From Coniochaeta sp. PMI_546 (taxonomy: Eukaryota; Ascomycota; Sordariomycetes; Coniochaetales; Coniochaetaceae), in NCBI GenBank assembly GCA_021432605.1, contig MU271154.1, positions 372,001 to 436,000 on the forward strand: a stretch of 64,000 nt of DNA, given 5' to 3'. Shown piece by piece: positions 1 to 64,000 of this stretch. The notes below the pieces were generated by a model that saw only the letters and a list, made by a program, of their open reading frames with translations, was not told where the DNA came from and searched no databases. Position 1 is the stretch's first letter, and the number at the start of each line of letters is the position of its first letter. The position numbers were made by a program, and so were the translations under genes.

Positions 1-367
1 CCGCGACGCTCGAGCGCTACGTCAATTTGAAGATCAGCCGAGCGAAGGACATCATGGGCGTCCTGATAGCAGCGATCATCAGCCACACCGCATGCATCGA
101 AGACACCTTGGATCTTGGCCTTCGCATCGGGCGAGAACTCTATATCAAAGCCGTCGCCTTCTTTGCCCGATACCCACACGGTAGTAGCGCCTAAATGGAG
201 GTTGTTTTGCTTTGAGTTGATCAGCGCCCCGTTTCAACAATCAGAAAAGAATGGTTTGAAGACCCTACTGTTCTGGGCTTATATTGGTCCAGTTGACCAA
301 GGTCCAGCACTTCTGCCGAAGCGAGAACCGCAATTCCAATGAGGGTAAAGTGGTACCAACCCATCAT
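1..367 (-). CDS. Secreted protein of unknown function, cut by the left window edge
   Basis: The minus-strand start codon is at 367 (or the adjacent ATG at 364). It opens a hydrophobic leader ending near a LASAE site, which reads as a signal peptide. Exon 1 (367-269, 33 codons) can be spliced in phase 0 over a 60-base intron (268-210, donor GTAGGG, branch-like CTGAT, acceptor TCAAAG) to exon 2 (209 to beyond position 1). Exon 2 encodes a segment with an acidic patch (GKEGDGFDIEF) followed by a pair of cysteines about eight residues apart (DACGVADDRC). I do not recognise the family. The two cysteines suggest a disulphide in a secreted protein, which is inference. The C-terminus lies outside the window. 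Confidence is moderate for the gene and low for any role. Confidence 0.5.
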
Positions 368-1961
368 TGTGGATTTCAGAGGAGCCACAGGCGATATCCG
401 GGTTGGAAATGTTGGATTGTATCTTATTCTCTGCGTGTGGTGAATGCTGGATGTAGTGAGACGCAAAAACTGCTAGCAGAAGCAAGCGAAATACTGGCAG
501 AGAACAACACTAGGGATATATATGAATATTAGTCGACAGGTTCATGACGCACGACCAGCCTAATCGAGCTCATGACGGTAAGTCTGGTCTCTTACCGCCG
601 AATGAGTCGACCTCATGGGTCGTGGGTAGTGTTGGAGTCTAATTTACACCTCACCGTTGGGGTCGGCCTCATCATCGCCACTTTGGCTGCATGTGAGGGC
701 CAACATGGACGCTAGACAAACCAAAGGATTTGACGAATGAACATCATTACAAAGCATTTGAGCAGCATCCTGACCTTGCCCCCGATTCTAAAAGCGAACA
801 TGAGGTTGGTATTAATTGTAGCGAGTTAGCCGCTCTGTATTCTGTAAGGTTCGTCGTTGTCATTGTGTTGAAAACTCGCCCACTGCGGTGGTTTTCATGG
901 GAAAAGGGTCTGGATAACACACTCACAACACCGACGAGCCATACGAACTGCAGGTACCTAGACGCAAGTTCTTGTAAATTCTCAAGTTAAGAGACTTGCG
1001 TCATTCCATGTTCTTCAGGGAGGATTGAGCGTTATAGAAAACCACTATGTCAGCAGCAACTAACAGCGAGTCTTTAACTTGGTCTTGCATTTCGGGGTAT
1101 CAAATCCCTGCAGCAGTCTAAACTATAATTCTAGGGTTTACAAGACCGCGGGACTGTCCACCACGCAGATCGGCCGCAACACTGAGATGTTCGTTGAGCA
1201 GATGTCCAACCCAGGTCGTCAGAGCGCGTAATTACCCGTCTATTATGGATGTCATTTTGCGCCTTCTGGAGGGAGACTGTCTTGGCAAAATTCGTTGTGA
1301 CCATCCGTCTATACTACCCTGCAACGACCTGTTGGTAGAGGAGTAGGTGAGATGCCCCACATGTTGGTTTCAGACCTCTATGTGCCACTGACTCTTATTC
1401 ACCGATTTAAGGACCTAAGGGATCTGTGATGACAGTGTTGGCCGCATCACTGAGCCCAGGTGCACTGAAGAGGCGGGTACCGGCGAAGCCAACAGATCAG
1501 CCAGACACAAGAGATCGAGTCTCCATCCAAAGACTTTCGTTGAGGCCGAGGTTATGTTTCTCTTTTGTGTTGCCAATGGATTGGTAATTTCCTCAATGAG
1601 CGTCTAAATCGTCGGCTTATTCGTCCAGTATGAGGATCGTTGGATTGGGTGGCTAACAACCATCAAGGCCAGCGGTGGAGGCCACGGCAGAGCCTCGTTG
1701 GTACTGACGTTGGTATAGACGTTGGTATTCGGAATTGGCAGAATCTATTAATGGCAAGACCTGTGCCCGATGGCACTTGGTGACGGAATCAAAGCATTTT
1801 CAAGAATAACCATATTCTCTGCGCACCAACCGTGAGTTTGGACGGCTAGACCAAGGTCTGCGTACATAAATGACGGTACGTCGCCAGCCCAAAGTTGAGC
1901 TTGTGTCAATTCATCGCACTAGCTCTTCACTAAGACAGAACTCATTCTGCAATCTGTTACA
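368..1961. other. Intergenic region, no convincing gene
   Basis: No ORF here has a fungal-like gene structure. One stretch, 1142-1231 on the plus strand, has coding-like codon use and ends in TAA (29 codons, reading KTAGLSTTQIGRNTEMF and ending GRQSA). It could be the last exon of a decayed gene. The final few hundred bases are the promoter side of the metallopeptidase gene that starts at 1962. Confidence 0.5.
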
Positions 1962-3367
1962 ATGAGACTTACCTTGTCCCTGGTCCTGCTTTGGAGCTAT
2001 TCCTCACTCGCAGCTCGCTTCATGTACGCCCTCGATAAATCTTGTGGTACGATATCATACCGTGGTAGACTAGATTGTAGATTCACTGCTGAACTGACGT
2101 GTTTTAGATAATACTGACAAGATTACCTTGCGAGATGGCATTGTATCAGGCTGGCAGGACGCGGTGGACATGGTCGATAACGCATTCAAGGTAATGGCAG
2201 AGCATGGTTCTGATGAGAAAGTTCAGGCCATGTGCAAGTATGTCTTTGGCGAGAATGACTTCAACAATAAGTTCGACCAAGTGAAAGGTGAGGTTTCAAG
2301 GATTTCTTTGACGGACTTAAGATGCATCTTGCCGTAACGACTTGAGCTTATCGCTGACTTTAATTTTCCATTACCAGCCATCTTCGACGCCATCAGAGTA
2401 TATAGTCGGGATCCTTCGCCATTCCGACCCCAGGACGATGCGTGGAAGGCAATAAGGAGTAATGAAGATGTGGTAAGCACCCGAGAAAGCTAGCCGACAC
2501 TGATGGTGTATATCGAGGCGTCCTCGTCACTGACACTGACATATCCGCCAAAGGAGGTGTACTGTGACGCATCACGCATCATAAACAGAGGCACAGAAAC
2601 AAAAGGTAATATGTGGGACACTATGATGCAGAGGGCATTCAGAGTAGAATGGTATGAAAAACTCATGGTGTGCTACAATCCGAGCACCGTGCCGAAAACC
2701 GGAACTGCGATGGCCTTCACCTGGAACTCGGATTTTACCAGGTTGTGGGATTGGATCCAGGCCGGCGGCAACAGGTTAGGCATACCCAAGGCGGACTATA
2801 CGACTCCTACCAGATACGCCAGCTCGATGGACTTGTGCACTTGGTACACCAACCAGAAGGCTGCGGAAGGGTGGCCCAAAATCGATTCAACCACGCTAGA
2901 AACGGTGAAATCAGAAGATTTTATCAATGCCCTCAAGGAGTTGCAGACTCCTGTGGATGGCTTGCGGTACTTGGGGGCCACATTTCTTCACGAGGTAAGT
3001 CCTCGTTCCTTCTCCTGCCTTGGGCTTTCTTCTCATCTTTCCTAGTTTGTATACCCTTGCGAAGCTGACACACCACTTCTTTAGTTGACGCACACGCCTC
3101 AAGGCGGGAGACTAGAGGACGTGACGGACAATAACCTACCCGACGGGACCAGACAATGCTACGGCTGGAGGTGTGTCGGGCAATTGAAGAATGTCAGGAA
3201 TTCGGGTGAGTGCATGCAGATCATGACTGAGTTCGAGATATCTCCCAAAAAGTTCTGTTGAAACTGACAGGCATGCTCCAGATTCCATAAATATGCTCGC
3301 TATTGCGCTGAAGGTTTGGTCTCTGAAGCACTGGGTCAATGATGATGGCCAGATCATTCCGCTTTGA
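1962..3367 (+). CDS. Secreted HExxH zinc metallopeptidase, M35-like
   Basis: A hydrophobic leader (MRLTLSLVLLWSYSSLAA) indicates secretion. Exons read as 1962-2046, 2108-2287, 2378-2472, 2554-2994, 3085-3205 and 3282-3367, giving about 335 residues. The zinc-binding motif HELTH (residues 266-270) is formed across the 2995-3084 intron: exon 4 ends in His-Glu and exon 5 begins Leu-Thr-His. A downstream CYGWRC segment and an NSDSINMLAIAL helix resemble the region after the active site in deuterolysin/aspzincin-like enzymes. I infer an extracellular peptidase of clan MA; the third zinc ligand was not assigned. The third intron could instead end at 2517, adding 13 residues in frame. Cysteines are plentiful, as expected for a secreted protein. 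Confidence 0.72.
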
Positions 3368-3873
3368 GTACAACGAGCCGTAAGCATATTGCAGACTTGC
3401 AAGCGTGTGCCAAACGGGGATTGCTCCGTTCTAGAGATACCTCAACACCATGTGTGGCTGGCACTACTATCTCCATGTACTGATACCATCGAAAGAGGGG
3501 ATTTATGGTCGGCGCCAGCATCAGGTCAGCATACAGAGGGCCATGGCCGTTACAAGTGTCACATAGGAGCATGTATAGGAACATATACCGGATTACTCGG
3601 ATAAGGCTCTTTTGTGAATGTTTGTTAACTCCCAGATATGTCCAAGCTTCCAAATGGACATCGTGTTGGTGGGCATAATATTTTGTTGTATCGCAGTGAA
3701 GTCGGACTGGTCTTGGCAATATCGCGCGCTATTAATAGAACCAACGTCCACTGTCTCGGCGTTAATATTCAGCTTTCCTGATTCAACAAACATCTTTTGC
3801 GACTCTATGCATCCCTATCTTCTGAATCGCAACCACCGCTTTCTCCATAGAGGCAATCCTCCTGCTGATTATC
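3368..3873. other. Intergenic region
   Basis: This is the 3' flank of the metallopeptidase and the 5' flank of the 2EXR gene. Short open frames exist on both strands, but none has a start context, introns or motifs that support a gene. Confidence 0.5.
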
Positions 3874-5060
3874 ATGGACATCCAAAAACAAAGTCCATTC
3901 CTCTCCCTTCCACTGGAGATCCGCAATGCCATCTACGCAGACCTCGTTCCCAAAGCTGTTCATATATCTCTCCGACACGGCAGAGTCTCTATTTCGACAT
4001 GCATCGAGCCCAAAATCGGCAGATATCAAAGCGGGATTGAACGTAGGCCTCCTGGAGATCACCGGAGCGAGACTCTCTGGGCGCGTCGATTGCAGTCCTC
4101 GTGGGGTCCACACTGGCAATGCGAAGAAGTCGCGCAAATGACGAAGGAAAGCATCCCGCAAAGCACCCACCCTTGCGTTCGCAATGTATCGGCAATGTCC
4201 ATACTCTTTCTTTGCAAGAAAATGTGGGTTGGTGATTGTTGAGGCTTCAAGTGTCATGTTCTTGCTGACAGCGTCTCTCTACTAGCCATACGGACGTGTC
4301 TGAATGGTTGAGCCACAATGCCGTATTTCACGTCACGGACCTAGATACTCTTTGCGAGCTTGCCCAGCTCCGTCGCAGGTCCGATGCTCCGCATTCCCCC
4401 TACGGGTTCCTGTCCGCTGTGACCCCATCGATCAGAAAGCTGAGCATAATCCTGCGACTTCCTCTGCCCGTCTTCCAGGTGCTGGGTAGTGATATCGATT
4501 TATCCAATCCTCCCCACGGTCATCACGGAAACAACAATGAGTACAACTTGGCAAGCATGTGGAGACAAGTATGGCCACTTCTCGCCCTTCAACTAGCAGG
4601 ATTGCGCCGCGTCAGTCTCTGGCTGGACCATGATGAAAGCAGGTCCTGGTGCCTGGTCAACGAGCGCAGGGTCCTGTCACCGTTCATTAACTCGCTGCCA
4701 CCTGATAAGCTAACCATGCTTGACGGCGTGACTCTGAACCTCCCAAATTTACATCCTCGTGATGAGAACCCCGAACTTCATTTCACTCAAGACAGCCCCC
4801 AACCACCAGCACATTTCACGATAAGCAGGAGGCTGAGACAGAGGTATTACTACGACGAAACCAGTTCAGGATATGACAGGGTGTCTTACGTGCCAGACTT
4901 TCCGCTGCTGCTCGAATTTCGTGATTGGGAGGGATCAGGCTTTGAGTCCATGACATTCGAGGAGATTGAAGAATTTGAGCGTCTGCTATGGAAACGGGGC
5001 GACGATGTTGACCTTCTGATATCGGAGGCAACTGGGCCTGTATGCCAATTAACGATGTGA
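3874..5060 (+). CDS. 2EXR / F-box-like domain protein
   Basis: Two exons (3874-4223 and 4286-5060) give 374 residues. The 62-base intron has donor GTGGGT and acceptor CTACTAG. The N-terminus carries the fungal 2EXR/F-box-like signature (FLSLPLEIRNAIYADLV, residues 9-25). Across the splice, a LCKKIHTDVSEWLSHN segment continues into a block (FHVTDLDTLCEL) typical of the long uncharacterised bodies of these proteins. No signal peptide or membrane segment is visible. Proteins of this kind are numerous in Pezizomycotina and mostly unstudied; by analogy to F-box proteins they may contact ubiquitin-ligase adaptors, which is inference. A second, tandem version of the same domain type lies at 34328-36100. 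Confidence 0.75.
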
Positions 5061-5299
5061 TAAATAATAGGCCCGCGATTGACCGAGCTCAACCACCTTG
5101 AATTTCGCTGGAGTTGGCAGTGTCGCCTTCTTCTACACACCGATCCAGTGAAATGGAGGCTCAGTCAACAGCGGACAAGGTGTTGACACGTTTCTCATGA
5201 ATCAATATGCAGAGTGCATATCTACGTACCCAGATGCAGCATCCTCCCTGGTAGACTTGAATGGCTCAAAGCTGCAGAATCATAGTCTCGTGGCAAATT
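5061..5299. other. Intergenic region
   Basis: Downstream flank of the 2EXR gene. No gene is visible before the decayed copy that begins near 5300. Confidence 0.4.
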
Positions 5300-5680
5300 C
5301 TACAACTCAGCAACGCCGACCTGTCCACCTGCTAAGTAGTCGTAACTTATATGACAGATACGGATGACGCACACAATGCCCAGGAGTAGTAAACACCCCG
5401 ACTATTCGGCTATGTCATTGACTCAAGCGAAGAAGGCCTGTTCTGCGATCTGACTGACAGGCACTGAACCCTCTCTGCTCACCAACTTCGGTCGATTTCT
5501 CTAGACTGGAGGCATAGCAGCAGAAAGACCCTCGTCCTTTGCGATGGCTGCGTTGCCGTTCACTCTCGTGGTTAAACACGACTGCCCACTAAAGCCGAGC
5601 TATTCGAGGACTTGTCGGATTGTTAGAGTGGCGAGGTCGCGTGGTCAGGTTGGAATAGAGAGTGCAATAAAATTGTCTAT
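5300..5680 (+). pseudogene. Decayed 3' partial copy of the gene at 8847-9950
   Basis: The plus strand here aligns by eye with the last part of the gene at 8847-9950 and its 3' flank. The stretch from about 5430 (GGCCTGTTCTGCGATCTGAC) matches about 9783 (GGTCTGTTCTGCGATTTGAC), followed in both by CAGGCA and CCCTCTCTGCTC. CGTTCACTCTCGTGG near 5555 matches TGTTCACCCTCGTGG near 9910, and GAGGACTTGTCGGA occurs near 5608 and near 9958, past the functional stop codon. The copy lacks an open frame and carries small insertions, deletions and stops. Because similarity continues beyond the stop codon, this is a DNA-level segmental duplication of the 3' end rather than a gene of shared domain only. Confidence 0.72.
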
Positions 5681-6329
5681 GGCTTCCTATACCTTGTACT
5701 ATTGCTATTAATATCAATCTACATGTTCCTAGACGACGCTTTGAGCGTAAATTGTACTATAGAGAACATTGCGAGACCGACGTCCACAGTGGTGATGCTC
5801 CAGAGCAGGATTTTCCTCGAAAGGTGGAAAGAACGTTCTTTGGTTACCTTATCCTGCCTCATAGACATATTAAAGGCCGTCGTCGACATATTAGTAGTGA
5901 ATATAATCATGAAATAGCTGAGTTAAGCGTCTTCTGATACATTGTGAGGAGCATTAGGAAGGTGCTTTACATATCTGATTACTGCCAGCAGGTGTTGGGC
6001 TGTTGGTACTGTTGGTACAATTGCTGGCTCGTATGTTACTCTTGGTCGCATTTTAGGCGGGCGCTTGAGTATAGATGGCGATTGGATGTGCTGCGAGGTG
6101 GACTGTATCCGGCCAATACAACGCCAAGCAACGCGGATACATAGTAGATTCGCATTTGAATGTTGACTAATTATGACAACTATATCCTTGCGCCTCACAA
6201 CTGTGAAAGAAAGTTTCCTGGGAGGGGCTGTACAGGCATGTGTCGTCATTTTTCTCGCGTCAAACTTATTCTCTATCTCCTTCCTCTTCCCCTGTTCTTT
6301 TCCCGATATCGCTCGAGGAGACAGCCAAG
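5681..6329. other. AT-rich intergenic region
   Basis: The region is AT-rich from about 5680 to 5930 and has no supported gene. The part just before 6330 is the likely 5' untranslated region of the F-box/ankyrin gene; it is pyrimidine-rich (TCTCTATCTCCTTCCTCTTC around 6271-6290), a common feature of fungal leaders. Confidence 0.45.
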
Positions 6330-7936
6330 ATGGAAACCGAAATGCTGAGTCTTCCAGCGGAGATACTTCAAAGTATTTTATTGTACACGGTACTCGCTCG
6401 TGGCGTGAAAAGAGGCCTCAGGCTTCGACTTGTATGCAGTGCGTTTGCGAGCCCTCAGCGTCAGGTAATTGGCTGATTATCAAGGTTGACCATCTTCACA
6501 CAGAAAAATTCGCAGATCTTACCAAATATGCTATCTACCAGTCGCATCTCCTCGACCATTTCTACGCCCCAGACGTCGGCTATCTGTGGCAGATCAAGGA
6601 TCATCATGGAGCAGAAATCTTCTGGCACGCTTATCTGGTGCAGCGAGTCCTCACAGAAAGAGACTGCACTGTGGGCCGCTACGTCGATATTCGAGAGGTC
6701 GCACAACGAATCTGCGAAGAAATTGGGTCAACAGCAGATCTCCAGGCCACTGTTCAGAGTCTTTGCTGGTTAGCTTTAGATGGTCAGACCTCTTTTCCCG
6801 GGAAACCTCGAGAGAGGATGTCATCGCCTGGTGGGCCGTTTGACGACTCTCCAATCTACAATCCAAAGCTTAGCCTTCTGTCCGCTGCCGCTCACTTCAA
6901 TCTTGTACATTTGGTTCAAGGGCTGCTATTGGAAGGATTCTGCGCCACCAGCCGCGGAAATATTTTCCCTTCTGCCTTGCAAATCGCTGCAATGGATGGG
7001 AATGCCAACATGCTGGAACTTCTTCAACAAGGTTTGCCTGAGTTCGAGGAACTGCCTGGATTTGACAAGTGGCGAGGGAAGACGGGACCGTGCTCTGTCA
7101 TAGGAGCTGCAATTCGGGGGGACATGGACATTCTTAAACTCGCTTTGTATCCGCCGTCACGAGCAACGACAGACACCAAGGACTATGCTGGCCATCACTT
7201 CGGAGAACTCGAGAGCTTCTCGCCAGTGGGAAGAGCACTCAGACAAGCACAGAGAAGCACAAGCAATCCTGAAGTATTCGACTACATTGACAAGTTCTTT
7301 AAGGAAACTCTATCACTAAGAGAACTCTACAATGCGCTGATATGGTATTCCCGAGCCGGCAGCATCTGCATGGTGCGTCATCTGCTTGCGAAGGGTGTGC
7401 CTGTTCACAATCCATCTGGGTATTCGATTCCGGTGGATCCGCCGTTGGTGGAGGCTTGCAAGGGTGGTCATGACGAGATCGTCGATCTCTTGCTCCAGCA
7501 CGGTGCTGACCCGAACTACGGGGCAGAGAAAATGCGACCACATACAGCCCTTCCAATGGCGGCGTCCTCAGGGAGTATGGCCATTGTCTGCAAGCTTCTC
7601 GATCATGGTGCGTTCATCAACGAGCTCAACGATCATTCCGAGAACTTACCGGCAATCTGGTATGCACTTGCCATTGAACATACCCAAATGGTTCATTTAC
7701 TGCTTGCCAAAGGCGCCAGTTTACATGCAGGGGGTGACATTGACATGAATACAGACGGATGGGTAGGGAAGTCGGCCCTTGAGATGGCCTTGGAACTAAA
7801 GTTGGACTCAATGGCTGATTTACTACGCGATCACGGCGTCAAAGCAGGACCTGCGTTGAGTAACAGCAGTTCTGCTCCTTGGAAACGGTGGCCAATGTTA
7901 ATCACAGCTTCAAATTTTGGGAACTGGACTCAGTAG
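6330..7936 (+). CDS. F-box-like protein with ankyrin repeats
   Basis: Start ATG at 6330. Exon 1 (6330-6438) encodes an F-box-like helix pair (MLSLPAEILQSILLYTVL, then LRLRLVC). It splices in phase 1 over 6439-6503 (donor GTGCGT, branch-like GCTGATT, acceptor CACACAG) to exon 2 (6504-7936), restoring LRLVCKKFADLTKYAIY. The total is 513 residues. From about residue 150 onward there are ankyrin-type units, including ALQIAAMDGNANMLELL, PLVEACKGGHDEIVDLLLQHGADPN, ALPMAASSGSMAIVCKLLDHGA and ALAIEHTQMVHLLLAKGASL. The likely role is substrate recognition for a ubiquitin ligase through the ankyrin face, inferred from architecture. No signal peptide or membrane span is seen. An ATG at 6240 is in frame but lies in leader-like sequence, so I chose 6330. 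Confidence 0.75.
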
Positions 7937-8082
7937 GCTTGGGCGAGAGATTTTCCGGTTAAATACACTAATCCAGTTGTCCAGCAACTAATACACCTCA
8001 GATGAGTACTTCATCAACAATTTGTGTTCTACCCCAAGGATCGCGCCGACGAAATGTTGTGCCGAAGTTTGATAGATGGCTC

Positions 8083-8691
8083 TCAGGAGAGGTTCACAAT
8101 CAACGCTGTAGACTGCCTTGACTTGTCAATAGTGAAGTCCGTTACGTACCTCCCAGCCATCTCGGCATAATCCTCAATCATCTTCTGAGCCCCGACGCCA
8201 AACGGGTTTCCTGTAGCCAGCTTTTGAAACGCCGCCTGTTCCCCGGGCGCAGTACCAGTCACTCCTACAGCCAACACTTTCGTTTCCTTTGGTGTCTTCC
8301 CCATGGCCTTGTACGCATCGTCAATAGCTTGCAAGACGCTGGCCTCGTCGACATTCTCATACTGAATATACTTCAGGCTCTTCACATCTCCACCAGCCTC
8401 TGTTTTCCAGACCGAGAGGAGAATGCCTCGAAGTGGTATTCGTGATGCTGCGTCATCACCTGCGTTCCATGCTTGAAAGACCAAGATCTTACCACCGTTT
8501 TTGTTGTAGCCGAGGACGTTGAGAGGGGGTTGGTTTAGGCAGCGGCAAATCCATATCATGACGCTACGCGCCGAACATGCCTGTTGGTGAGGCAGAACCT
8601 CAATCCTACATTGGTGGATAACTTGAAGTTCACTGGCACGAATGACTTTGTGAGATGACAACATAAAGACTGATGTCTCTTCACAGGACAT
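8083..8691 (-). CDS. Hypothetical protein, divergent partner of the 8847 gene
   Basis: A single open frame of 202 codons on the minus strand, with the first ATG at 8691. The C-terminal two thirds look protein-like (VLGYNKNGGKILVFQAWN, then KYIQYENVDEASVLQAIDDA and LAVGVTGTAPGEQAAFQKLA) and would form alternating strands and helices. The first 45 or so residues are Cys-rich and less convincing; translation may instead begin at the internal ATG at about 8559 (MIWICRCLNQ). I do not recognise the family. Its start lies only about 155 bases from that of the plus-strand gene at 8847, so the two could share a promoter. Confidence 0.5.
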   Translation of the reverse strand: MSCEETSVFMLSSHKVIRASELQVIHQCRIEVLPHQQACSARSVMIWICRCLNQPPLNVLGYNKNGGKILVFQAWNAGDDAASRIPLRGILLSVWKTEAGGDVKSLKYIQYENVDEASVLQAIDDAYKAMGKTPKETKVLAVGVTGTAPGEQAAFQKLATGNPFGVGAQKMIEDYAEMAGRYVTDFTIDKSRQSTALIVNLS

Positions 8692-8846
8692 GAGAAGAAG
8701 AAAAAAGCATAACTAGAGGCTGGAATTCATACAAAACCTCATCTGAAATATAATTACATCACATAACGAACAGTTTTACGCTAGAGCAAGTATTTCCAAT
8801 TCTACTTCAGCAACTACAACTTCTTCGACATCCGTTCTCCCTCATC
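8692..8846. promoter_or_regulatory. Short divergent intergenic region, likely shared promoter
   Basis: About 155 bases separate two divergent start codons (8691 minus, 8847 plus). No clear TATA box stands out. Bidirectional promoter activity is inferred from spacing only. Confidence 0.35.
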
Positions 8847-9950
8847 ATGAGTGTCGGCGCCATCATGCTCGACGCTGCAGGGCTTTTTGCCACACTCGCC
8901 GTCTCTCTGGCTGGTCTGGGTGGCCACACAGGTGCTTTCACCGGTGTGAAGATTGTGGTGGGCCAAGGAGACGAAACCGTGTCTGGGAGCACTCCACATG
9001 TTGCCCTGTGGGATAATCACGGCAGCCGTATTGGACAATACCACCCATTGCCTTGGGATACTACCCCTGAGAGCAATCAAAGATCGATTGACGTCGAACA
9101 TACACAAACGACGCCCAAGGGAGCTCAGGCGGACCCATTCTATGTTATGATCAGCAACTTTGAGAATAATGCCATTTGCATCTCGGCAATCTACGTCACC
9201 AACGGAATCGTCAATAGTGTCTTCTACGGAGACATTGGCTATATGTGCGGCATGAGCTGGTATCCTAGCACCCGCGAACTCGACAGCAACTTTTACACGC
9301 CCCGATGTGTGGGGCTGGACGCCGACCACACGAACGGCATCAATGCGCGAGCTCTAAGCCTCCACCTCAACGATATGGCCGCCCAGCCGAACAAGCTTGC
9401 GGAATACAACGAGAATATTGACACACTCTGCAAGAGTACTCCTCGGTTCTCCTTTTGGGGCAACCTTACCCCTGACGGCCAGATTCCGTTCTTCACACCC
9501 CCTCTTCAGTACAACCAAGACTCAGGTAATGGTGGACAAGGTGCAGACAAGGACCCCAAGGCTGTCATTGACAAGGACAACCAGTATGATAAGAGTGTCT
9601 GCGTCTCCCAAAAAGAGCACCATCACAAGAGGTCGTCACAGACAATGAAAAGGCGTGGCGGAGTCAAGACCAGTAATATCAACCCGGCACACCTGGTCAT
9701 CACCGACTACGATGCGCACAGCGCCCAGGAGGTGTGTGAACATCCCAACTCCGTCGGATGGGACATTGTGTCGACGAAAGAGGGTCTGTTCTGCGATTTG
9801 ACCGACAGGCAGCTGTACCCTCTCTGCTCCCCGACTGTCACGGTCAATTGCTTCGACTTGGGGACGCTGCAGCTTAAGACACTTGGGGAGCGTGACGGCA
9901 GCTTTGCTGTTCACCCTCGTGGCTATAATACCACTGCGCACTGGAAGTGA
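8847..9950 (+). CDS. Hypothetical, probably secreted or membrane-associated protein
   Basis: Intronless frame of 367 codons. The N-terminus has a hydrophobic segment (residues about 5-25, AIMLDAAGLFATLAVSLAGL) that could be a signal peptide or anchor. After it comes a beta-rich block (VKIVVGQGDETVSG, PHVALWDNHGSRIGQYHPLPW, FYVMISNFENNAICISAIYV) reminiscent in style of lipid- or sugar-binding sandwiches, though no family is recognised. A central Asp/Lys/His-rich linker (DKDPKAVIDKDNQYDKS, then KEHHHKRSS) separates it from a C-terminal Cys-containing block (EGLFCDLTDRQLYPLC). A degraded copy of the 3' end lies at about 5300-5680, so the locus has undergone local duplication. The function is unknown. 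Confidence 0.65.
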   Translation: MSVGAIMLDAAGLFATLAVSLAGLGGHTGAFTGVKIVVGQGDETVSGSTPHVALWDNHGSRIGQYHPLPWDTTPESNQRSIDVEHTQTTPKGAQADPFYVMISNFENNAICISAIYVTNGIVNSVFYGDIGYMCGMSWYPSTRELDSNFYTPRCVGLDADHTNGINARALSLHLNDMAAQPNKLAEYNENIDTLCKSTPRFSFWGNLTPDGQIPFFTPPLQYNQDSGNGGQGADKDPKAVIDKDNQYDKSVCVSQKEHHHKRSSQTMKRRGGVKTSNINPAHLVITDYDAHSAQEVCEHPNSVGWDIVSTKEGLFCDLTDRQLYPLCSPTVTVNCFDLGTLQLKTLGERDGSFAVHPRGYNTTAHWK

Positions 9951-11498
9951 GACCGGTTGAGGACTTGTCGGAGATCCAGCGTGGCAGGCCACGTAGCCGG
10001 GTTTGAGTTGAAGAGTCTCTTGTGAAGATGGGAAATTGAGTTTGGCTTAAGTCCACTGTACATTATGGTTGGTATTATCGTCGGCTTGTTAAGCTTGTGA
10101 TTGGAGAACGTTAAAGTCTATTCGAACCTCTGGTCTGCTAGCTCATAATCACACCTCGACTTCCTATGTGACAGTCAGCTGCGCCCGCCCAAGTCAAATA
10201 TACGTCCCTCGGGACCGATCTTCCTCCGAGGATCCTGTCGACCAACCTGGATAACGGAGAGACGACCAGGTTCAGTGAGTCTATGAACTGCTGCATAATA
10301 TGGAAAGTCGCAACAGCGCCAAGATGATCTTGCAAAGAAGCTTTTGAGGCTATGTTGGCAAAAAGCTTCAGCGTCTTGGCCCTCCTAGCCAAGCGCCAAG
10401 CCATGGAGAATCACTGCTGCGCACCTTCCCGAGAACAACAAACACATCCGAAAGAAATCAAGCGCACGTGGCAGGGGTGCAACAACATGTGGGCGGTCCT
10501 CCTTATCAGGCTGCGCCGATTGAAGCAGAACATCTCGTAAAGAGTGATACCAATACCTAGTCGCTTGACGTTGTGATGGCAGAACCTTGTGCATATTTGC
10601 CTTCTCCAATCCAGGAAGCTGGGATGGAAGGTCGATGAGTGAGGGCTGTCTTTTGGTGCATCGGAGAAGATTGGGCGCTCCGCCTCAACTAATTTCATGC
10701 GATCCGACGCGCACCTTCCCAATCTGGCAGTTTCGCTTCCACGAAAAAGTGAGGGGAAAAGCGTTCAAGATATCGAGGTACCAAAGCTTCTGTGCTCAGC
10801 GCAGAGTAAGCAGGGAAATTGCGAAGGCCGAGAAGAGCTGCTCATCCGCAAAGTATCAATCGTACAATAAAACCAATCACCCGCCATGCAGGCTCTATCT
10901 ATACGAAAGATGGCTGGCGCAGGACAACGCTGACAAGTGATCGGCAGGAGACCAAAGCTGACCCAAGCTCACTTTGGGGGATATTCGATTGTGACCTTGA
11001 GGCAATCCTTCGGGCCAGCCCAGGGTACCACAAGCCCTGCGTTTCAAATTGACGCATGTCAGCAAGCGTGGCTGGAAACCTCAGTAAAGTCGTCTCCAAG
11101 GCTCCAAGGCTCCAACCGTGCCAACGGCTGTTCTAGACCATTGCATCATGGATCAGTCCCGCCTTCCTGTTCGCGTGTAGCTCAAGCAGCTAATAATGGC
11201 CATAGCAGCGTATCTGGGGTTGCATTGATAACGACTGTGTGCAATGGCATTACAAGGGTAGGACACGGATCTGCATGGAGCCTGTCCACATTGTCCAGCC
11301 AGCCTGTGCCGCCAATATGGGGCTGCACTTAAGAGACAGGGGCCAGCTCACTATATCGAGTGCAACGCGACGGCACTATATATGAGCTCCGCCACCTGCC
11401 TTCTCCCTGTGTCCCCGGATACTGCTCCTCCTTGTCCACTTCTCCCCAGGTCAAGTGGCTCGACATTGTGAGGAGAGACAACCCGAGTCAATTCCGCC
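9951..11498. other. Intergenic region upstream of the sedolisin gene
   Basis: About 1.5 kb without a supported gene. A TATA-like run (ACTATATATGAG, about 11376-11387) lies roughly 115 bases before the sedolisin start codon, followed by a pyrimidine-rich stretch (CTTCTCCCTGTGTCCCCGG), together a plausible core promoter and leader. Confidence 0.5.
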
Positions 11499-13785
11499 AT
11501 GCTCTTCCAACGCCTCGCAGTTGCCCTGGCCGCCGGCCTGGCAATTGGCGCGTCTGCTCAGGATGTCGAGGTGTCAAGGAAGCGAGATGTCCCGGCGTCT
11601 CACATACTCCATGAGAGGCAATTAGACCATTGGGCGCGGACCTGGGAGAAGCGAGACAGGGTACCAGAGTCGGCGCTCTTGCCAATGCGCATTGGATTGA
11701 GGCAGTCAAACATTGAGCAGGGACGTAGCATGCTGGCTGAAAGGTGAGCTTGAAGAGCAGAAGAGCCGGCTAGCCCGTGCATGTTCAAAAAGCTTACCTG
11801 ACAAAAGGTCCAACCCCAAATCGGCCAACTACGGCAAGCACCTGTCCTCGAAGGAGGTGATCGACCTTTTTGCTCCTGCCTCGGAGAGTGTTGATGCTGT
11901 CACTGAGTGGTTGAAGTCCGCCGGCTTCGCTGCTGATCGCATCTCGCAGTCTGTGAACAAACAGTGGATGCAATTCGACGCGACGGCCGCTGAGGTTGAG
12001 GACCTCCTCTTTACCGAGTTCTACGTCTACGAGCACCGTCAGACGGGTACCAAGAACGTCGCTTGTGACGAGTATCACATTCCGGCCCACATCAGGGAGC
12101 ACATTGACTACATCACTCCCGGTATCAGGCTCAGGGTTGATCCTGGAAAGGCCAAGAAAGCCAAGCGCGACTACCAGACTGAGCAGCTGCGGAAGAGAGG
12201 CGTTTCAGCGATGAACACCGGCGCTATTCCCCTGCCCATTGCCAATGCTCGCCTTCCGGGTCTGCCCCAGCTGAACAGCAGCGTCTGCTATAAGTACGTC
12301 ACAAATCAGTGCGTGCGAAGTAAGTCGCCCTGAGTCTGAGTCGGCCCTTATCTCTTGTCTGACCGTGCAACAGACCAGTACCGTGTTCCTAAGAACACCA
12401 AGGCAGCCGAAGGAAACGAGTTGGGCATTTTTGAGAGCTTGGGTGACCACTACAGCAAAGCTGATCTCGATGCGTTCTGGAGCAACGTCTTCCCGTAAGC
12501 TGCCTCCTTTTCGAAGCTGACTGGCTTCCATGCTCACCTTGTATAGTGAGATCCCCAATGGCACGTATCCCACTGAGAAGTTGATCGATGGCGCGATCGG
12601 CGCTGCTCAAACTCCCGACCAGGTCGGAGCCGAGTCAAACCTGGACTTCCAGGCTTCATGGCCCCTGATCTGGCCTCAAAAGGAGATTCTCTTCCAAACT
12701 GACGATGAGGTAATTGAGCTCAACCAGACAGATGCGCATACTCCCTATCTCGGGTTTTGGAACAGTAAGTCGAACAAACTCTAGACCACGATGCAGGCCA
12801 GGGCACTACGCTGACATCTTTAGCCTTTTATGATGCTCTCGACGGCAGCTACTGCACCTCGACCGCCTACGGCGAGACTGGCAACTGCGTCAAGCCCGAA
12901 TGCCTGGATCCACAGTACCCCAACCCCGACCCGGCCGGCTACCAAGGGCAGCTGATGTGCGGCGTTTACAAGCCGACCAACGTCATCTCCATCTCCTACG
13001 GCGGCGGCGAGGCTGATCTGCCGGCTTACTACACCAAGCGACAGTGCGACGAGATCATGAAGCTCGGCCTGCAAGGCGTCACGGTCGTCATCTCCTCGGG
13101 CGACGACGGCGTGGGTTCCTATCCGGGCGACGCTGGCCTGGAAAACGGCTGCGCCGGCCCCACCGGCAAGGTCTTCTACCCCGCCTCGGACGCCTCCTGC
13201 CCGTACGTGCTGTCTGTCGGCTCGACACAGTTCGACAACGCCACCACGCCTGGGTCCTGCAAGCTCAACGAGGTGGCCACAGCGCGATTCCCGTCCGGTG
13301 GCGGCTTCTCCAACTACTTTGACACGCCCGACTACCAGAAGGACGCGGTCAAGACGTACTTCGACACCGTCCCGCTCAGCTTCACGGGCTACACCGACCC
13401 AGGAACCAACTTCAGCGCCGTCGGTGCCGGCGTCTACAAGATCGGCGGACGCGGATATCCCGACGTGGCTGCCGTGGGCGACCGCTTCGTCATCCGCACT
13501 GGTGGTGTCTGGGCCACCATCGGCGGCACGTCGCTGTCTGCCCCCGTGTGGGCCGCGCTGCTGACGCTCGTCAACGAGGAGCGGATTGCGGCTGGCAAGT
13601 CTACTGTTGGCTTCATCAACCCGGTGCTGTACGCCCATCCCGAGATCTTCAATGACATCGTTTCGGGAGCGAACCCGAACTGTAATTCCACTGGGTTCTT
13701 GGCTGCCAAGGGGTGGGATCCGGTCACTGGGCTGGGGTCGCCCAAGTTCCCTAAACTTGCGAGCTTGCTGTTGAGTCTGCCTTAA
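11499..13785 (+). CDS. Sedolisin-family serine peptidase (S53, tripeptidyl-peptidase type)
   Basis: Five exons (11499-11743, 11808-12319, 12374-12494, 12547-12764, 12824-13785) give 685 residues. A signal peptide (LFQRLAVALAAGLAIGASA) precedes a pro-domain (about residues 30-200, with NPKSANYGKHLSSKEV and DYITPGIRL) of the type that folds and later frees the enzyme. The sedolisin catalytic set is visible: Glu322 and Asp326 in AESNLDFQ, Asp459 in SSGDDG (oxyanion) and Ser602 in GGTSLSAP. Calcium-site segments near the end (FNDIVSGANPNC and KGWDPVTGLGSP) are also present. Family knowledge predicts an acid-active secreted enzyme that removes tripeptides or cuts internally during protein digestion. 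All introns are short with GTAAGT-type donors except the first (GTGAGC). Confidence 0.93.
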
Positions 13786-14451
13786 TTGTTACTCGAGTCT
13801 GGCAGACTGAACTGTGTGGTCATATAAGAACATAGTATTCGTAATAGTACACTGTGCACATGTCAATCACCCTTGTTCATAAGGGAGGTAACTTGGAACA
13901 GAAAGATGTGATTTTGCTCGAAGTGCTCACATCGCGTCACTCACGTCAGCGCACACAAGCTGTCCAGAATACCATCCACATGTCCAAGATCTGCTCGGAA
14001 TCTGCCAATACCGTATAGCACGGCGAACGAAACGTGGGATGGTCTAATGTTGAACAAGATCTGCGGCGCTCAAAAGTTGGGGGTCATTCCTCGGGAGCCG
14101 GCCCAGGGGTACTGAGAAACAAACCAAGGCGACGGAACAGTATGGAAAGCCAATTATTCCACGCGTTGCATAGTCGCATGGCGGTACCGACGGGATGAGA
14201 GTGAGATGGAGGTAGTAGTCAATGCTTTGAGGCTCAATTGACTGTCTGGACCGCATATACATTCGTCGTTTCACGTTGCGCATCACGACTTGGCTTGTCT
14301 TGGCGATGGACTTGGTCCATCCTCATGGCTCTTAAGCCGGTTGTGAGTATGTGAAAAGCTTTTGGGGATCAATTCTTCTCTGCTCGTCACTTTTGTCGGT
14401 CATTGTTGAAGGTTGCAGTTGGCCTGGTTGCCTCTGCCCTCATCGATCACC
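13786..14451. other. Intergenic region
   Basis: 3' flank of the sedolisin and promoter of the S41-like gene. No gene or clear motif is seen. Confidence 0.5.
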
Positions 14452-16974
14452 ATGGTGGCCACACTCTCTGCGAGACTCGTGATGCTTCACGTCCTGTCGT
14501 TAGTAGGTATCACAACACTTCTCGCACCTGGAGTGTTGGCAGCACCAGCGCCGCAGGCGACAAGTCCGACGAGCGTGAGCGTACCCACTGCCAGTGCTAC
14601 CATAGCCAATGCTTGCGCCCAGATCTCGCCAGCAACGGCTTCATTCCTTGTCCAGAGCCCCTCAGGTGCGTATGATACGAACGTTATTTCTCCGATGTTG
14701 CGACGGAATATTGACATGCGTTCAGCAACACCAAGCATCGCCGCAACCCTCGCCTACGCTTGTCTGCAATCCGTCCCCAACAAGCCCGAGCCAGCTGCAA
14801 AGCTCATCACCAGCCTGAAGGCCTTCGTGCAATGGCAGAGCACCCTAGCCTGGCTCAAGGATCCCCCGTCATCCTACATGCTGCCGGCTGTCGATATCCT
14901 CGGAGGGCTGGACAACATCTCGGCCACAGCTGTAGCAGGCCAGTTCGCGAGCGAATATGACTTCCAGCTATCTATCGTCGAGCTCATATCCTCCGCCCAT
15001 GACGGTCATTTTGCCTACCGACCTGATGTCTTTAAAGCATTCATATTCCGCAATAGTCTCGTCGCTGACCTTGTCTCAATCTCGAGGGATGGACTGGAGC
15101 TGCCTAAGTTGTATCATTACTGTAAGTGCCAGCACCAGCACTCCTGACAAGGGATAAGGGCATTGACGGGTATCACCAAGCGGATCTGACCACCAACTCC
15201 ACCACGGTCCGTAATAGCACCCTCCCCCGAGCAATAACAAAGATAAACGGCCAAGACGCCGCCGCATTCCTCGAACAACTCAACCTCAAACACAGCAACT
15301 ACCAAGACCCAGACTCGCAATGGAACTCCCAGTTCGCGACATATGCATCGCCTGACGCACTGCCGATTGTAGCGGCGTCGCTCTTCTTCCAAGGACCCAG
15401 CATCACGCTGACGTACGACGACGGGACGGAGAAGACTGAAGACAGCGTAGCTGCCGTGCGCAGAACGGTAGACTTCGCGGGCGTCAACACCGGCGGGGAC
15501 TTCTACACCAAGTTCTGCGACCCGGTATTGGCTGCTGCAGACGTGGCTGCCAACGCAACTGGAAACGCCACGGCGATACCGTCTCCCACGTCGACATCGT
15601 CCACGACAACACTAGCGACTGCTGCTGCGGCTCCAACAATAGAGGGGTACCCCTACCCCGTCGTCCGCGATGTCACCTCGAACATAACGGCCGGATACTT
15701 CCTCAACGGAACCGCCTATGACGACGTCGCCGTTCTCTCCGTATCTGCCTTCTCACCTAGCGACGACATTGACGCAGTGACGTTCCTGACGGACTTCCAA
15801 AAGACGGTCGAGACGTTCCTGGCAGCCTGTAAGACCGCCGGTAAAGAAAGACTCGTAATCGACGTCACGGCCAACGGCGGTGGCTACGTTGTCGCGGGCT
15901 ATGATCTCTTTGCCCAGGTACGAAACAAACCCCACGCCCCTTCTAACATGCAGTGTGCTAACAACAGAGCCATAGCTCTTTCCCGACGTGGAGCAGTTCC
16001 AAGGCCACAACCTCCGCCTGACCTCCAGCGTCGAGGACATGGCCCGCATCGCCAACGATATCCCAGACGAGACAGCCCTGAACGCGACAGAGAGCCAGCA
16101 AGAGGCGCTCGAAGCGCTGCAAAACAGCGTCGTCATCAGCAACCTGATCCCGGGCTCCGTCTTCGCCCCCAACGGCGCCAACCTGACCACGGTGGACCAG
16201 ATCCTGGCCCCGGTGACGCTCAAGGGCGACCGCTTCACGGCCTACCAGTCCACGCCGCTCAACGACACCAGCGCCGACTTCAACCTGACCGGCACCGGCA
16301 GCCGCTCCAACCCGCCGCCCGCGGTCTTCGCGCCGCAGAACGTCGTCCTCCTGACGGACGCCAGCTGCGGCTCGACCTGCACCCTCTTCAGCTACCTGAT
16401 GATCATGCAGCTCAACATCTCCACGACGGTGGTGGGCGGGCGCCCGACCAAGGGGGTGATGCAGTCCATCGCCGGCGTGGAAGGGGCGCAGGTCTTCCCC
16501 CTGACGGCCATCAACCAGGCGGCGGCGGCGGCCCTGGCGCTCTCCCCGCCCGACCGCGTGGCGGAGATGAACGGCAGCGACCTGGCTGTCATCGCGGAGG
16601 GGTACGCCATCGCCCGCGGCGCGACGCCGGGCAACCCGGGCGCGGTGAACGGGAAGAACGCGTTTGCGAGGAGCGACGCGGAGACGCCGCTGCAGTTCTT
16701 GTATCAGCCGGGCAACTGCAGGTTCTTCTACACGGCGGATATGGTGAGGGGGCCCGAGAGGGTGTGGGAGAGGGCGGTGGATGCCACGTGGACGGACCCG
16801 GGGCGGTGGTGTGTCGAGGGGAGTAGGGTTGTGATGAATATAACGGGGTTGCCGGACGATCCGCTGTTTAGGCAGACCGGGAGAGAGAGTGCTGCTGGGA
16901 GGATGGTGGCTCGAGATGGCCTGGGGCTGGGGACGCTTGTTGCGGTTGCGGTTGGCTTGGTTTGGTTTATTTGA
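14452..16974 (+). CDS. S41-like serine peptidase (CPAF/tail-specific type), GPI-type
   Basis: Three exons (14452-15121, 15181-15917, 15976-16974) give 801 residues. The N-terminus is a signal peptide (LVMLHVLSLVGITTLLAPGVLA). The middle holds an IVELISSAHDGHFAYRPDVF segment typical of the pre-catalytic region of these proteins, then a Ser/Thr-rich spacer (about residues 360-385). The catalytic block has VIDVTANGGGYVVAGYDLF and the nucleophile segment DASCGSTCTLFSY with Ser602 as the likely active serine, followed by VVGGRPTKGVMQS. Many Asn-X-Ser/Thr sites are present. The last 20 residues are hydrophobic (LGLGTLVAVAVGLVWFI) after a basic patch, fitting a GPI-anchor signal. The likely site is the cell surface; the substrate is unknown. 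The 3' exon is notably GC-rich. Confidence 0.88.
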
Positions 16975-18204
16975 TTGCTGAGGTGAGCATGTCAGACTCT
17001 CTATGGGTTAGGTGTTGTAACATCTTGGAGGTCGGAGCGAGGAGTTATGGTTGGGTTTGTTTGCAGGTTATGACTTGTACTACTGAGGAGTTGTATCACG
17101 ACTGGCATGATCGTGCCGAGTAAACACCAACTTGTGGGTGTGGGCGCCTTTGAAAGGTAAGAAGTGATGCCGCAATGACATATCGAAGGGCCATGGTGCC
17201 GATGAGGTTCTTACACATAGGGTACACCTCGGTCCGAAGCTAGTACCCGAATACTCCTTTCAAGCCGGGAATGTATTGCAGTGTTCCGGGAGTATTCGCG
17301 GTGAGAAGAGCTCTGTCGAACGAGAGCAAAGCTATGACGACTTCGTCTGAGGACGCATGTGCTTGAACACTGTTGTTCGAGTACGGATAAGAAGCTGTCT
17401 TCCTCCACTTCATCGCGCCTTCAGTGGTTCACCAAGGACTCTGCTCATTTGTTTGTCCATCGGCCGGTCCATTGACATGGATCACGGCAGGTCTGAGTTC
17501 TGCCATTCGCCTTCCGTGTGCGACTTGGCCGCCTTGCAGAGAAGGAAAAGCTAGGATGTCTAGAGGCGTCAGCTGCATAGCATTTCTGTGCGCCATGGCC
17601 ACAATAGTAAGTTGACGGCCAAACTGCGCGGGGGGCAAGTCGAACGCTGAGCCCATCGTGATCACTGGTGTTGCTACAAGGTCCAAGTAAGCTTGGCCGA
17701 GAAGACTAGGTCTTGCAGTTATCGACTCTTGGCCAGGCCAGAGATACAATTACATCTCTGGAGCAGATGCAACGGCCCTTGGTGCGCTCCACATGCGATG
17801 TATTTGATTCACGCCGAGAGAACATGGCAAGGAACGCGGCAAAACACGTCCAATGGCTACGGCCACAATACGTGTTCGAGCACCTGAAGAGAGGCCGAGC
17901 GTTGTATCAATGCCGACCGACGACAGTGAGGACGGAAGTGATCTCGATGAAGGCAGAGTCAAATGTTGATTGTGACGTTATGGAACGGTCATCCCCATTC
18001 CCAGCGGGTCTAGACCGCGGCGCCGAGCCTGGTAGATATAATGTCACAGACGCCAAATCGCGCTCATGAGAGACACAAATCTCACCAAACTGAAATTGAG
18101 TTGCTAGTCAGACTGTCGATCCGAAACGACATCAGCGATACGCTGTTCAGGCCTTTGGTTTTCCCTTCGAAAGCACTGTTCGGTTTCAGAGAGTTGGGGT
18201 CATC
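16975..18204. other. Intergenic region with weak minus-strand coding-like frames
   Basis: About 1.2 kb. On the minus strand, frames at 17749-17429 and 17962-17750 have moderately protein-like composition (for example QLTIVAMAHRNAMQLTPLDI) but no motif, clear splice sites or start context. A decayed gene is possible; I would not annotate one. Confidence 0.4.
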
Positions 18205-19163
18205 ATGACGTCAACTTTAAGGCTCGTGGAACGCACTGTGGCCTGGAGCTTCTGCTCCCCACTCCCTGTAAATAGACACACGCGACCTCTAATTGCGACA
18301 GCTCCCCTACTCAAGTCACGAAGGAATTGCTCCTCAAAACCTTTCATTATGACCAATAAAAGGTCATTGTCGTCGTCTTCACAGTCCAGTTCACCGGACC
18401 AAAGCAACAAGCAAGCAAAGATGTCGGACGGCCAGGCAGAAAACGGCGGCTCGGGCGAGAAGGCCCACCAGTACCAGGCCGGCGACACAACGCACCGAGA
18501 GGAGGACCAGTGGAAGTTCAAGGCCCCGTACAAGATCCACGACAAAGGGGATAAGTTCGAGGCCAAGTGGAAAGGGAAGTGCCACTGCGGAAAGGTCCAG
18601 TACGAGCTGAGCAGAGACAAGCCCTTGGCTAGCAAGTACTGCCACTGCACGACGTGCCAGCGGCTGCATGGAGTAAGTTTTTCCTTGCCAGACTTCCGGC
18701 TATGCCCCTCGAAAGATGGCGACAAGTACAAAAAGGTAGCTGACCTTCATTGCGCGGAAAGTCTCCCTTCCAATGGGCCGCCATCTTCCACAAAGAAGAC
18801 ATCAACTTCACCAACGGGATCCACGATCTCGGCTGGTACGACCCGACCGCCAAGTCAACAACCCACCACCTCCCATGCAAGGTGCACTGCGCCTATTGCC
18901 GCACCCCGATCATGGACGAGGGCCGCAACATGATTCTGCTGTTTCCGACGCTGATCGAGGGCATCAACACACCCAAAGGCAGAGAGGCCTTTGCCGCTCA
19001 ATGCCACATGTTCTACCCGCAGCGCGTGGTCGATTTTAAGGGAGATGGTGTCAAAAGGTTCAAGGGCCTACAGGACGACAGTCCGCTGGTCGATGATGAT
19101 GGAAATGTGCTGCCAGGCCAAGAAGAGAACAAGAAAAAAGATGACAAGGAAGAGAAGAAATAA
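18205..19163 (+). CDS. GFA-domain protein (CENP-V / glutathione-dependent formaldehyde-activating-like)
   Basis: Two exons (18205-18672, 18762-19163) give 289 residues. The zinc-binding pattern of the GFA fold is clear: CHCGKVQYEL (about residue 126), KYCHCTTCQRLHGSPFQWAA (about 143, spanning the intron) and CAYCRTP (about 199). The first 50 residues are rich in Arg, Ser and Thr without acids (MTSTLRLVERTVAWSF, then LIATAPLLKSRRN), like a mitochondrial targeting sequence. An internal ATG at 18349 (MTNKRS) would give a version without it. The C-terminus is a Lys/Asp/Glu tail. Members of this fold bind zinc, but most fungal ones have no proven substrate, so the enzyme name should be taken as a domain label. 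Confidence 0.85.
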
Positions 19164-21537
19164 GGTCATCTAGACTCACAACGTCCTTAGCTCTGTCTTG
19201 TCAGCGCCCATTAGGAGTTCTGGTGGATAAGGAAATGCATTAGGTCTAGATGGTATTTTTGGGAGGCCATGTACCGATGTACAGTACAATACGAAAGACA
19301 GATCTGATTGTGGACCAAACAGACCAGTGATGTTGCCAGACGGTGCCATGTGGAAGAGGATGCACGCGAATCTCTGGAAACCCCTGATTACATCGGCTAC
19401 AGCAACTCACCACGAGGCAGGCGGAAACCCGGAGCCAGTAGCCTTGCATTCATGGATTCATGCATCGGCATAGCAAAGTGTGGCTGTTGTCGGGCGATTG
19501 CGGACAGGCATTTGATGAGGCGGCTGAGAGTCTGCGAGGGAACTGCCATATGTACTGCATGCAGTGAATGCGACGCTGGCAGAAGACAAGAGAAAATGGC
19601 TCAATTCTCGGCGGTATGCGTCTCGTCCATGTCATTCCAGCTGTTATCGCTTAGCATCCTGCGAATTTTGAGCATTCCGACAATTCAGCCTGATGTTGTT
19701 ATGATAGGATTCCAGGCGTAGATGAACAATGTTGGGCGCCAAATCCCTGGGTGTTTCCGGGTTGCTCTTTCTGGCCGTAATAAGCAGGCCTGCCGTGTCG
19801 TGGCTGCCCGCAGCCCGCATGCCGCAAATCTCTCCCCCAACATCACCTTTTTGATGACATTGGCTACTGCGGTCCGATCTGCAGATAAATACGCCCGACA
19901 AGCCATACGGCCCTAGACTTCCGCAAGCTCGACCTTGCCAGCCAGCCAACCGCTGCAAGCCATCTTGAATCGTAATCCACAAATTGATTGCCCGTCAAAA
20001 GGCAGCTTTCGTCCGTCACGTCGTGGCTCTGAAGCAGCTCAGCTTTTAGACGAGGTCGAGGGACTGTCCCAGCTAAATCAGCGGCCTCAGCCTTCCGATC
20101 GCCGCCGCTTTTCCTCTATACCTTATATTATATAGGAGCAGCTAGTGTCATCACGAGATATTCGACTTCACTGCCTCTAGCTTCGAATTCAGTCGTCCTT
20201 ATCTTTCTCTATTGAGTCGCAGACCTCTGGAGCTTGGAAGCTGCGAAAAGGACGAGCGTACAATTACGTCACGGGTAAGTTGACACTAAGCTTTCCATGT
20301 TCTGCTCGTGATCCCTGCCCCTTCACTGCGTGCGCCGCGTTAGCTTTAGAGCCGTCCTGGCTCAGCATTTTGGGTTAGCTTTCATCGCGCGCGATAGCGT
20401 CATGGAAGGATGAGATATGGAAGCAGGCCGTCAAGTTCAATCTCGAGCTTGATCCATACCTCTAAATCCATCAGATCAAGAGCTTTGCTGTGTTTTGCAG
20501 TGCTATTTGGATGGGCATCTCATCTCAACATTGACATTTGAGAACCCCGCCAAACAACTGCCCCTCTCCAAATGAGTGAACAACAGCAGCCCACCAATCC
20601 AAACCTCCAATTGCCAATCGCTTGCACCTTCAGAGTCTTCGCGGGGCAATGAGAAGCCACATTACACACTTGCACATTTTTCATGTTACTGTCACACATA
20701 ACTGTACCACGAAAGAGGACTCGAGGGCTCAAGAGAACAGCTTTCGGTAAGACAAAGCGAGGATAAACACTTCAGTGATTTCCAGATATAAACATCAAGA
20801 CGACGGTTCCGAAAAGATTGGCAGCCCTTGCAAGTGAGGGGCAGCTCTGCACACTTACTGAACTTCACTGCACTGTTGCATGCCACCGCGTTGACGTCTA
20901 CTGTGGCACTTGGCGGAGGTTTTAGCGAACATGAGCTGGTGGGGCGACTCTATTTCGTCCCGGTCTTGAGGGCCTGTCCGGCCAGAGTTGGCTTGGCCTT
21001 CCAACCCCCCTGCCCCTGAGGCTCCAGCAGGCCCTTGGTCAACAATCGTCATCTTCTCTCCATCTTCCTCGCTCCGACCCCGCTGAATGCCGTGAACTCT
21101 TGACCTTCGGAAGTCACTGAGCCAATGACCGCTCATCCTAGCGACAAAAAAGTGTACACTACACTTACAGCTCCTGCCTGAAAGGCTGGACTAGCGCGGT
21201 ACACCACGCCCAGTCTATCTCCACCCTTTGGCTCCATTGCTCCAAGGTTGCCAACTTGCCTGTCAGTCTGCCACAACATCAGATATCGGTAGCGCCGACC
21301 GGGGCCTCTCTCTTTCTCTCCGACCGCTCTTTTCCATGACTCTCTTCGCAACAACCCCGCCGTCATCTTCACTCCTGTGCTCCTCTCCTTGCACAATTGC
21401 CATTCACTCTCTACTTCGGCGGGCGACTTTCTGCTTCTTCATTTGAGTCTTTGGCACTTTTTTTTTTGCGCCGCCAGACCCTCTCCCTTCTGACCACCTC
21501 ACTTCCAAATCGATCATTCATTGACCAAGGAGTAATC
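19164..21537. other. Long intergenic region upstream of the trehalose gene
   Basis: About 2.4 kb with no supported gene. It holds several STRE-like pentamers (listed separately) and a possible untranslated-exon donor (ACGGGTAAGTTGAC near 20276) after a TATA-like run (TTATATTATATAGG near 20125-20138). A transcript starting near 20150 with a 5' untranslated intron is therefore possible. The last 250 bases are pyrimidine-rich, as in many fungal leaders. Confidence 0.45.
20318..21017. promoter_or_regulatory. Cluster of STRE-like elements (CCCCT/AGGGG)
   Basis: CCCCT occurs at 20318-20322, 20561-20565, 21007-21011 and 21013-21017, and its reverse complement AGGGG at 20837-20841. In yeasts such elements mediate general stress induction of trehalose genes. 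A pentamer is expected by chance at this frequency in a few kilobases, so only the gene context makes them suggestive. Confidence 0.3.
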
Positions 21538-24500
21538 ATGGAGCAGAAACCGGCGGGACAGGACAATCCTCCTGCCCAAGAGCAGGCGTCCTCTCGACCA
21601 CCCATTGGCGAGCGCGCTGACACACTCCTACCGCCGTCGCTTATCCAGTCTATCACACAGGTACCGGTGACGCCTGGCATTAACTTTGACACGTACCGAC
21701 CTCACGACGCCGACGACGCTGACGAGGCGACCGGAACTACCAGCCCCAGCTATTTCTCCCGAGAGGCAACTGCTCCGCCTCACCCGAACGATACCGACCT
21801 GTCCCCCAGCGAAGTCGCTGCTACCGCCACAACAACCGAGAACCTCTTGAGTCGGATGAGCTTGGCAGCTATGGGTCGCCGACAGTCCTTGTCCCAGATT
21901 CGTGCAGCGCACCCTGACCTACACCTGAGTGGTAATGTCATCTCGGCAACATTCAACATCCCCCATTCTCTTGTGTACAACAAGGGCGCTGACTGGGTAA
22001 GTCATGCACTTCTATTCAGCCTCGCTGGCTTCCGCCTGTCGCGGCTCCGCGTCTCTGTGCACTTTGTCTTTTCTCAAAGCTGCCCCGCAATGATGACGAT
22101 GGTGGGGTTAACACGTGTAATTGCAACCAGGATTTGAAATCGCGCCGGGGCCAATCCGCCCTCTTCGATTCCTTCTCATACCTCTCTTCCGATAATGCTC
22201 CTTGGAATCATACCGTTGTCGCTTGGACAGGCGAAATCGAGCAACCTGCCGCCCTCCAGACCCCGCCGAACACTCCTCCGAACACAACAGTTGGACTCAA
22301 GCCACTGAACAATCTCTCTGCGCCTGTGCCTGTTGACGGTGAACGCGCCGTTTCCGCGCCGGCACCAGCTGACGGTTTATGGATTCCAAAGGAGGACCAG
22401 CAGCGACTGGAGTACCAGTTATCGCATGACAAAAACATAAAGACCGTCCCTGTCTGGCTGGCAGATGACAATGAGGGCCCAGAGGAGGGCATTAGGCTGA
22501 AGGATCAAGCAAGATGGCGCCGTTATGCCGAACACGACCTTTACACCCTCTTCCATTACAAGCAGCATGAGCCGACTGATGGCCGCAAGGAGAGGACGCA
22601 ATGGGCAGACTATTACCGCATGAACCAGAAGTTCGCCAACAAGATTCTCGAGATCTACAAGCCCGGCGACATTGTCATCGTTCACGACTACTACCTCATG
22701 CTGCTGCCTAGCATGCTCCGCCAGCGCGCACCGCACATGTACATTTCGTTCTTCCTCCATTCCCCGTTCCCCAGTAGCGAGTTTTTGCGCTGTCTACCGC
22801 GAAGGAAGGAGATTCTGGAAGGGCTGCTGAGCTCCAATTTGATCGGCTTCCAGAGCTACAGTTACTCACGTCACTTCGCCAGCTGCTGCACGCGCATCTT
22901 GGGCTTTCCGTCCGATACGACTGGCGTCGATGCTTACGGATCTCGCGTTGAGATCGGAGTCTTCCCAATCGGTATCGATGCGACCAAGGTCGAGAAATTG
23001 GCTTTCAGTCCGTCGGTGAGCGCAAAATACGAAGCGCTGAAGAAGATGTACGAGGGCAAGAAGATAATCGTGGGCCGCGATCGCCTGGATAGTGTTCGCG
23101 GTGTGGCCCAGAAGCTGATGGCCTTTGAGCGCTTCCTGGAACTCTATCCCCAGTGGCGCGAGAAGGTTGTCCTCATTCAGGTCACCTCGCCCACCAGCCT
23201 TGAGGAGGAGGAGAAGGAGGAGCACAAGATTGCTGGCCGTGTGAACGAGCTTGTCACAAGGATCAATGGCATGTACGGCTCGCTGGGCTTCTCTCCGGTA
23301 CAACACTACCCCCAGTACCTGAGCCAAGACGAGTACTTCGCCCTCCTTCGTGCCGGCGATATCGGTCTGATCACCTCTGTCCGAGACGGCATGAATACTA
23401 CCTCGCTTGAGTATGTGGTCTGCCAGCGAGACTCAGCCGGCCCCTTGATTCTATCAGAGTTCAGCGGAACCGCAGGGTCGCTGAAAGATGCCATCCATAT
23501 CAACCCGTGGGACCTGTCAGGAGTGGCGGACCAGATCAACAACGCCTTGACCATGTCGCCCGAACAGCGACGCAAGATGCAAGACCGCCTCAACATCCAT
23601 GTCACCACTCGCAATGTGCAGACTTGGATTACAGGATTCATCCGCCGGTTGGTCCAGGTCCTCGCCAGCAGGAAGAATGTCGTCTCGACCCCACTCCTCG
23701 ACCGTGCGGCCATGCTGAGCCGGTACCGCGCCGCGAAGAAGCGCCTCTTCATGTTTGATTACGACGGCACCCTTACCCAGATCGTTCGGGAGCCCAGCGC
23801 CGCCGTACCCTCGGACCGCGTCATCACCACCCTCAAGACTCTTGCAGCTGATCCCAAGAATGCTGTCTGGATCATCTCTGGACGTGATCAGGATTTCCTG
23901 CAGCAACATCTGGGTCATATCAAGGAGTTGGGCTTCAGTGCTGAGCACGGAAGCTTCATGAGGCACCCGGGGTCGGACGAGTGGGAGAACCTGGCAGAGA
24001 AATTTGACATGGGCTGGCAACAAGAAGTCCTTGATGTGTTCCAGAAGTATACCGACAAGGTTCCTGGTAAGTACACTGTCCCCGATTGCCACGCGAGCCG
24101 CCAAATTAACAATCTAAAAGGATCCTTCATTGAGCGAAAGCGATGCGCCCTGACCTGGCACTATCGGCTTGCGGACCCGGAGCAAGGGTTGCACATGTCT
24201 CGCGAGTGCGAGAGGGAGCTTGACGCCACCGTCCTACGGAAATGGGACGTCGATGTCATGACCGGCAAGGCCAACCTGGAGGTCCGCCCTACCTTCATTA
24301 ACAAGGGCGAGATCTGCAAGCGGCTAGTGAACAGTTACGCTGGAAACAGCGGAGAGGAGAAGCTGGAGTTTGTGCTGTGCGCGGGTGACGACTTCACTGA
24401 CGAGGACATGTTCCGTTCGCTGAACGGCCTGTCGAATGCCGACAACGGCGCCCCTGCCATCGAGCCCGATAACACCTTCACCGTGACCGTCGGCGCGAGC

Positions 24501-24680
24501 ACCAAGGTCACACTTGCCCGCTGGCATCTCCTCGAGCCTGAGGACGTGGTCGAGTGCGCGGCGCTCTTAGCCGATGTTGGGGCTGGTGGGGGCGGCGCTG
24601 CTAGCGGCGGCGCGCTGAGCATGGGTGAGGTCAACCTTGCTGCCCTGGCTGCTGTGGAGGGTCACAATCCACAGGATTAA
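21538..24680 (+). CDS. TPS2: Trehalose-6-phosphate phosphatase (Tps2-type, with TPS-like domain)
   Basis: Exons 21538-21996, 22131-24066 and 24121-24680 give 984 residues. A disordered N-terminus (about 120 residues) precedes a GT20 trehalose-phosphate-synthase-like domain (IVIVHDYYLMLLPSMLR, FFLHSPFPSSEFLR, LITSVRDGMNTTSLEYVV) and then a HAD phosphatase domain: DYDGT at residues 696-700 (nucleophile Asp696), WIISGRD, and AGDDFTDEDMF as the metal-binding motif. It converts trehalose 6-phosphate to trehalose in the cytosol. The second intron (24067-24120) is 54 bases with no stop codon, so an unspliced reading is also open; the spliced product restores VPGSFIERKRCALTWHYR, which matches the family. 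In yeast Tps2 the synthase-like domain is structural; whether that holds here is inference. Confidence 0.95.
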
Positions 24681-26427
24681 TGGCGGCGCAAGCTGACAGG
24701 CACGGAGCTATATGCAAACTTTAGATATGCGTTGAACCGGGGGCATATGCATACGGTGCTTCCTCTCCTCGGCCCTTTACGTTTTGCTCTTTCGCCTCTA
24801 ATCTGATCGTCATCACCGATAGAATGGCGTGGACTCCGGCATGATACGGTCGGTTGTGTTCCATCTGTTTTCACCATGGCGCTTAGTATAACTATCACTA
24901 GAAAGGGGGCATGTAGCCCATGAATAAATGCATTGCTTTACAGCCTGATTGGGCCTTTTCGGCCTCGCGATGACTGCTCGATGGGTGTGTTGAGATGGCT
25001 AGACTATAGATTATGCTTCCTTTGTGGCTGTGTCTTTTAGAAGTATTGGCTTCTGTCCTTGCATCGTCCCATCGGACCACAACGGCCTAGTAATCTGATT
25101 TCATATACAACATCAAGAACCAGTTTCCATTCCAGCTCAAGGCGGTTTCAGTGCTGACCTCAACATGGAATCGTCAGAGACCGGCTTCGAGGCACTGGCG
25201 ACGCGCAATCAGACAGCAAACTCGCCAAGGTCAGGCTTACGAAGACACGTTCCATTTTGAGCTCACTTTTTCCTCGGCCAAGCTGTCACTGCTACCGGAC
25301 GCACCCCAGAATGGTCAGATATCTTGGCGTCTCTGGGCATGTCATCGCTGGGTGGCCTAAGCAGAGCCATCTGCAAACCCTGTATTGAGCAACTGAAGTC
25401 TAAGGTCGAGTGATGACACCGAGGCATCGCTACGACTTGTCGCTCTTGTGTTCGTCTATAATTGGTATATGGCATACTGGGTACACATTTCATAATTCAT
25501 CGAGACATCGTCGTGGTTTGTTACCCAAACTAGCTAAACGCAGCTAGCAACGCAAGGGTTTATGATCTCACGCAGAGAATAAGCTGACGGCTCGGATCAC
25601 GCAACTGCTCCCGCATGCACAGGGCATGACCTTAACATGCTTGGTTCCTGCATGGCAAGTCTTATTTCGATGCTGCGCTCGCTCCACGCCGGCCAACGCT
25701 ACCTACCATCCTAATTTTAGACCCAAGCTTAAACCCTCCCAGGACACTGCTGCATTTGACAAGCTACTTTGTTTATCAGTCAGTATTTCAGTCTTTCTCA
25801 TCCAAGGTAACACATCTACGCTCATTCGAGGGCTGCCAAGAGCCAACAACTGCCTGCATTCGTATACTCTGACATCCGAGCCTGTAGTTTCAGCCAATCA
25901 GTCAGGGGTGTATGTAGGGACCTTGCCCCGACCAAGGATTTAGGAGAGTAACAGGTGACCATCTGCTGTTCTTCAGGATCAGCCTCTACGAGAAGAACGA
26001 GACATAAAGTTGCAGTACTATAATCACGTTACAGTATGTTGAATCATACCGCCTTCAATAAGCATGTAATGCCTGATCCACCGATATGTGACCGGTGCTT
26101 GCAGGTCTGATACCTGTAGCACCTCTTTCCACGTTGGATTGACCCTGGTAAATGTGATATCGGCAGAAAATCGAAGCTGCGGAGGACCTCGAGGCGCACT
26201 CCTGAGCACGCGGCTGTGTCGAGACAACCTCGCATTCGACCACACACACCTTTGTGTCTCGGTGTCCGCGGGAGGATGATTGCGAGAGTCTCGGCGTGTG
26301 TCGGTGTGGTCTATAAGTATCTACCGGCTTGACGCACTGTCCGGTGGCAATTAACATTGTTCATTCAGCATTACGACCATCAACAGATTGTCAAACATAG
26401 TGACCGCGTCCTGTGCCCAGGAACAGA
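24681..26427. other. Intergenic region
   Basis: About 1.7 kb with short frames on both strands, none supported by motifs, splice signals or start context. The last 100 bases are the leader of the alcohol dehydrogenase gene. Confidence 0.5.
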
Positions 26428-27820
26428 ATGTCATCCACCAACGGCACCACCAACGGCCACCCCCACTCAGAGCCCAGGGAAACCATGCGCGCCGTGGTCT
26501 GGGAAGGCAAGCCCTTCGAGATCGCCGTCCGCGACGTCCCAAAGCCCACCATCGAACTCCCCGAAGACGTCATCGTGCGCGTCACCACGGCCGCCATCTG
26601 CGGCTCGGACCTGCACACCTACCGCGGCCTCTTCGGGCTCGCCGAGCCACCCTGGGTGATGGGTCACGAGGCCGTGGGCGTCGTCGTCGAAGTCGGCGCT
26701 GCTACGGAGCAGTTTAAGGTGGGCGACAGGGTCATGCTGCCGTGGGGACCGGACTCGGGGCACTTTTCAGTCAAGGCCGAGATTGTAGCGCCGGTCTTGG
26801 TGTATGGGCAGGGTGTGGAGCTGGAGCCGGACTTGGGCGGGGAGATTGGCGGTTGTCAGGGTACGTCCTCGACGTCAGAATTCATGATGTTCTATCTGTG
26901 AGCCAGCAGCAGCTGATATGTATGCAGCCGAGTACATCCGTGTCCCCTTCGCAGACGACTCCCTGGTTCTCATCCCCGACGACTTTTCCCCCGACCTCGA
27001 CTGGCTATTTCTCTCCGACATCTTCCCCACGGCCTGGTCAGGCATCGACTTCTCCGGCTTCCAGCCGGGCGAGAGCATCGCCATATTTGGCCTCGGTCCC
27101 GTAGGGCTCATGGCCGTATACTCCGCCAAGCTGCGCGGCGCCTCTGTGATCTACGCTGTTGACTACGTCCGCGACAGACTCGATCGCGCCGCCGCATTGG
27201 GCGCCGTACCCATCGACTTCACTTCTGAGGAAGGTATCGCCAGCCATCAGATTCTGCGCCGCCGACCGGAGGGCGTCATGCGGTCTGTTGACTGCGTGGG
27301 CTTCGAAGCGGTCAATCACCGTCTCAGACGGGAGCAGGCGTACGTCATCAACGAGACCGTGGCTGTCACTTCCGTCAATGGCGGGATCGGGCTGATCGGC
27401 GTCTACGCCGTGCTGCCCACCAGCAAAGGCTCGCCTCGAGGCGGCGAGATCGATCCTATCTTCGGGATCAATCTTTCGAGCGTATGGATCAAGAACTTGA
27501 CTATCAGGTCTGGGCTAGCTACGGAGTTCGTCAATCTTCCTGTCCTGTATGATTTGGTCAGGACACGTCGGGTCGACCTTGACTTCGTCGTCTCGGCACA
27601 GATGAGCATCGAGGACGCACCCAAGGCCTATGAACGGTTTGAAAAGCACCTTGAGACCAAGGTTGTCTTCCGGTTTCCCTGGGCTTGGGGGCATGAGAAA
27701 AATGGGCGTACGCCGGTGAAAGCGGAAGAGAAGAAGGATACATCCAATGGGCTGATTGCCACGCCCCAGAACAGCTTGACAGTTGCCAGTCTCGCGGCCA
27801 AGAAACAACTTCCTGTGTAA
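26428..27820 (+). CDS. Zinc-type medium-chain alcohol dehydrogenase, structural-zinc loop altered
   Basis: Two exons (26428-26860, 26928-27820) give 441 residues. The GroES-like half shows the catalytic-zinc ligands Cys58 (AAICGSDLHTYRG) and His80-Glu81 (MGHEAVG). The Rossmann half shows IFGLGPVGLMAVYSAKL with a following acidic residue (YAVDYVRDR), favouring NAD. It resembles the formaldehyde-dehydrogenase-like branch. The usual four-cysteine structural-zinc loop after VGDRVMLPW is missing: the sequence runs GPDSGHFSVKAEIVAPVLVYGQ and contains no cysteine until GGCQ. The extended C-terminus (KNGRTPVKAEEKKDTSNG) is hydrophilic and probably disordered. The substrate is unknown. The intron has a GTACGT donor and a GCAG acceptor. 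Confidence 0.88.
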
Positions 27821-28930
27821 GTACAACCTCACCCTTTTTCCTCTCTTTTCTTTTCTATTCTTTAGTGCGACTCATACCTCGCTGACACTGGAGGAAAGCC
27901 ATCGGAAGGATCGACGGCCGTTCAGGGTGGCTACAAGAAGCTAGACATGGTGATTTGACGGCATCTGTGGGAATATGGGGTCGCAGCGTATATGCTTTGT
28001 GATATCACTGGTCTTTATCTTTGTCATTTTCTCAGTACTAAATTATCGTCAGTCCGGGCCAACCACTCATTGGATTGGCGACAGCGACGATGATATAACA
28101 TCGAAGGGAACGTAGGGACCGTAGTAAATGCTCGTTGACAGTGTCCAGTGATCAAACCTACCTATGCGCAATACTCTGTTTGTCTCACCTTCCTTGGATG
28201 TCTGAAAGTCTTTACCCCCTGAATCCACCCAACATGAAAACATAGTCGATCGATCCATCTCCACCAGCGACTAGCATATTTGGAGAACGGAGGTCCAAAA
28301 CCTAGACTACCGTCATGTCCGTGAGCAACGGAAATTCCTCCATGTTCAAGGAGCGGAAAGTCCACCAACCTGAGGAGCCTCCGACGCCAAGACGTCCGAA
28401 TCGAGCGTGACCGTTGATCCCCGATCTCAATGTAACACCCTCCCCCGGTCTGCCAAGACACTAGGTTGCGTGTTTGTTCATGCATGACTGCCGCCGGCCC
28501 TGGTTTCTGAATACCGTCCGAGATCCCGAGGCCCAAGAATGGGAGATCAGAGGATCGATTGTTGCTGGGTTTCGACTTGCTCTGATTCGTGCGAATGGGT
28601 TTGGCATCACCCGCAGCCAAGCCACGCCGTGCAGACCATCAGACCTCCAACGGCGAAGTAGGGAACATGGCTTAGGGCAAGAGGTGTGACGTTGTGACCC
28701 ATCGAGGTATTTCTCTTCGTCCTAATACTGCCCGAACAACATCATGGACAAGGAGAAATGACCCACAGTGAGCTTGTGGAGAGTGTCTCCTAGCCCCTGA
28801 GGTAGAGCCTCTATAAGAAGATGGATCCTAGTCGCGTACGATCAGCAAAAAGTTCTCCTTTTGACGTGCATCAGCTCCTGAAAGCATCCACCTTTCCTTC
28901 TGACACTGCTGAGACGATTGCTCTATCGCC
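27821..28930. promoter_or_regulatory. Intergenic region and pectate lyase promoter
   Basis: About 1.1 kb. A CTATAAGAAG run at 28811-28820 lies about 110 bases before the pectate lyase start codon and is a plausible TATA box. A minus-strand frame at 28620-28162 is open but has no domain or start support, and I do not call it a gene. Confidence 0.45.
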
Positions 28931-29742
28931 ATGCCTTCCAACATCCTCTCGTTCTTGGCCGCAGCTGCCCTGGCCTCAGCAGCGACAACCAACACCAACT
29001 TGCAAACGAGCTTTCCGAAGTCATCCGGCACCACCGCCCTTGCCGCCGTGAAGACCATTGCGGCCGGTGCCACATTCGATGGCGGCTTGTACCAATGGGA
29101 CCGTAGCCCCTCGACCTGCAACGGCCAATCCGAGGGTGGCGATGCCGATGCCGTCTTCATCCTCGAGTCCGGCGCGACGCTCAGCAATGTCATCATCGGC
29201 CCCAACAACGGCGAGGGTGTCCATTGCAAGGGTTCATGCACCCTGAACAATGTGTAAGTAACCGTACAAACCGTATCTCCATCACTACGTAAAGTGACTG
29301 ACTCTCATTGCGCAGCTGGTGGACCGACGTGTGCGAGGATGCTGCCACCTTCAAGCAGTCCTCAGGCACGTCATACGTCAACGGCGGCGGCGCCCGCAAT
29401 GCGGACGACAAGGTACTGCAGCACAACGGCGGCGGGACCGTAGCCGTCAAGAACTTCTACGTGACCAATGTCGGCAAAGTCTACCGCTCCTGCGGCAACT
29501 GTGGCTCGCAGGTGGCCCGCAAGAGCACCTTCTCCAACATCTATGTGGATGGCGCCAAGGTCGTCGCGGGGGTCAATGGTAACTATGGTGATAGCACTAC
29601 CATCTCGAACTCGTGCGTCAAGGACTCGAGCCTGTGCTGGGAGTATAAGGGTGTCAACGACGGTAGTGAGCCGAGTAAGACTGGCTCCGGACCGACGGGC
29701 ACAGTTTGTGCTACTGCGTCTGTCAAGACGACAGGCTGCTAG
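28931..29742 (+). CDS. Pectate lyase, family PL3
   Basis: Two exons (28931-29253, 29316-29742) give 249 residues. A signal peptide ([16 protein letters not shown]) leads into the PL3 beta-helix: [55 protein letters not shown] (across the intron), [20 protein letters not shown], and [17 protein letters not shown] near the end. Conserved cysteines throughout suggest disulphides. The length is near the family norm. It cleaves polygalacturonate by beta-elimination outside the cell, in calcium-dependent fashion, to macerate plant cell walls. The gene stands alone with its own promoter and has a short 62-base intron with donor GTAAGT. Confidence 0.93.
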
Positions 29743-31167
29743 ATATCTTGACAGATACCTGGTCACCAATGTGTGTTTTTGTGTGTGCGTGAGCCTGCGT
29801 ATACATAAGACTCCGTCGTCTTCAGCACTGACCAATCTTATTTTAACTGTCTATCATTGAAGACACCGTCTTCTTCCTCATATCATGATCGTCACTTTTG
29901 GGGAATCGTGTCTTCGTCGGGCAGGCTCTTGGTTTCTCGCTTCCTCTTTTGCTTGCTAGGCTTAGACATCAGGTCCCATCCTCGTCAGGTTGCCCACATA
30001 AGCCTATCTGCATATGGTTGCGAATCTCCTTGATATTGATGACCTAATCATATTGTCAATGAATCAGCAAGAACTTCCTCGCCCGAGTAAGGCAAAAGTG
30101 GCACCTCGTTATTCATGAGAGAGCGCAGCCTGGACAGTTTTTCTGAGGCTGGCAAGCTGTCATGAACCAGAGGCTGCTCATTATAGAGCTCTGTAGGACC
30201 TTCAAAGAGTTTAGTTGACAAGCCATCTGGTTCCTTTGCGCGTTAGTATAACATCTTCTACTTCACATGCCCGGGTAACCGTCCTAGCAACGTCGGGAGT
30301 AGACTGAGCCGTGTTCTTTCGAAGGTGCGCATGCTGGAGGATGTGTATTGACAGTTGAAACAGCAGGCAGCCATGGGGGTTGCACCTACCAGAAGGCACC
30401 ACTGTGCGAAACCAGCCCACGGACATCTGAGGCACGAAGAAGCCAGTCCTTTTCATCAACCCATATGTAGGCGAAAATGAGCCACAGCCTAGCAAGTAAC
30501 CTGGGCTGCTCTTGACTCTCTTGAGATAAGACAATGCGCCATTCCCACTTCTTATGTGGGTAATGTCAGGCATGCGAGAAGTATTTCCTCATGTCAGAAC
30601 TGCCTAGACAGAGCACTCCCTTTCGTGGCCCAGATGGAGACGTGGTTCTCCAGCGAAAGTGGGAGATAGAAGAGGAGACATCGCCTAAGCATGTGCCATG
30701 CTGACGGTGGTCTCGATTCCTTCCCCTGACGTCAAATTCTGATGCGAGATTCATCAGGCGGATGTCGAATTCTGAAGTTGCACAGGAGATGATTGAGCTG
30801 CCTCGTTGATGATGTCCGCGGATCTTGCTAAGATGAGTGGTTGCGCTGGGGACATGGTGAGACCTCTGTAGAATGGCGTAAATTTGATAGCGCCAGAGAC
30901 GAAGTCTTTCGTCTTCTCGTATACTTTTGGAGTGATATTTGATTTCTTACAATCTATTTTGACATTAGACGTTAAGTAAGTACAATACGACTTTTGGAGC
31001 AGATTATCCAGTCATTTATTGTCACCGTCCTTGAAAGTTCCATATGGCTATTGAACATTAAATTGGATCTTTCCTAGCTTGAAATGGTAAACACTACATT
31101 AGAAGTCAGATCGATGCCAGCCGGGACTAAGTAGTTGCCTGGCTTGTTCTACCGCTCCTAGATCTGA
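29743..31167. other. Intergenic region with a weak minus-strand candidate
   Basis: About 1.4 kb. On the minus strand a frame from 30573 to 30211 starts MPDITHIRSGNGALSYLKR, and another frame further on (about 30200-30050) reads like protein (KLFEGPTELYNEQPLV, LRSLMNNEVPLLPY). I could not join them with a consistent intron phase, so this is either a gene with an unusual splice or a relic. No family is recognised. Confidence 0.35.
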
Positions 31168-33443
31168 TCAAAACAGTCCAGAGGCTTTCAGCTTATTGAC
31201 ATGAGGAGCCACCTTCACCGTGTTCGTGAGGCTACCAATGATAGACGCGGGATCTTCGATAAAGCCGCAGATGGCCTCCAGTTCCACATCTGCCATGACA
31301 TCGGGCCCAAGAAGCTCAGGGGCAAGGAAAACGACGAACGCTGTGAGGGCAGCTGTGATCTCTTCACACATAAAACTATCGCTGGTATGCTCAAGCTGGA
31401 CTCCAATGTTGAGTCGGTTCGCGTAAGGGTTGCCTGGGCCAGCCATGACAACGGCTGGATATTACCCAGTCGGTCAGTCATTGTACCCCCCAAAAAAGAA
31501 ATCTCTAGACAAGGCAATATGGAGGGGTCCCTGATACGGGACAGAAAAGAGACTTACTGATTTCATTGGGTGCACTGCACATCCGTGCCGTGTAATGGCA
31601 AATCACGGGGTGGTCGCAATTGTCTAGACAACGCTCCTCGAGCCTGCTTTCTGTGGGGGCTAGGCCGCTCCGTTCCCAGATAAGTGCACCGTTGTCTCGA
31701 CGAATCTTCCTCCGGAGTCGACTAGGCGAGATGGGCCCTTTTCCGCAGCCTACCCCGGTATCTTCCGCGTCGGCTTCATACTCAACCTCTTTACAGAGGC
31801 CGAGATCTTTGTTATTAAGCGCGGCGACCCATGAACTGATACCGACGGACAACATCTGGTCCAGGATCGCTGGGCTTGAGCTATATAAGAAAAGATATCA
31901 AGCACGTCAGCACAAATGAGTGATTTCAATGGAAGAATAGTCCCACAGGTGTTGATACTTACAATGTGGCGTCCTGAAGGTACATAGCGGGCTTCAGAGG
32001 CTGTTCTCCGTCGCCGAGAATGGCCTCCACGTTGTCCATTACAGCCAGATCCGACTTGCAACTTGTATCATCACACATGTCCTTCAGCTTGTTAAACATC
32101 TCCTTGGCAAGGTCTACACCGTCGTTACCGTCCTCGGCGTTACCTATGTCAATAGTAGACGAGTTGCTGATCCAAGCAGCAATAGTGGGCAATGGCGTTG
32201 CGGTTGGCTTACAGCCAGGTACCGACGTACACGTCTCCTGGTCCGCTATGCCGCCGACTATCGTGCAGGCTTGACAATTTGTTGTCCAGACCTGTGTCTG
32301 GGTTGTTGCGACCACGCTGGCCGAGGTCCCTGGTATGGTCGAGTATGCGCAGCTGTCCGACTGGGCTTTGGTGGCAGGCAGAGGGGAGAGGGTGATGGAC
32401 TTCTCGCACAGACAGTAGGGCTTGAGAATTCCCTGGTCTGGATCTTGGTTATGCAGTTCACATGACAGCGTGGGACCTGCGGTAATTGTGCTTGGCTGCT
32501 GGTTGGTCAGCGTAGGTGCCGTAGTAGACGGCGGAGGTGGCAGCCCATTCAAGTCAATAGTCAGAGGTGTCGGGGCATACGTGGCGACTTCCGTAAGCCG
32601 AGAAGAACACGCTGTTGCTTGTCGAACATGCTTGATGCCACCTCGGGGGATGCGTCGCGGCTGGTCAAGGAGCGCACAAGCTTGGTCAAAATCTGAGTCC
32701 GACATGTCCATCATGAAGTCTTCGTTGTCATCAGCAGTCTGCTCGTCCGGTGTCTGATCTGTGACGATTTCGAACCCTACGCCAAGACTCTTGGCCATCT
32801 GTTGACAACTAGGGTCTCGAGGTTTGCTTGTTCTGGTAGCATCGCACAGATCAATGGGGCGGCCTGTCCGCTTCTTATCTACACTGTCGGAGGGATAGTA
32901 ACCCCACACCGCCACCATGGTGCCTGGCGGATATACTTGGTTCCCGAGATTGTCAGGATTCGTGCCCTCGAGACTCCTATATGTCCTTGTCCTAGCTTCG
33001 AAGTTGAAGTATGCGCCATCCTCAGCATGATACGCGTCGTCAGCGTTGTTCGGTCCTATGAAATGGCTGGCCCGAGACCACCACACGGGAGCGATATTTG
33101 TTGATTGCTTCATAAATCTCGAAAACGAACCTCTAGGAATTGTTGAGGCAAAGACAGTATGGACTGAAGGTACCCAAAGCGCAGCTACCAGGAGCGAACC
33201 AGCCTTGGTTTCTGCACCGTCCTGAGTTCTCACCCAGTTGAAGTGAGCATTGGCAAGAGTATAGAGTTGGGCCATGGTAATTTCTCCAATGATCTCAGTT
33301 TGAGCAAACCATACGGGTTGTGATCGATCGGAACCAAAAATGATCATTTCCTGTTGCTCGTCCGTTGGGGTCATGGATGCTGGTACCGAGCCCACAGGGT
33401 TGAGAAGCCAGGAGAGCCCAGCAAGAACCAAAGAAAGACGCAT
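31168..33443 (-). CDS. Secreted multidomain protein of unknown function
   Basis: Three exons on the minus strand (33443-31963, 31880-31558, 31454-31168) give 696 residues. The start at 33443 begins a signal peptide (MRLSLVLAGLSWLLNPVGSV); an in-frame ATG 27 bases upstream is less likely. The N-terminal block (EMIIFGSDRSQPVWFAQTE, LYTLANAHFNWVR, PVWWSRASHFIGP) is followed by an acidic stretch, a Pro/Thr linker (PPPPSTTAPTLTNQQPST), a Cys-rich block (SCELHNQDPDQG to CTSVPGCKPT), then a helical part with cysteines (DMCDDTSCKSDL, ERCLDNCDHPVICHYTARMC). The last exon is hydrophobic (EITAALTAFVVFLAPELL). I do not recognise the family. It is probably extracellular; the repeated cysteines suggest a disulphide-rich module. 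Confidence 0.78.
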
Positions 33444-34327
33444 AGTGATTTCGAGGGCGAGTTCGAACACTTAAGAACGGTGGTATCTGAAGAAATAGTA
33501 GTAGATTGATGATAGCAAGAACTTATCTTCTCATAACAAAGTTTAAGAACGAAGGTCTAGATACCTACTTATAGTCACGATCTCTACTGTCGATAGCCAT
33601 GTCGGGAGGTTGTCAAGATTGATATGTTGAAATCTCACGGTCCTTGACAGGACCAGCAGGCGTTTCAACTGCTGGTTCGAAAGACGGCCAACACGCGCAG
33701 AACATAACGAGTTGGTGATGCTGGTGGAATTGCAGATAGTGCCTCTGACCAACAATTGTCCGTGTCTCGTTTCTCATCTCGATGGACCTCACAGTCGCAT
33801 CGCAATAGCCGCGGTGTTTCATTGTCTAGAGGACCAACGTTCACAGGATCTTGGTTATATTCCGTGTCGTAGGGTAACGTCGTCAGGTAGGTACTGTGCG
33901 GTAGGTAATTTGAGATCCAATCAGGGAAGTTGACGCCTAGGTGTGGAGTCGGTACTACAGTTACGCCCTGCGCTTGCGCCGTCAGGCTATGTGGACGACT
34001 AAGGTAAGGTACCTTAGTAGGTACCGTATTTAGCGCTTGTTGTTGGCCCGAAGCACGTCGCCTGGTTTCCTATTTTATTCCTGGTCTGTGACACTCGGCC
34101 ATTATGCCAACAAGTCAACCAGCCAACAAACAAGAGAACAATCAGGACCATTACCTGCCGCGTATCCGCTCCCCGTCGTTGTATTTGCAGGCAAACAGAC
34201 TTTCTGTCAACCTTCTTCAATAGCGGCTGCGTATCAAAACCTGCACCTCATTCTAGATTGCCTTCGCCTTTGCACCTTTACTAGTCTGCCACAACAGTGT
34301 CGGCACGACTCGTCGCCCGGCTCCAGC
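33444..34327. other. Divergent intergenic region
   Basis: About 0.9 kb between divergent genes. It contains a 12-base palindrome TAAGGTACCTTA at 34005-34016 and related GGTACC/GTAGGT runs nearby (33890-34030), a low-complexity feature seen in many ascomycete intergenic regions. No gene is supported. Confidence 0.45.
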
Positions 34328-36100
34328 ATGACGTCGTCTTCATTGAGTCTTCTTGGCCTTCCGCCAACTATCCGACAACGGATCTATTTCGAGGCTGGTC
34401 TGGTCGTCGACACGGAGATAGCCCTGCATCACGAAGAGCGTGCGGACCGTCGACAGAATGGGGGCAGCATACCAAGCCTCGGCCCTTCCACGGCCCTCAT
34501 GCTCGTCTGTCGATCCATATATGCCGAGGCGTCCCGTCTGCTATATTCCAAAAACACATTCTTTATCCGGTACCAGTCCCGTTCCAAGCATGTTGGTGCC
34601 AGAGACCTCGGACCTCTCCGCCGTCTTTCTCCAACGGCTTTGTCATTACTCACTTCCCTCGATATCCATCTCCATGTTGCAGCTCGGAAGGCCGGAACAC
34701 ACGATATTAGTCGTGTCCCTCGTACCGGTATGACTTATGAATGTCCAGACTCAGGAGATGAGCCATTGAGCAGCGCCTCTGCCCAAGGCCAAGAGGCGCT
34801 ACTTGAATGGCAAACCACGGCACGGCACTGCAGCCCATATATTCGCCCTGGAACCCTTCATCTCAGTTTGATCTGCGATGTGGCCGACTTTGAAATGGCA
34901 CACCGCATTACCGACCCACTCAATCAATTCCCAGTCTTAGCCAGCTGCCGGCTTAGACTCGGAAACGATCCCAAGTCGGGGCTTCTTCACATAGCCAGAG
35001 ACGCCGCTACGCGAGCCCAGAGACACAAAACGGGCTGCCTTGAGACTTCCTCCGGCTTGCAATTCCGCTTCCTTGATCTCCCCATCGAGCTTCGGCTTCA
35101 CATTCTAGAGTACACGGACCTCGTCACTCCCTTGAGTCGGGTTTCCTGGAATCCGCGAGACGGCTATAAGCCCACAATCTTAGCAGGATGCAGTGGGCCA
35201 TGCGGGCCGCCATACGAGATGTGCCACCCCAGAACCCATCGGGGATGCAAGCCCTGCCAATGTCTCCAGCAGCCCAAATGTCCGCATCAGCAATACAAGT
35301 GCTGGCTTTGCGGCCATTACGCTTGCCAGTTCCGGCGCTGCTGGAGACGCGATAGAGGTTGCTTCTGCAGCAGCTATCACGCCGCGTACTCGCCGCAATG
35401 CAATTGCTGGCTTCCACCGACGCCGCTGTTTCTCGTCAACCGAGCCTTCTGTGCGGATGCTCGAGCCACGTTCTTCAGCCAGAATCACTTCACGATAGAT
35501 TGTGCTCGACCATATTCCGATGACCCCTACGAGCTTGGAAGGCTTCCACCGCGACAAGAGCGCCACCCAGGGAGTATCTTCTTGATGAGCGTGGTCCCTG
35601 CCTCGTCGCTCAAACATCTTCGGTCTCTGGAGTTTCGCTCACTTAGCATCGACACTGTTCCCGTCTCTGATGATCCAGCGGACCAGGACTGGTTGCGAAC
35701 CATTGACCACGTGAAAGACAGAATCGACCCTCGATTGGTTATGCTCGATGTCTATATCGAAAATTCCTTAGACAGACCCGACACGGACTTCTATAATGCC
35801 CTAGCAGAGGAGGGGGGTATTGACTTACTCAAGGGGTATCTCGGTTCATTCTGGCCGCTGGAAATATCCGGTTCCAGCGCCTTGCAAGAGTTCTATGTCT
35901 CACTGCTACTCGGCGAGGAAGTAGTTGGCTACTACATTCGGCCTCGACACCGAGGTAGCCGTCCAGAAATCGAGGCTTGCTTGGCGGGGTCGGAAATCAG
36001 GAGCGAGCGCGAGTGGCAGATGTCTGGTCATCAAAGTCCAGAGTCACTGAGTAATAGCAACAAGGTCGAGGGCATTTGGGGTTACATTTATACCTATTAA
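34328..36100 (+). CDS. Protein with two 2EXR/F-box-like units around a Cys-rich segment
   Basis: An intronless frame of 590 residues from the ATG at 34328; the open frame extends further upstream but lacks leader-free starts of equal quality. Two similar units are visible. Unit 1 (residues 7-80) has LGLPPTIRQRIYFEAGL, LMLVCRSIYAEASRLLYSKN and FFIR. Unit 2 (from about residue 245) has FLDLPIELRLHILEYTDL and later LFLVNRAFCADARATFFSQN. Between the two halves of unit 2 lies an insertion very rich in cysteine (CSGPCGPPYEMCHPRTHRGC, then PKCPHQQYKCWLCGHYACQF and GCFCSSYH) that could bind metal. The role is unknown; the fold is shared with the protein at 3874-5060. No signal peptide or membrane span is seen. 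Confidence 0.78.
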   Translation: MTSSSLSLLGLPPTIRQRIYFEAGLVVDTEIALHHEERADRRQNGGSIPSLGPSTALMLVCRSIYAEASRLLYSKNTFFIRYQSRSKHVGARDLGPLRRLSPTALSLLTSLDIHLHVAARKAGTHDISRVPRTGMTYECPDSGDEPLSSASAQGQEALLEWQTTARHCSPYIRPGTLHLSLICDVADFEMAHRITDPLNQFPVLASCRLRLGNDPKSGLLHIARDAATRAQRHKTGCLETSSGLQFRFLDLPIELRLHILEYTDLVTPLSRVSWNPRDGYKPTILAGCSGPCGPPYEMCHPRTHRGCKPCQCLQQPKCPHQQYKCWLCGHYACQFRRCWRRDRGCFCSSYHAAYSPQCNCWLPPTPLFLVNRAFCADARATFFSQNHFTIDCARPYSDDPYELGRLPPRQERHPGSIFLMSVVPASSLKHLRSLEFRSLSIDTVPVSDDPADQDWLRTIDHVKDRIDPRLVMLDVYIENSLDRPDTDFYNALAEEGGIDLLKGYLGSFWPLEISGSSALQEFYVSLLLGEEVVGYYIRPRHRGSRPEIEACLAGSEIRSEREWQMSGHQSPESLSNSNKVEGIWGYIYTY

Positions 36101-37579
36101 TACGTCCTTATCCTTAAGAATATCAATTCGTATATCTGTATTCTACAATACGGAGTCACCGTGGTCTACTCATCGGCTTAACACTTGAGGAGGCAAACAT
36201 TTAAATGCCTGCGATCATGATCACTGTGGAGACGATGCCCCAGAGTATATGCGAGCTCGACACGACGGATGCGGGTGATAAGAAAGCTTTACATGCTCCA
36301 GAGCTAGATAGAAGCTCGAGCAAGTTAATACGCAGTACTGCATTACAAATAGACCACTGCGTTGATCTTAGCTCAAAAAGCTATTTTTGCGTCACTACCT
36401 ATTCCGCCAAACTTAGGATAACGGCAAAGATCCATAACGGCAATGCTCCCAGACTCGAGCCTAGAGGAACTGTCAAGTCTCAGAACAAACTATCATGAAA
36501 GAACAAAGGACTTCACATCTGCTGCGAGAACATCGACCTCACTCGCGGAAGCAAACTTCCTTCCGACATGACTGGTACATCCGCAATAAAAAGTAGTACT
36601 CATCTTGGTTAACGAATAGCCTACAGAGATCACGAGGCACAGAAATACACCCTGCGACAACCCGGAATACAAGTTTCGCATGATGGCGAGTCACCTCCGA
36701 GTCAAGCTACAAGTCAAGCCAGGAGCGACTAGGTCTAGCTGGTGGACATTTACAAGAGGACATTGCTCGACGAACGAAACGAAATAAACCAAGTCAAGGA
36801 AAATAAATTGGTTTGGGGCAAGGATGCCGAGGATTTTCGTCCCGATCGGAATTCGAGGGAGGAAGAGAGTGGTGAGACGGAGGAACAGTTCATCGCTAGG
36901 CTACGAAAGGTGAATTGTCGTTTGGAACGGACCCGGGAACTGTATTGGAAAGTCTATGGGATCGATGCCAGTGTGCAAATCGCTACCTAGTATGATGTGA
37001 AATTGATCCACCATAAGAGGGAGTGGGAGGTCTGCATGTTAGGGTCGGCAAGAGATTAGAGTGAATTTACCCAAGGGGCAGATTTCTGAAACTGATCCGT
37101 CATATCGAACACAGCCAGGTACTGGTTGTATGGGAAGATGAGGGATGCGAACATCATGAGTATTATTTTACTTGACGCGGTGGCCGATGCAACGATGACC
37201 GCTGGTCACCAAGGTTGAAGCTTTATCCCCTACAACTTCAACACCCGTATCCAGGAGGAAAAGGGAAAAGGGAAATGGTAAAAGATAGTGGGCGTTATCA
37301 GGGTCTGCGAGTACCCGTTTGATCAGGTATCGCAGGTTACGTTGATTGTGACAGGCAGGTCTAATATAATATGAGCCTTATTGAACTCTGAAGCGCCAGA
37401 CTGACTCCATCTCCGGCAGGCTCCAGCACCTTGGCCACCGAGTAAACCTTAGTCTTAACGTGTAACAACAGTCAGCCAGGAAAGGACGGCTGTCCGACAT
37501 CACCTACTAGATGCCCTATATTGACATCACTTCCCACCGCTAAAACTTCAACGCTTCACTGCAGGCTATCACTTCATAT
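36101..37579. other. AT-rich intergenic region with a weak small frame
   Basis: About 1.5 kb. A plus-strand frame to 36990 (from about 36742) reads as a charged helical protein (KRTLLDERNEINQVKENK, EEQFIARLRKVNCRLERTRE) but starts without ATG. It may be the last exon of a short gene or a relic. The rest shows nothing I can support. Confidence 0.35.
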
Positions 37580-38054
37580 TTAATGATGCCTACTAAACGC
37601 TATAATGCCTACCACCATGACGCACGTAAATAGCATGATGAACGTCGCCGCCACCAAGCTGCAGCAGTGCTTGTCCCGGTCGAGACGGGCGCGCCGCTCC
37701 GCGATGCGCTCGCACTGGTCGCAGTGCACGTGTGGCTTGCCAGCGACCGGCTGGAGAGGCGTGTCGTTGGCGCCAGGCAGATCCGCTTCAAGATCAACCG
37801 GCGGTTGCTCTTGCTGCTCGCCGTGTAAGTGGTTGGGGCCGTTATTATAGTCGGGCTCGTCTTGGGGGACGGTGGTGTACTGAATATGTGAAGAATCTAA
37901 AGTTAGTGGGGATCTGATGTGTTTGGGTGGACTTGTCGCTTGCACTTACGGCGCTGGACGAGCCGGCAGGCGGCTGTCGGTTTACCGGGTGATCAGCAAA
38001 GAGCTCGTCGTACGACGGAGCGGGCTCGGATGTCGTGTGGCCGCCGTTACCCAT
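37580..38054 (-). CDS. Small membrane protein with C-terminal transmembrane segment
   Basis: Two exons (38054-37950, 37879-37580) give 134 residues. The 70-base intron (37949-37880) has donor GTAAGT, branch-like CACTAAC and acceptor ATTCAG, in phase 0. The N-terminus has APSYDELFADHP, a Pro-Ser-Tyr-Asp motif resembling PY-type sorting signals. The middle is acidic and Pro/Asn-rich. Near the end, HVHCDQCERIAERRARLDRD offers a Cys-X-X-Cys pair, then a single hydrophobic span (CCSLVAATFIMLFTCVMVVG) closes the protein (residues about 108-130). This arrangement suggests a tail-anchored endomembrane protein. No family is recognised. Confidence 0.65.
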
Positions 38055-38499
38055 CGCGGATTCTTGTCCTAGGAATGGAAGGTTGTATGTTCCGAGTAAG
38101 TGAAGGTAGTGATATGGGTTAACCACCTTGGGTAAAATGGAGAAGCTTCTGCAAAGATGCACATTTTGGTTTCGAGTAGGAGGCCTCATATTACGAAGGA
38201 AGATGTTCCACGCTGTCGCCACGGGGGAAGCGGCTGAACTTCACGCCGCGTCATCCCGCTCAATCTGGTTAGCGCACTCGCATAACTACGATACTACTGC
38301 GTAAGCTCTCAAATGATATCGTATCTTGCTAATATAATTATATGTATCAAGTCAATTGATACAGACGCGTGAGCTTACAGAGCCTACCAGTTGGCAGGCT
38401 AAGGCGGTGCCTAGACTGCCTGAACCCCGTACACTAGGTCTATAGCGCGCAAGGTAAGTGCAGTACTAGGTGCAGTACTGGGTTCAATAGTAAATGCAC
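38055..38499. other. Intergenic AT-rich region with a short tandem repeat
   Basis: No gene. Holds two adjacent near-identical 12-mers, GTGCAGTACTAG (38458-38469) and GTGCAGTACTGG (38470-38481). Confidence 0.5.
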
Positions 38500-39400
38500 C
38501 TAGAACTACACTACTAATGGACCTGCCTTATGCCCAGGCTTGCCAGAGATCTCAAGCATCGTCTCCGGCGAGGGTTGCTGGTCTGGAGAGACCCTCATAA
38601 ACAACGTGTACACAACGTTGTCCCGCTGCGGGAGCCTGTTACTCGTCGGGGTGATGAGGAGTGTCCGGTGCATTTAGCTAACACCAGGGCCAGGCAGTTC
38701 CTTTCGGCGAGATCAGTGCTTGGTAACAATATTCACGCAATTACATCCCTGCTCACCCGACTCGACAACCCCATTATCCTCAGAAACAAGCACTCCCCCC
38801 TTGTTGCCGTCGCTGTGGAATACGCAAATCTTGAGATTAGTCTCACAAGTAAGAAATCTCAGTGAGTGCTCGGTGACTTCAAGATCTATGTCAACCTCAT
38901 CTCACAAACATGATAGGGCAGAGTAATCATATACGAGACTCAACCGTAAAAGTCTTGCCGGTGACGGGCGAGCCACTGAGAATAATGAGCAGGCATTGAC
39001 CTTCTCTTGCTGTCAGTTCTTGGCTGTGGTGAGCCCTGGCTGAGTCGGCTGGATTCTCACCTTTGCCGTCGATGAGATCATCATAATCCGCTCTGCGCTT
39101 CATGTGGCTCTCGACGAAGCGTTTTGAGGATACCTTCTTCAATTTTGTCCAGTGCGACCTTGTCGAAGACACTTTCGTGAAACCTGTGCGGGTGGAATTG
39201 TCGACGTGAGAATTTCCCCTGAGAGTCAGCAAGACAACGACGAGGAACGGCCACATCGCGGGTGTTGGAAGCCGTATCCCAGGCCTGCTTGTTGACGGAT
39301 AGACCTAACTTGGGCAACCATGAGGAGGAGGTTAGCCTCCGACTCTAAGACAGCCTTACAGTCCTCCTCGAGCTCGGCCTTCGTGGGCTTCTCGTAGTGG
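38500..39400 (-). pseudogene. Relic of a fungal AAA+ ATPase gene
   Basis: Two minus-strand frames carry pieces of a fungal AAA ATPase of the type with an N-terminal DUF7025-like region. The 39317-39081 frame holds FHPHRFHESVFDKVALDK, and the 38927-39256 frame holds KRFVESHMKRRADYDDLI, GKG and a Walker A-like LSGSPVTGKTFTVES. In intact relatives these are contiguous, so a frameshift separates them. Downstream of Walker A only stop-filled sequence is seen, with no Walker B. The relic overlaps plus-strand ankyrin remains at its upstream end. Confidence 0.55.
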
Positions 39401-40103
39401 CGTGCAACAACGGCAGCATCGAGATGGTGGAGCTCCTCCTCCAGCCGACAGCACCGTCAGCTACGAAGGAATGCACAAACAGGCGCTGCTGGCCGCGGCT
39501 TACTCATGCAAAATTGAGATCGTGCAAAAGCTGCTGCACGCGGACCCCGTCGCCTTCTCGCACGTAGAAATCCGTCTTGATGCTATCATTAATCTCAGAG
39601 ACAGGATACAGGAATGAAAACTCCTCTCTGATGAATTGTCGCGCGATCACCGCCAGAGTTCGACGAGCAACGGCACTACCACTAGCCATGAGCTTGACGC
39701 CAACGTGCACATGATGTGCAAGATCTCGGAGATGATCTTTCAAGGAATTGAGGTTCGCCAGCGCAATCTCGTATCGATCTCCCTGGCCCAGTTCTGGTTC
39801 CTGACAGGCTGCTATCATGAAGTTCTCCAGCAGCTGCGCGATCTCGGCACGGACTTCTCCGGCGCTGACGGCAGCGGCTCTTCCTTCTTCCATGCCGCCT
39901 GGCTCCAGGGGAATGTCGCTTCGGTGCGCCTACTGCACGGCAACGGCGGCGATCCCACCATCCCGTACGGCTCGCACGGAGTGTCATGTCTTCAGATCGC
40001 GTTCCACGTGGAACATAAAGTTATGAGGTTTCTACTTATCTCAGATGCTCAGACCAGTGTGGTGGTTTCTGAGGTGTGTAGCCCTTCAAAATATTCAAAC
40101 TAA
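39390..40103 (+). pseudogene. Relic of an ankyrin-repeat gene
   Basis: Ankyrin-like units appear on the plus strand: ACNNGSIEMVELLLQ in one frame (about 39400-39445), ALLAAAYSCKIEIVQKLL in another (about 39486-39540), and SFFHAAWLQGNVASVRLLHG with GVSCLQIAFHVEHKVMRFLL further on (about 39885-40040). The last two share a frame that is open from 39402 to 40103 except for a single TGA at 39615-39617 between DRIQE and KLLSDELSRDH, where relatives would probably have Trp. The frame change near the start plus this stop argue for a broken gene. A short intron covering the stop is conceivable but no good splice pair was found. Confidence 0.5.
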
Positions 40104-41600
40104 TTATGTTTAGACTACAAAACAACGGCAAGTCTGAGATGACTGTAAAAAGTCAGGCTTCATTCTTGTGGGTAACGGGGTGCCTTGCTAGTCTTAGCAG
40201 CCTGCCAGCCGTCAATTATTAAGGTTGTCTGATATGTGAGACTACTATATGCTAACTATTCCCTTGTTGTGCATGGGCCGAGCTGACGCTACTCAAACCT
40301 GAGCTGGAGTGAGCTTCACATAAACGCAGCGGTAAGCGAACGCATGGTTGTATCGCAGAGTAATGTTGACGTGCTCATCGAGCAACATCATAGTCACCGG
40401 TCTTTGGCCTCACACGATTTCTAGCCCACAGGCTCTGAGACGAGGACATGAATCCTTAATTTAGCTAAATAACTCAACAGAGGTAAGGCTATTGGAGTCT
40501 AGCTAGGAAAAGTCGACAAGGAGCTAGTTAGTGACTATTTCTAGGTTAGTAAATAGGTTGTGTGAAGAGTAACGGCGGCTTTGCCAGGGCTTATGCGGAT
40601 GTGGAGAGCGAACAGGTACCTTAAGCAGTTCAAGTTAGGCCTGAAGAAAACAACGATTTTGACCAACTGCGGTGGGTTATCTGTGAGGCCCCGTTTCGTG
40701 GAAGACTCCTGTTAAATTCCAGATTGTGGACTGCCCAGGTATCCCAAAACACTGGAAACCAAGGGGACCACATCTACACGGTAATTTGAGAGTCGTGTCC
40801 AAGGATCGACGGGAAGTGCCCGCCCAACCACCGTATGTAGGGCTCCCACGCACACGTGGCGCGGGGGTTGCATCGTTACCTAGTGACCACACAAGCACAG
40901 CGTTTAGCGTCCGCTTGCTGCATTGGATCATGTTGCTTGCCGCGATGCATGCACGCGGCCATTCTGGCTGATTCCACAGCTACTGCATTGGTCGGGCTTG
41001 CATCCTTTCGGAGCCTTGATTAATATGTATGTCGAATGGGCGACATCAAATATAAGCCTCACACCCGATGGAGCCTCCTCACTCGTGAAGGTGCCCTGCT
41101 GAATCCTTGTTTTGACCGAGACATTGGGGAGGTGTTGATCCGTGAATGGTTTGAAATTTGCGTTGGTACCCGAAATAGTCAACCAGTGACGTCGTTGCGT
41201 CACCGGCAGTGCGTCCGTCGTTGCTGCCCAAAGGGGCCAACACCCGACCCAGCGACAACCTAATGCGGCTCAGGCGCACCACGGCTCCACCAGTACAACC
41301 ATGTGGAGTGACACGGTGACTCAAGATCACCAGACTGGCAGCCAAGCATGTACCCCTTATTACCAGTGTTTACCTGCACTGCATGCATGTACGATCCCTC
41401 GCCCTCTTTGCTGTATATCGATCGTCCAAAACCAGACAACCACCACAAAGTACTCAAACCAAACATCGACCTTCTCACATTCTCAAGCCAACCTGGAAGG
41501 ATCATGAGAAATCACATCTACCCCTACTCGCTGGCTGAAATACATTGGTTGTTTGACATACTTCATCCACATACACTTGATCACCCAGAACATCGACACA
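40104..41600. other. Intergenic region, partly AT-rich
   Basis: About 1.5 kb. The first 450 bases are AT-rich and stop-rich in all frames. The remainder is the promoter and leader side of the coiled-coil gene, with a TATA-like AAATATAAGCC near 41048-41058. No gene is supported. Confidence 0.45.
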
Positions 41601-44600
41601 ATGTCTCTGCAATTCCGGTCCACGACGCAACGTGAGCCAACCGCGCAGGCTGGCACTACGATGACCTCTGCACAAAACAACCCTACGAAACCTCAAATGC
41701 AAAACCAACGCCCACCAGGTATCACGGCTTCACAAGACAGTACTCAAGGACGCCAGAGCACTATGGCATACCTCGACCCCAATGACAGGATGAGAGGCAG
41801 AGCCACTCGACAAGATCTACCAACCACCACTGCTACTGATAGAACAAGATCGAGGACGCTTCGACCCCAACGCCGAAGCTTCGACAATATCTCGGACATA
41901 TCTAACCAGCCCGATGTAGGCTCAGGGTCCGACATAGGGGGCAGAGACAGAGCACCCCCAACCCCAAGCACGGGCACCAGCACAGCTCAGCCACCTACAA
42001 TGCGCAGACCCACAGTCTTCTATCCTGCTGCGAGGCTTGCTCCATCTCGGCAGACCTACACCGTCCGTAAGAGGTCGCAGTCTCAGGGAATGTCGACTGA
42101 TAATCTCCTTGAGAAACGACATCGATCTCCTCACAACCCTGAGTCGGATTCAGAATATAGCTCTTCTGAGCTGTCGACAAGCACCCAGGCCACAACCGTT
42201 GCATCAGATGACGAATCTATAAGCTGGGGCGCGGGGTTCAAACCCAACAAGACATCACATCGTCCAAGTCTATCTCAGGCAATTCGACAATCAGATCCAA
42301 GGGAACAAACAGTCCAGTATCTTGGCCCGAGACTGTCGTCACAGTTCGATCCTAACCCCAGGGGATCCTCGCTGCAGTTCTCTCCTAGAGAATCCACAGT
42401 CCAGTTCTCTGAGCCGTTAGAGTCATCCGTCCACTTTCAGACACCATCGAGAGGAACCCCTGCACCAACACCTCGGCAGAGAGATGCTCAGTCCCAGTCG
42501 TCAAAGTCCTCACAGGATTTCCCAGCAGCTCCTCAGCCACCGAGACCGGACCGGCTGTCGGATACCACGCAAACGCACAGACGCCAGCACAGCGAGGCCT
42601 CCACACGGCGACAACCCCTTCCTGTCTCGGTTCCTGTGGAAACGCGCCGGCCTCGCGCGGAGGATGTCCTCCTCGACAAAATTGAGCAACTCAAAGGGGA
42701 GACTGAAACGCTCCAGCAGCAACAGAACAAATCCGGCAAAGAACTAGAAGACACCCTCCTCCGGCTCGCCTCCTTGCAGGACGCCAAGGAAGCCGCTGAG
42801 CGTACCCGCAACCAAGAGAAAGAACTGCGGGAGGGCCTGTCACACGAACTCGACGAGCAGGAGCGTGTCATCGAGGAGCTGGAGCACACCGTCAACGAGA
42901 CTGCAAGGCAACTTGCCAGCAAGACATCGCAGCTCGCCGATGCACAACGCCAGCTGGAGAAGCGAGATGACCTGCTGCACGAGTTGTCCGAGCTGAAGGC
43001 TCGCTTCACTGAGGCCTCCAAGATCCTCGTCGACGTCCAGACCGAGCGAGACGGGTTGAAGAAATCTCTTGAGGACGCCGAGTACCGCAGCGCAAAGTTG
43101 GAGAAGGAGGTTGCACAGCTATCCGACGAGAAGAAGGCGCAGGAGGTGTACTTTGTCGAACGCATTGCGGGATTGGAGATCACCAAGGAGACACTCGAGA
43201 TCAAGGTTGAGACCTTGGGTACGGAGAAGGCGACGCATGAGATGCAGTATGCTGATGTCGTCAAGGAGAATGGGACGTTGAAGGTTGAGGTTGAGACGCT
43301 GGCGGAGCAGGTCAAGACTCTGACGGCGGAGAAGACTGGTGTTGAGGAGGAGAATGCAGGACTTCAGACCACTGTCAAAGGGCTAGAAGAGGACAAGAAA
43401 GAACTTCAGACGCAGGTCGAGAGTCTTCAAGCTGATAAAGAGCAGCTGAAGGCTCAGATTACCGAACTCGAGGAGGATAAGTCTGGCCTCAGCGCCAAGA
43501 TTGAGGGACTCGACACGGACAAGAAGGAGCTTCAGGACAAGATCGCGGAACTCGAAGGGGAGAGGACAGAGCTCAACTCTCGAATTGAAGCTCTCGATGG
43601 TGAAAAGAAGGGCTTGGAGGCGCGTCTCGAGGCATTGGACACCGACGTGGTGGGCCTCAAGTCCAACATTGAAGCCATGTCCGGTGAGAAGAATGAGCTA
43701 CAGGCGCAAGTCGATACCCTACAAGATGAGAAAGATGACCTGGAAGCACGTATCGAAGGCCTTGAGAAGGAAGTCGAAGATCTGAAAGGGCAAATTGAGT
43801 CCATTGGCGATGAAAAGGACGCGTCCAAGGCCCAAGTGGACGCTCTCAACGCTGATAAGGAGAAGCTCGAGGAGCAAGTCAAGGCTCTTGGAACCCAGAT
43901 TGAGGAGTCCAATGCAAAGTACGAAACCCTGGATCTCGAGAAGGCAGCTCAGGTTACCCTTTCCGGAGCGCTCACCGTTGAGCGAGACTCCCTGAAAGAA
44001 GAAATCGACTCCCTCAAAACCAAGACAACAGAGCAGGAATCTGAGATCGAGAAGCTCAAGGAGGTGGAGGCCAAGTCTAAGTCCGAACTCGACTCTCTGC
44101 AACAAAAAGCAGCAGATCTCTCCACCGAGAACGACCAACTCAAAGCAACCCAAGCCGCCCTTCCCACCGACGTCGCCGAGCTCCAGAAGGCTCTCACTGA
44201 GCAACAAGCGACCAACGCAACTCTCGCCGAAGAAGCAGCCAAAGTAGCTCCCCTCACAGCCGAGAAGACCGACCTCGAAGCCAAGATAGCCGATCTCACA
44301 TCCACGGCCGCACAGGTCCCAGGTCTGCTGGAGCAAAACAGCAACCTCACCACGCAATTGACCGCCGCGAACGCGCAGATCGCCGAGCTTGGAGGGCAGC
44401 TCAGCGCATCGAGCCAGCATATCGAGCAGTTCAAGGCCGCATATCAGGGCGCCGCCTCCGAGGTGACCAAGCTGACGAGGCTTGTGGGTCAGTTGCGCGC
44501 GCGGGTGGCGGAGCTGCGGCCGGCGAGGAAGAAGCCTGCTGTGCGGATCAAGCAGGAGGATCTGGTGCTTGTCAGGAGTGCGGTGGACAAAGGAACGCTG

Positions 44601-44726
44601 TAAGTTTCTATTTTCTTGATGAAATGTTTGGTGCTGTGGGTATATGCTAACGTTTTGAGCAGGCAAGTTGTGAAGAAGACTGATCTTCGGCCATCTCGAA
44701 GCCCGTCCGCGACACGCTCTGAGTGA
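41601..44726 (+). CDS. Large coiled-coil protein
   Basis: Exons 41601-44599 and 44663-44726 give 1020 residues. Residues 1-350 are low-complexity, rich in Ser, Thr, Pro, Gln and Arg, with a repeated theme (SSLQFSPRESTVQFSEPLES). Residues about 352-970 form a near-continuous coiled coil (KIEQLKGETETLQQQQNKSG onward). The central part has imperfect repeated units built on LE..K..L...IE.L, for example KIEGLDTDKKELQDKIAELE, RIEALDGEKKGLEARLEALD and QVDTLQDEKDDLEARIEGLE. The C-terminus is basic (RARVAELRPARKKPAVRIKQ) and ends in Ser-Arg residues from exon 2. No motor or enzyme domain is visible, so it is probably a structural or scaffold protein; the specific role is unknown. Confidence 0.85.
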
Positions 44727-45593
44727 GCGCCAACTGTTTATTTTCTTTGCTTTATGTGTGTTCTGCTCTTCACTATGCTGGACGACATGTGATGATGATT
44801 TTGGGCATCAAAACTTTGGATAGAAAAAGGATTAACATTGCTTTCCGGGCATCACTGCCCTTCCTCTTATGTCAAGTTTTCTACATTGTCCTGTTTGCAT
44901 CCCGTTCGTTTTGTGTTCATAGTGTAGACTTGGAATTGGGTTACTGGGAGACACATCTTGTATTTAGCAGTTGCCAAGAATGATTTACGGACCCCCAACA
45001 TGCTTGATGTGCCGTGAGTGAAGATGACCAGGCACTCCCGAACGACTGGACTCGACCAAATATAGCCTGTTGCCCCTCAACCTGCGCCGCTCCCCAGAAT
45101 CATGTGCCACCAACACTAGGCATGAAACACCGGGACTATAGTTTCAAGATGCTCTGCAGCGTCTCCATGGCCAGCTTAGGAGCCTTGAAACAGATTTCGC
45201 GATCTCCGCCAAGCTTGATCTGTTCTTTCGGTTATATGCTGAGTCGCGGTAGTGCTATACAGCCAAACTGCGAAACCTGCAATCGCCACCGAAAAAAGCA
45301 TATGACAGCGGTCTTGACTTCAGAAGGCACCTCCTGGGTCTAGTAGCCAGGCCACAACAGGCTATTTTCTGCTTCCTGTGGTGAGATGTTGGCTACTAGT
45401 GCGCTCGTGTTGTGATGCAGGCATCACCAGAGGATTGAACAGCTAATTAAGTCCTTCATCATATATATAATGACGGATTTCCACTACTAAAATTCGATAA
45501 TCCCTAACAGCATCAACAAGTCAACACACGCTTACACCATAAACGTTCAACTTCCATTCACCTTATCGACGACACCGAACTCGTGTTATTCAG
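44727..45593. other. Intergenic region
   Basis: Flanks only. A TATA-like ATATATATAA at 45461-45470 lies about 200 bases before the small Cys-rich gene. Confidence 0.45.
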
Positions 45594-45653
45594 GTACCTT
45601 CCCTCTCATAAGCGCGTCTTCATCTGTGTATCGGTACTAACCACCCGCCCTAG
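45594..45653 (+). other. Probable 5' untranslated-region intron
   Basis: GTACCT donor at 45594, branch-like TACTAAC, and acceptor CCCTAG at 45651-45653, ending ten bases before the ATG of the small Cys-rich protein. The splice pair is typical for this genome, but the assignment is by eye. Confidence 0.5.
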
Positions 45654-45663
45654 AACCATCACA

Positions 45664-45864
45664 ATGTGCACCTACCTCGGAACCCTCTGGCACTGCGGCC
45701 ACGCCCAATGGGCCAAGATGGACGGCTACCCTTACTGCAACAACAACTGCCCGCGCACGGCCCAGAACTCGAGCATCTACAACGAGCACCGCAGCCTCTG
45801 CAACGACTGCGAGAAGGCCGAGGAGCGTCGACGACGACGCGGCGGCCGTAGCCATGGTCGCTAG
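45664..45864 (+). CDS. Small Cys/His-rich protein
   Basis: A 66-residue protein with evenly spaced cysteines and histidines: MCTYLGTLWHCGHAQWAKMD, then YCNNNCPRTAQN and HRSLCNDCEKAEERRRRRGG. The Cys-X-X-Cys pair and the CGH triplet could bind zinc. The tail is strongly basic (Arg-rich). There is no signal peptide, so it is probably intracellular. Codon use is clearly coding and GC-rich. An upstream in-frame ATG (about 45583) would add residues that are lost if the predicted untranslated intron is spliced. No family is recognised, although short Cys-rich proteins of this pattern are common in ascomycetes. Confidence 0.65.
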   Translation: MCTYLGTLWHCGHAQWAKMDGYPYCNNNCPRTAQNSSIYNEHRSLCNDCEKAEERRRRRGGRSHGR

Positions 45865-46734
45865 ATCTCCTCCGAGGTCCGTTCGTGTTGTAACCGTGGG
45901 AGAGCCCGCTGGCTGTAATCAATGATGCTTGGCATTATTCTGGATAGGTGGTGCTTGGGACATGTGCGCAGGACGCACAGGTATTCTGGGACGACGGCCG
46001 ATGAGCCTTTAGGTCATATTGCAGCGTTGAGATGTGTATTGTGAAAAACCCATGTAGTTCATATCTCGGCACCCGCATCGTGTGTCCTTGACAAGCAAAT
46101 CCTGGACCGAGTTCTAGACTTAGCCTCGATCGAGGCTCACTGTCACACGGCGTGCAGGGAATCTCGGTATAATTTTTTAACATTTGCGAATCAAGAACCT
46201 ACCTTAATTTTGTTCGCCATGATGTCGTGTCTTGAAGGTTAAGAGCGGAAATTTTGTTGCTAGTGGCGCGGGAATGGTCGAAGCACGAGACCAGAAGGTA
46301 GCAGCATGTTGAGAAAACATGGTGTATTTCGTCTGGAGGTTGCGTTACGACGAAAACAGACGATGATCGAGCTCAGCAACAAAGCATCCAAGCTAATGCT
46401 ATGGCCATGTTTTATTCGATTTGATCGCCTCGATGCAACGTCATTGCAGACGTTCGAACCAGGAACTGTGTTGGGGCGCAACCGGGTCACATAAATGATG
46501 CTGAAACCCCTAATGTTTGATGTGCCGTCTTTGGTCATTCGCATCGACCCTGGCGACACAACGCACGGCATAGCCCTGACATGGCTCCCTTTGTCATCTC
46601 ACTCCTCTTTATTGTTTGTGAACAACCGAGTCTCTTTACTGTTACTTCCATTTTGATTTATGCACCGTAATGTAATTCTACCATTCTTCTTCTGATATCG
46701 CCTCTTCGTCTTCACTGTCGTTACTGTGCTCAAC
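45865..46734. other. Intergenic region
   Basis: About 0.9 kb with no supported gene. The 150 bases before 46735 are pyrimidine-rich leader-like sequence. Confidence 0.5.
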
Positions 46735-48293
46735 ATGTCTCTATGTCTTCTCTCTGCGTTGCTTCTCATGTCACTCGTTCAGGCCAAAGTGCAGTTCTTG
46801 GTGAGTTCAACGTCCCTTAGTGCATCACACTAAATGACTAACATCAGAAGGGTGTCGCCATTGCCGGTGGAGACTTTGGATGTCAAATAGACGTCAGTTT
46901 CAGCTTGCCGACGAATGTCCTGCTTCACGCACGACAACTGACGTCCTTGTAGGGATCATGTCCTACGGGCTCCACGCAATTACCTCTGAACAACTTGGGC
47001 GGAGGGGACGGAGCTGGTCAAATGAAGCATTTTGTTAAAGACGACCAGGTGAATATGTTCAGGATTCGTACGAACTTTCTACTTCTACAACCGCATCATC
47101 TATGTACTGATGTTCTGCTAGCTATCTCTTGGCAATTTCTTACCAACAACAAGCTAGGAGCCAGCGTGGATGGCAACAATCTCGGCAAGTACGACCAGGT
47201 CATGCAAGCCTGTCTCTCCACGGGAGCGTACTGCATGGTGGATATCCACAACTTTGCTCGCTGGAATGGTGGTATCATCGGTCAAGGAGGGCCGACGGAT
47301 GATCAGTTCGTCGGACTATGGACGCAACTTGCAACTAAGTATGCGGGCAATGCTAAGGTGGTCTTCGAGCTGATGAACGAACCTCATGACCTCGATATCA
47401 ACGTCTGGGCTCAGACATGCCAGAAGGTCGTAAATGCCATTCGCAACGCCGGTGCAACGACCCAGATGATCCTTCTTCCGGGAACCAACTTCGATAGTGC
47501 GGCAACGCTTGTTTCCAGTGGCAGCGCGGAGGCTCTGCTGGCAATCACAAACCCTGACGGGACCACCGATGGCCTCTTGCTTGACGTCCACAAATATCTT
47601 GACGTCGACAACTCCGGTACACATGCAGAGTGTGTGACGGACAACACCGCAGCGTTCGCAACCGTGGCAGATTTTCTCCGCCAGAAAGGTCGACAGGCAA
47701 TCGTCAGTGAGACAGGAGCATCGAGTGCCGTATCATGCATGACTGCTTTCTGTGCCCAGAACGCCTTCATCAACGCTAATTCGGACGTGTTCATCGGGCT
47801 CGTGGCCTGGGCGGCCGGAAGCTTCAGCACATCATACCTTCTAAGCTTGACGCCTAGCAAGCAAGGGTCGGGTCTGGTAGATAATTCCTTGGCGGCGCAG
47901 TGTGTGGTACGGACCTGGGTGCAAGCGAGTGACGTTGCTGCGCTTCCTCCTTCCTCGGCAGCAACTGTGACAACCAGTGCAAGTCTTAGCGCTGGATCTT
48001 CTAGCGATCAAACAACGGTGGTGAAAACTGGAACGTCTATTACGGTCATCACCACGTCAGGGACGGAAACACCAAGAGTGCAATCGACTTTGACGCCAAC
48101 TTCCGGATCTGCGATCGTGTCCTCGTTCACCGGTGTCTCAACTGGCAGACTAACGTCATTGCCGGGCACCACTGCTTTGTCCGGAAGCAGCTCTGGATCT
48201 GCAACCTCGCAGCCTGTGGCTGGAAATCCGGCCTCGGCGCTGACCATACCACTGAGGGCATTCTTTATTTGCGTGATAGCGTTAGCAGTCTGA
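46735..48293 (+). CDS. GH5 endoglucanase, GPI-type
   Basis: Four exons (46735-46800, 46848-46892, 46953-47067, 47122-48293) give 465 residues. A signal peptide (LCLLSALLLMSLVQA) is followed by the GH5 barrel: VAIAGGDFGCQIDGSCPTGS, NMFRIPISWQFLTNN (restored across the third intron), YCMVDIHNFARWNGGIIGQG, VVFELMNEPHDLD with acid/base Glu162, LLLDVHKYLDVDNSGTHAEC and AIVSETGAS with nucleophile Glu272. A Ser/Thr-rich stalk (residues about 390-445) and a hydrophobic end (LRAFFICVIALAV) indicate a GPI anchor. Family knowledge predicts hydrolysis of beta-1,4-glucan at the cell surface. The three short introns lie in the first 400 bases, as in many GH5 genes. Confidence 0.92.
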
Positions 48294-48670
48294 AACGAAT
48301 AACACTTATTTGGCCAAATGGCAGTATAGACCTAAGTCTAGTCCTTATACTATCCACCTATATCTGATCTCCAGTCCACGACAGGATCGCTGGAATAACA
48401 GTCAACATAGACGTAATCCGCACAGCCAAACATGATTCATGAAAAAGAAGGGGCCCGCAACATACTGGCACGCAAATCTCAGTCCATGGTAATATTTTCG
48501 AATAGTATACAAGTAAGGCGAGATATTTACCTCGGAATTTCAGGATCATGTTGCACAGTTTCTCCTCTGCCATCTTGCCACGATGGTGATGTTCTCGATG
48601 GCCCACAAATTTCTAGCCTGACTTTAAGGAGTGGCCGAACTGTCTATACAGGGAAATTACTACTCTTTAT
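48294..48670. other. Intergenic region
   Basis: 3' flanks of two convergent genes. Nothing else is visible. Confidence 0.5.
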
Positions 48671-49545
48671 TTATTTCTTACTCGATAACTTGCCCTTGCC
48701 CCTTGCTACTTCGTTGAAGTCCATCACGGAAGTGGCGGGGGGGCGAGGTACGTCCTGCGTTTGTTGGGTACGCCATGGTGCCTTCAGATCCCTTGTACGC
48801 ACAGGAGTTTCTCGTTGGGATCCGTGAGGCAAGCATCCGCCGGTGGCAGTGCCTTGCCGGCCACGAGAAGCATATTGAAACTCCCGTCGTCTTGTCCTCT
48901 GGCTCGCGTCGCCCCACATGAGCGTTTGTTTAGGCCGCTTATTACCGCCCATTGTCCACAGTTCACTACTGACAGGTTTGTACCCTTCATGGACAATTTT
49001 CCTGTCTTGCGGGGTGGCGATGGCCACTGGAGTACCTCGGTCAGCGATCACGTAGATGTGGCCCTGCACCTGGCAGTGTTCGATGTCCTGGCCCATGAAG
49101 ATCGTCAAGTGAGGATCAGCTGGTAACGTACGCGGAGTATCAGTCTCATTGTCGCGTATCGTTACCGTGTTATGGCATGGCGCCCTTTGTCAAATATTAA
49201 TCTCGGTTCCTTTAGAACAAATGACTCTGAACAGTGATATGGAACATACCTGAGAACTATGCAGGGAAATCCACCATATTCCTTCGCCTTGGCTCTGAGG
49301 ATAACATGGTGAGCCTCCCTCCATTCCTCGTCCTCGCCTACTATGCAAGTCCAGTAAATCTGCGAGCTGGTTAGCTAAACTTTCCAGCGGTTCGACAACA
49401 TGAGGGCAGAAGTACGCACGACAGGATCCTCGACGGTGCCCTTGCCAAAGGTCTGTTCCCATTGGTTAGGGCACCTCTTCCCATCTCCCAGAGGATCGCC
49501 CGGTCGATATTCTGTGGAAGGCGGTAAGTTGTTGTCTCTCGTCAT
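48671..49545 (-). CDS. Small unknown protein A of the duplicated kinase module
   Basis: Exons 49545-49420 (42 codons), 49359-49250 (110 nt) and 49184-48671 give 249 residues. The N-terminus contains TEYRPGDPLGDG and GTVEDPV. The middle holds IYWTCIVG, HHVILRAKAKEYGGFPCIVL, HNTVTI, ADPHLTIFMGQDIEHCQVQG and HIYVIADRG, then SELWTMGG. The tail is basic (WGDASQRTRRREFQYAS). No signal peptide or membrane segment is seen. It is paralogous to protein B at 52751-53572, with identical exon 1 and 2 lengths and the same intron phases, and it is divergently paired with the kinase at 50255. Two H-x-T motifs sit 21 residues apart in both copies. I know of no function; cooperation with the kinase is inferred from co-duplication. 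Confidence 0.75.
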
Positions 49546-50254
49546 GTTAATAGCTGACTAAAAATGTTGGCTATGTAGTCTCAACTGAGCCGGGTCATGC
49601 TCCATGTGGACGACACCACAATTTATGTCTGACTTCAGACGGGGATACATCTGGTGAAGCACGACGGAACTTCTTTGAGATGAAAATGTCTTTCACTCGG
49701 AGTATCATGTAGTGATTCATGGCTTTTCGATATGAGAATTATATGAGACATTCAAGACAGATTGCTTGTAGGTTAGTGAAGGACACTGAGCAAAGAGCAT
49801 ACTATACAATGGGTTTTTTTGACTGAATGAGACTAAAAACCTATTAAAATCACATTCTGCTGGGAAAAGGGTATGCACTCAAAGATATTCACCAGACTCT
49901 TGTCAAGTACGAACAAAGGAAGTAGACAAATCTTCTAAAGCAGGCACTTCCCAGCTTCCTAAGACAAAAAGGGTGAATGAGTACTGTTAGACACCCAGAC
50001 TTCTTTGTGAATCCTTAGAGTCGTACTTGCCTTTTTATTCGTGGTTCCGTGTCACGTTCCCTTTACTTCACTTGATAACGCTGTGCTAGCAAACATTCTG
50101 CCCACCTGACTGTTCGGTGCCCATTTAAGAGTGGCCACTCCCCTCTCCACTACCAATTTGACTTCAGTCCCGGTTCTCAAAACCACCCAAGCCAAGCCGA
50201 AAGTCGAAAGCCGAAAGCATAGCACACAAGCGGCATTTACGCGACACAAGCACG
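49546..50254. promoter_or_regulatory. Divergent intergenic region of module copy 1
   Basis: About 710 bases between the divergent start codons of protein A and kinase A, rich in A and T around 49740-49870. A shared regulatory region is plausible from orientation. No specific site was recognised. Confidence 0.4.
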
Positions 50255-52027
50255 ATGTCACAACCTCCATCCTCCGAAACCGCAATGGCAACCTCAAATG
50301 CTGATGGATCCGCAGACAGAGGAGTACAATCCTCGCCTCAGCATGCAGATCAAAAGACTTCAAATTCCCAAGACTCAGCACAAGAAGAATACCACAGCTA
50401 CGGATACCTACCGATGATATGGGACCACGAGGATCTCGACCAGTACAGCTACGGTGGCCTGCACCCGATAATCATTGGCGATACTCTCGGGGACGACAGC
50501 AGGTACAAGGTCTATCGCAAGCTCGGGGCCGGTGGATCCGCCACCATCTGGCTCTGCCGGGATCAAGTGGACAACAAATGGGTAGCTGTCAAGGTTCTAG
50601 GCGCGAAGGCATCTTTTGATGCCGCTCAGTGCCAGATCGGCGAGATGGCAGTTCTGAAGCACTTCAGAGACCTCGAAGTGGACGATTGCGAGTTAGCAGC
50701 AAATCATGTTTGTCTGCCAGATGACTACTTCGTTCAGCGGGGTCCCAACGGTGATCATTTCTGCTTTATTCTTCCAGTCCTCGGTGGCGACGTTCGTTGG
50801 GCTTGGGTCGACTACGGCTATAAACCAGAGGTCTTACGGGAGATATGTGCACAGATGGTCAAGGCCATGAGCTATCTCCACAGCAAGCGAGTCTGCCACG
50901 GCGACTTCCGGCCTTCCAATATCATGTACACCCATAGCGGCATCGAGAACGCGACACAAGATGAGATCGACGACATGTTCCCCGAAAGCGAAGAAGTTGA
51001 ACTCGGGCCCATTCCTGCAACAGGAGAGGAACCAGGGCCGGCTCTACCGAGATTCATCTACTCGTCCACATGTTTAAGACGACAACCCGAGCAAAGTAAT
51101 GTTAGCGTTGTGGTCAGCGACTTCGGCGAAGCCTACATCCTCGGCAATTCCCCAGAAAACCTCGGTATACCGCTCAGATACGCTGCGCCTGAGGTTCTTC
51201 TCAACCCTTATTTGGGATTCAACTTTGCGACGGACGTCTGGTCCCTCGGGGCATCTATCTTGGAAATCCGACACAATCAGCAGTTCGTTATCGACTTAAG
51301 CTTGTTCGATGCTGTGAGATCCATGGAAGAAAATCTCGGACCGCTTCCAGAGCCGTATCGGGCTGTGTGGTTCTCACTTGACCCCGTATATCGACGGTTT
51401 GCTGGGGACGAAGCAGAGATTCCTTCGACTGAGCCTGTTACCATGTCTTCTGAAAGATTGGTCGGCAAGAAGGAGTCCATTCTGGGTGCCAAATATGCCA
51501 GCTTTTTGGAGAGAGATGTTAGAGAGCTTAGGGGACTAGGCCTCAGGATGGAGCCGGGAGAGGATCTTAGCAAGAAGCCAGGTCAGCGTCTAGCCCGCGA
51601 TGGCATCTGCAAGTGGATCGAGTACCAGATTCCGGCGGAAGAGGCTGATCAGCTTCTTGACCTGCTCTTGGGTATTTTCAAGTACGAGCCTGAAGATAGA
51701 CTGTCTGTACAGGATATCATGGACCACCCTTGGTTCTCCGGCCGATTCCTCGGCGCTGATGACAGAGACAACGATCCGGAAACGGAGGTAGAGAACAAGG
51801 TCCGTGAGGTCATCAACGAGGTTGGAGATGAGGAAACTGCTTCAGAGGTGGGGATCAAAGGCAATACAGATGAGCTGCGAGAGGATGAGAATGAGGTGTT
51901 CTTTGACGCTGTGGGTGTTGCAGCAGTCGTCGTTCCTGCCCGAGGTATTGCACATATCCTCGCTCAGTTTCGGGGATTTGTCCTTGCAGTGGTGTGGAGG
52001 CTGCGGCGGGCATGTTTTGGAGCATGA
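50255..52027 (+). CDS. SRPK-like protein kinase A of the duplicated module
   Basis: Intronless, 590 residues. After a disordered start, the SRPK-like entry DLDQYSYGGLHPIIIGDTLG leads into the glycine loop LGAGGSATIWLC, VAVKVLG (Lys113), the catalytic loop CHGDFRPSNIM (Asp217), VSDFGEAYI (Asp289) and YAAPEVLL. An insert of about 55 residues between the catalytic loop and DFG (ENATQDEIDDMFPESEEV, then GPIPATGEEPGPALPRF) is shared with kinase B. The HxD-loop lysine is Arg. The C-lobe ends in DHPWFSGRF, then an acidic region and a hydrophobic basic tail (GFVLAVVWRLRRACFGA) that could contact membrane. The key catalytic residues suggest an active Ser/Thr kinase. Substrate unknown; divergent neighbour is protein A. 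Confidence 0.88.
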   Translation: MSQPPSSETAMATSNADGSADRGVQSSPQHADQKTSNSQDSAQEEYHSYGYLPMIWDHEDLDQYSYGGLHPIIIGDTLGDDSRYKVYRKLGAGGSATIWLCRDQVDNKWVAVKVLGAKASFDAAQCQIGEMAVLKHFRDLEVDDCELAANHVCLPDDYFVQRGPNGDHFCFILPVLGGDVRWAWVDYGYKPEVLREICAQMVKAMSYLHSKRVCHGDFRPSNIMYTHSGIENATQDEIDDMFPESEEVELGPIPATGEEPGPALPRFIYSSTCLRRQPEQSNVSVVVSDFGEAYILGNSPENLGIPLRYAAPEVLLNPYLGFNFATDVWSLGASILEIRHNQQFVIDLSLFDAVRSMEENLGPLPEPYRAVWFSLDPVYRRFAGDEAEIPSTEPVTMSSERLVGKKESILGAKYASFLERDVRELRGLGLRMEPGEDLSKKPGQRLARDGICKWIEYQIPAEEADQLLDLLLGIFKYEPEDRLSVQDIMDHPWFSGRFLGADDRDNDPETEVENKVREVINEVGDEETASEVGIKGNTDELREDENEVFFDAVGVAAVVVPARGIAHILAQFRGFVLAVVWRLRRACFGA

Positions 52028-52750
52028 GCCAAGTAGAGGTGTGAGTTTGCATAGACTAGAATGATGGATAGTTCAGGCACTTGTCCCCAGCACATAGTGG
52101 TTAGATCTCAATCTCAAGGACACCTTGCCCTGAACCTACTGGCTCAGCCATGATGCAACGCCAGCGTCTCTGAATACATGTACCCAGCACTACGGCAAGT
52201 AAGTATCTTTTGTGCAACCTCGACCAGACTCGCCGCGCGCCAAGAGTCTACAGAATCGCCTCACCGGCGGTGCCATCTTGACGGAGTCGATCAATAGTTC
52301 GACGAGGCCCTTACAGCCAAGATAGATCACACATTGCTTAGGCTATGTATAGAATGCCGAAGAATTGAGAAGGTTGAACTAAGGTATTCAGGAGAGAGGA
52401 ACCCTTGCGTTTTCAATTGCCACATCAGTAAACTGTGAACCATAAGTTTAGCGACAGACAACTTCACAAAGCCTCGAGGAGTGCGTGAGAAAAGGAAGAG
52501 AAAGAAAGAGATAATATCAAATATTCGCTCCAAAGTACGTTACGTTGACATGGTAATAATCCGCAACATGATAGGTCTAGATTATGCAAATAATTCCAAC
52601 CTCGTAGGCCCAAATAACAATTCCCGTCCTTCTGGGTGTCAATACAATAAGGCAGATAATTAGTCCTTTTCACAAACCGGCTTTCATAATTGCTGAGTTG
52701 CTGTGACATGCACATAGTTGCTGGCCGCTCTTAATGGCAAATCATCTCTT
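52028..52750. other. Intergenic region between module copies
   Basis: About 720 bases between the 3' ends of kinase A and small protein B, which converge here. This is the expected junction of the tandem duplication; no repeat long enough to mark the breakpoint was noticed by eye. Confidence 0.4.
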
Positions 52751-53572
52751 CTAGGGGGACTCGTTGAGCGGCTCAAGAACTTTGGTCCCCTTGCTCCTCC
52801 AGTTTCCCTGCATCTGATGACTCTTCTGCGTGTGTAGTGTTGATGGAAGGTAGGCAGATGTGAATACACCTCTCCTCTGTTTAGTTCGTTCACCTGCATC
52901 TTTCCACTGGGGCCCAAATGCGGATTGTGGTCGGTTCCTCAGGCTGCTAGTAGACGCTCCTCCGTGCCCGATCATGTCCCACAACTCCACGTCTGTAGGC
53001 TCAGATCCGTTGCGAACGATGACTCGATCATTGGCTGTTGCAGCTCGGATGTTACCTTCGCTGGTGACCAGAAATATATGTCCCTGAAGATAACAGTTCT
53101 TCAAATCCTTTCCCATGTAGACCGTCATGTGAGGGTCAGCAGGCTGAAGCTCTGCCTTGCCAGTATTACGGTTCGTCACCATGAAGGTGTTATGTGAGTC
53201 CTTTCTATGACAGCAAGTTAGCCTCCTAGCTCGCACAGACAAACAAGATGGCGTTATATCAACCTAATAATGACGCAAGGAAAGCCGTATGCGATGGCCT
53301 TTTGTCTTGCAATGCTGTTGTGCGCTTCGATATACGACGGAACCATCTGTCTAGTGTCGCATGCCCAGTATATCTGCATATCAGTCAGTGAAATTGCGAT
53401 CAAGTATAGCATATAGTATAGCAATGAAACCATTGTTAGCACGCACTGAGGGATCTTCCAATGTGCCACTTCCGCTGCCGCTCAGGGGCACGACAGGGGT
53501 CACTTGACCTGGACCGAGCGGGTCACCAGGACGGTATCGCGACTGTGCTCGTGTGTTTTTGTTAGTACTCAT
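52751..53572 (-). CDS. Small unknown protein B of the duplicated kinase module
   Basis: Exons 53572-53447 (42 codons), 53373-53264 (110 nt) and 53204-52751 give 229 residues. It matches protein A along its length: SRYRPGDPLGPG, GTLEDPS, IYWACDT, an AHNSIARQKAIAYGFPCVII block, HNTFMV, ADPHMTVYMGKDLKNCYLQG, HIFLVTSEG, VELWDMIG and a basic tail with WKDAGERTKQRRG. Exon 1 and exon 2 lengths equal those of protein A, and the intron phases agree. The second intron has donor GTTGAT, weaker than in copy A. No domain is recognised. Divergent neighbour is kinase B at 54564. Confidence 0.73.
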
Positions 53573-54563
53573 GGCAATTAAAGCGCTGTTATATCATGGA
53601 AATGGAAGCAAATGTCTCTGGCGGGCTGGACGGGTCGCCTTCGTATGATCATGCGACGAGGATGAGCCACTTTGGAGCCCATCCGGCATCAAGATACACA
53701 GCTATGGACATATATATGTATGATTTATTCTGTTATGGTGCTTGCGATGAAAACCATACCGAGTATCCAGACTCGATCACGATGTCCTTGTGTGTCAACT
53801 ATTTATAGGACAAGGGGATAAAGATGAAAGGTCTCCCCAGATTCCAGGGTGTTCAACAAGAATCGATATGGCCGTTATACTCGTATCGACACTCAAACAA
53901 GTCAGCAGAGGGAATCCATAAGACCAAGTCAGTCATTGTGAATGACTTCATTGTTGCTGCCATAGCCCTAAAGAAACCCCAGCGATATTGGTGAAGTCGT
54001 TTTGCGAACCGCGGCGGTTCGTAGTGATTCTTGTCTACCACTGCGTGTCTAAACTTAGGACTCATTGACCTAGCAGTAACACTTTGACATAGAAATTCAA
54101 AAGTGAATGCTGAATATTTCTTTGTCCTTCTTCCCGTGTAGTCAGGTCCAAAGTAGGCAGGGTTCATGTGCGGGGAGAACAAACTGGATCCATTTTGCTT
54201 TGTTCCTCATCTTTGTGAGTTATAATTATATACAGTTCTGTTTGGCCCATCTTAGATTCACTCTAGATGGATGAGTTTTCACCCACCTGCGGCAGACAAA
54301 GAAGAAAATCTGCTGGTCGGATGCTTCATACTTAAATCGTTGCACAAGTTAAAGACGGCTTCAGTTTCGACAACCATAAATCATCCAGTCGTACACAAGT
54401 TGGAACTTCTTTCACTTGTACATAGGTCGTCCATCTCCACGAGGCAAAACCCAGAACCTGGACAACCAAAAAGCACACAGCCCCGTGGACAGGTATTAAA
54501 CAAGTCAAGAGCGCTACGAACGGACAGATTGCAACCCCGGATCGGCCGACAATCTTGGCTACG
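53573..54563. promoter_or_regulatory. Divergent intergenic region of module copy 2
   Basis: About 990 bases between the divergent start codons of protein B and kinase B. Frames within it are short and unsupported. It is nearly 300 bases longer than the equivalent region of copy 1. Confidence 0.4.
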
Positions 54564-56387
54564 ATGTCAAGCCTCAATAGTGACGATTGCGACTTCATAC
54601 TACCTGGCGCTTCTGAGACGCAAGTTGATAGTTATGGATACGATACACTCTTCTATGAAGGCATCGAGGATCTCGACCAATACCGCCCTGGCGGCCTGCA
54701 TCCCATTCTGCTCGGGGACACTTTAGGTGAAGGCAGATTTCAAGTCGTCAACAAGCTTGGGTCCGGAGGCTTTGCCACCGTCTGGCTTTGTGCCGACCTT
54801 GAGGAGCAGCGATACGTCGCCATCAAAGTCTTGGGCGCCAAGGCATCGACCGAGGCGACAAATGGCGAGACAGGCGAAATTGCAATCCTGAAGCACTTCA
54901 AAAACACGAGCAATGGCGAACTGTCTGCGAACCACATCTGCTTGGCTGAGGACTATTTTGTCGAAACGGGTCCTAATGGGCAGCACATCTGTCTCATTCT
55001 CCCAGTATTAGGACGGAACATAAAGAATATCTGCTATCAATACGGCGATGATCCTGGGGTCTTGAAGGATATATGCGCGCAGATGGTCACGGCCATGAAA
55101 TATTTGCACGAGCACGGTGTCTGTCATGGCGACTTCCGCTCTGCAAACATACTTGTCAAAATCCCTGGCTTCGAAAACGCAACCGACGAGGAGGTCTCTG
55201 AGATGTTCCCAGGTTGCTACCAATTCGAAGTCGGGCCAATCCCAGCAACTGGTGCAGACCCAGGCCCTCACCTTCCCAGATTTGTCTACACGTCTGCAGA
55301 ATTTGAGCCTCTCCAGGGCCAATCCCTGACAGAGATTGTCGTGAGCGACTTTGGCGAGGCATATCTCGTGGACAGACCTCCAGCATTGCTTGGTATCCCG
55401 CTTGCCTATGCTGCGCCCGAGGTTTTTGTTGGTAAGGACTTTGGATTCGGCTTCCCCACAGATGTCTGGTCTCTAGGAGCGACGATATGTGAGGTACGGC
55501 AAGGGTCGACAAGCTTCAACGACGGGTCTGTTCTTGAAGCTGTCCAGCATTTGGAGAAGGAGCTAGGCCCATTGCCGGAGCCGTACAGGTCTGTTTGGAA
55601 TGAGAACGGTTTTGAGCGCCTGGGCAACCTTCCCCCGGCCTCCCAGATCCCTTTGACCGAACCTGTGTCGTGGAATAAAGATGTTTATGATGAGTCTAGG
55701 CGAGAGTGGCTCCAACATTGCGGTCATACCACTGTGCTGGAAAAAATAGTACGAACCAAATACGGCTTCGGCCATCTGCTTGAGGATGGGGAAGAGGTTA
55801 AGTCGAATCAGCGAGTTGTCCCTGGTGGTTGGGTTTGGACAGACTTCCAAATTCCGCCAGATGAGGCTGATCAGTTGTTGGATCTCCTGTCGAGGATCTT
55901 CAAGTACTCGCCCGACGAACGCTTAACGATTCTAGAAATCATCAACCACCCATGGTTCTCCGACGACCTCTCCCGTCCCGACATGGTGGACACGAAGGGA
56001 GACGAGATTATGGACAACGTGCTTGTTGATGCTGATGGACTCCTCACCAAGGACGTTGGTCAAGGTCCTCATGTACACGTTGCCGACCGTGCCACAGACC
56101 AGAAGCCGAAAGGTGTGAATGTTTGCGATGTCCAGCGTGAGGATAAGGCGGACGTCCAGAACGTCAAAGGTTCAGCCAAGACTGACTTTAAAAAAGAGGA
56201 AGACACGATCACGGATGCTGCACTTCGGTCGCCCCTGGTCGATGCTGAAGCTGAAGATGGCAATGAGCGGTGGCATGATGCTGAAGATATTCCGGCGCCC
56301 CCCGTGCCAGCGGGGTGGATCGTCCGTATCTGCAAGCGCTTATGGGCATTGCTCTTTCTAGCTATATGGAGGGTAGGAAGAGGATGA
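54564..56387 (+). CDS. SRPK-like protein kinase B of the duplicated module
   Basis: Intronless, 607 residues. Motifs in order: DLDQYRPGGLHPILLGDTLG, glycine loop LGSGGFATVWLC, VAIKVLG (Lys88), CHGDFRSANIL (Asp190), the shared insert (ENATDEEVSEMFPG, GPIPATGADPGPHLPRF), VSDFGEAYLV (Asp262), YAAPEVFV and NHPWFSDDL. A long acidic tail (residues about 480-580) precedes a hydrophobic, basic end (WIVRICKRLWALLFLAIWRV) that looks like a membrane-contact helix. Similarity to kinase A is high through the kinase domain (by eye about 60% around the glycine loop) but low in both tails. Retained catalytic residues suggest activity. Together with protein B it repeats the arrangement of copy 1. Confidence 0.88.
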   Translation: MSSLNSDDCDFILPGASETQVDSYGYDTLFYEGIEDLDQYRPGGLHPILLGDTLGEGRFQVVNKLGSGGFATVWLCADLEEQRYVAIKVLGAKASTEATNGETGEIAILKHFKNTSNGELSANHICLAEDYFVETGPNGQHICLILPVLGRNIKNICYQYGDDPGVLKDICAQMVTAMKYLHEHGVCHGDFRSANILVKIPGFENATDEEVSEMFPGCYQFEVGPIPATGADPGPHLPRFVYTSAEFEPLQGQSLTEIVVSDFGEAYLVDRPPALLGIPLAYAAPEVFVGKDFGFGFPTDVWSLGATICEVRQGSTSFNDGSVLEAVQHLEKELGPLPEPYRSVWNENGFERLGNLPPASQIPLTEPVSWNKDVYDESRREWLQHCGHTTVLEKIVRTKYGFGHLLEDGEEVKSNQRVVPGGWVWTDFQIPPDEADQLLDLLSRIFKYSPDERLTILEIINHPWFSDDLSRPDMVDTKGDEIMDNVLVDADGLLTKDVGQGPHVHVADRATDQKPKGVNVCDVQREDKADVQNVKGSAKTDFKKEEDTITDAALRSPLVDAEAEDGNERWHDAEDIPAPPVPAGWIVRICKRLWALLFLAIWRVGRG

Positions 56388-57451
56388 TTTGGAGCATTAT
56401 TGAGAAGACATGTTTAGAAGATTGTATTGTGTATGTCCGCGAAGTGGAAGTCGCTATCAGCGTTTATCACAAAGACGTCCAGACTGGCTTCAGACCACGA
56501 TGGAAAGATGTCAGCTTGAAGTATCCAATTTGATCTCACCTTCCTTTCGAGTAACATTATCTCCACCAATAGCTAGCACGGATATCCCACCGATACCGGC
56601 AATCGGCTGTGTCCATGAGTGTGTAAGGAACTCCCGAGTGTAGGAAACAATATGACCAGACATCAGTACAACAGGACCCAGGCTAGCACTGATGTACCAT
56701 GATCTCAGTCATTCAGACAGTTCTATTCTGCCAACTCAATCCTTAATCCCTTCAAGCGCTCGAGAGGCGCAAATAGAGGTTGCCGGTGCACTACATCGGT
56801 CGAAAATGACAAGGCTTTGATGCATGAGAGACAGGAGTAAGTCGTCGTCAGATCCGCGTATCTGATCAAATTGGATGAGTAAGATAGACTCCTTAGGTTG
56901 CGCGAGACGAAGATATAGTCTATTACACTGTCAGGTACGATATGGTTTGCAGAACGCGAGGGGTTGTCGTCGTGCCGAAGCGACGTAGCAGTGAGCCAAG
57001 GAGGAGTGGTTACCCCTCCCCTCCGCGGCATGGTGAGGCTGAGGGGCTGTAACGAGGCTCGTGCACGCTAAGAGTTTGCCGCTAGTTGCATCACGTGGAG
57101 GCTACTGCACGGTTTCTTCTCCACCTGCCGACCCCACACAGACAATCTTGCCTGAACCTTAGAGGGACGACCAACGTCAACTTTCCTCCGAAGAACAGAA
57201 GGGCTCCTCATTGCGTCTCCTCTGTCATTATCGATAATTTGCGCCAATTGCATCACTTTCAAGAGCTTCAAGCGTCTGCAGACGCATCTTACTGTGACAC
57301 AAGGCTCTATAAGTTCTAGCTATGCACGCACACGCGACATGATCTCCTCACTCACCGCTGGCCCAATCCGGAGACCTCGTTCCTGCCCTGGTGTTTGTCA
57401 TGTGAGCAGTGCGCCGGTACCAAGGAGCCCAGAGACAAATACCGGGATCCG
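56388..57451. other. Intergenic region
   Basis: About 1.1 kb. A minus-strand frame at 57031-56723 contains VPDSVIDYIFVSRNLRSL, which resembles a short stretch of an endonuclease/phosphatase-like fold but has no partner exon. A TATA-like CTATAAGTT at 57306-57314 precedes the JmjC gene by about 140 bases. Confidence 0.4.
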
Positions 57452-59681
57452 ATGAAGTCCAGGAGGAAGAAGCCGAGCGCGTCTGTCGAGCAATGGGACC
57501 GCCTTCTCGCCGTAACCTCATCAAGGCTTGAAGTAAACAAGATGGCCGGAGTACCGCCTGCCGGAACCCCAAGGGGGGTTATTGCTCGACAAGGACCCAG
57601 CCAAACAGACTTGGGGATCGCGCAAATACTTGCTAGCATTGCTTCTTCTGTTACCCGTTCTGTTCAGCCTGCCAATGGCCCTCCATCTGCTCAAGCAAAC
57701 GGCATCTTGGGCATGAGTGCCATCGCCCAGCAACAAAAAGTGCCACTTCATCATAGTGGAAGTGGACCGCAACCTCTCTCTTCCCAACCTCATCATCTCT
57801 TTCAAACCGGGCCCATGAAGCAAGAGGATCGGCTTGGTCCTGGCTCAATGGCAGTGAGCACCGCCCCACCTTCCAACCTCGGAAACCAGTCGCAACTTAC
57901 CCTGCAGCCCTTACTGAATGGCCTTCCCAATCTTCCATCCCCTCCATTGGCAAATGGTCACTTGTTCTCCCCGCCTCCTCCAAGATGCTGTCCCAGAGAG
58001 GTCCCGGAGATACTCTTGCAGATGCTGGATCACGAATCAACGCCCCTTCTCGAGCATCTGCGACTGTTCTTCCCTTTCCAGCGCAAGATGTGTCATGATC
58101 ATCTGCAGAAGTTTGTTCAGACCTCGCTGATCTTTCTGCTCGAGAAAGAGGCTACACGCACGACACTCCCCTTGATCTACAACCCGATAATACCAGCCGC
58201 CTCAACAGCGCCTCCTGTGGGTGTTCCTAAGGACGTGCTATCGGCGGCAGCGAACGAAGAGCCTCCCGCAAAAAGGCAGCGTATCGACGGATCGGGCTGC
58301 GACTCTCCCTATTACGACTGTGTCGTTGCTGGTTCACAGCAAACCCACGGCGTCACAACTGATCACAGCCCGGTGCTTGAGCGCGTGCCGACTCCTGGCC
58401 CTACCTCGATTATCGGCGGCGCCCCGACGATCGACCACGCCTCACAACTTGACCATGCTCCGAAGCTTGACGTCGCGCGTGATGAGGCATTTCGTCGTCA
58501 AGTGATGCAGGAATTGCATGGAAAGCCCGGTCTAGAGAAGGGCAAGACGCACGGGGACGTCACCGCTAGGCTCATCCTAAAACTTCTCCAGGTTTGTGAA
58601 TCCCCGGACACAAGTGAGGCACTTCTCTTGTCTGGACAAGAAGCCGCTGCGAGGATGGAGGCAGGGGTTACGGACTGCCCAATCTTCACTGATGGCCAGC
58701 AGCAGTTCAGTTGGGCTCCCGACAGCCGGCCTATTGAGGAGATCTTCCGCCGCATGGAGAACCTTAACCGGAACGTCTCTGTGCAGGTTCCGTCACGGAA
58801 ATACCACCTACGGTCCTTCGAAAAACATAAACTTCTTGAGGTCCAACAGCGCTTCCTAGAGGCGGAAAATGCCGACACTGACGACCCGTGGAATATTCTC
58901 GATCTCCGCAATCCTTTGCCTCCGACCGTCATGCCCAAGTTCTTGGCTGCGGAGAACTGCCAGCTGCTGTCCCGCGTCCGAGATGCTGTGCTCAGCGGGA
59001 GCAGTGGCGAGCGAACAGTTGCGGCAAAGGAGAAATGGAATGAATGGCTTGACGTCATGGACTGGGTTCTGCTCTCAGAGGGTGGCCACCACACTGCACC
59101 TCACATGGACAGCCACGGACTCTCGACCTGGATTACCATACAGGAAGGGGAGTTCGGGTTCGGTTGGCTGTCGAAGCCGACCAAGGAAGAGCGGGATGCA
59201 TGGGTCGCCAACCCGCAAGAGTTCACGGGCGGAAGATGGAGATTCACTGTCCTTACCCCCGGAAAGACCGTTTTCTTCAACTCAGGCACGATCCACTTCG
59301 TCTTCAGATTACGCCATGGTCAGACACTGGCTTTGGGAGGTCATATTCTGCAATGGTCCGGCATTGAGCGGTGGATTACTGTTGTTCGGGACCAGATGCG
59401 CAGCCCGCAGATTACGAATGAGGATGTGGAGTGGAGCGCACCCAAGTACGTGCGAGTGGTTTCCGATCTCGTGACAAACAGGGTCAAGAGTGGGCGGGTT
59501 GATGAGATTGGCGGACAGCAAGTGGTAGACCGTTTTCTCGCATTAGTCCAGGTATGCTTCCTCTCCCGATGCTGGTCTACTGGCAGCTAACGATTTCTAG
59601 GAGTTCGAAAAGGATATGAAGGATATCAAGAAGGAGGCTATGAAGGAGGCTAAGCCGCCAGCGAAGAAGAGGAAACGCTGA
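57452..59681 (+). CDS. JmjC-domain protein
   Basis: Exons 57452-59551 and 59601-59681 give 726 residues from the first ATG. The frame stays open upstream to about 57319 and includes CLSCEQCAGTKEPRDKY, so an additional 5' exon with a Cys pair cannot be excluded. Residues 1-330 are low-complexity (Pro/Ser/Gln) around one helical block (VPEILLQMLDHESTPLLEHL). The C-terminal half carries the jelly-roll core: HHTAPHMDSHGLSTWITIQE (His551, Asp553 as iron ligands), FGFGWLSKPT, FTVLTPGKTVFFNSGTIHFV (distal His615) and LALGGHILQW. The family uses iron and 2-oxoglutarate, often on histones; the substrate here is unknown. The lysine-rich end (KEAKPPAKKRKR) is a likely nuclear localisation signal. Confidence 0.82.
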
Positions 59682-60522
59682 ATCGACACGCGACGACAAG
59701 AAAACGGACCATCACGCGAGGAAAATTCACGAATACACGAGGATGAGATGCTGGCGTTGGGCTGGTTGTTATATAATATTTGAGTAAGGCACTCGCTTCG
59801 CGATCCTGTGACTGATTTGCTCCATCATGTGGAGGCGCATTGCATTCTTCGACCCAACACCGTTGGAGTTGGGCTCTGGCCAGGAGTTTTAGGGAATTAA
59901 ATGTATTCTTAGCGTTCAGGCTTTACTTGGGTTTTGCGTTGCGTTGAAACGCTCTAGAGAGTTTCAGTTATAATCAACAGTATAGCCCATGGCGGGATGC
60001 GCCATGTCCTGACCGAGGTGTCGCGGCGGTCAAACTTGACCAACTTTTTGGTTAGCGTGCTCGCCGCTTTAGGGCCGACAATTCTGCCCCGGCTCAGCTT
60101 CGGCTCATCCTACGTCAGCCCTCATCAGCTCTCATCAGCCTTTTCCTTACCACATGGCTGAGCAGTCAGGCTTCCGTGTTTGTCCCATTTCTTGTCCTAA
60201 TACTTTTCACCAGCCCGTTTCGAGTTTTGACCAACTATCATTACACTTATAGAAAGTTTACGCGGGATGTTGCTAAAGGGCCAGATTCGGGATCCGTCCT
60301 ACGTCTAGTCCCTGTGCCCCAGTTATCCACAAGGATCCTGCGCGCAAGAATTAAGGTCCTGTTGAATAAACGAGGTGGAGTATGAAGTGGTAGGTAGATT
60401 AGTTTGTTGATTTTAGTATCGCGGTATCGTGGCATTGAGTATTTGATCCTTAATCTCTAGCCTTCCTCATGGCGACTAAAACATGCCTCTCTCCCTGAGC
60501 TTTGTCTATACTGCCTTCTACC
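59682..60522. other. Intergenic region
   Basis: 3' flank of the JmjC gene, then about 500 bases with a short repeated phrase (CTCATCAGCTCTCATCAGCC near 60121-60140). No gene is seen. Confidence 0.4.
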
Positions 60523-61100
60523 ATGGGAAGACCTAAGAGTGTAGCCGAATCTATTCCGCTAGGTTGTGAAAGAAGCTCTGGGAAAGCGACCACCATCGTC
60601 AATGGAAAGCCGGTATTCAGAGTGTTAGAACCCGCTGTCCAAAGGAATTACGACAAGATGCTCGAGATTTGGCGCGAGTAAGTATCTGATCCTTCTTTAT
60701 TAGACTTTACGCCGACCGCACGATGAGATACGAAAAACAATACCCGCAGGCCTCGGTAGATGACTTAGAGACCCTGAAAGATTTCGTCAGAAAGTAGCCT
60801 ACGCGATCGACGGCGACGAAGGAATCGAGGTAGCATGCTCGGAGACTATGCGAAAATATTGGAACGCCTTTATAACAACGTGGTAGCGACAACCTCCTTA
60901 TCAGGGCATACCGCGAGGAACTGCGCAATCTGTCATACAGGTACAAAACCTAGACCGACCTATAAACCAGAAGCAGTGTTGACTTTATAATCAGTTTATT
61001 ACAGGCCTATTAGCAGAAGAGATGGGAATGCCACCAAATAAATGCAAGAGACGATTTGGGACTAAAGTCGTCGAGGCGCAGACGGAGAGAGAAGTTGGGA
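60523..61100 (+). pseudogene. Relic of a DUF3435-type tyrosine recombinase (Starship captain-like)
   Basis: From the ATG at 60523 the plus strand reads MGRPKSVAESIPLG, VVNGKP-like IVNGKPVFRVLEPAVQRNYD and KMLEIWRE, then (after a short interruption at about 60679-60711) YADRTMRYEKQYPQASVDDL, ETLKDFVRK, and in the next frame VAYAIDGDEG and MRKYWNAFITTW before a stop. Later, AEEMGMPPNKCKRRFGTKV occurs in frame to 61441. In fungal DUF3435 proteins these blocks form the N-terminal half in this same order. Here the frame changes at least twice and carries stops, and the catalytic C-terminal half is not seen. This is a decayed DNA-transposon gene. Confidence 0.6.
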
Positions 61101-61956
61101 AGGCACCACTGGTAGAAGTGGAGAAGGAGAGCGAAGCCGAGAAGGCGCCACAGGAAGACGAGCAGAAGAGAGAAGTCGAGGCGGCACGAGAGGTAGAAGT
61201 GCGGAGGCAGGAAGGGCGACGTCGTGATCCCCCTCTCTTCCCCAAGAGATGGTTCGACAACGCGAAATACGACTACGAAGAGAGACTGGTGCGCCTGGAG
61301 TATGTCCAGGACGCCGAGTCGTATAACAATCGGTCATTCCAGATCGTACGCCTAGTTAGCCAGCTGATCGATGTCTTCTTTATCTCCGAGATCGACAACG
61401 AGGATCAGCGTGCCTGGGGTCCTATCCGTACCGCGGCCTGACCCCAACATGAAGATGCCGGAAGTCGTCGAGCGCCCCGGTGGCGTCAAGGCCGTTTATA
61501 TCCATCCTTCCTTCTACGATGCCGAAATCGAGACGGAGAAGAGGTAGGATGACCTATACCAACACGCTAAATTGCTCGACCTAGAAATCAGGGGGTTTGT
61601 TAGTCGACGAGAAGGCCGAGGGCGACGCGGCTGAGGGCGAGGACACCAAAGGCGAGAGGGACACCGAGGCCGAGGTGACGACGACGCTTCCAGTTCAAGG
61701 CGTGGACGATTCGCAAGATGCCGCAACCGCAGCCCCCTCAGCCCCCGCCGACGGCCCAGCCGCGAACCCACAGGCCTCGGTTCAGTTAACCAAGGGCGCG
61801 CTCGACACGGTCCCGGGGATGAAGAGCCATAACAAGGTTATGCGCTGGCCTCCTCGAAAGAAGAAGGCTGATGGCATGGATGAGGATGAGTACGCGGACG
61901 ATGACGACGTCTATGATTTCGCGGTGGCTTTTCAAGAGATGAAGAGTCTAGCTTGA
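61022..61956 (+). pseudogene. Charged open frames downstream of the recombinase relic
   Basis: Two frames (61022-61441 and 61597-61956) are rich in Glu, Lys and Arg in the first and in Asp, Glu, Ala and Pro in the second. The first continues the recombinase-like CKRRFGTKV into a repetitive charged segment and then RWFDNAKYDYEERLVRLEYV. The second ends DEDEYADDDDVYDFAVAFQE. Between them another frame reads VKAVYIHPSFYDAEIETEKR. The pieces probably derive from one or two broken genes linked to the element; I cannot assign them. Confidence 0.35.
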
Positions 61957-63049
61957 GATTGCGAGAGGAGGGCAGGCACTTGATACGTTGGGTGGGGAGG
62001 ATGGCGACGACAACACGAAGGCGGGATCTGGACTTTGTGGGTATCCTAGGATGATGCGTTGGGGGGAGGGAGCAAGGGCAGAGACGATGGCACCTCTTTG
62101 GCGCATTCATCACTTCATTTCAGAACTGTCTTTTACGAAGCCGATAGCGAGGCAGAGTTTTTGTTTTTCCCTACGAATACCTTCGTTGCTTTCCTCCATC
62201 AGCCTGTCAGAAAGCGTAGACAATGGTTTGTCACAGAACTAAAAATCTGTTCTAGGTGAAGGGCCGAGAGCTTCCTAGAACTCCCCGTTAGCTTCAATGT
62301 TAAATGTTGCATCGCGGGGGCTATCAGCTTCGGGGGCTTACCCTGGCTGCCTTGGTTCTCCTGATCTCGGGGTCGCGCAGTCTCGAGGGTCTCAACGCCG
62401 AGCTTCTGACCCTCCCCAGGCGAATCGTGAAGTGCTGTGGGAAGGTTGCAGCTAATTACCCGGCCAGATGCGGTGATATGCTCCCTTGCTTCGACAAAGT
62501 TGGTATCTCTTTTCTGCACATTTAGCAGTATAGAACACAAAATAGCCCAGCCCAGGACATCTTAGTATCTTGAATAGATCAGTACGTAAAGTCATACGAT
62601 GTCAGATGACCCAACGCACTGTATTATGGTGCGCACATAATCACAGCGCACCGTATCCCATGATATGCTGTCACAGAACACAATACCACAGACTATCAAG
62701 CCACAGGCCACCAAGCCACAAGCTACCAAGACCCATATGACTCCGTGGTATGGGTCATCTAGGTCTAGGCTATTGCAAGCAATGTAATTCAACGTACTGG
62801 GTCATTTAATGTCCTGCAATACCACACGCTGAGCCATTTAGTAAGTTAGAGTGCCTGACTCTGAGCTATGTAACATTCCATAACCACAACAAGGAGAGCA
62901 CAGAGGTAGATCACCGGACGGCAGTGTAGAGGATACCTTTTGGTTGGCTTGGACTTCGAAACCACCTTAGTGAATCAACTACCTAGCAAGCGATATCGCC
63001 CCAAAGCAACGTCAAAACATAGCAAGATCATATCATGCTAATGTAAACT
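61957..63049. other. Intergenic region with a short imperfect repeat
   Basis: No gene is supported. A short imperfect repeat based on CCACAAGCTACCAAG / CCACAGGCCACCAAG lies at 62691-62730. Confidence 0.4.
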
Positions 63050-63956
63050 ACTCAGGAGAATTTATGAATACTAGTCCTGCTGTAGATGGGGTATTTATAG
63101 CCACGGCACGCCCGCACATTCGCCAGAGATATAACTCCCTTCAATCGATTCTCTCGCCACGGTAGGCCGAGAAGCGGATGCTTACGACAAGTTAGTATCA
63201 GCTTCTGAAAAGATACTATAGGCATCATATCCTCACCTTCAATAGCTGCTTTATCTCGGATGCACCCGTCGTTGCCGAGAGAAAATCTACGGCAGGATGT
63301 CACGGGTAGGCAGGCGCAGAGTACGATATTGATTCACATGCGTCCCCGGATCACGCCAATAGTAAAATCCTTTGTTAATGTAAAAGGCGCTATTGCATCG
63401 TAGGAATTCGTAGACTTCCTTCAAAACAGGGCGCCTGCCAGACGCTTCTTCCTGCTCGGCAAGGAGTTCGTCTTTCGCCGCCAGCTGTCTCGTCGAGGCT
63501 CCAGCCCTAGGTCTAGTGCTGCCACGAGCCGTCGTAGTCGTCACCCGGTAGATCTAGCTATAAATGAAGCATATGTCGATTCTTAGCCTTTTCCCTTCGC
63601 GAAAAAGATGGCTATATGCTTTTAGCTTATCCTCCACGGCTTTCCACTCGATATCCATTCTATCGAAGAACTTTCGGAGGTCACGCTCGTTGCGTTTCTC
63701 GACAGATACGGTAATCTTAGTCTCATCTGCTTGGTACTTCGACTCGGGCAGCTTGTCCCGTACCCTTTCCTACGTTCACGACCCCGGTGAACTGTCTCAT
63801 CGGATGCGTAGCATTCCCGGAGATAATGATCCTCAATATCGCATCTAAAACACCGAATTCCTGATTTTCTCCCCTAACAACCTGAGTTTCGGAAGCTCGG
63901 TGTGTAGCGGCGAGGTACAGCTTGGAGACTACTATCCGGGTTGCTCTATACAGCAC
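63050..63956 (-). pseudogene. Relic of a repeated fungal protein family, reaching toward the right edge
   Basis: Minus-strand pieces read, in order, GVLDAILRIIISGNATHPMR (63956 frame), ESKYQADETKITVSVEKRNE, RKFFDRMDIEWKAVEDKLKA, then past a stop TRQLAAKDELLAEQEEASGR, LKEVYEFLRC and KGFYYWRDPGTHVNQYRTLR. I recognise the layout of a family found in many copies in ascomycete genomes, in which EEEASG, an LMRC block and a GPHCWRDPVGKKHY-type block follow one another. Here cysteine and histidine positions of that last block are Tyr or other residues. Frame changes and stops show that the copy is broken. The role of the family is not known to me. Confidence 0.45.
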
Positions 63957-64000
63957 GATAACTAGAGGCTGGTTCCGAGCGGAGTTCCTTCGCTCTACCC

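What the first reader, a model, noticed from the sequence alone, without database searches (positions are those of the whole stretch)
48671..56387. Tandemly duplicated divergent module: unknown small protein plus SRPK-like kinase
Two copies of the same two-gene arrangement lie side by side: a minus-strand gene for an unknown 229-249 residue protein facing a plus-strand SRPK-like kinase. Both small genes have a 126-nt exon 1, a 110-nt exon 2 and the same phases, and both kinases share a specific insert. Pairing kept through duplication suggests a functional unit such as kinase and regulator or substrate. I know of no described system of this kind; that is a statement about my knowledge, not a database result.
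Basis: partly seen in the sequence, partly recalled or inferred. Interest (0 to 1): 0.75.

Follow-up and report, generated by a model that had tools for sequence, protein, structure and literature searches.

The report
Duplicated pair: kinase and orphan protein
In this fungus an uncharacterised small protein gene and a protein kinase gene sit back to back, the pair was duplicated long ago, and some relatives seem to keep the two genes on the same stretch of DNA, which suggests but does not prove that they work together.

Summary
Two modules lie in direct tandem, each a minus-strand three-exon gene (249 and 229 aa; exons 126 and 110 nt; intron phases 0 and 2) facing an intronless plus-strand kinase (590 and 607 aa). 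The small proteins are homologous (E 4e-47) and match no Pfam family at E <= 1. The kinases belong to the known fungal SRPK-like (SRPKL) expansion and keep their catalytic residues. Clear small-gene matches occur only at these two places in the 33.5-Mb genome. Elsewhere six relatives on five contigs were found; three of the five have the same length as contigs carrying an A-clade kinase. Both families split into A and B before several species diverged. The 'specific insert' is family-wide (29 of 34 kinases). Verdict: an old, apparently conserved divergent gene pair of Coniochaeta-like fungi: known kinase family, orphan partner. A substrate or regulator link is plausible but unproven: tails are not RS-enriched, distances in other genomes could not be read, and both structure predictions failed.

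The parts
48671..49545 (-). small protein A (249 aa), exons 49545-49420, 49359-49250, 49184-48671
   Evidence: splice model; homologous to small B (E 4e-47) and to database proteins P0001-P0006
49546..50254 (.). 709-base region between the divergent starts of small A and kinase A
   Evidence: lengths; no significant motif shared with the B counterpart
50255..52027 (+). kinase A (590 aa), SRPK-like, catalytic residues kept, acidic linker, C-terminus CFGA
52751..53572 (-). small protein B (229 aa), exons 53572-53447, 53373-53264, 53204-52751
   Evidence: splice model; P0002 is 139/142 identical to it
53573..54563 (.). 991-base region between the divergent starts of small B and kinase B
54564..56387 (+). 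kinase B (607 aa), SRPK-like, catalytic residues kept; stop codon stands where kinase A has the Cys of CFGA

Best explanation
This is a vertically inherited divergent gene pair of Coniochaeta-like fungi: an apparently active SRPK-like (CMGC/SRPKL) kinase with an acidic linker and a C-terminal hydrophobic stretch, plus a lineage-restricted partner with a conserved core and a basic, quickly changing tail. One old tandem duplication copied the whole pair, giving A and B versions that then diverged. Most likely mechanism (inferred): the small protein is the kinase's dedicated partner. Its basic tail (conserved W-x-D-[AV], R-T-basic and W-R spots) docks on or is phosphorylated by the kinase, its core recognises or does something else, the kinase may be held near a membrane by its C-terminus, and the shared upstream region keeps the two genes co-expressed. 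Shown: gene structures, homology, catalytic residues, linkage in this genome, shared contig length in three other cases, an old A/B split. Inferred: interaction, substrate relation, membrane site, co-expression.
For: Both small genes of this genome face an SRPK-like kinase and no other clear small gene exists there. Exact contig-length matches: 10,255 (P0002, P0003, kinase P0009), 24,570 (P0004, kinase P0016), 2,829,473 (P0001, kinases P0011 and P0025); two or more such coincidences in none of 200,000 jittered draws. The matched A-type small proteins go with A-clade kinases. Kinase linkers are acidic in 9 of 10 A/B-group kinases and small-protein tails basic, pI 10.4-12.0, in 7 of 7. [quoted passage not shown]
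Against: Two of five external contigs (P0005, P0006) show no listed kinase, and 5 of 8 A/B-side kinases elsewhere have no small protein on record. The third match is a 2.8-Mb scaffold, so it says little about distance. RS/SR and RT/TR dipeptides are not enriched in the tails (P 0.27-0.97 in 7 of 7). Hydropathy of the C-terminus is modest (kA 1.8, kB 1.6; P0009 1.4, P0015 1.0, P0011 0.9). No shared promoter motif. Structure predictions failed, so no interaction could be modelled.
Confidence: 0.4

Rival explanations
1. Linkage inertia: an unrelated neighbour was carried along in one tandem duplication and has not yet been separated within a narrow lineage. The two proteins do not work together.
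For: The confirmed linkages are few and all in a narrow group. Lasiosphaeria has the core domain with no listed kinase of this group and no tail. Five of 8 A/B-side kinases elsewhere lack a recorded small gene.
Against: The A/B split is old (sites at fourfold-degenerate positions 20% and 38% identical against 25% and 26% expected at saturation), yet the pairing is intact in both copies. Third-exon-only gene calls in the lgn and jgi sources make absence weak evidence.
Confidence: 0.3
2. Co-expression only: the genes share a bidirectional upstream region and act in the same programme, but the small protein is an independent enzyme or binding protein, not the kinase's partner.
For: Head-to-head starts 709 and 991 bases apart; invariant D, H, T, C, Q, G, H residues in the core of 8 of 8 aligned relatives look like a functional site.
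Against: No shared motif was found in the two upstream regions; no expression data here; no enzyme family matched.
Confidence: 0.18
3. Recognition or conflict locus: the A module carries strongly diverged alleles kept by balancing selection, the tail of the small protein and the kinase forming a matched recognition pair.
For: On the 10,255-base contig the B partner is 139/142 identical to this genome's, but the A partner only 102/159 and kinase A 429/537; the A tail (41%) is as far away as that of C. ligniaria (43%).
Against: One contig, known only by its proteins and its length; species of that sample unknown. Gene conversion of B, a constrained B gene, a different A paralogue or a chimeric contig would look alike. 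No known fungal recognition domain was matched in the four proteins.
Confidence: 0.1

Closest known systems
Fungal SRPK-like kinases (CMGC/SRPKL of Kinannote; the SRPK expansion SrpkB-SrpkG of Aspergillus nidulans)
   Same: SRPK-type kinase domain closest to Sky1 (kinase B) and SRPK2/SRPK1 (kinase A); non-RD HxD; long insert before DFG as in 29 of 34 relatives. Passages read in PMC6001611 and PMC3591445 describe the expansion and call its function little known or not understood.
   Different: In the passages read no dedicated, divergently transcribed partner gene is mentioned; this subclade adds a conserved C-terminal stretch (EVFYDA-like in 8 of 34, CFGA in 4 of 34).
SR protein kinases Sky1, SRPK1, SRPK2
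   Same: Sequence similarity over the kinase domain (E 5e-34 for kinase B against Sky1; E 2e-26 for kinase A against SRPK2).
   Different: HGD instead of HTD; the partner's tail is not RS-rich; the RS-docking groove was not tested.
Linked fungal recognition gene pairs such as het-S/nwd2 (PMC3321046, listing only) and het-B (PMC10890737, listing only)
   Same: Two neighbouring fungal genes thought to act together; possible strong allelic divergence at one side.
   Different: No Pfam match to any recognition or cell-death domain in the four proteins; polymorphism within one species not shown.

Membership tests
SRPK-like (SRPKL) kinases | Kinase domain closest to SRPK/Sky1 | tested here: met
   best solved chains are Sky1 and SRPK2/SRPK1
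SRPK-like (SRPKL) kinases | Insert of about 62-69 residues between the catalytic loop and DFG | tested here: met
   66 residues in both kinases; 29 of 34 relatives within 62-69
SRPK-like (SRPKL) kinases | Catalytic Lys, Asp, Asn, DFG, APE present | tested here: met
   Alignment
Canonical SR protein kinase | Phosphorylates RS dipeptides; acidic docking groove | not testable with these tools
   No assay; groove residues not compared
SR-type substrate (small protein) | RS/SR-enriched tail | tested here: not met
   Not enriched against shuffles in 7 of 7 tails
Known protein family (small protein) | Match to a Pfam, NCBIfam or PDB family | tested here: not met
   best E 0.16, one member; best E 0.87; none. 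PHROGs and PADLOC were not searched.
2H phosphoesterase fold (considered) | Two H-x-[ST] motifs | tested here: not met
   One HxT is invariant in 8 of 8 rows; the second is lost in P0006. Motif recalled, not from a call.
Fungal recognition (het-type) locus | Strongly diverged alleles within one species | tested here: inconclusive
   One contig, species unknown
Conserved divergent gene pair | Head-to-head neighbours in several genomes | tested here: inconclusive
   Shared contig length in 3 of 5 contigs; distance and orientation not readable

The most novel reading that the evidence does not exclude
The A module is a polymorphic recognition or conflict locus: an SRPK-like kinase and a cognate partner whose tail diversifies under balancing selection, while the neighbouring B copy stays nearly identical. 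That would be an undescribed kinase-based self-recognition (or killer/protector) pair in Sordariomycetes.
Probability: 0.08. Interest if true: 0.8.

Novelty: new variant of a known kind. Interest (0 to 1): 0.4.

Why it matters
SRPK-like kinases are multiplied in filamentous ascomycetes, and the kinome papers whose passages were read call their function little known or not understood (PMC6001611; PMC3591445). A genetically linked, dedicated partner would give a direct handle on what one subfamily does, testable by simple deletions and pull-downs in a Coniochaeta.

Tried and rejected
Insert as evidence for the pairing: rejected, it is family-wide (29 of 34). Small protein as RS-type substrate: dipeptides not enriched (7 of 7 tails). 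A third small-gene copy at C11:267275 (E 0.034; E 0.002 in the small script search): rejected, because the frame holds stops and the aligned stretch lacks the invariant D-x-H-x-T and Q-G-H residues. A weak C2:2859043 match (E 0.42) was not followed. Small genes beside other SRPK-like loci of this genome: seven of the eight other loci were fetched with 9.9-kb surroundings (C2:2195208 was not); tblastn with six queries gave nothing convincing (one E 0.66 match at L038). More copies in the window: none beyond the two modules. Relatives in viral contigs and prokaryote genomes: pattern matches, none confirmed. A wider protein search with eight members added no new member. Structure of the small protein: two predictions, mean pLDDT 42.2 and 38.6, too poor, so no fold search was run. 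Shared upstream motif: best match 11 bases, E 0.13. 2H phosphoesterase idea: second motif not conserved. Papers: no hit for the two named locus tags or for Coniochaeta with SRPK; the listed titles and abstract starts show nothing on this pair (33, 39, 61 and 73 list only the best 20 of 490, 15 of 114, 10 of 3,101 and 10 of 34).
Full report
Observation. The window lies in a 33.5-Mb, 24-contig assembly at C12:372001-436000. Splicing was rebuilt from the sequence. Both small genes have exons of 126 and 110 nt, then a long third exon, intron phases 0 and 2, and GT-AG introns of 59-73 nt. The kinases are single open frames. The layout is [small A minus, kinase A plus][small B minus, kinase B plus], a direct tandem. 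Small A/B are 35% identical (E 4e-47), the kinases 42% (E 8e-154). In a blastn comparison only two kinase stretches still align (834 bp at 65%, 127 bp at 70%).

Kinases. Pfam gives Pkinase for both. The closest solved chains are Sky1 for kinase B and SRPK2 and SRPK1 for kinase A. The ATP-site Lys, the Asp of HGD, the Asn, DFG and APE are present in both, so they should be active. HGD stands where SRPK2 has HTD; both are non-RD (term recalled). After the last kinase motif comes a linker of net charge -9 (kA) and -10 (kB); it is negative in 9 of the 10 kinases kA, kB and P0009-P0016, the exception being P0016 (+5), whose end looks different. The C-terminal stretch is hydrophobic: the best 17-residue mean is 1.8 for kA and 1.6 for kB; among ten relatives scanned, P0012, P0018, P0021 and P0028 reach 2.2-2.6 but P0009, P0015 and P0011 only 1.4, 1.0 and 0.9. 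Membrane association is therefore suggestive at best. kA, P0009, P0011 and P0012 end in CFGA (4 of 34). In kB the TGA stop stands at the codon that is Cys in kA, and TTT GGA GCA follows it, as in kA. Lipid attachment at that Cys would be a guess.

Small proteins. Neither has a Pfam match at E <= 1. Across the eight aligned members the best Pfam E is 0.16, in one member; NCBIfam gives none; the best PDB E is 0.87. The protein search found six relatives: P0001 of Coniochaeta ligniaria (Coniochaetales), P0002-P0004 (source lgn), P0005 (source jgi) and P0006 of Lasiosphaeria hispida (Sordariales). A wider search with all eight sequences added nothing. P0002-P0005 are third-exon pieces from unspliced gene calls (alignment), so absence in such sources is weak evidence. 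Fifteen columns are invariant in 8 of 8 rows, among them D102, H104, T106, C116, Q119, G120 and H121. The part after ELW is basic (pI 10.4-12.0 in 7 of 7) and changes fast: 23-43% identity in the 20 pairs left after setting aside P0006 and the near-identical sB/P0002, against 34-86% for the core.

Is the pairing real? In this genome, searches with sA, sB, P0005 and P0006 find only these two small genes with convincing scores. The kinase B query finds ten loci at E <= 1e-6, these two and eight others; seven of those eight were fetched with 9.9-kb surroundings and none shows a small gene. In the protein database the kinase search listed 34 proteins at E <= 1e-30, two of them the window's own; only the 7,993 candidates sharing most words were scored. 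Matching contig lengths: 10,255 bases for P0002, P0003 and kinase P0009; 24,570 for P0004 and kinase P0016; 2,829,473 for P0001 and kinases P0011 and P0025. So three of five external contigs with a small gene also carry a kinase of this family; the contigs of P0005 (9,835) and P0006 (6,086,892) show none. That the contigs are the same is inferred from equal length and equal source. In 200,000 draws in which the five lengths were jittered by about 30%, one coincidence occurred in 0.2% and two or more never. The third match is on a 2.8-Mb scaffold and says little about distance. Of the four length-matched kinases three are in the A clade, which has 6 of the 32 external kinases if the 11 not put in the tree lie outside it (hypergeometric P 0.015).

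Age of the duplication. A kinase tree of 23 rows (the window pair and 21 of the 32 others) puts kA, P0009, P0010, P0011, P0014, P0015 and P0016 in one clade (100/99) and kB with P0013 (99/99). In the small-protein tree of eight rows sB, P0002 and P0005 form a clade (99/98); the order among the A-type rows is unresolved, and the program warns of long branches for P0005 and P0006. The A-type small proteins P0003, P0004 and P0001 share contig lengths with the A-clade kinases P0009, P0016 and P0011. Fourfold sites are 20% identical against 25% expected at saturation for sA/sB (41 sites) and 38% against 26% for kA/kB (118 sites).

Results against. Coniochaeta sp. 2T2.1 has two A-clade kinases (P0010, P0014) but no small-protein hit; P0012, P0013 and P0015 have none either, that is 5 of 8 A/B-side kinases from other sources. 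The Lasiosphaeria protein has the core without the tail, and no Lasiosphaeria kinase is listed. RS-type dipeptides are not enriched. The two upstream regions share no significant motif. Both structure predictions failed.

An unexplained lead. On the 10,255-base contig the B partner is 139/142 identical to sB, tail included, while the A partner is 102/159 identical to sA and kinase A 429/537 to kA. The tail of sA is as far from this contig's (41%) as from that of C. ligniaria (43%). Diverged A alleles kept by balancing selection would explain this; so would gene conversion of B, a constrained B gene, a different A paralogue or a chimeric contig. The contig's DNA could not be reached here.

Organism. 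The window's species was not identified; 'Coniochaeta-like' is inferred from the nearest named relatives.

Literature. Passages of PMC6001611, PMC3591445 and PMC5307856 describe the SRPK/SRPKL expansion and call its function or pathways little known, not understood or poorly understood; PMC6001611 also reports that removing one F. graminearum SRPKL kinase halved toxin production. [quoted passage not shown] Nine paper searches listed no paper on this pair by title or abstract start; four of them list only the best of many hits.

Verdict. Real, old and apparently conserved; a known kinase family with an orphan partner; the mechanism is inferred. Interest 0.4.

Noticed in passing
contig of 10,255 bases (P0002, P0003, P0009): B partner 98% identical to this genome's, A partner 64% and kinase A 80% on what looks like one contig: very uneven divergence.
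   Followed up: partly
window 56385-56396: The stop codon of kinase B stands where kinase A has the Cys of its C-terminal CFGA; the FGA codons follow the stop.
   Followed up: partly
P0014, Coniochaeta sp. 2T2.1: A second A-clade kinase copy has HGG in place of HGD and a shorter insert (49 residues): possibly a pseudokinase or a faulty gene model.
   Followed up: no
P0012, P0018, P0021, P0028 C-termini: Several SRPK-like kinases end in clearly hydrophobic stretches (best 17-residue mean 2.2-2.6), as if anchored in membranes by their tails.
   Followed up: no
window 46953-48293 (+): Cellulase (glycosyl hydrolase family 5) reading frame next to the module (E 3.6e-49).
   Followed up: no
window 57320-59590 (+): Open frame of 756 codons downstream of kinase B without a Pfam match at E <= 0.001.
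   Followed up: no
G000:C5:62598-63125 (L024, L035): A separate SRPK-type gene with HTDLKPEN, probably the genome's ordinary SR protein kinase.
   Followed up: no
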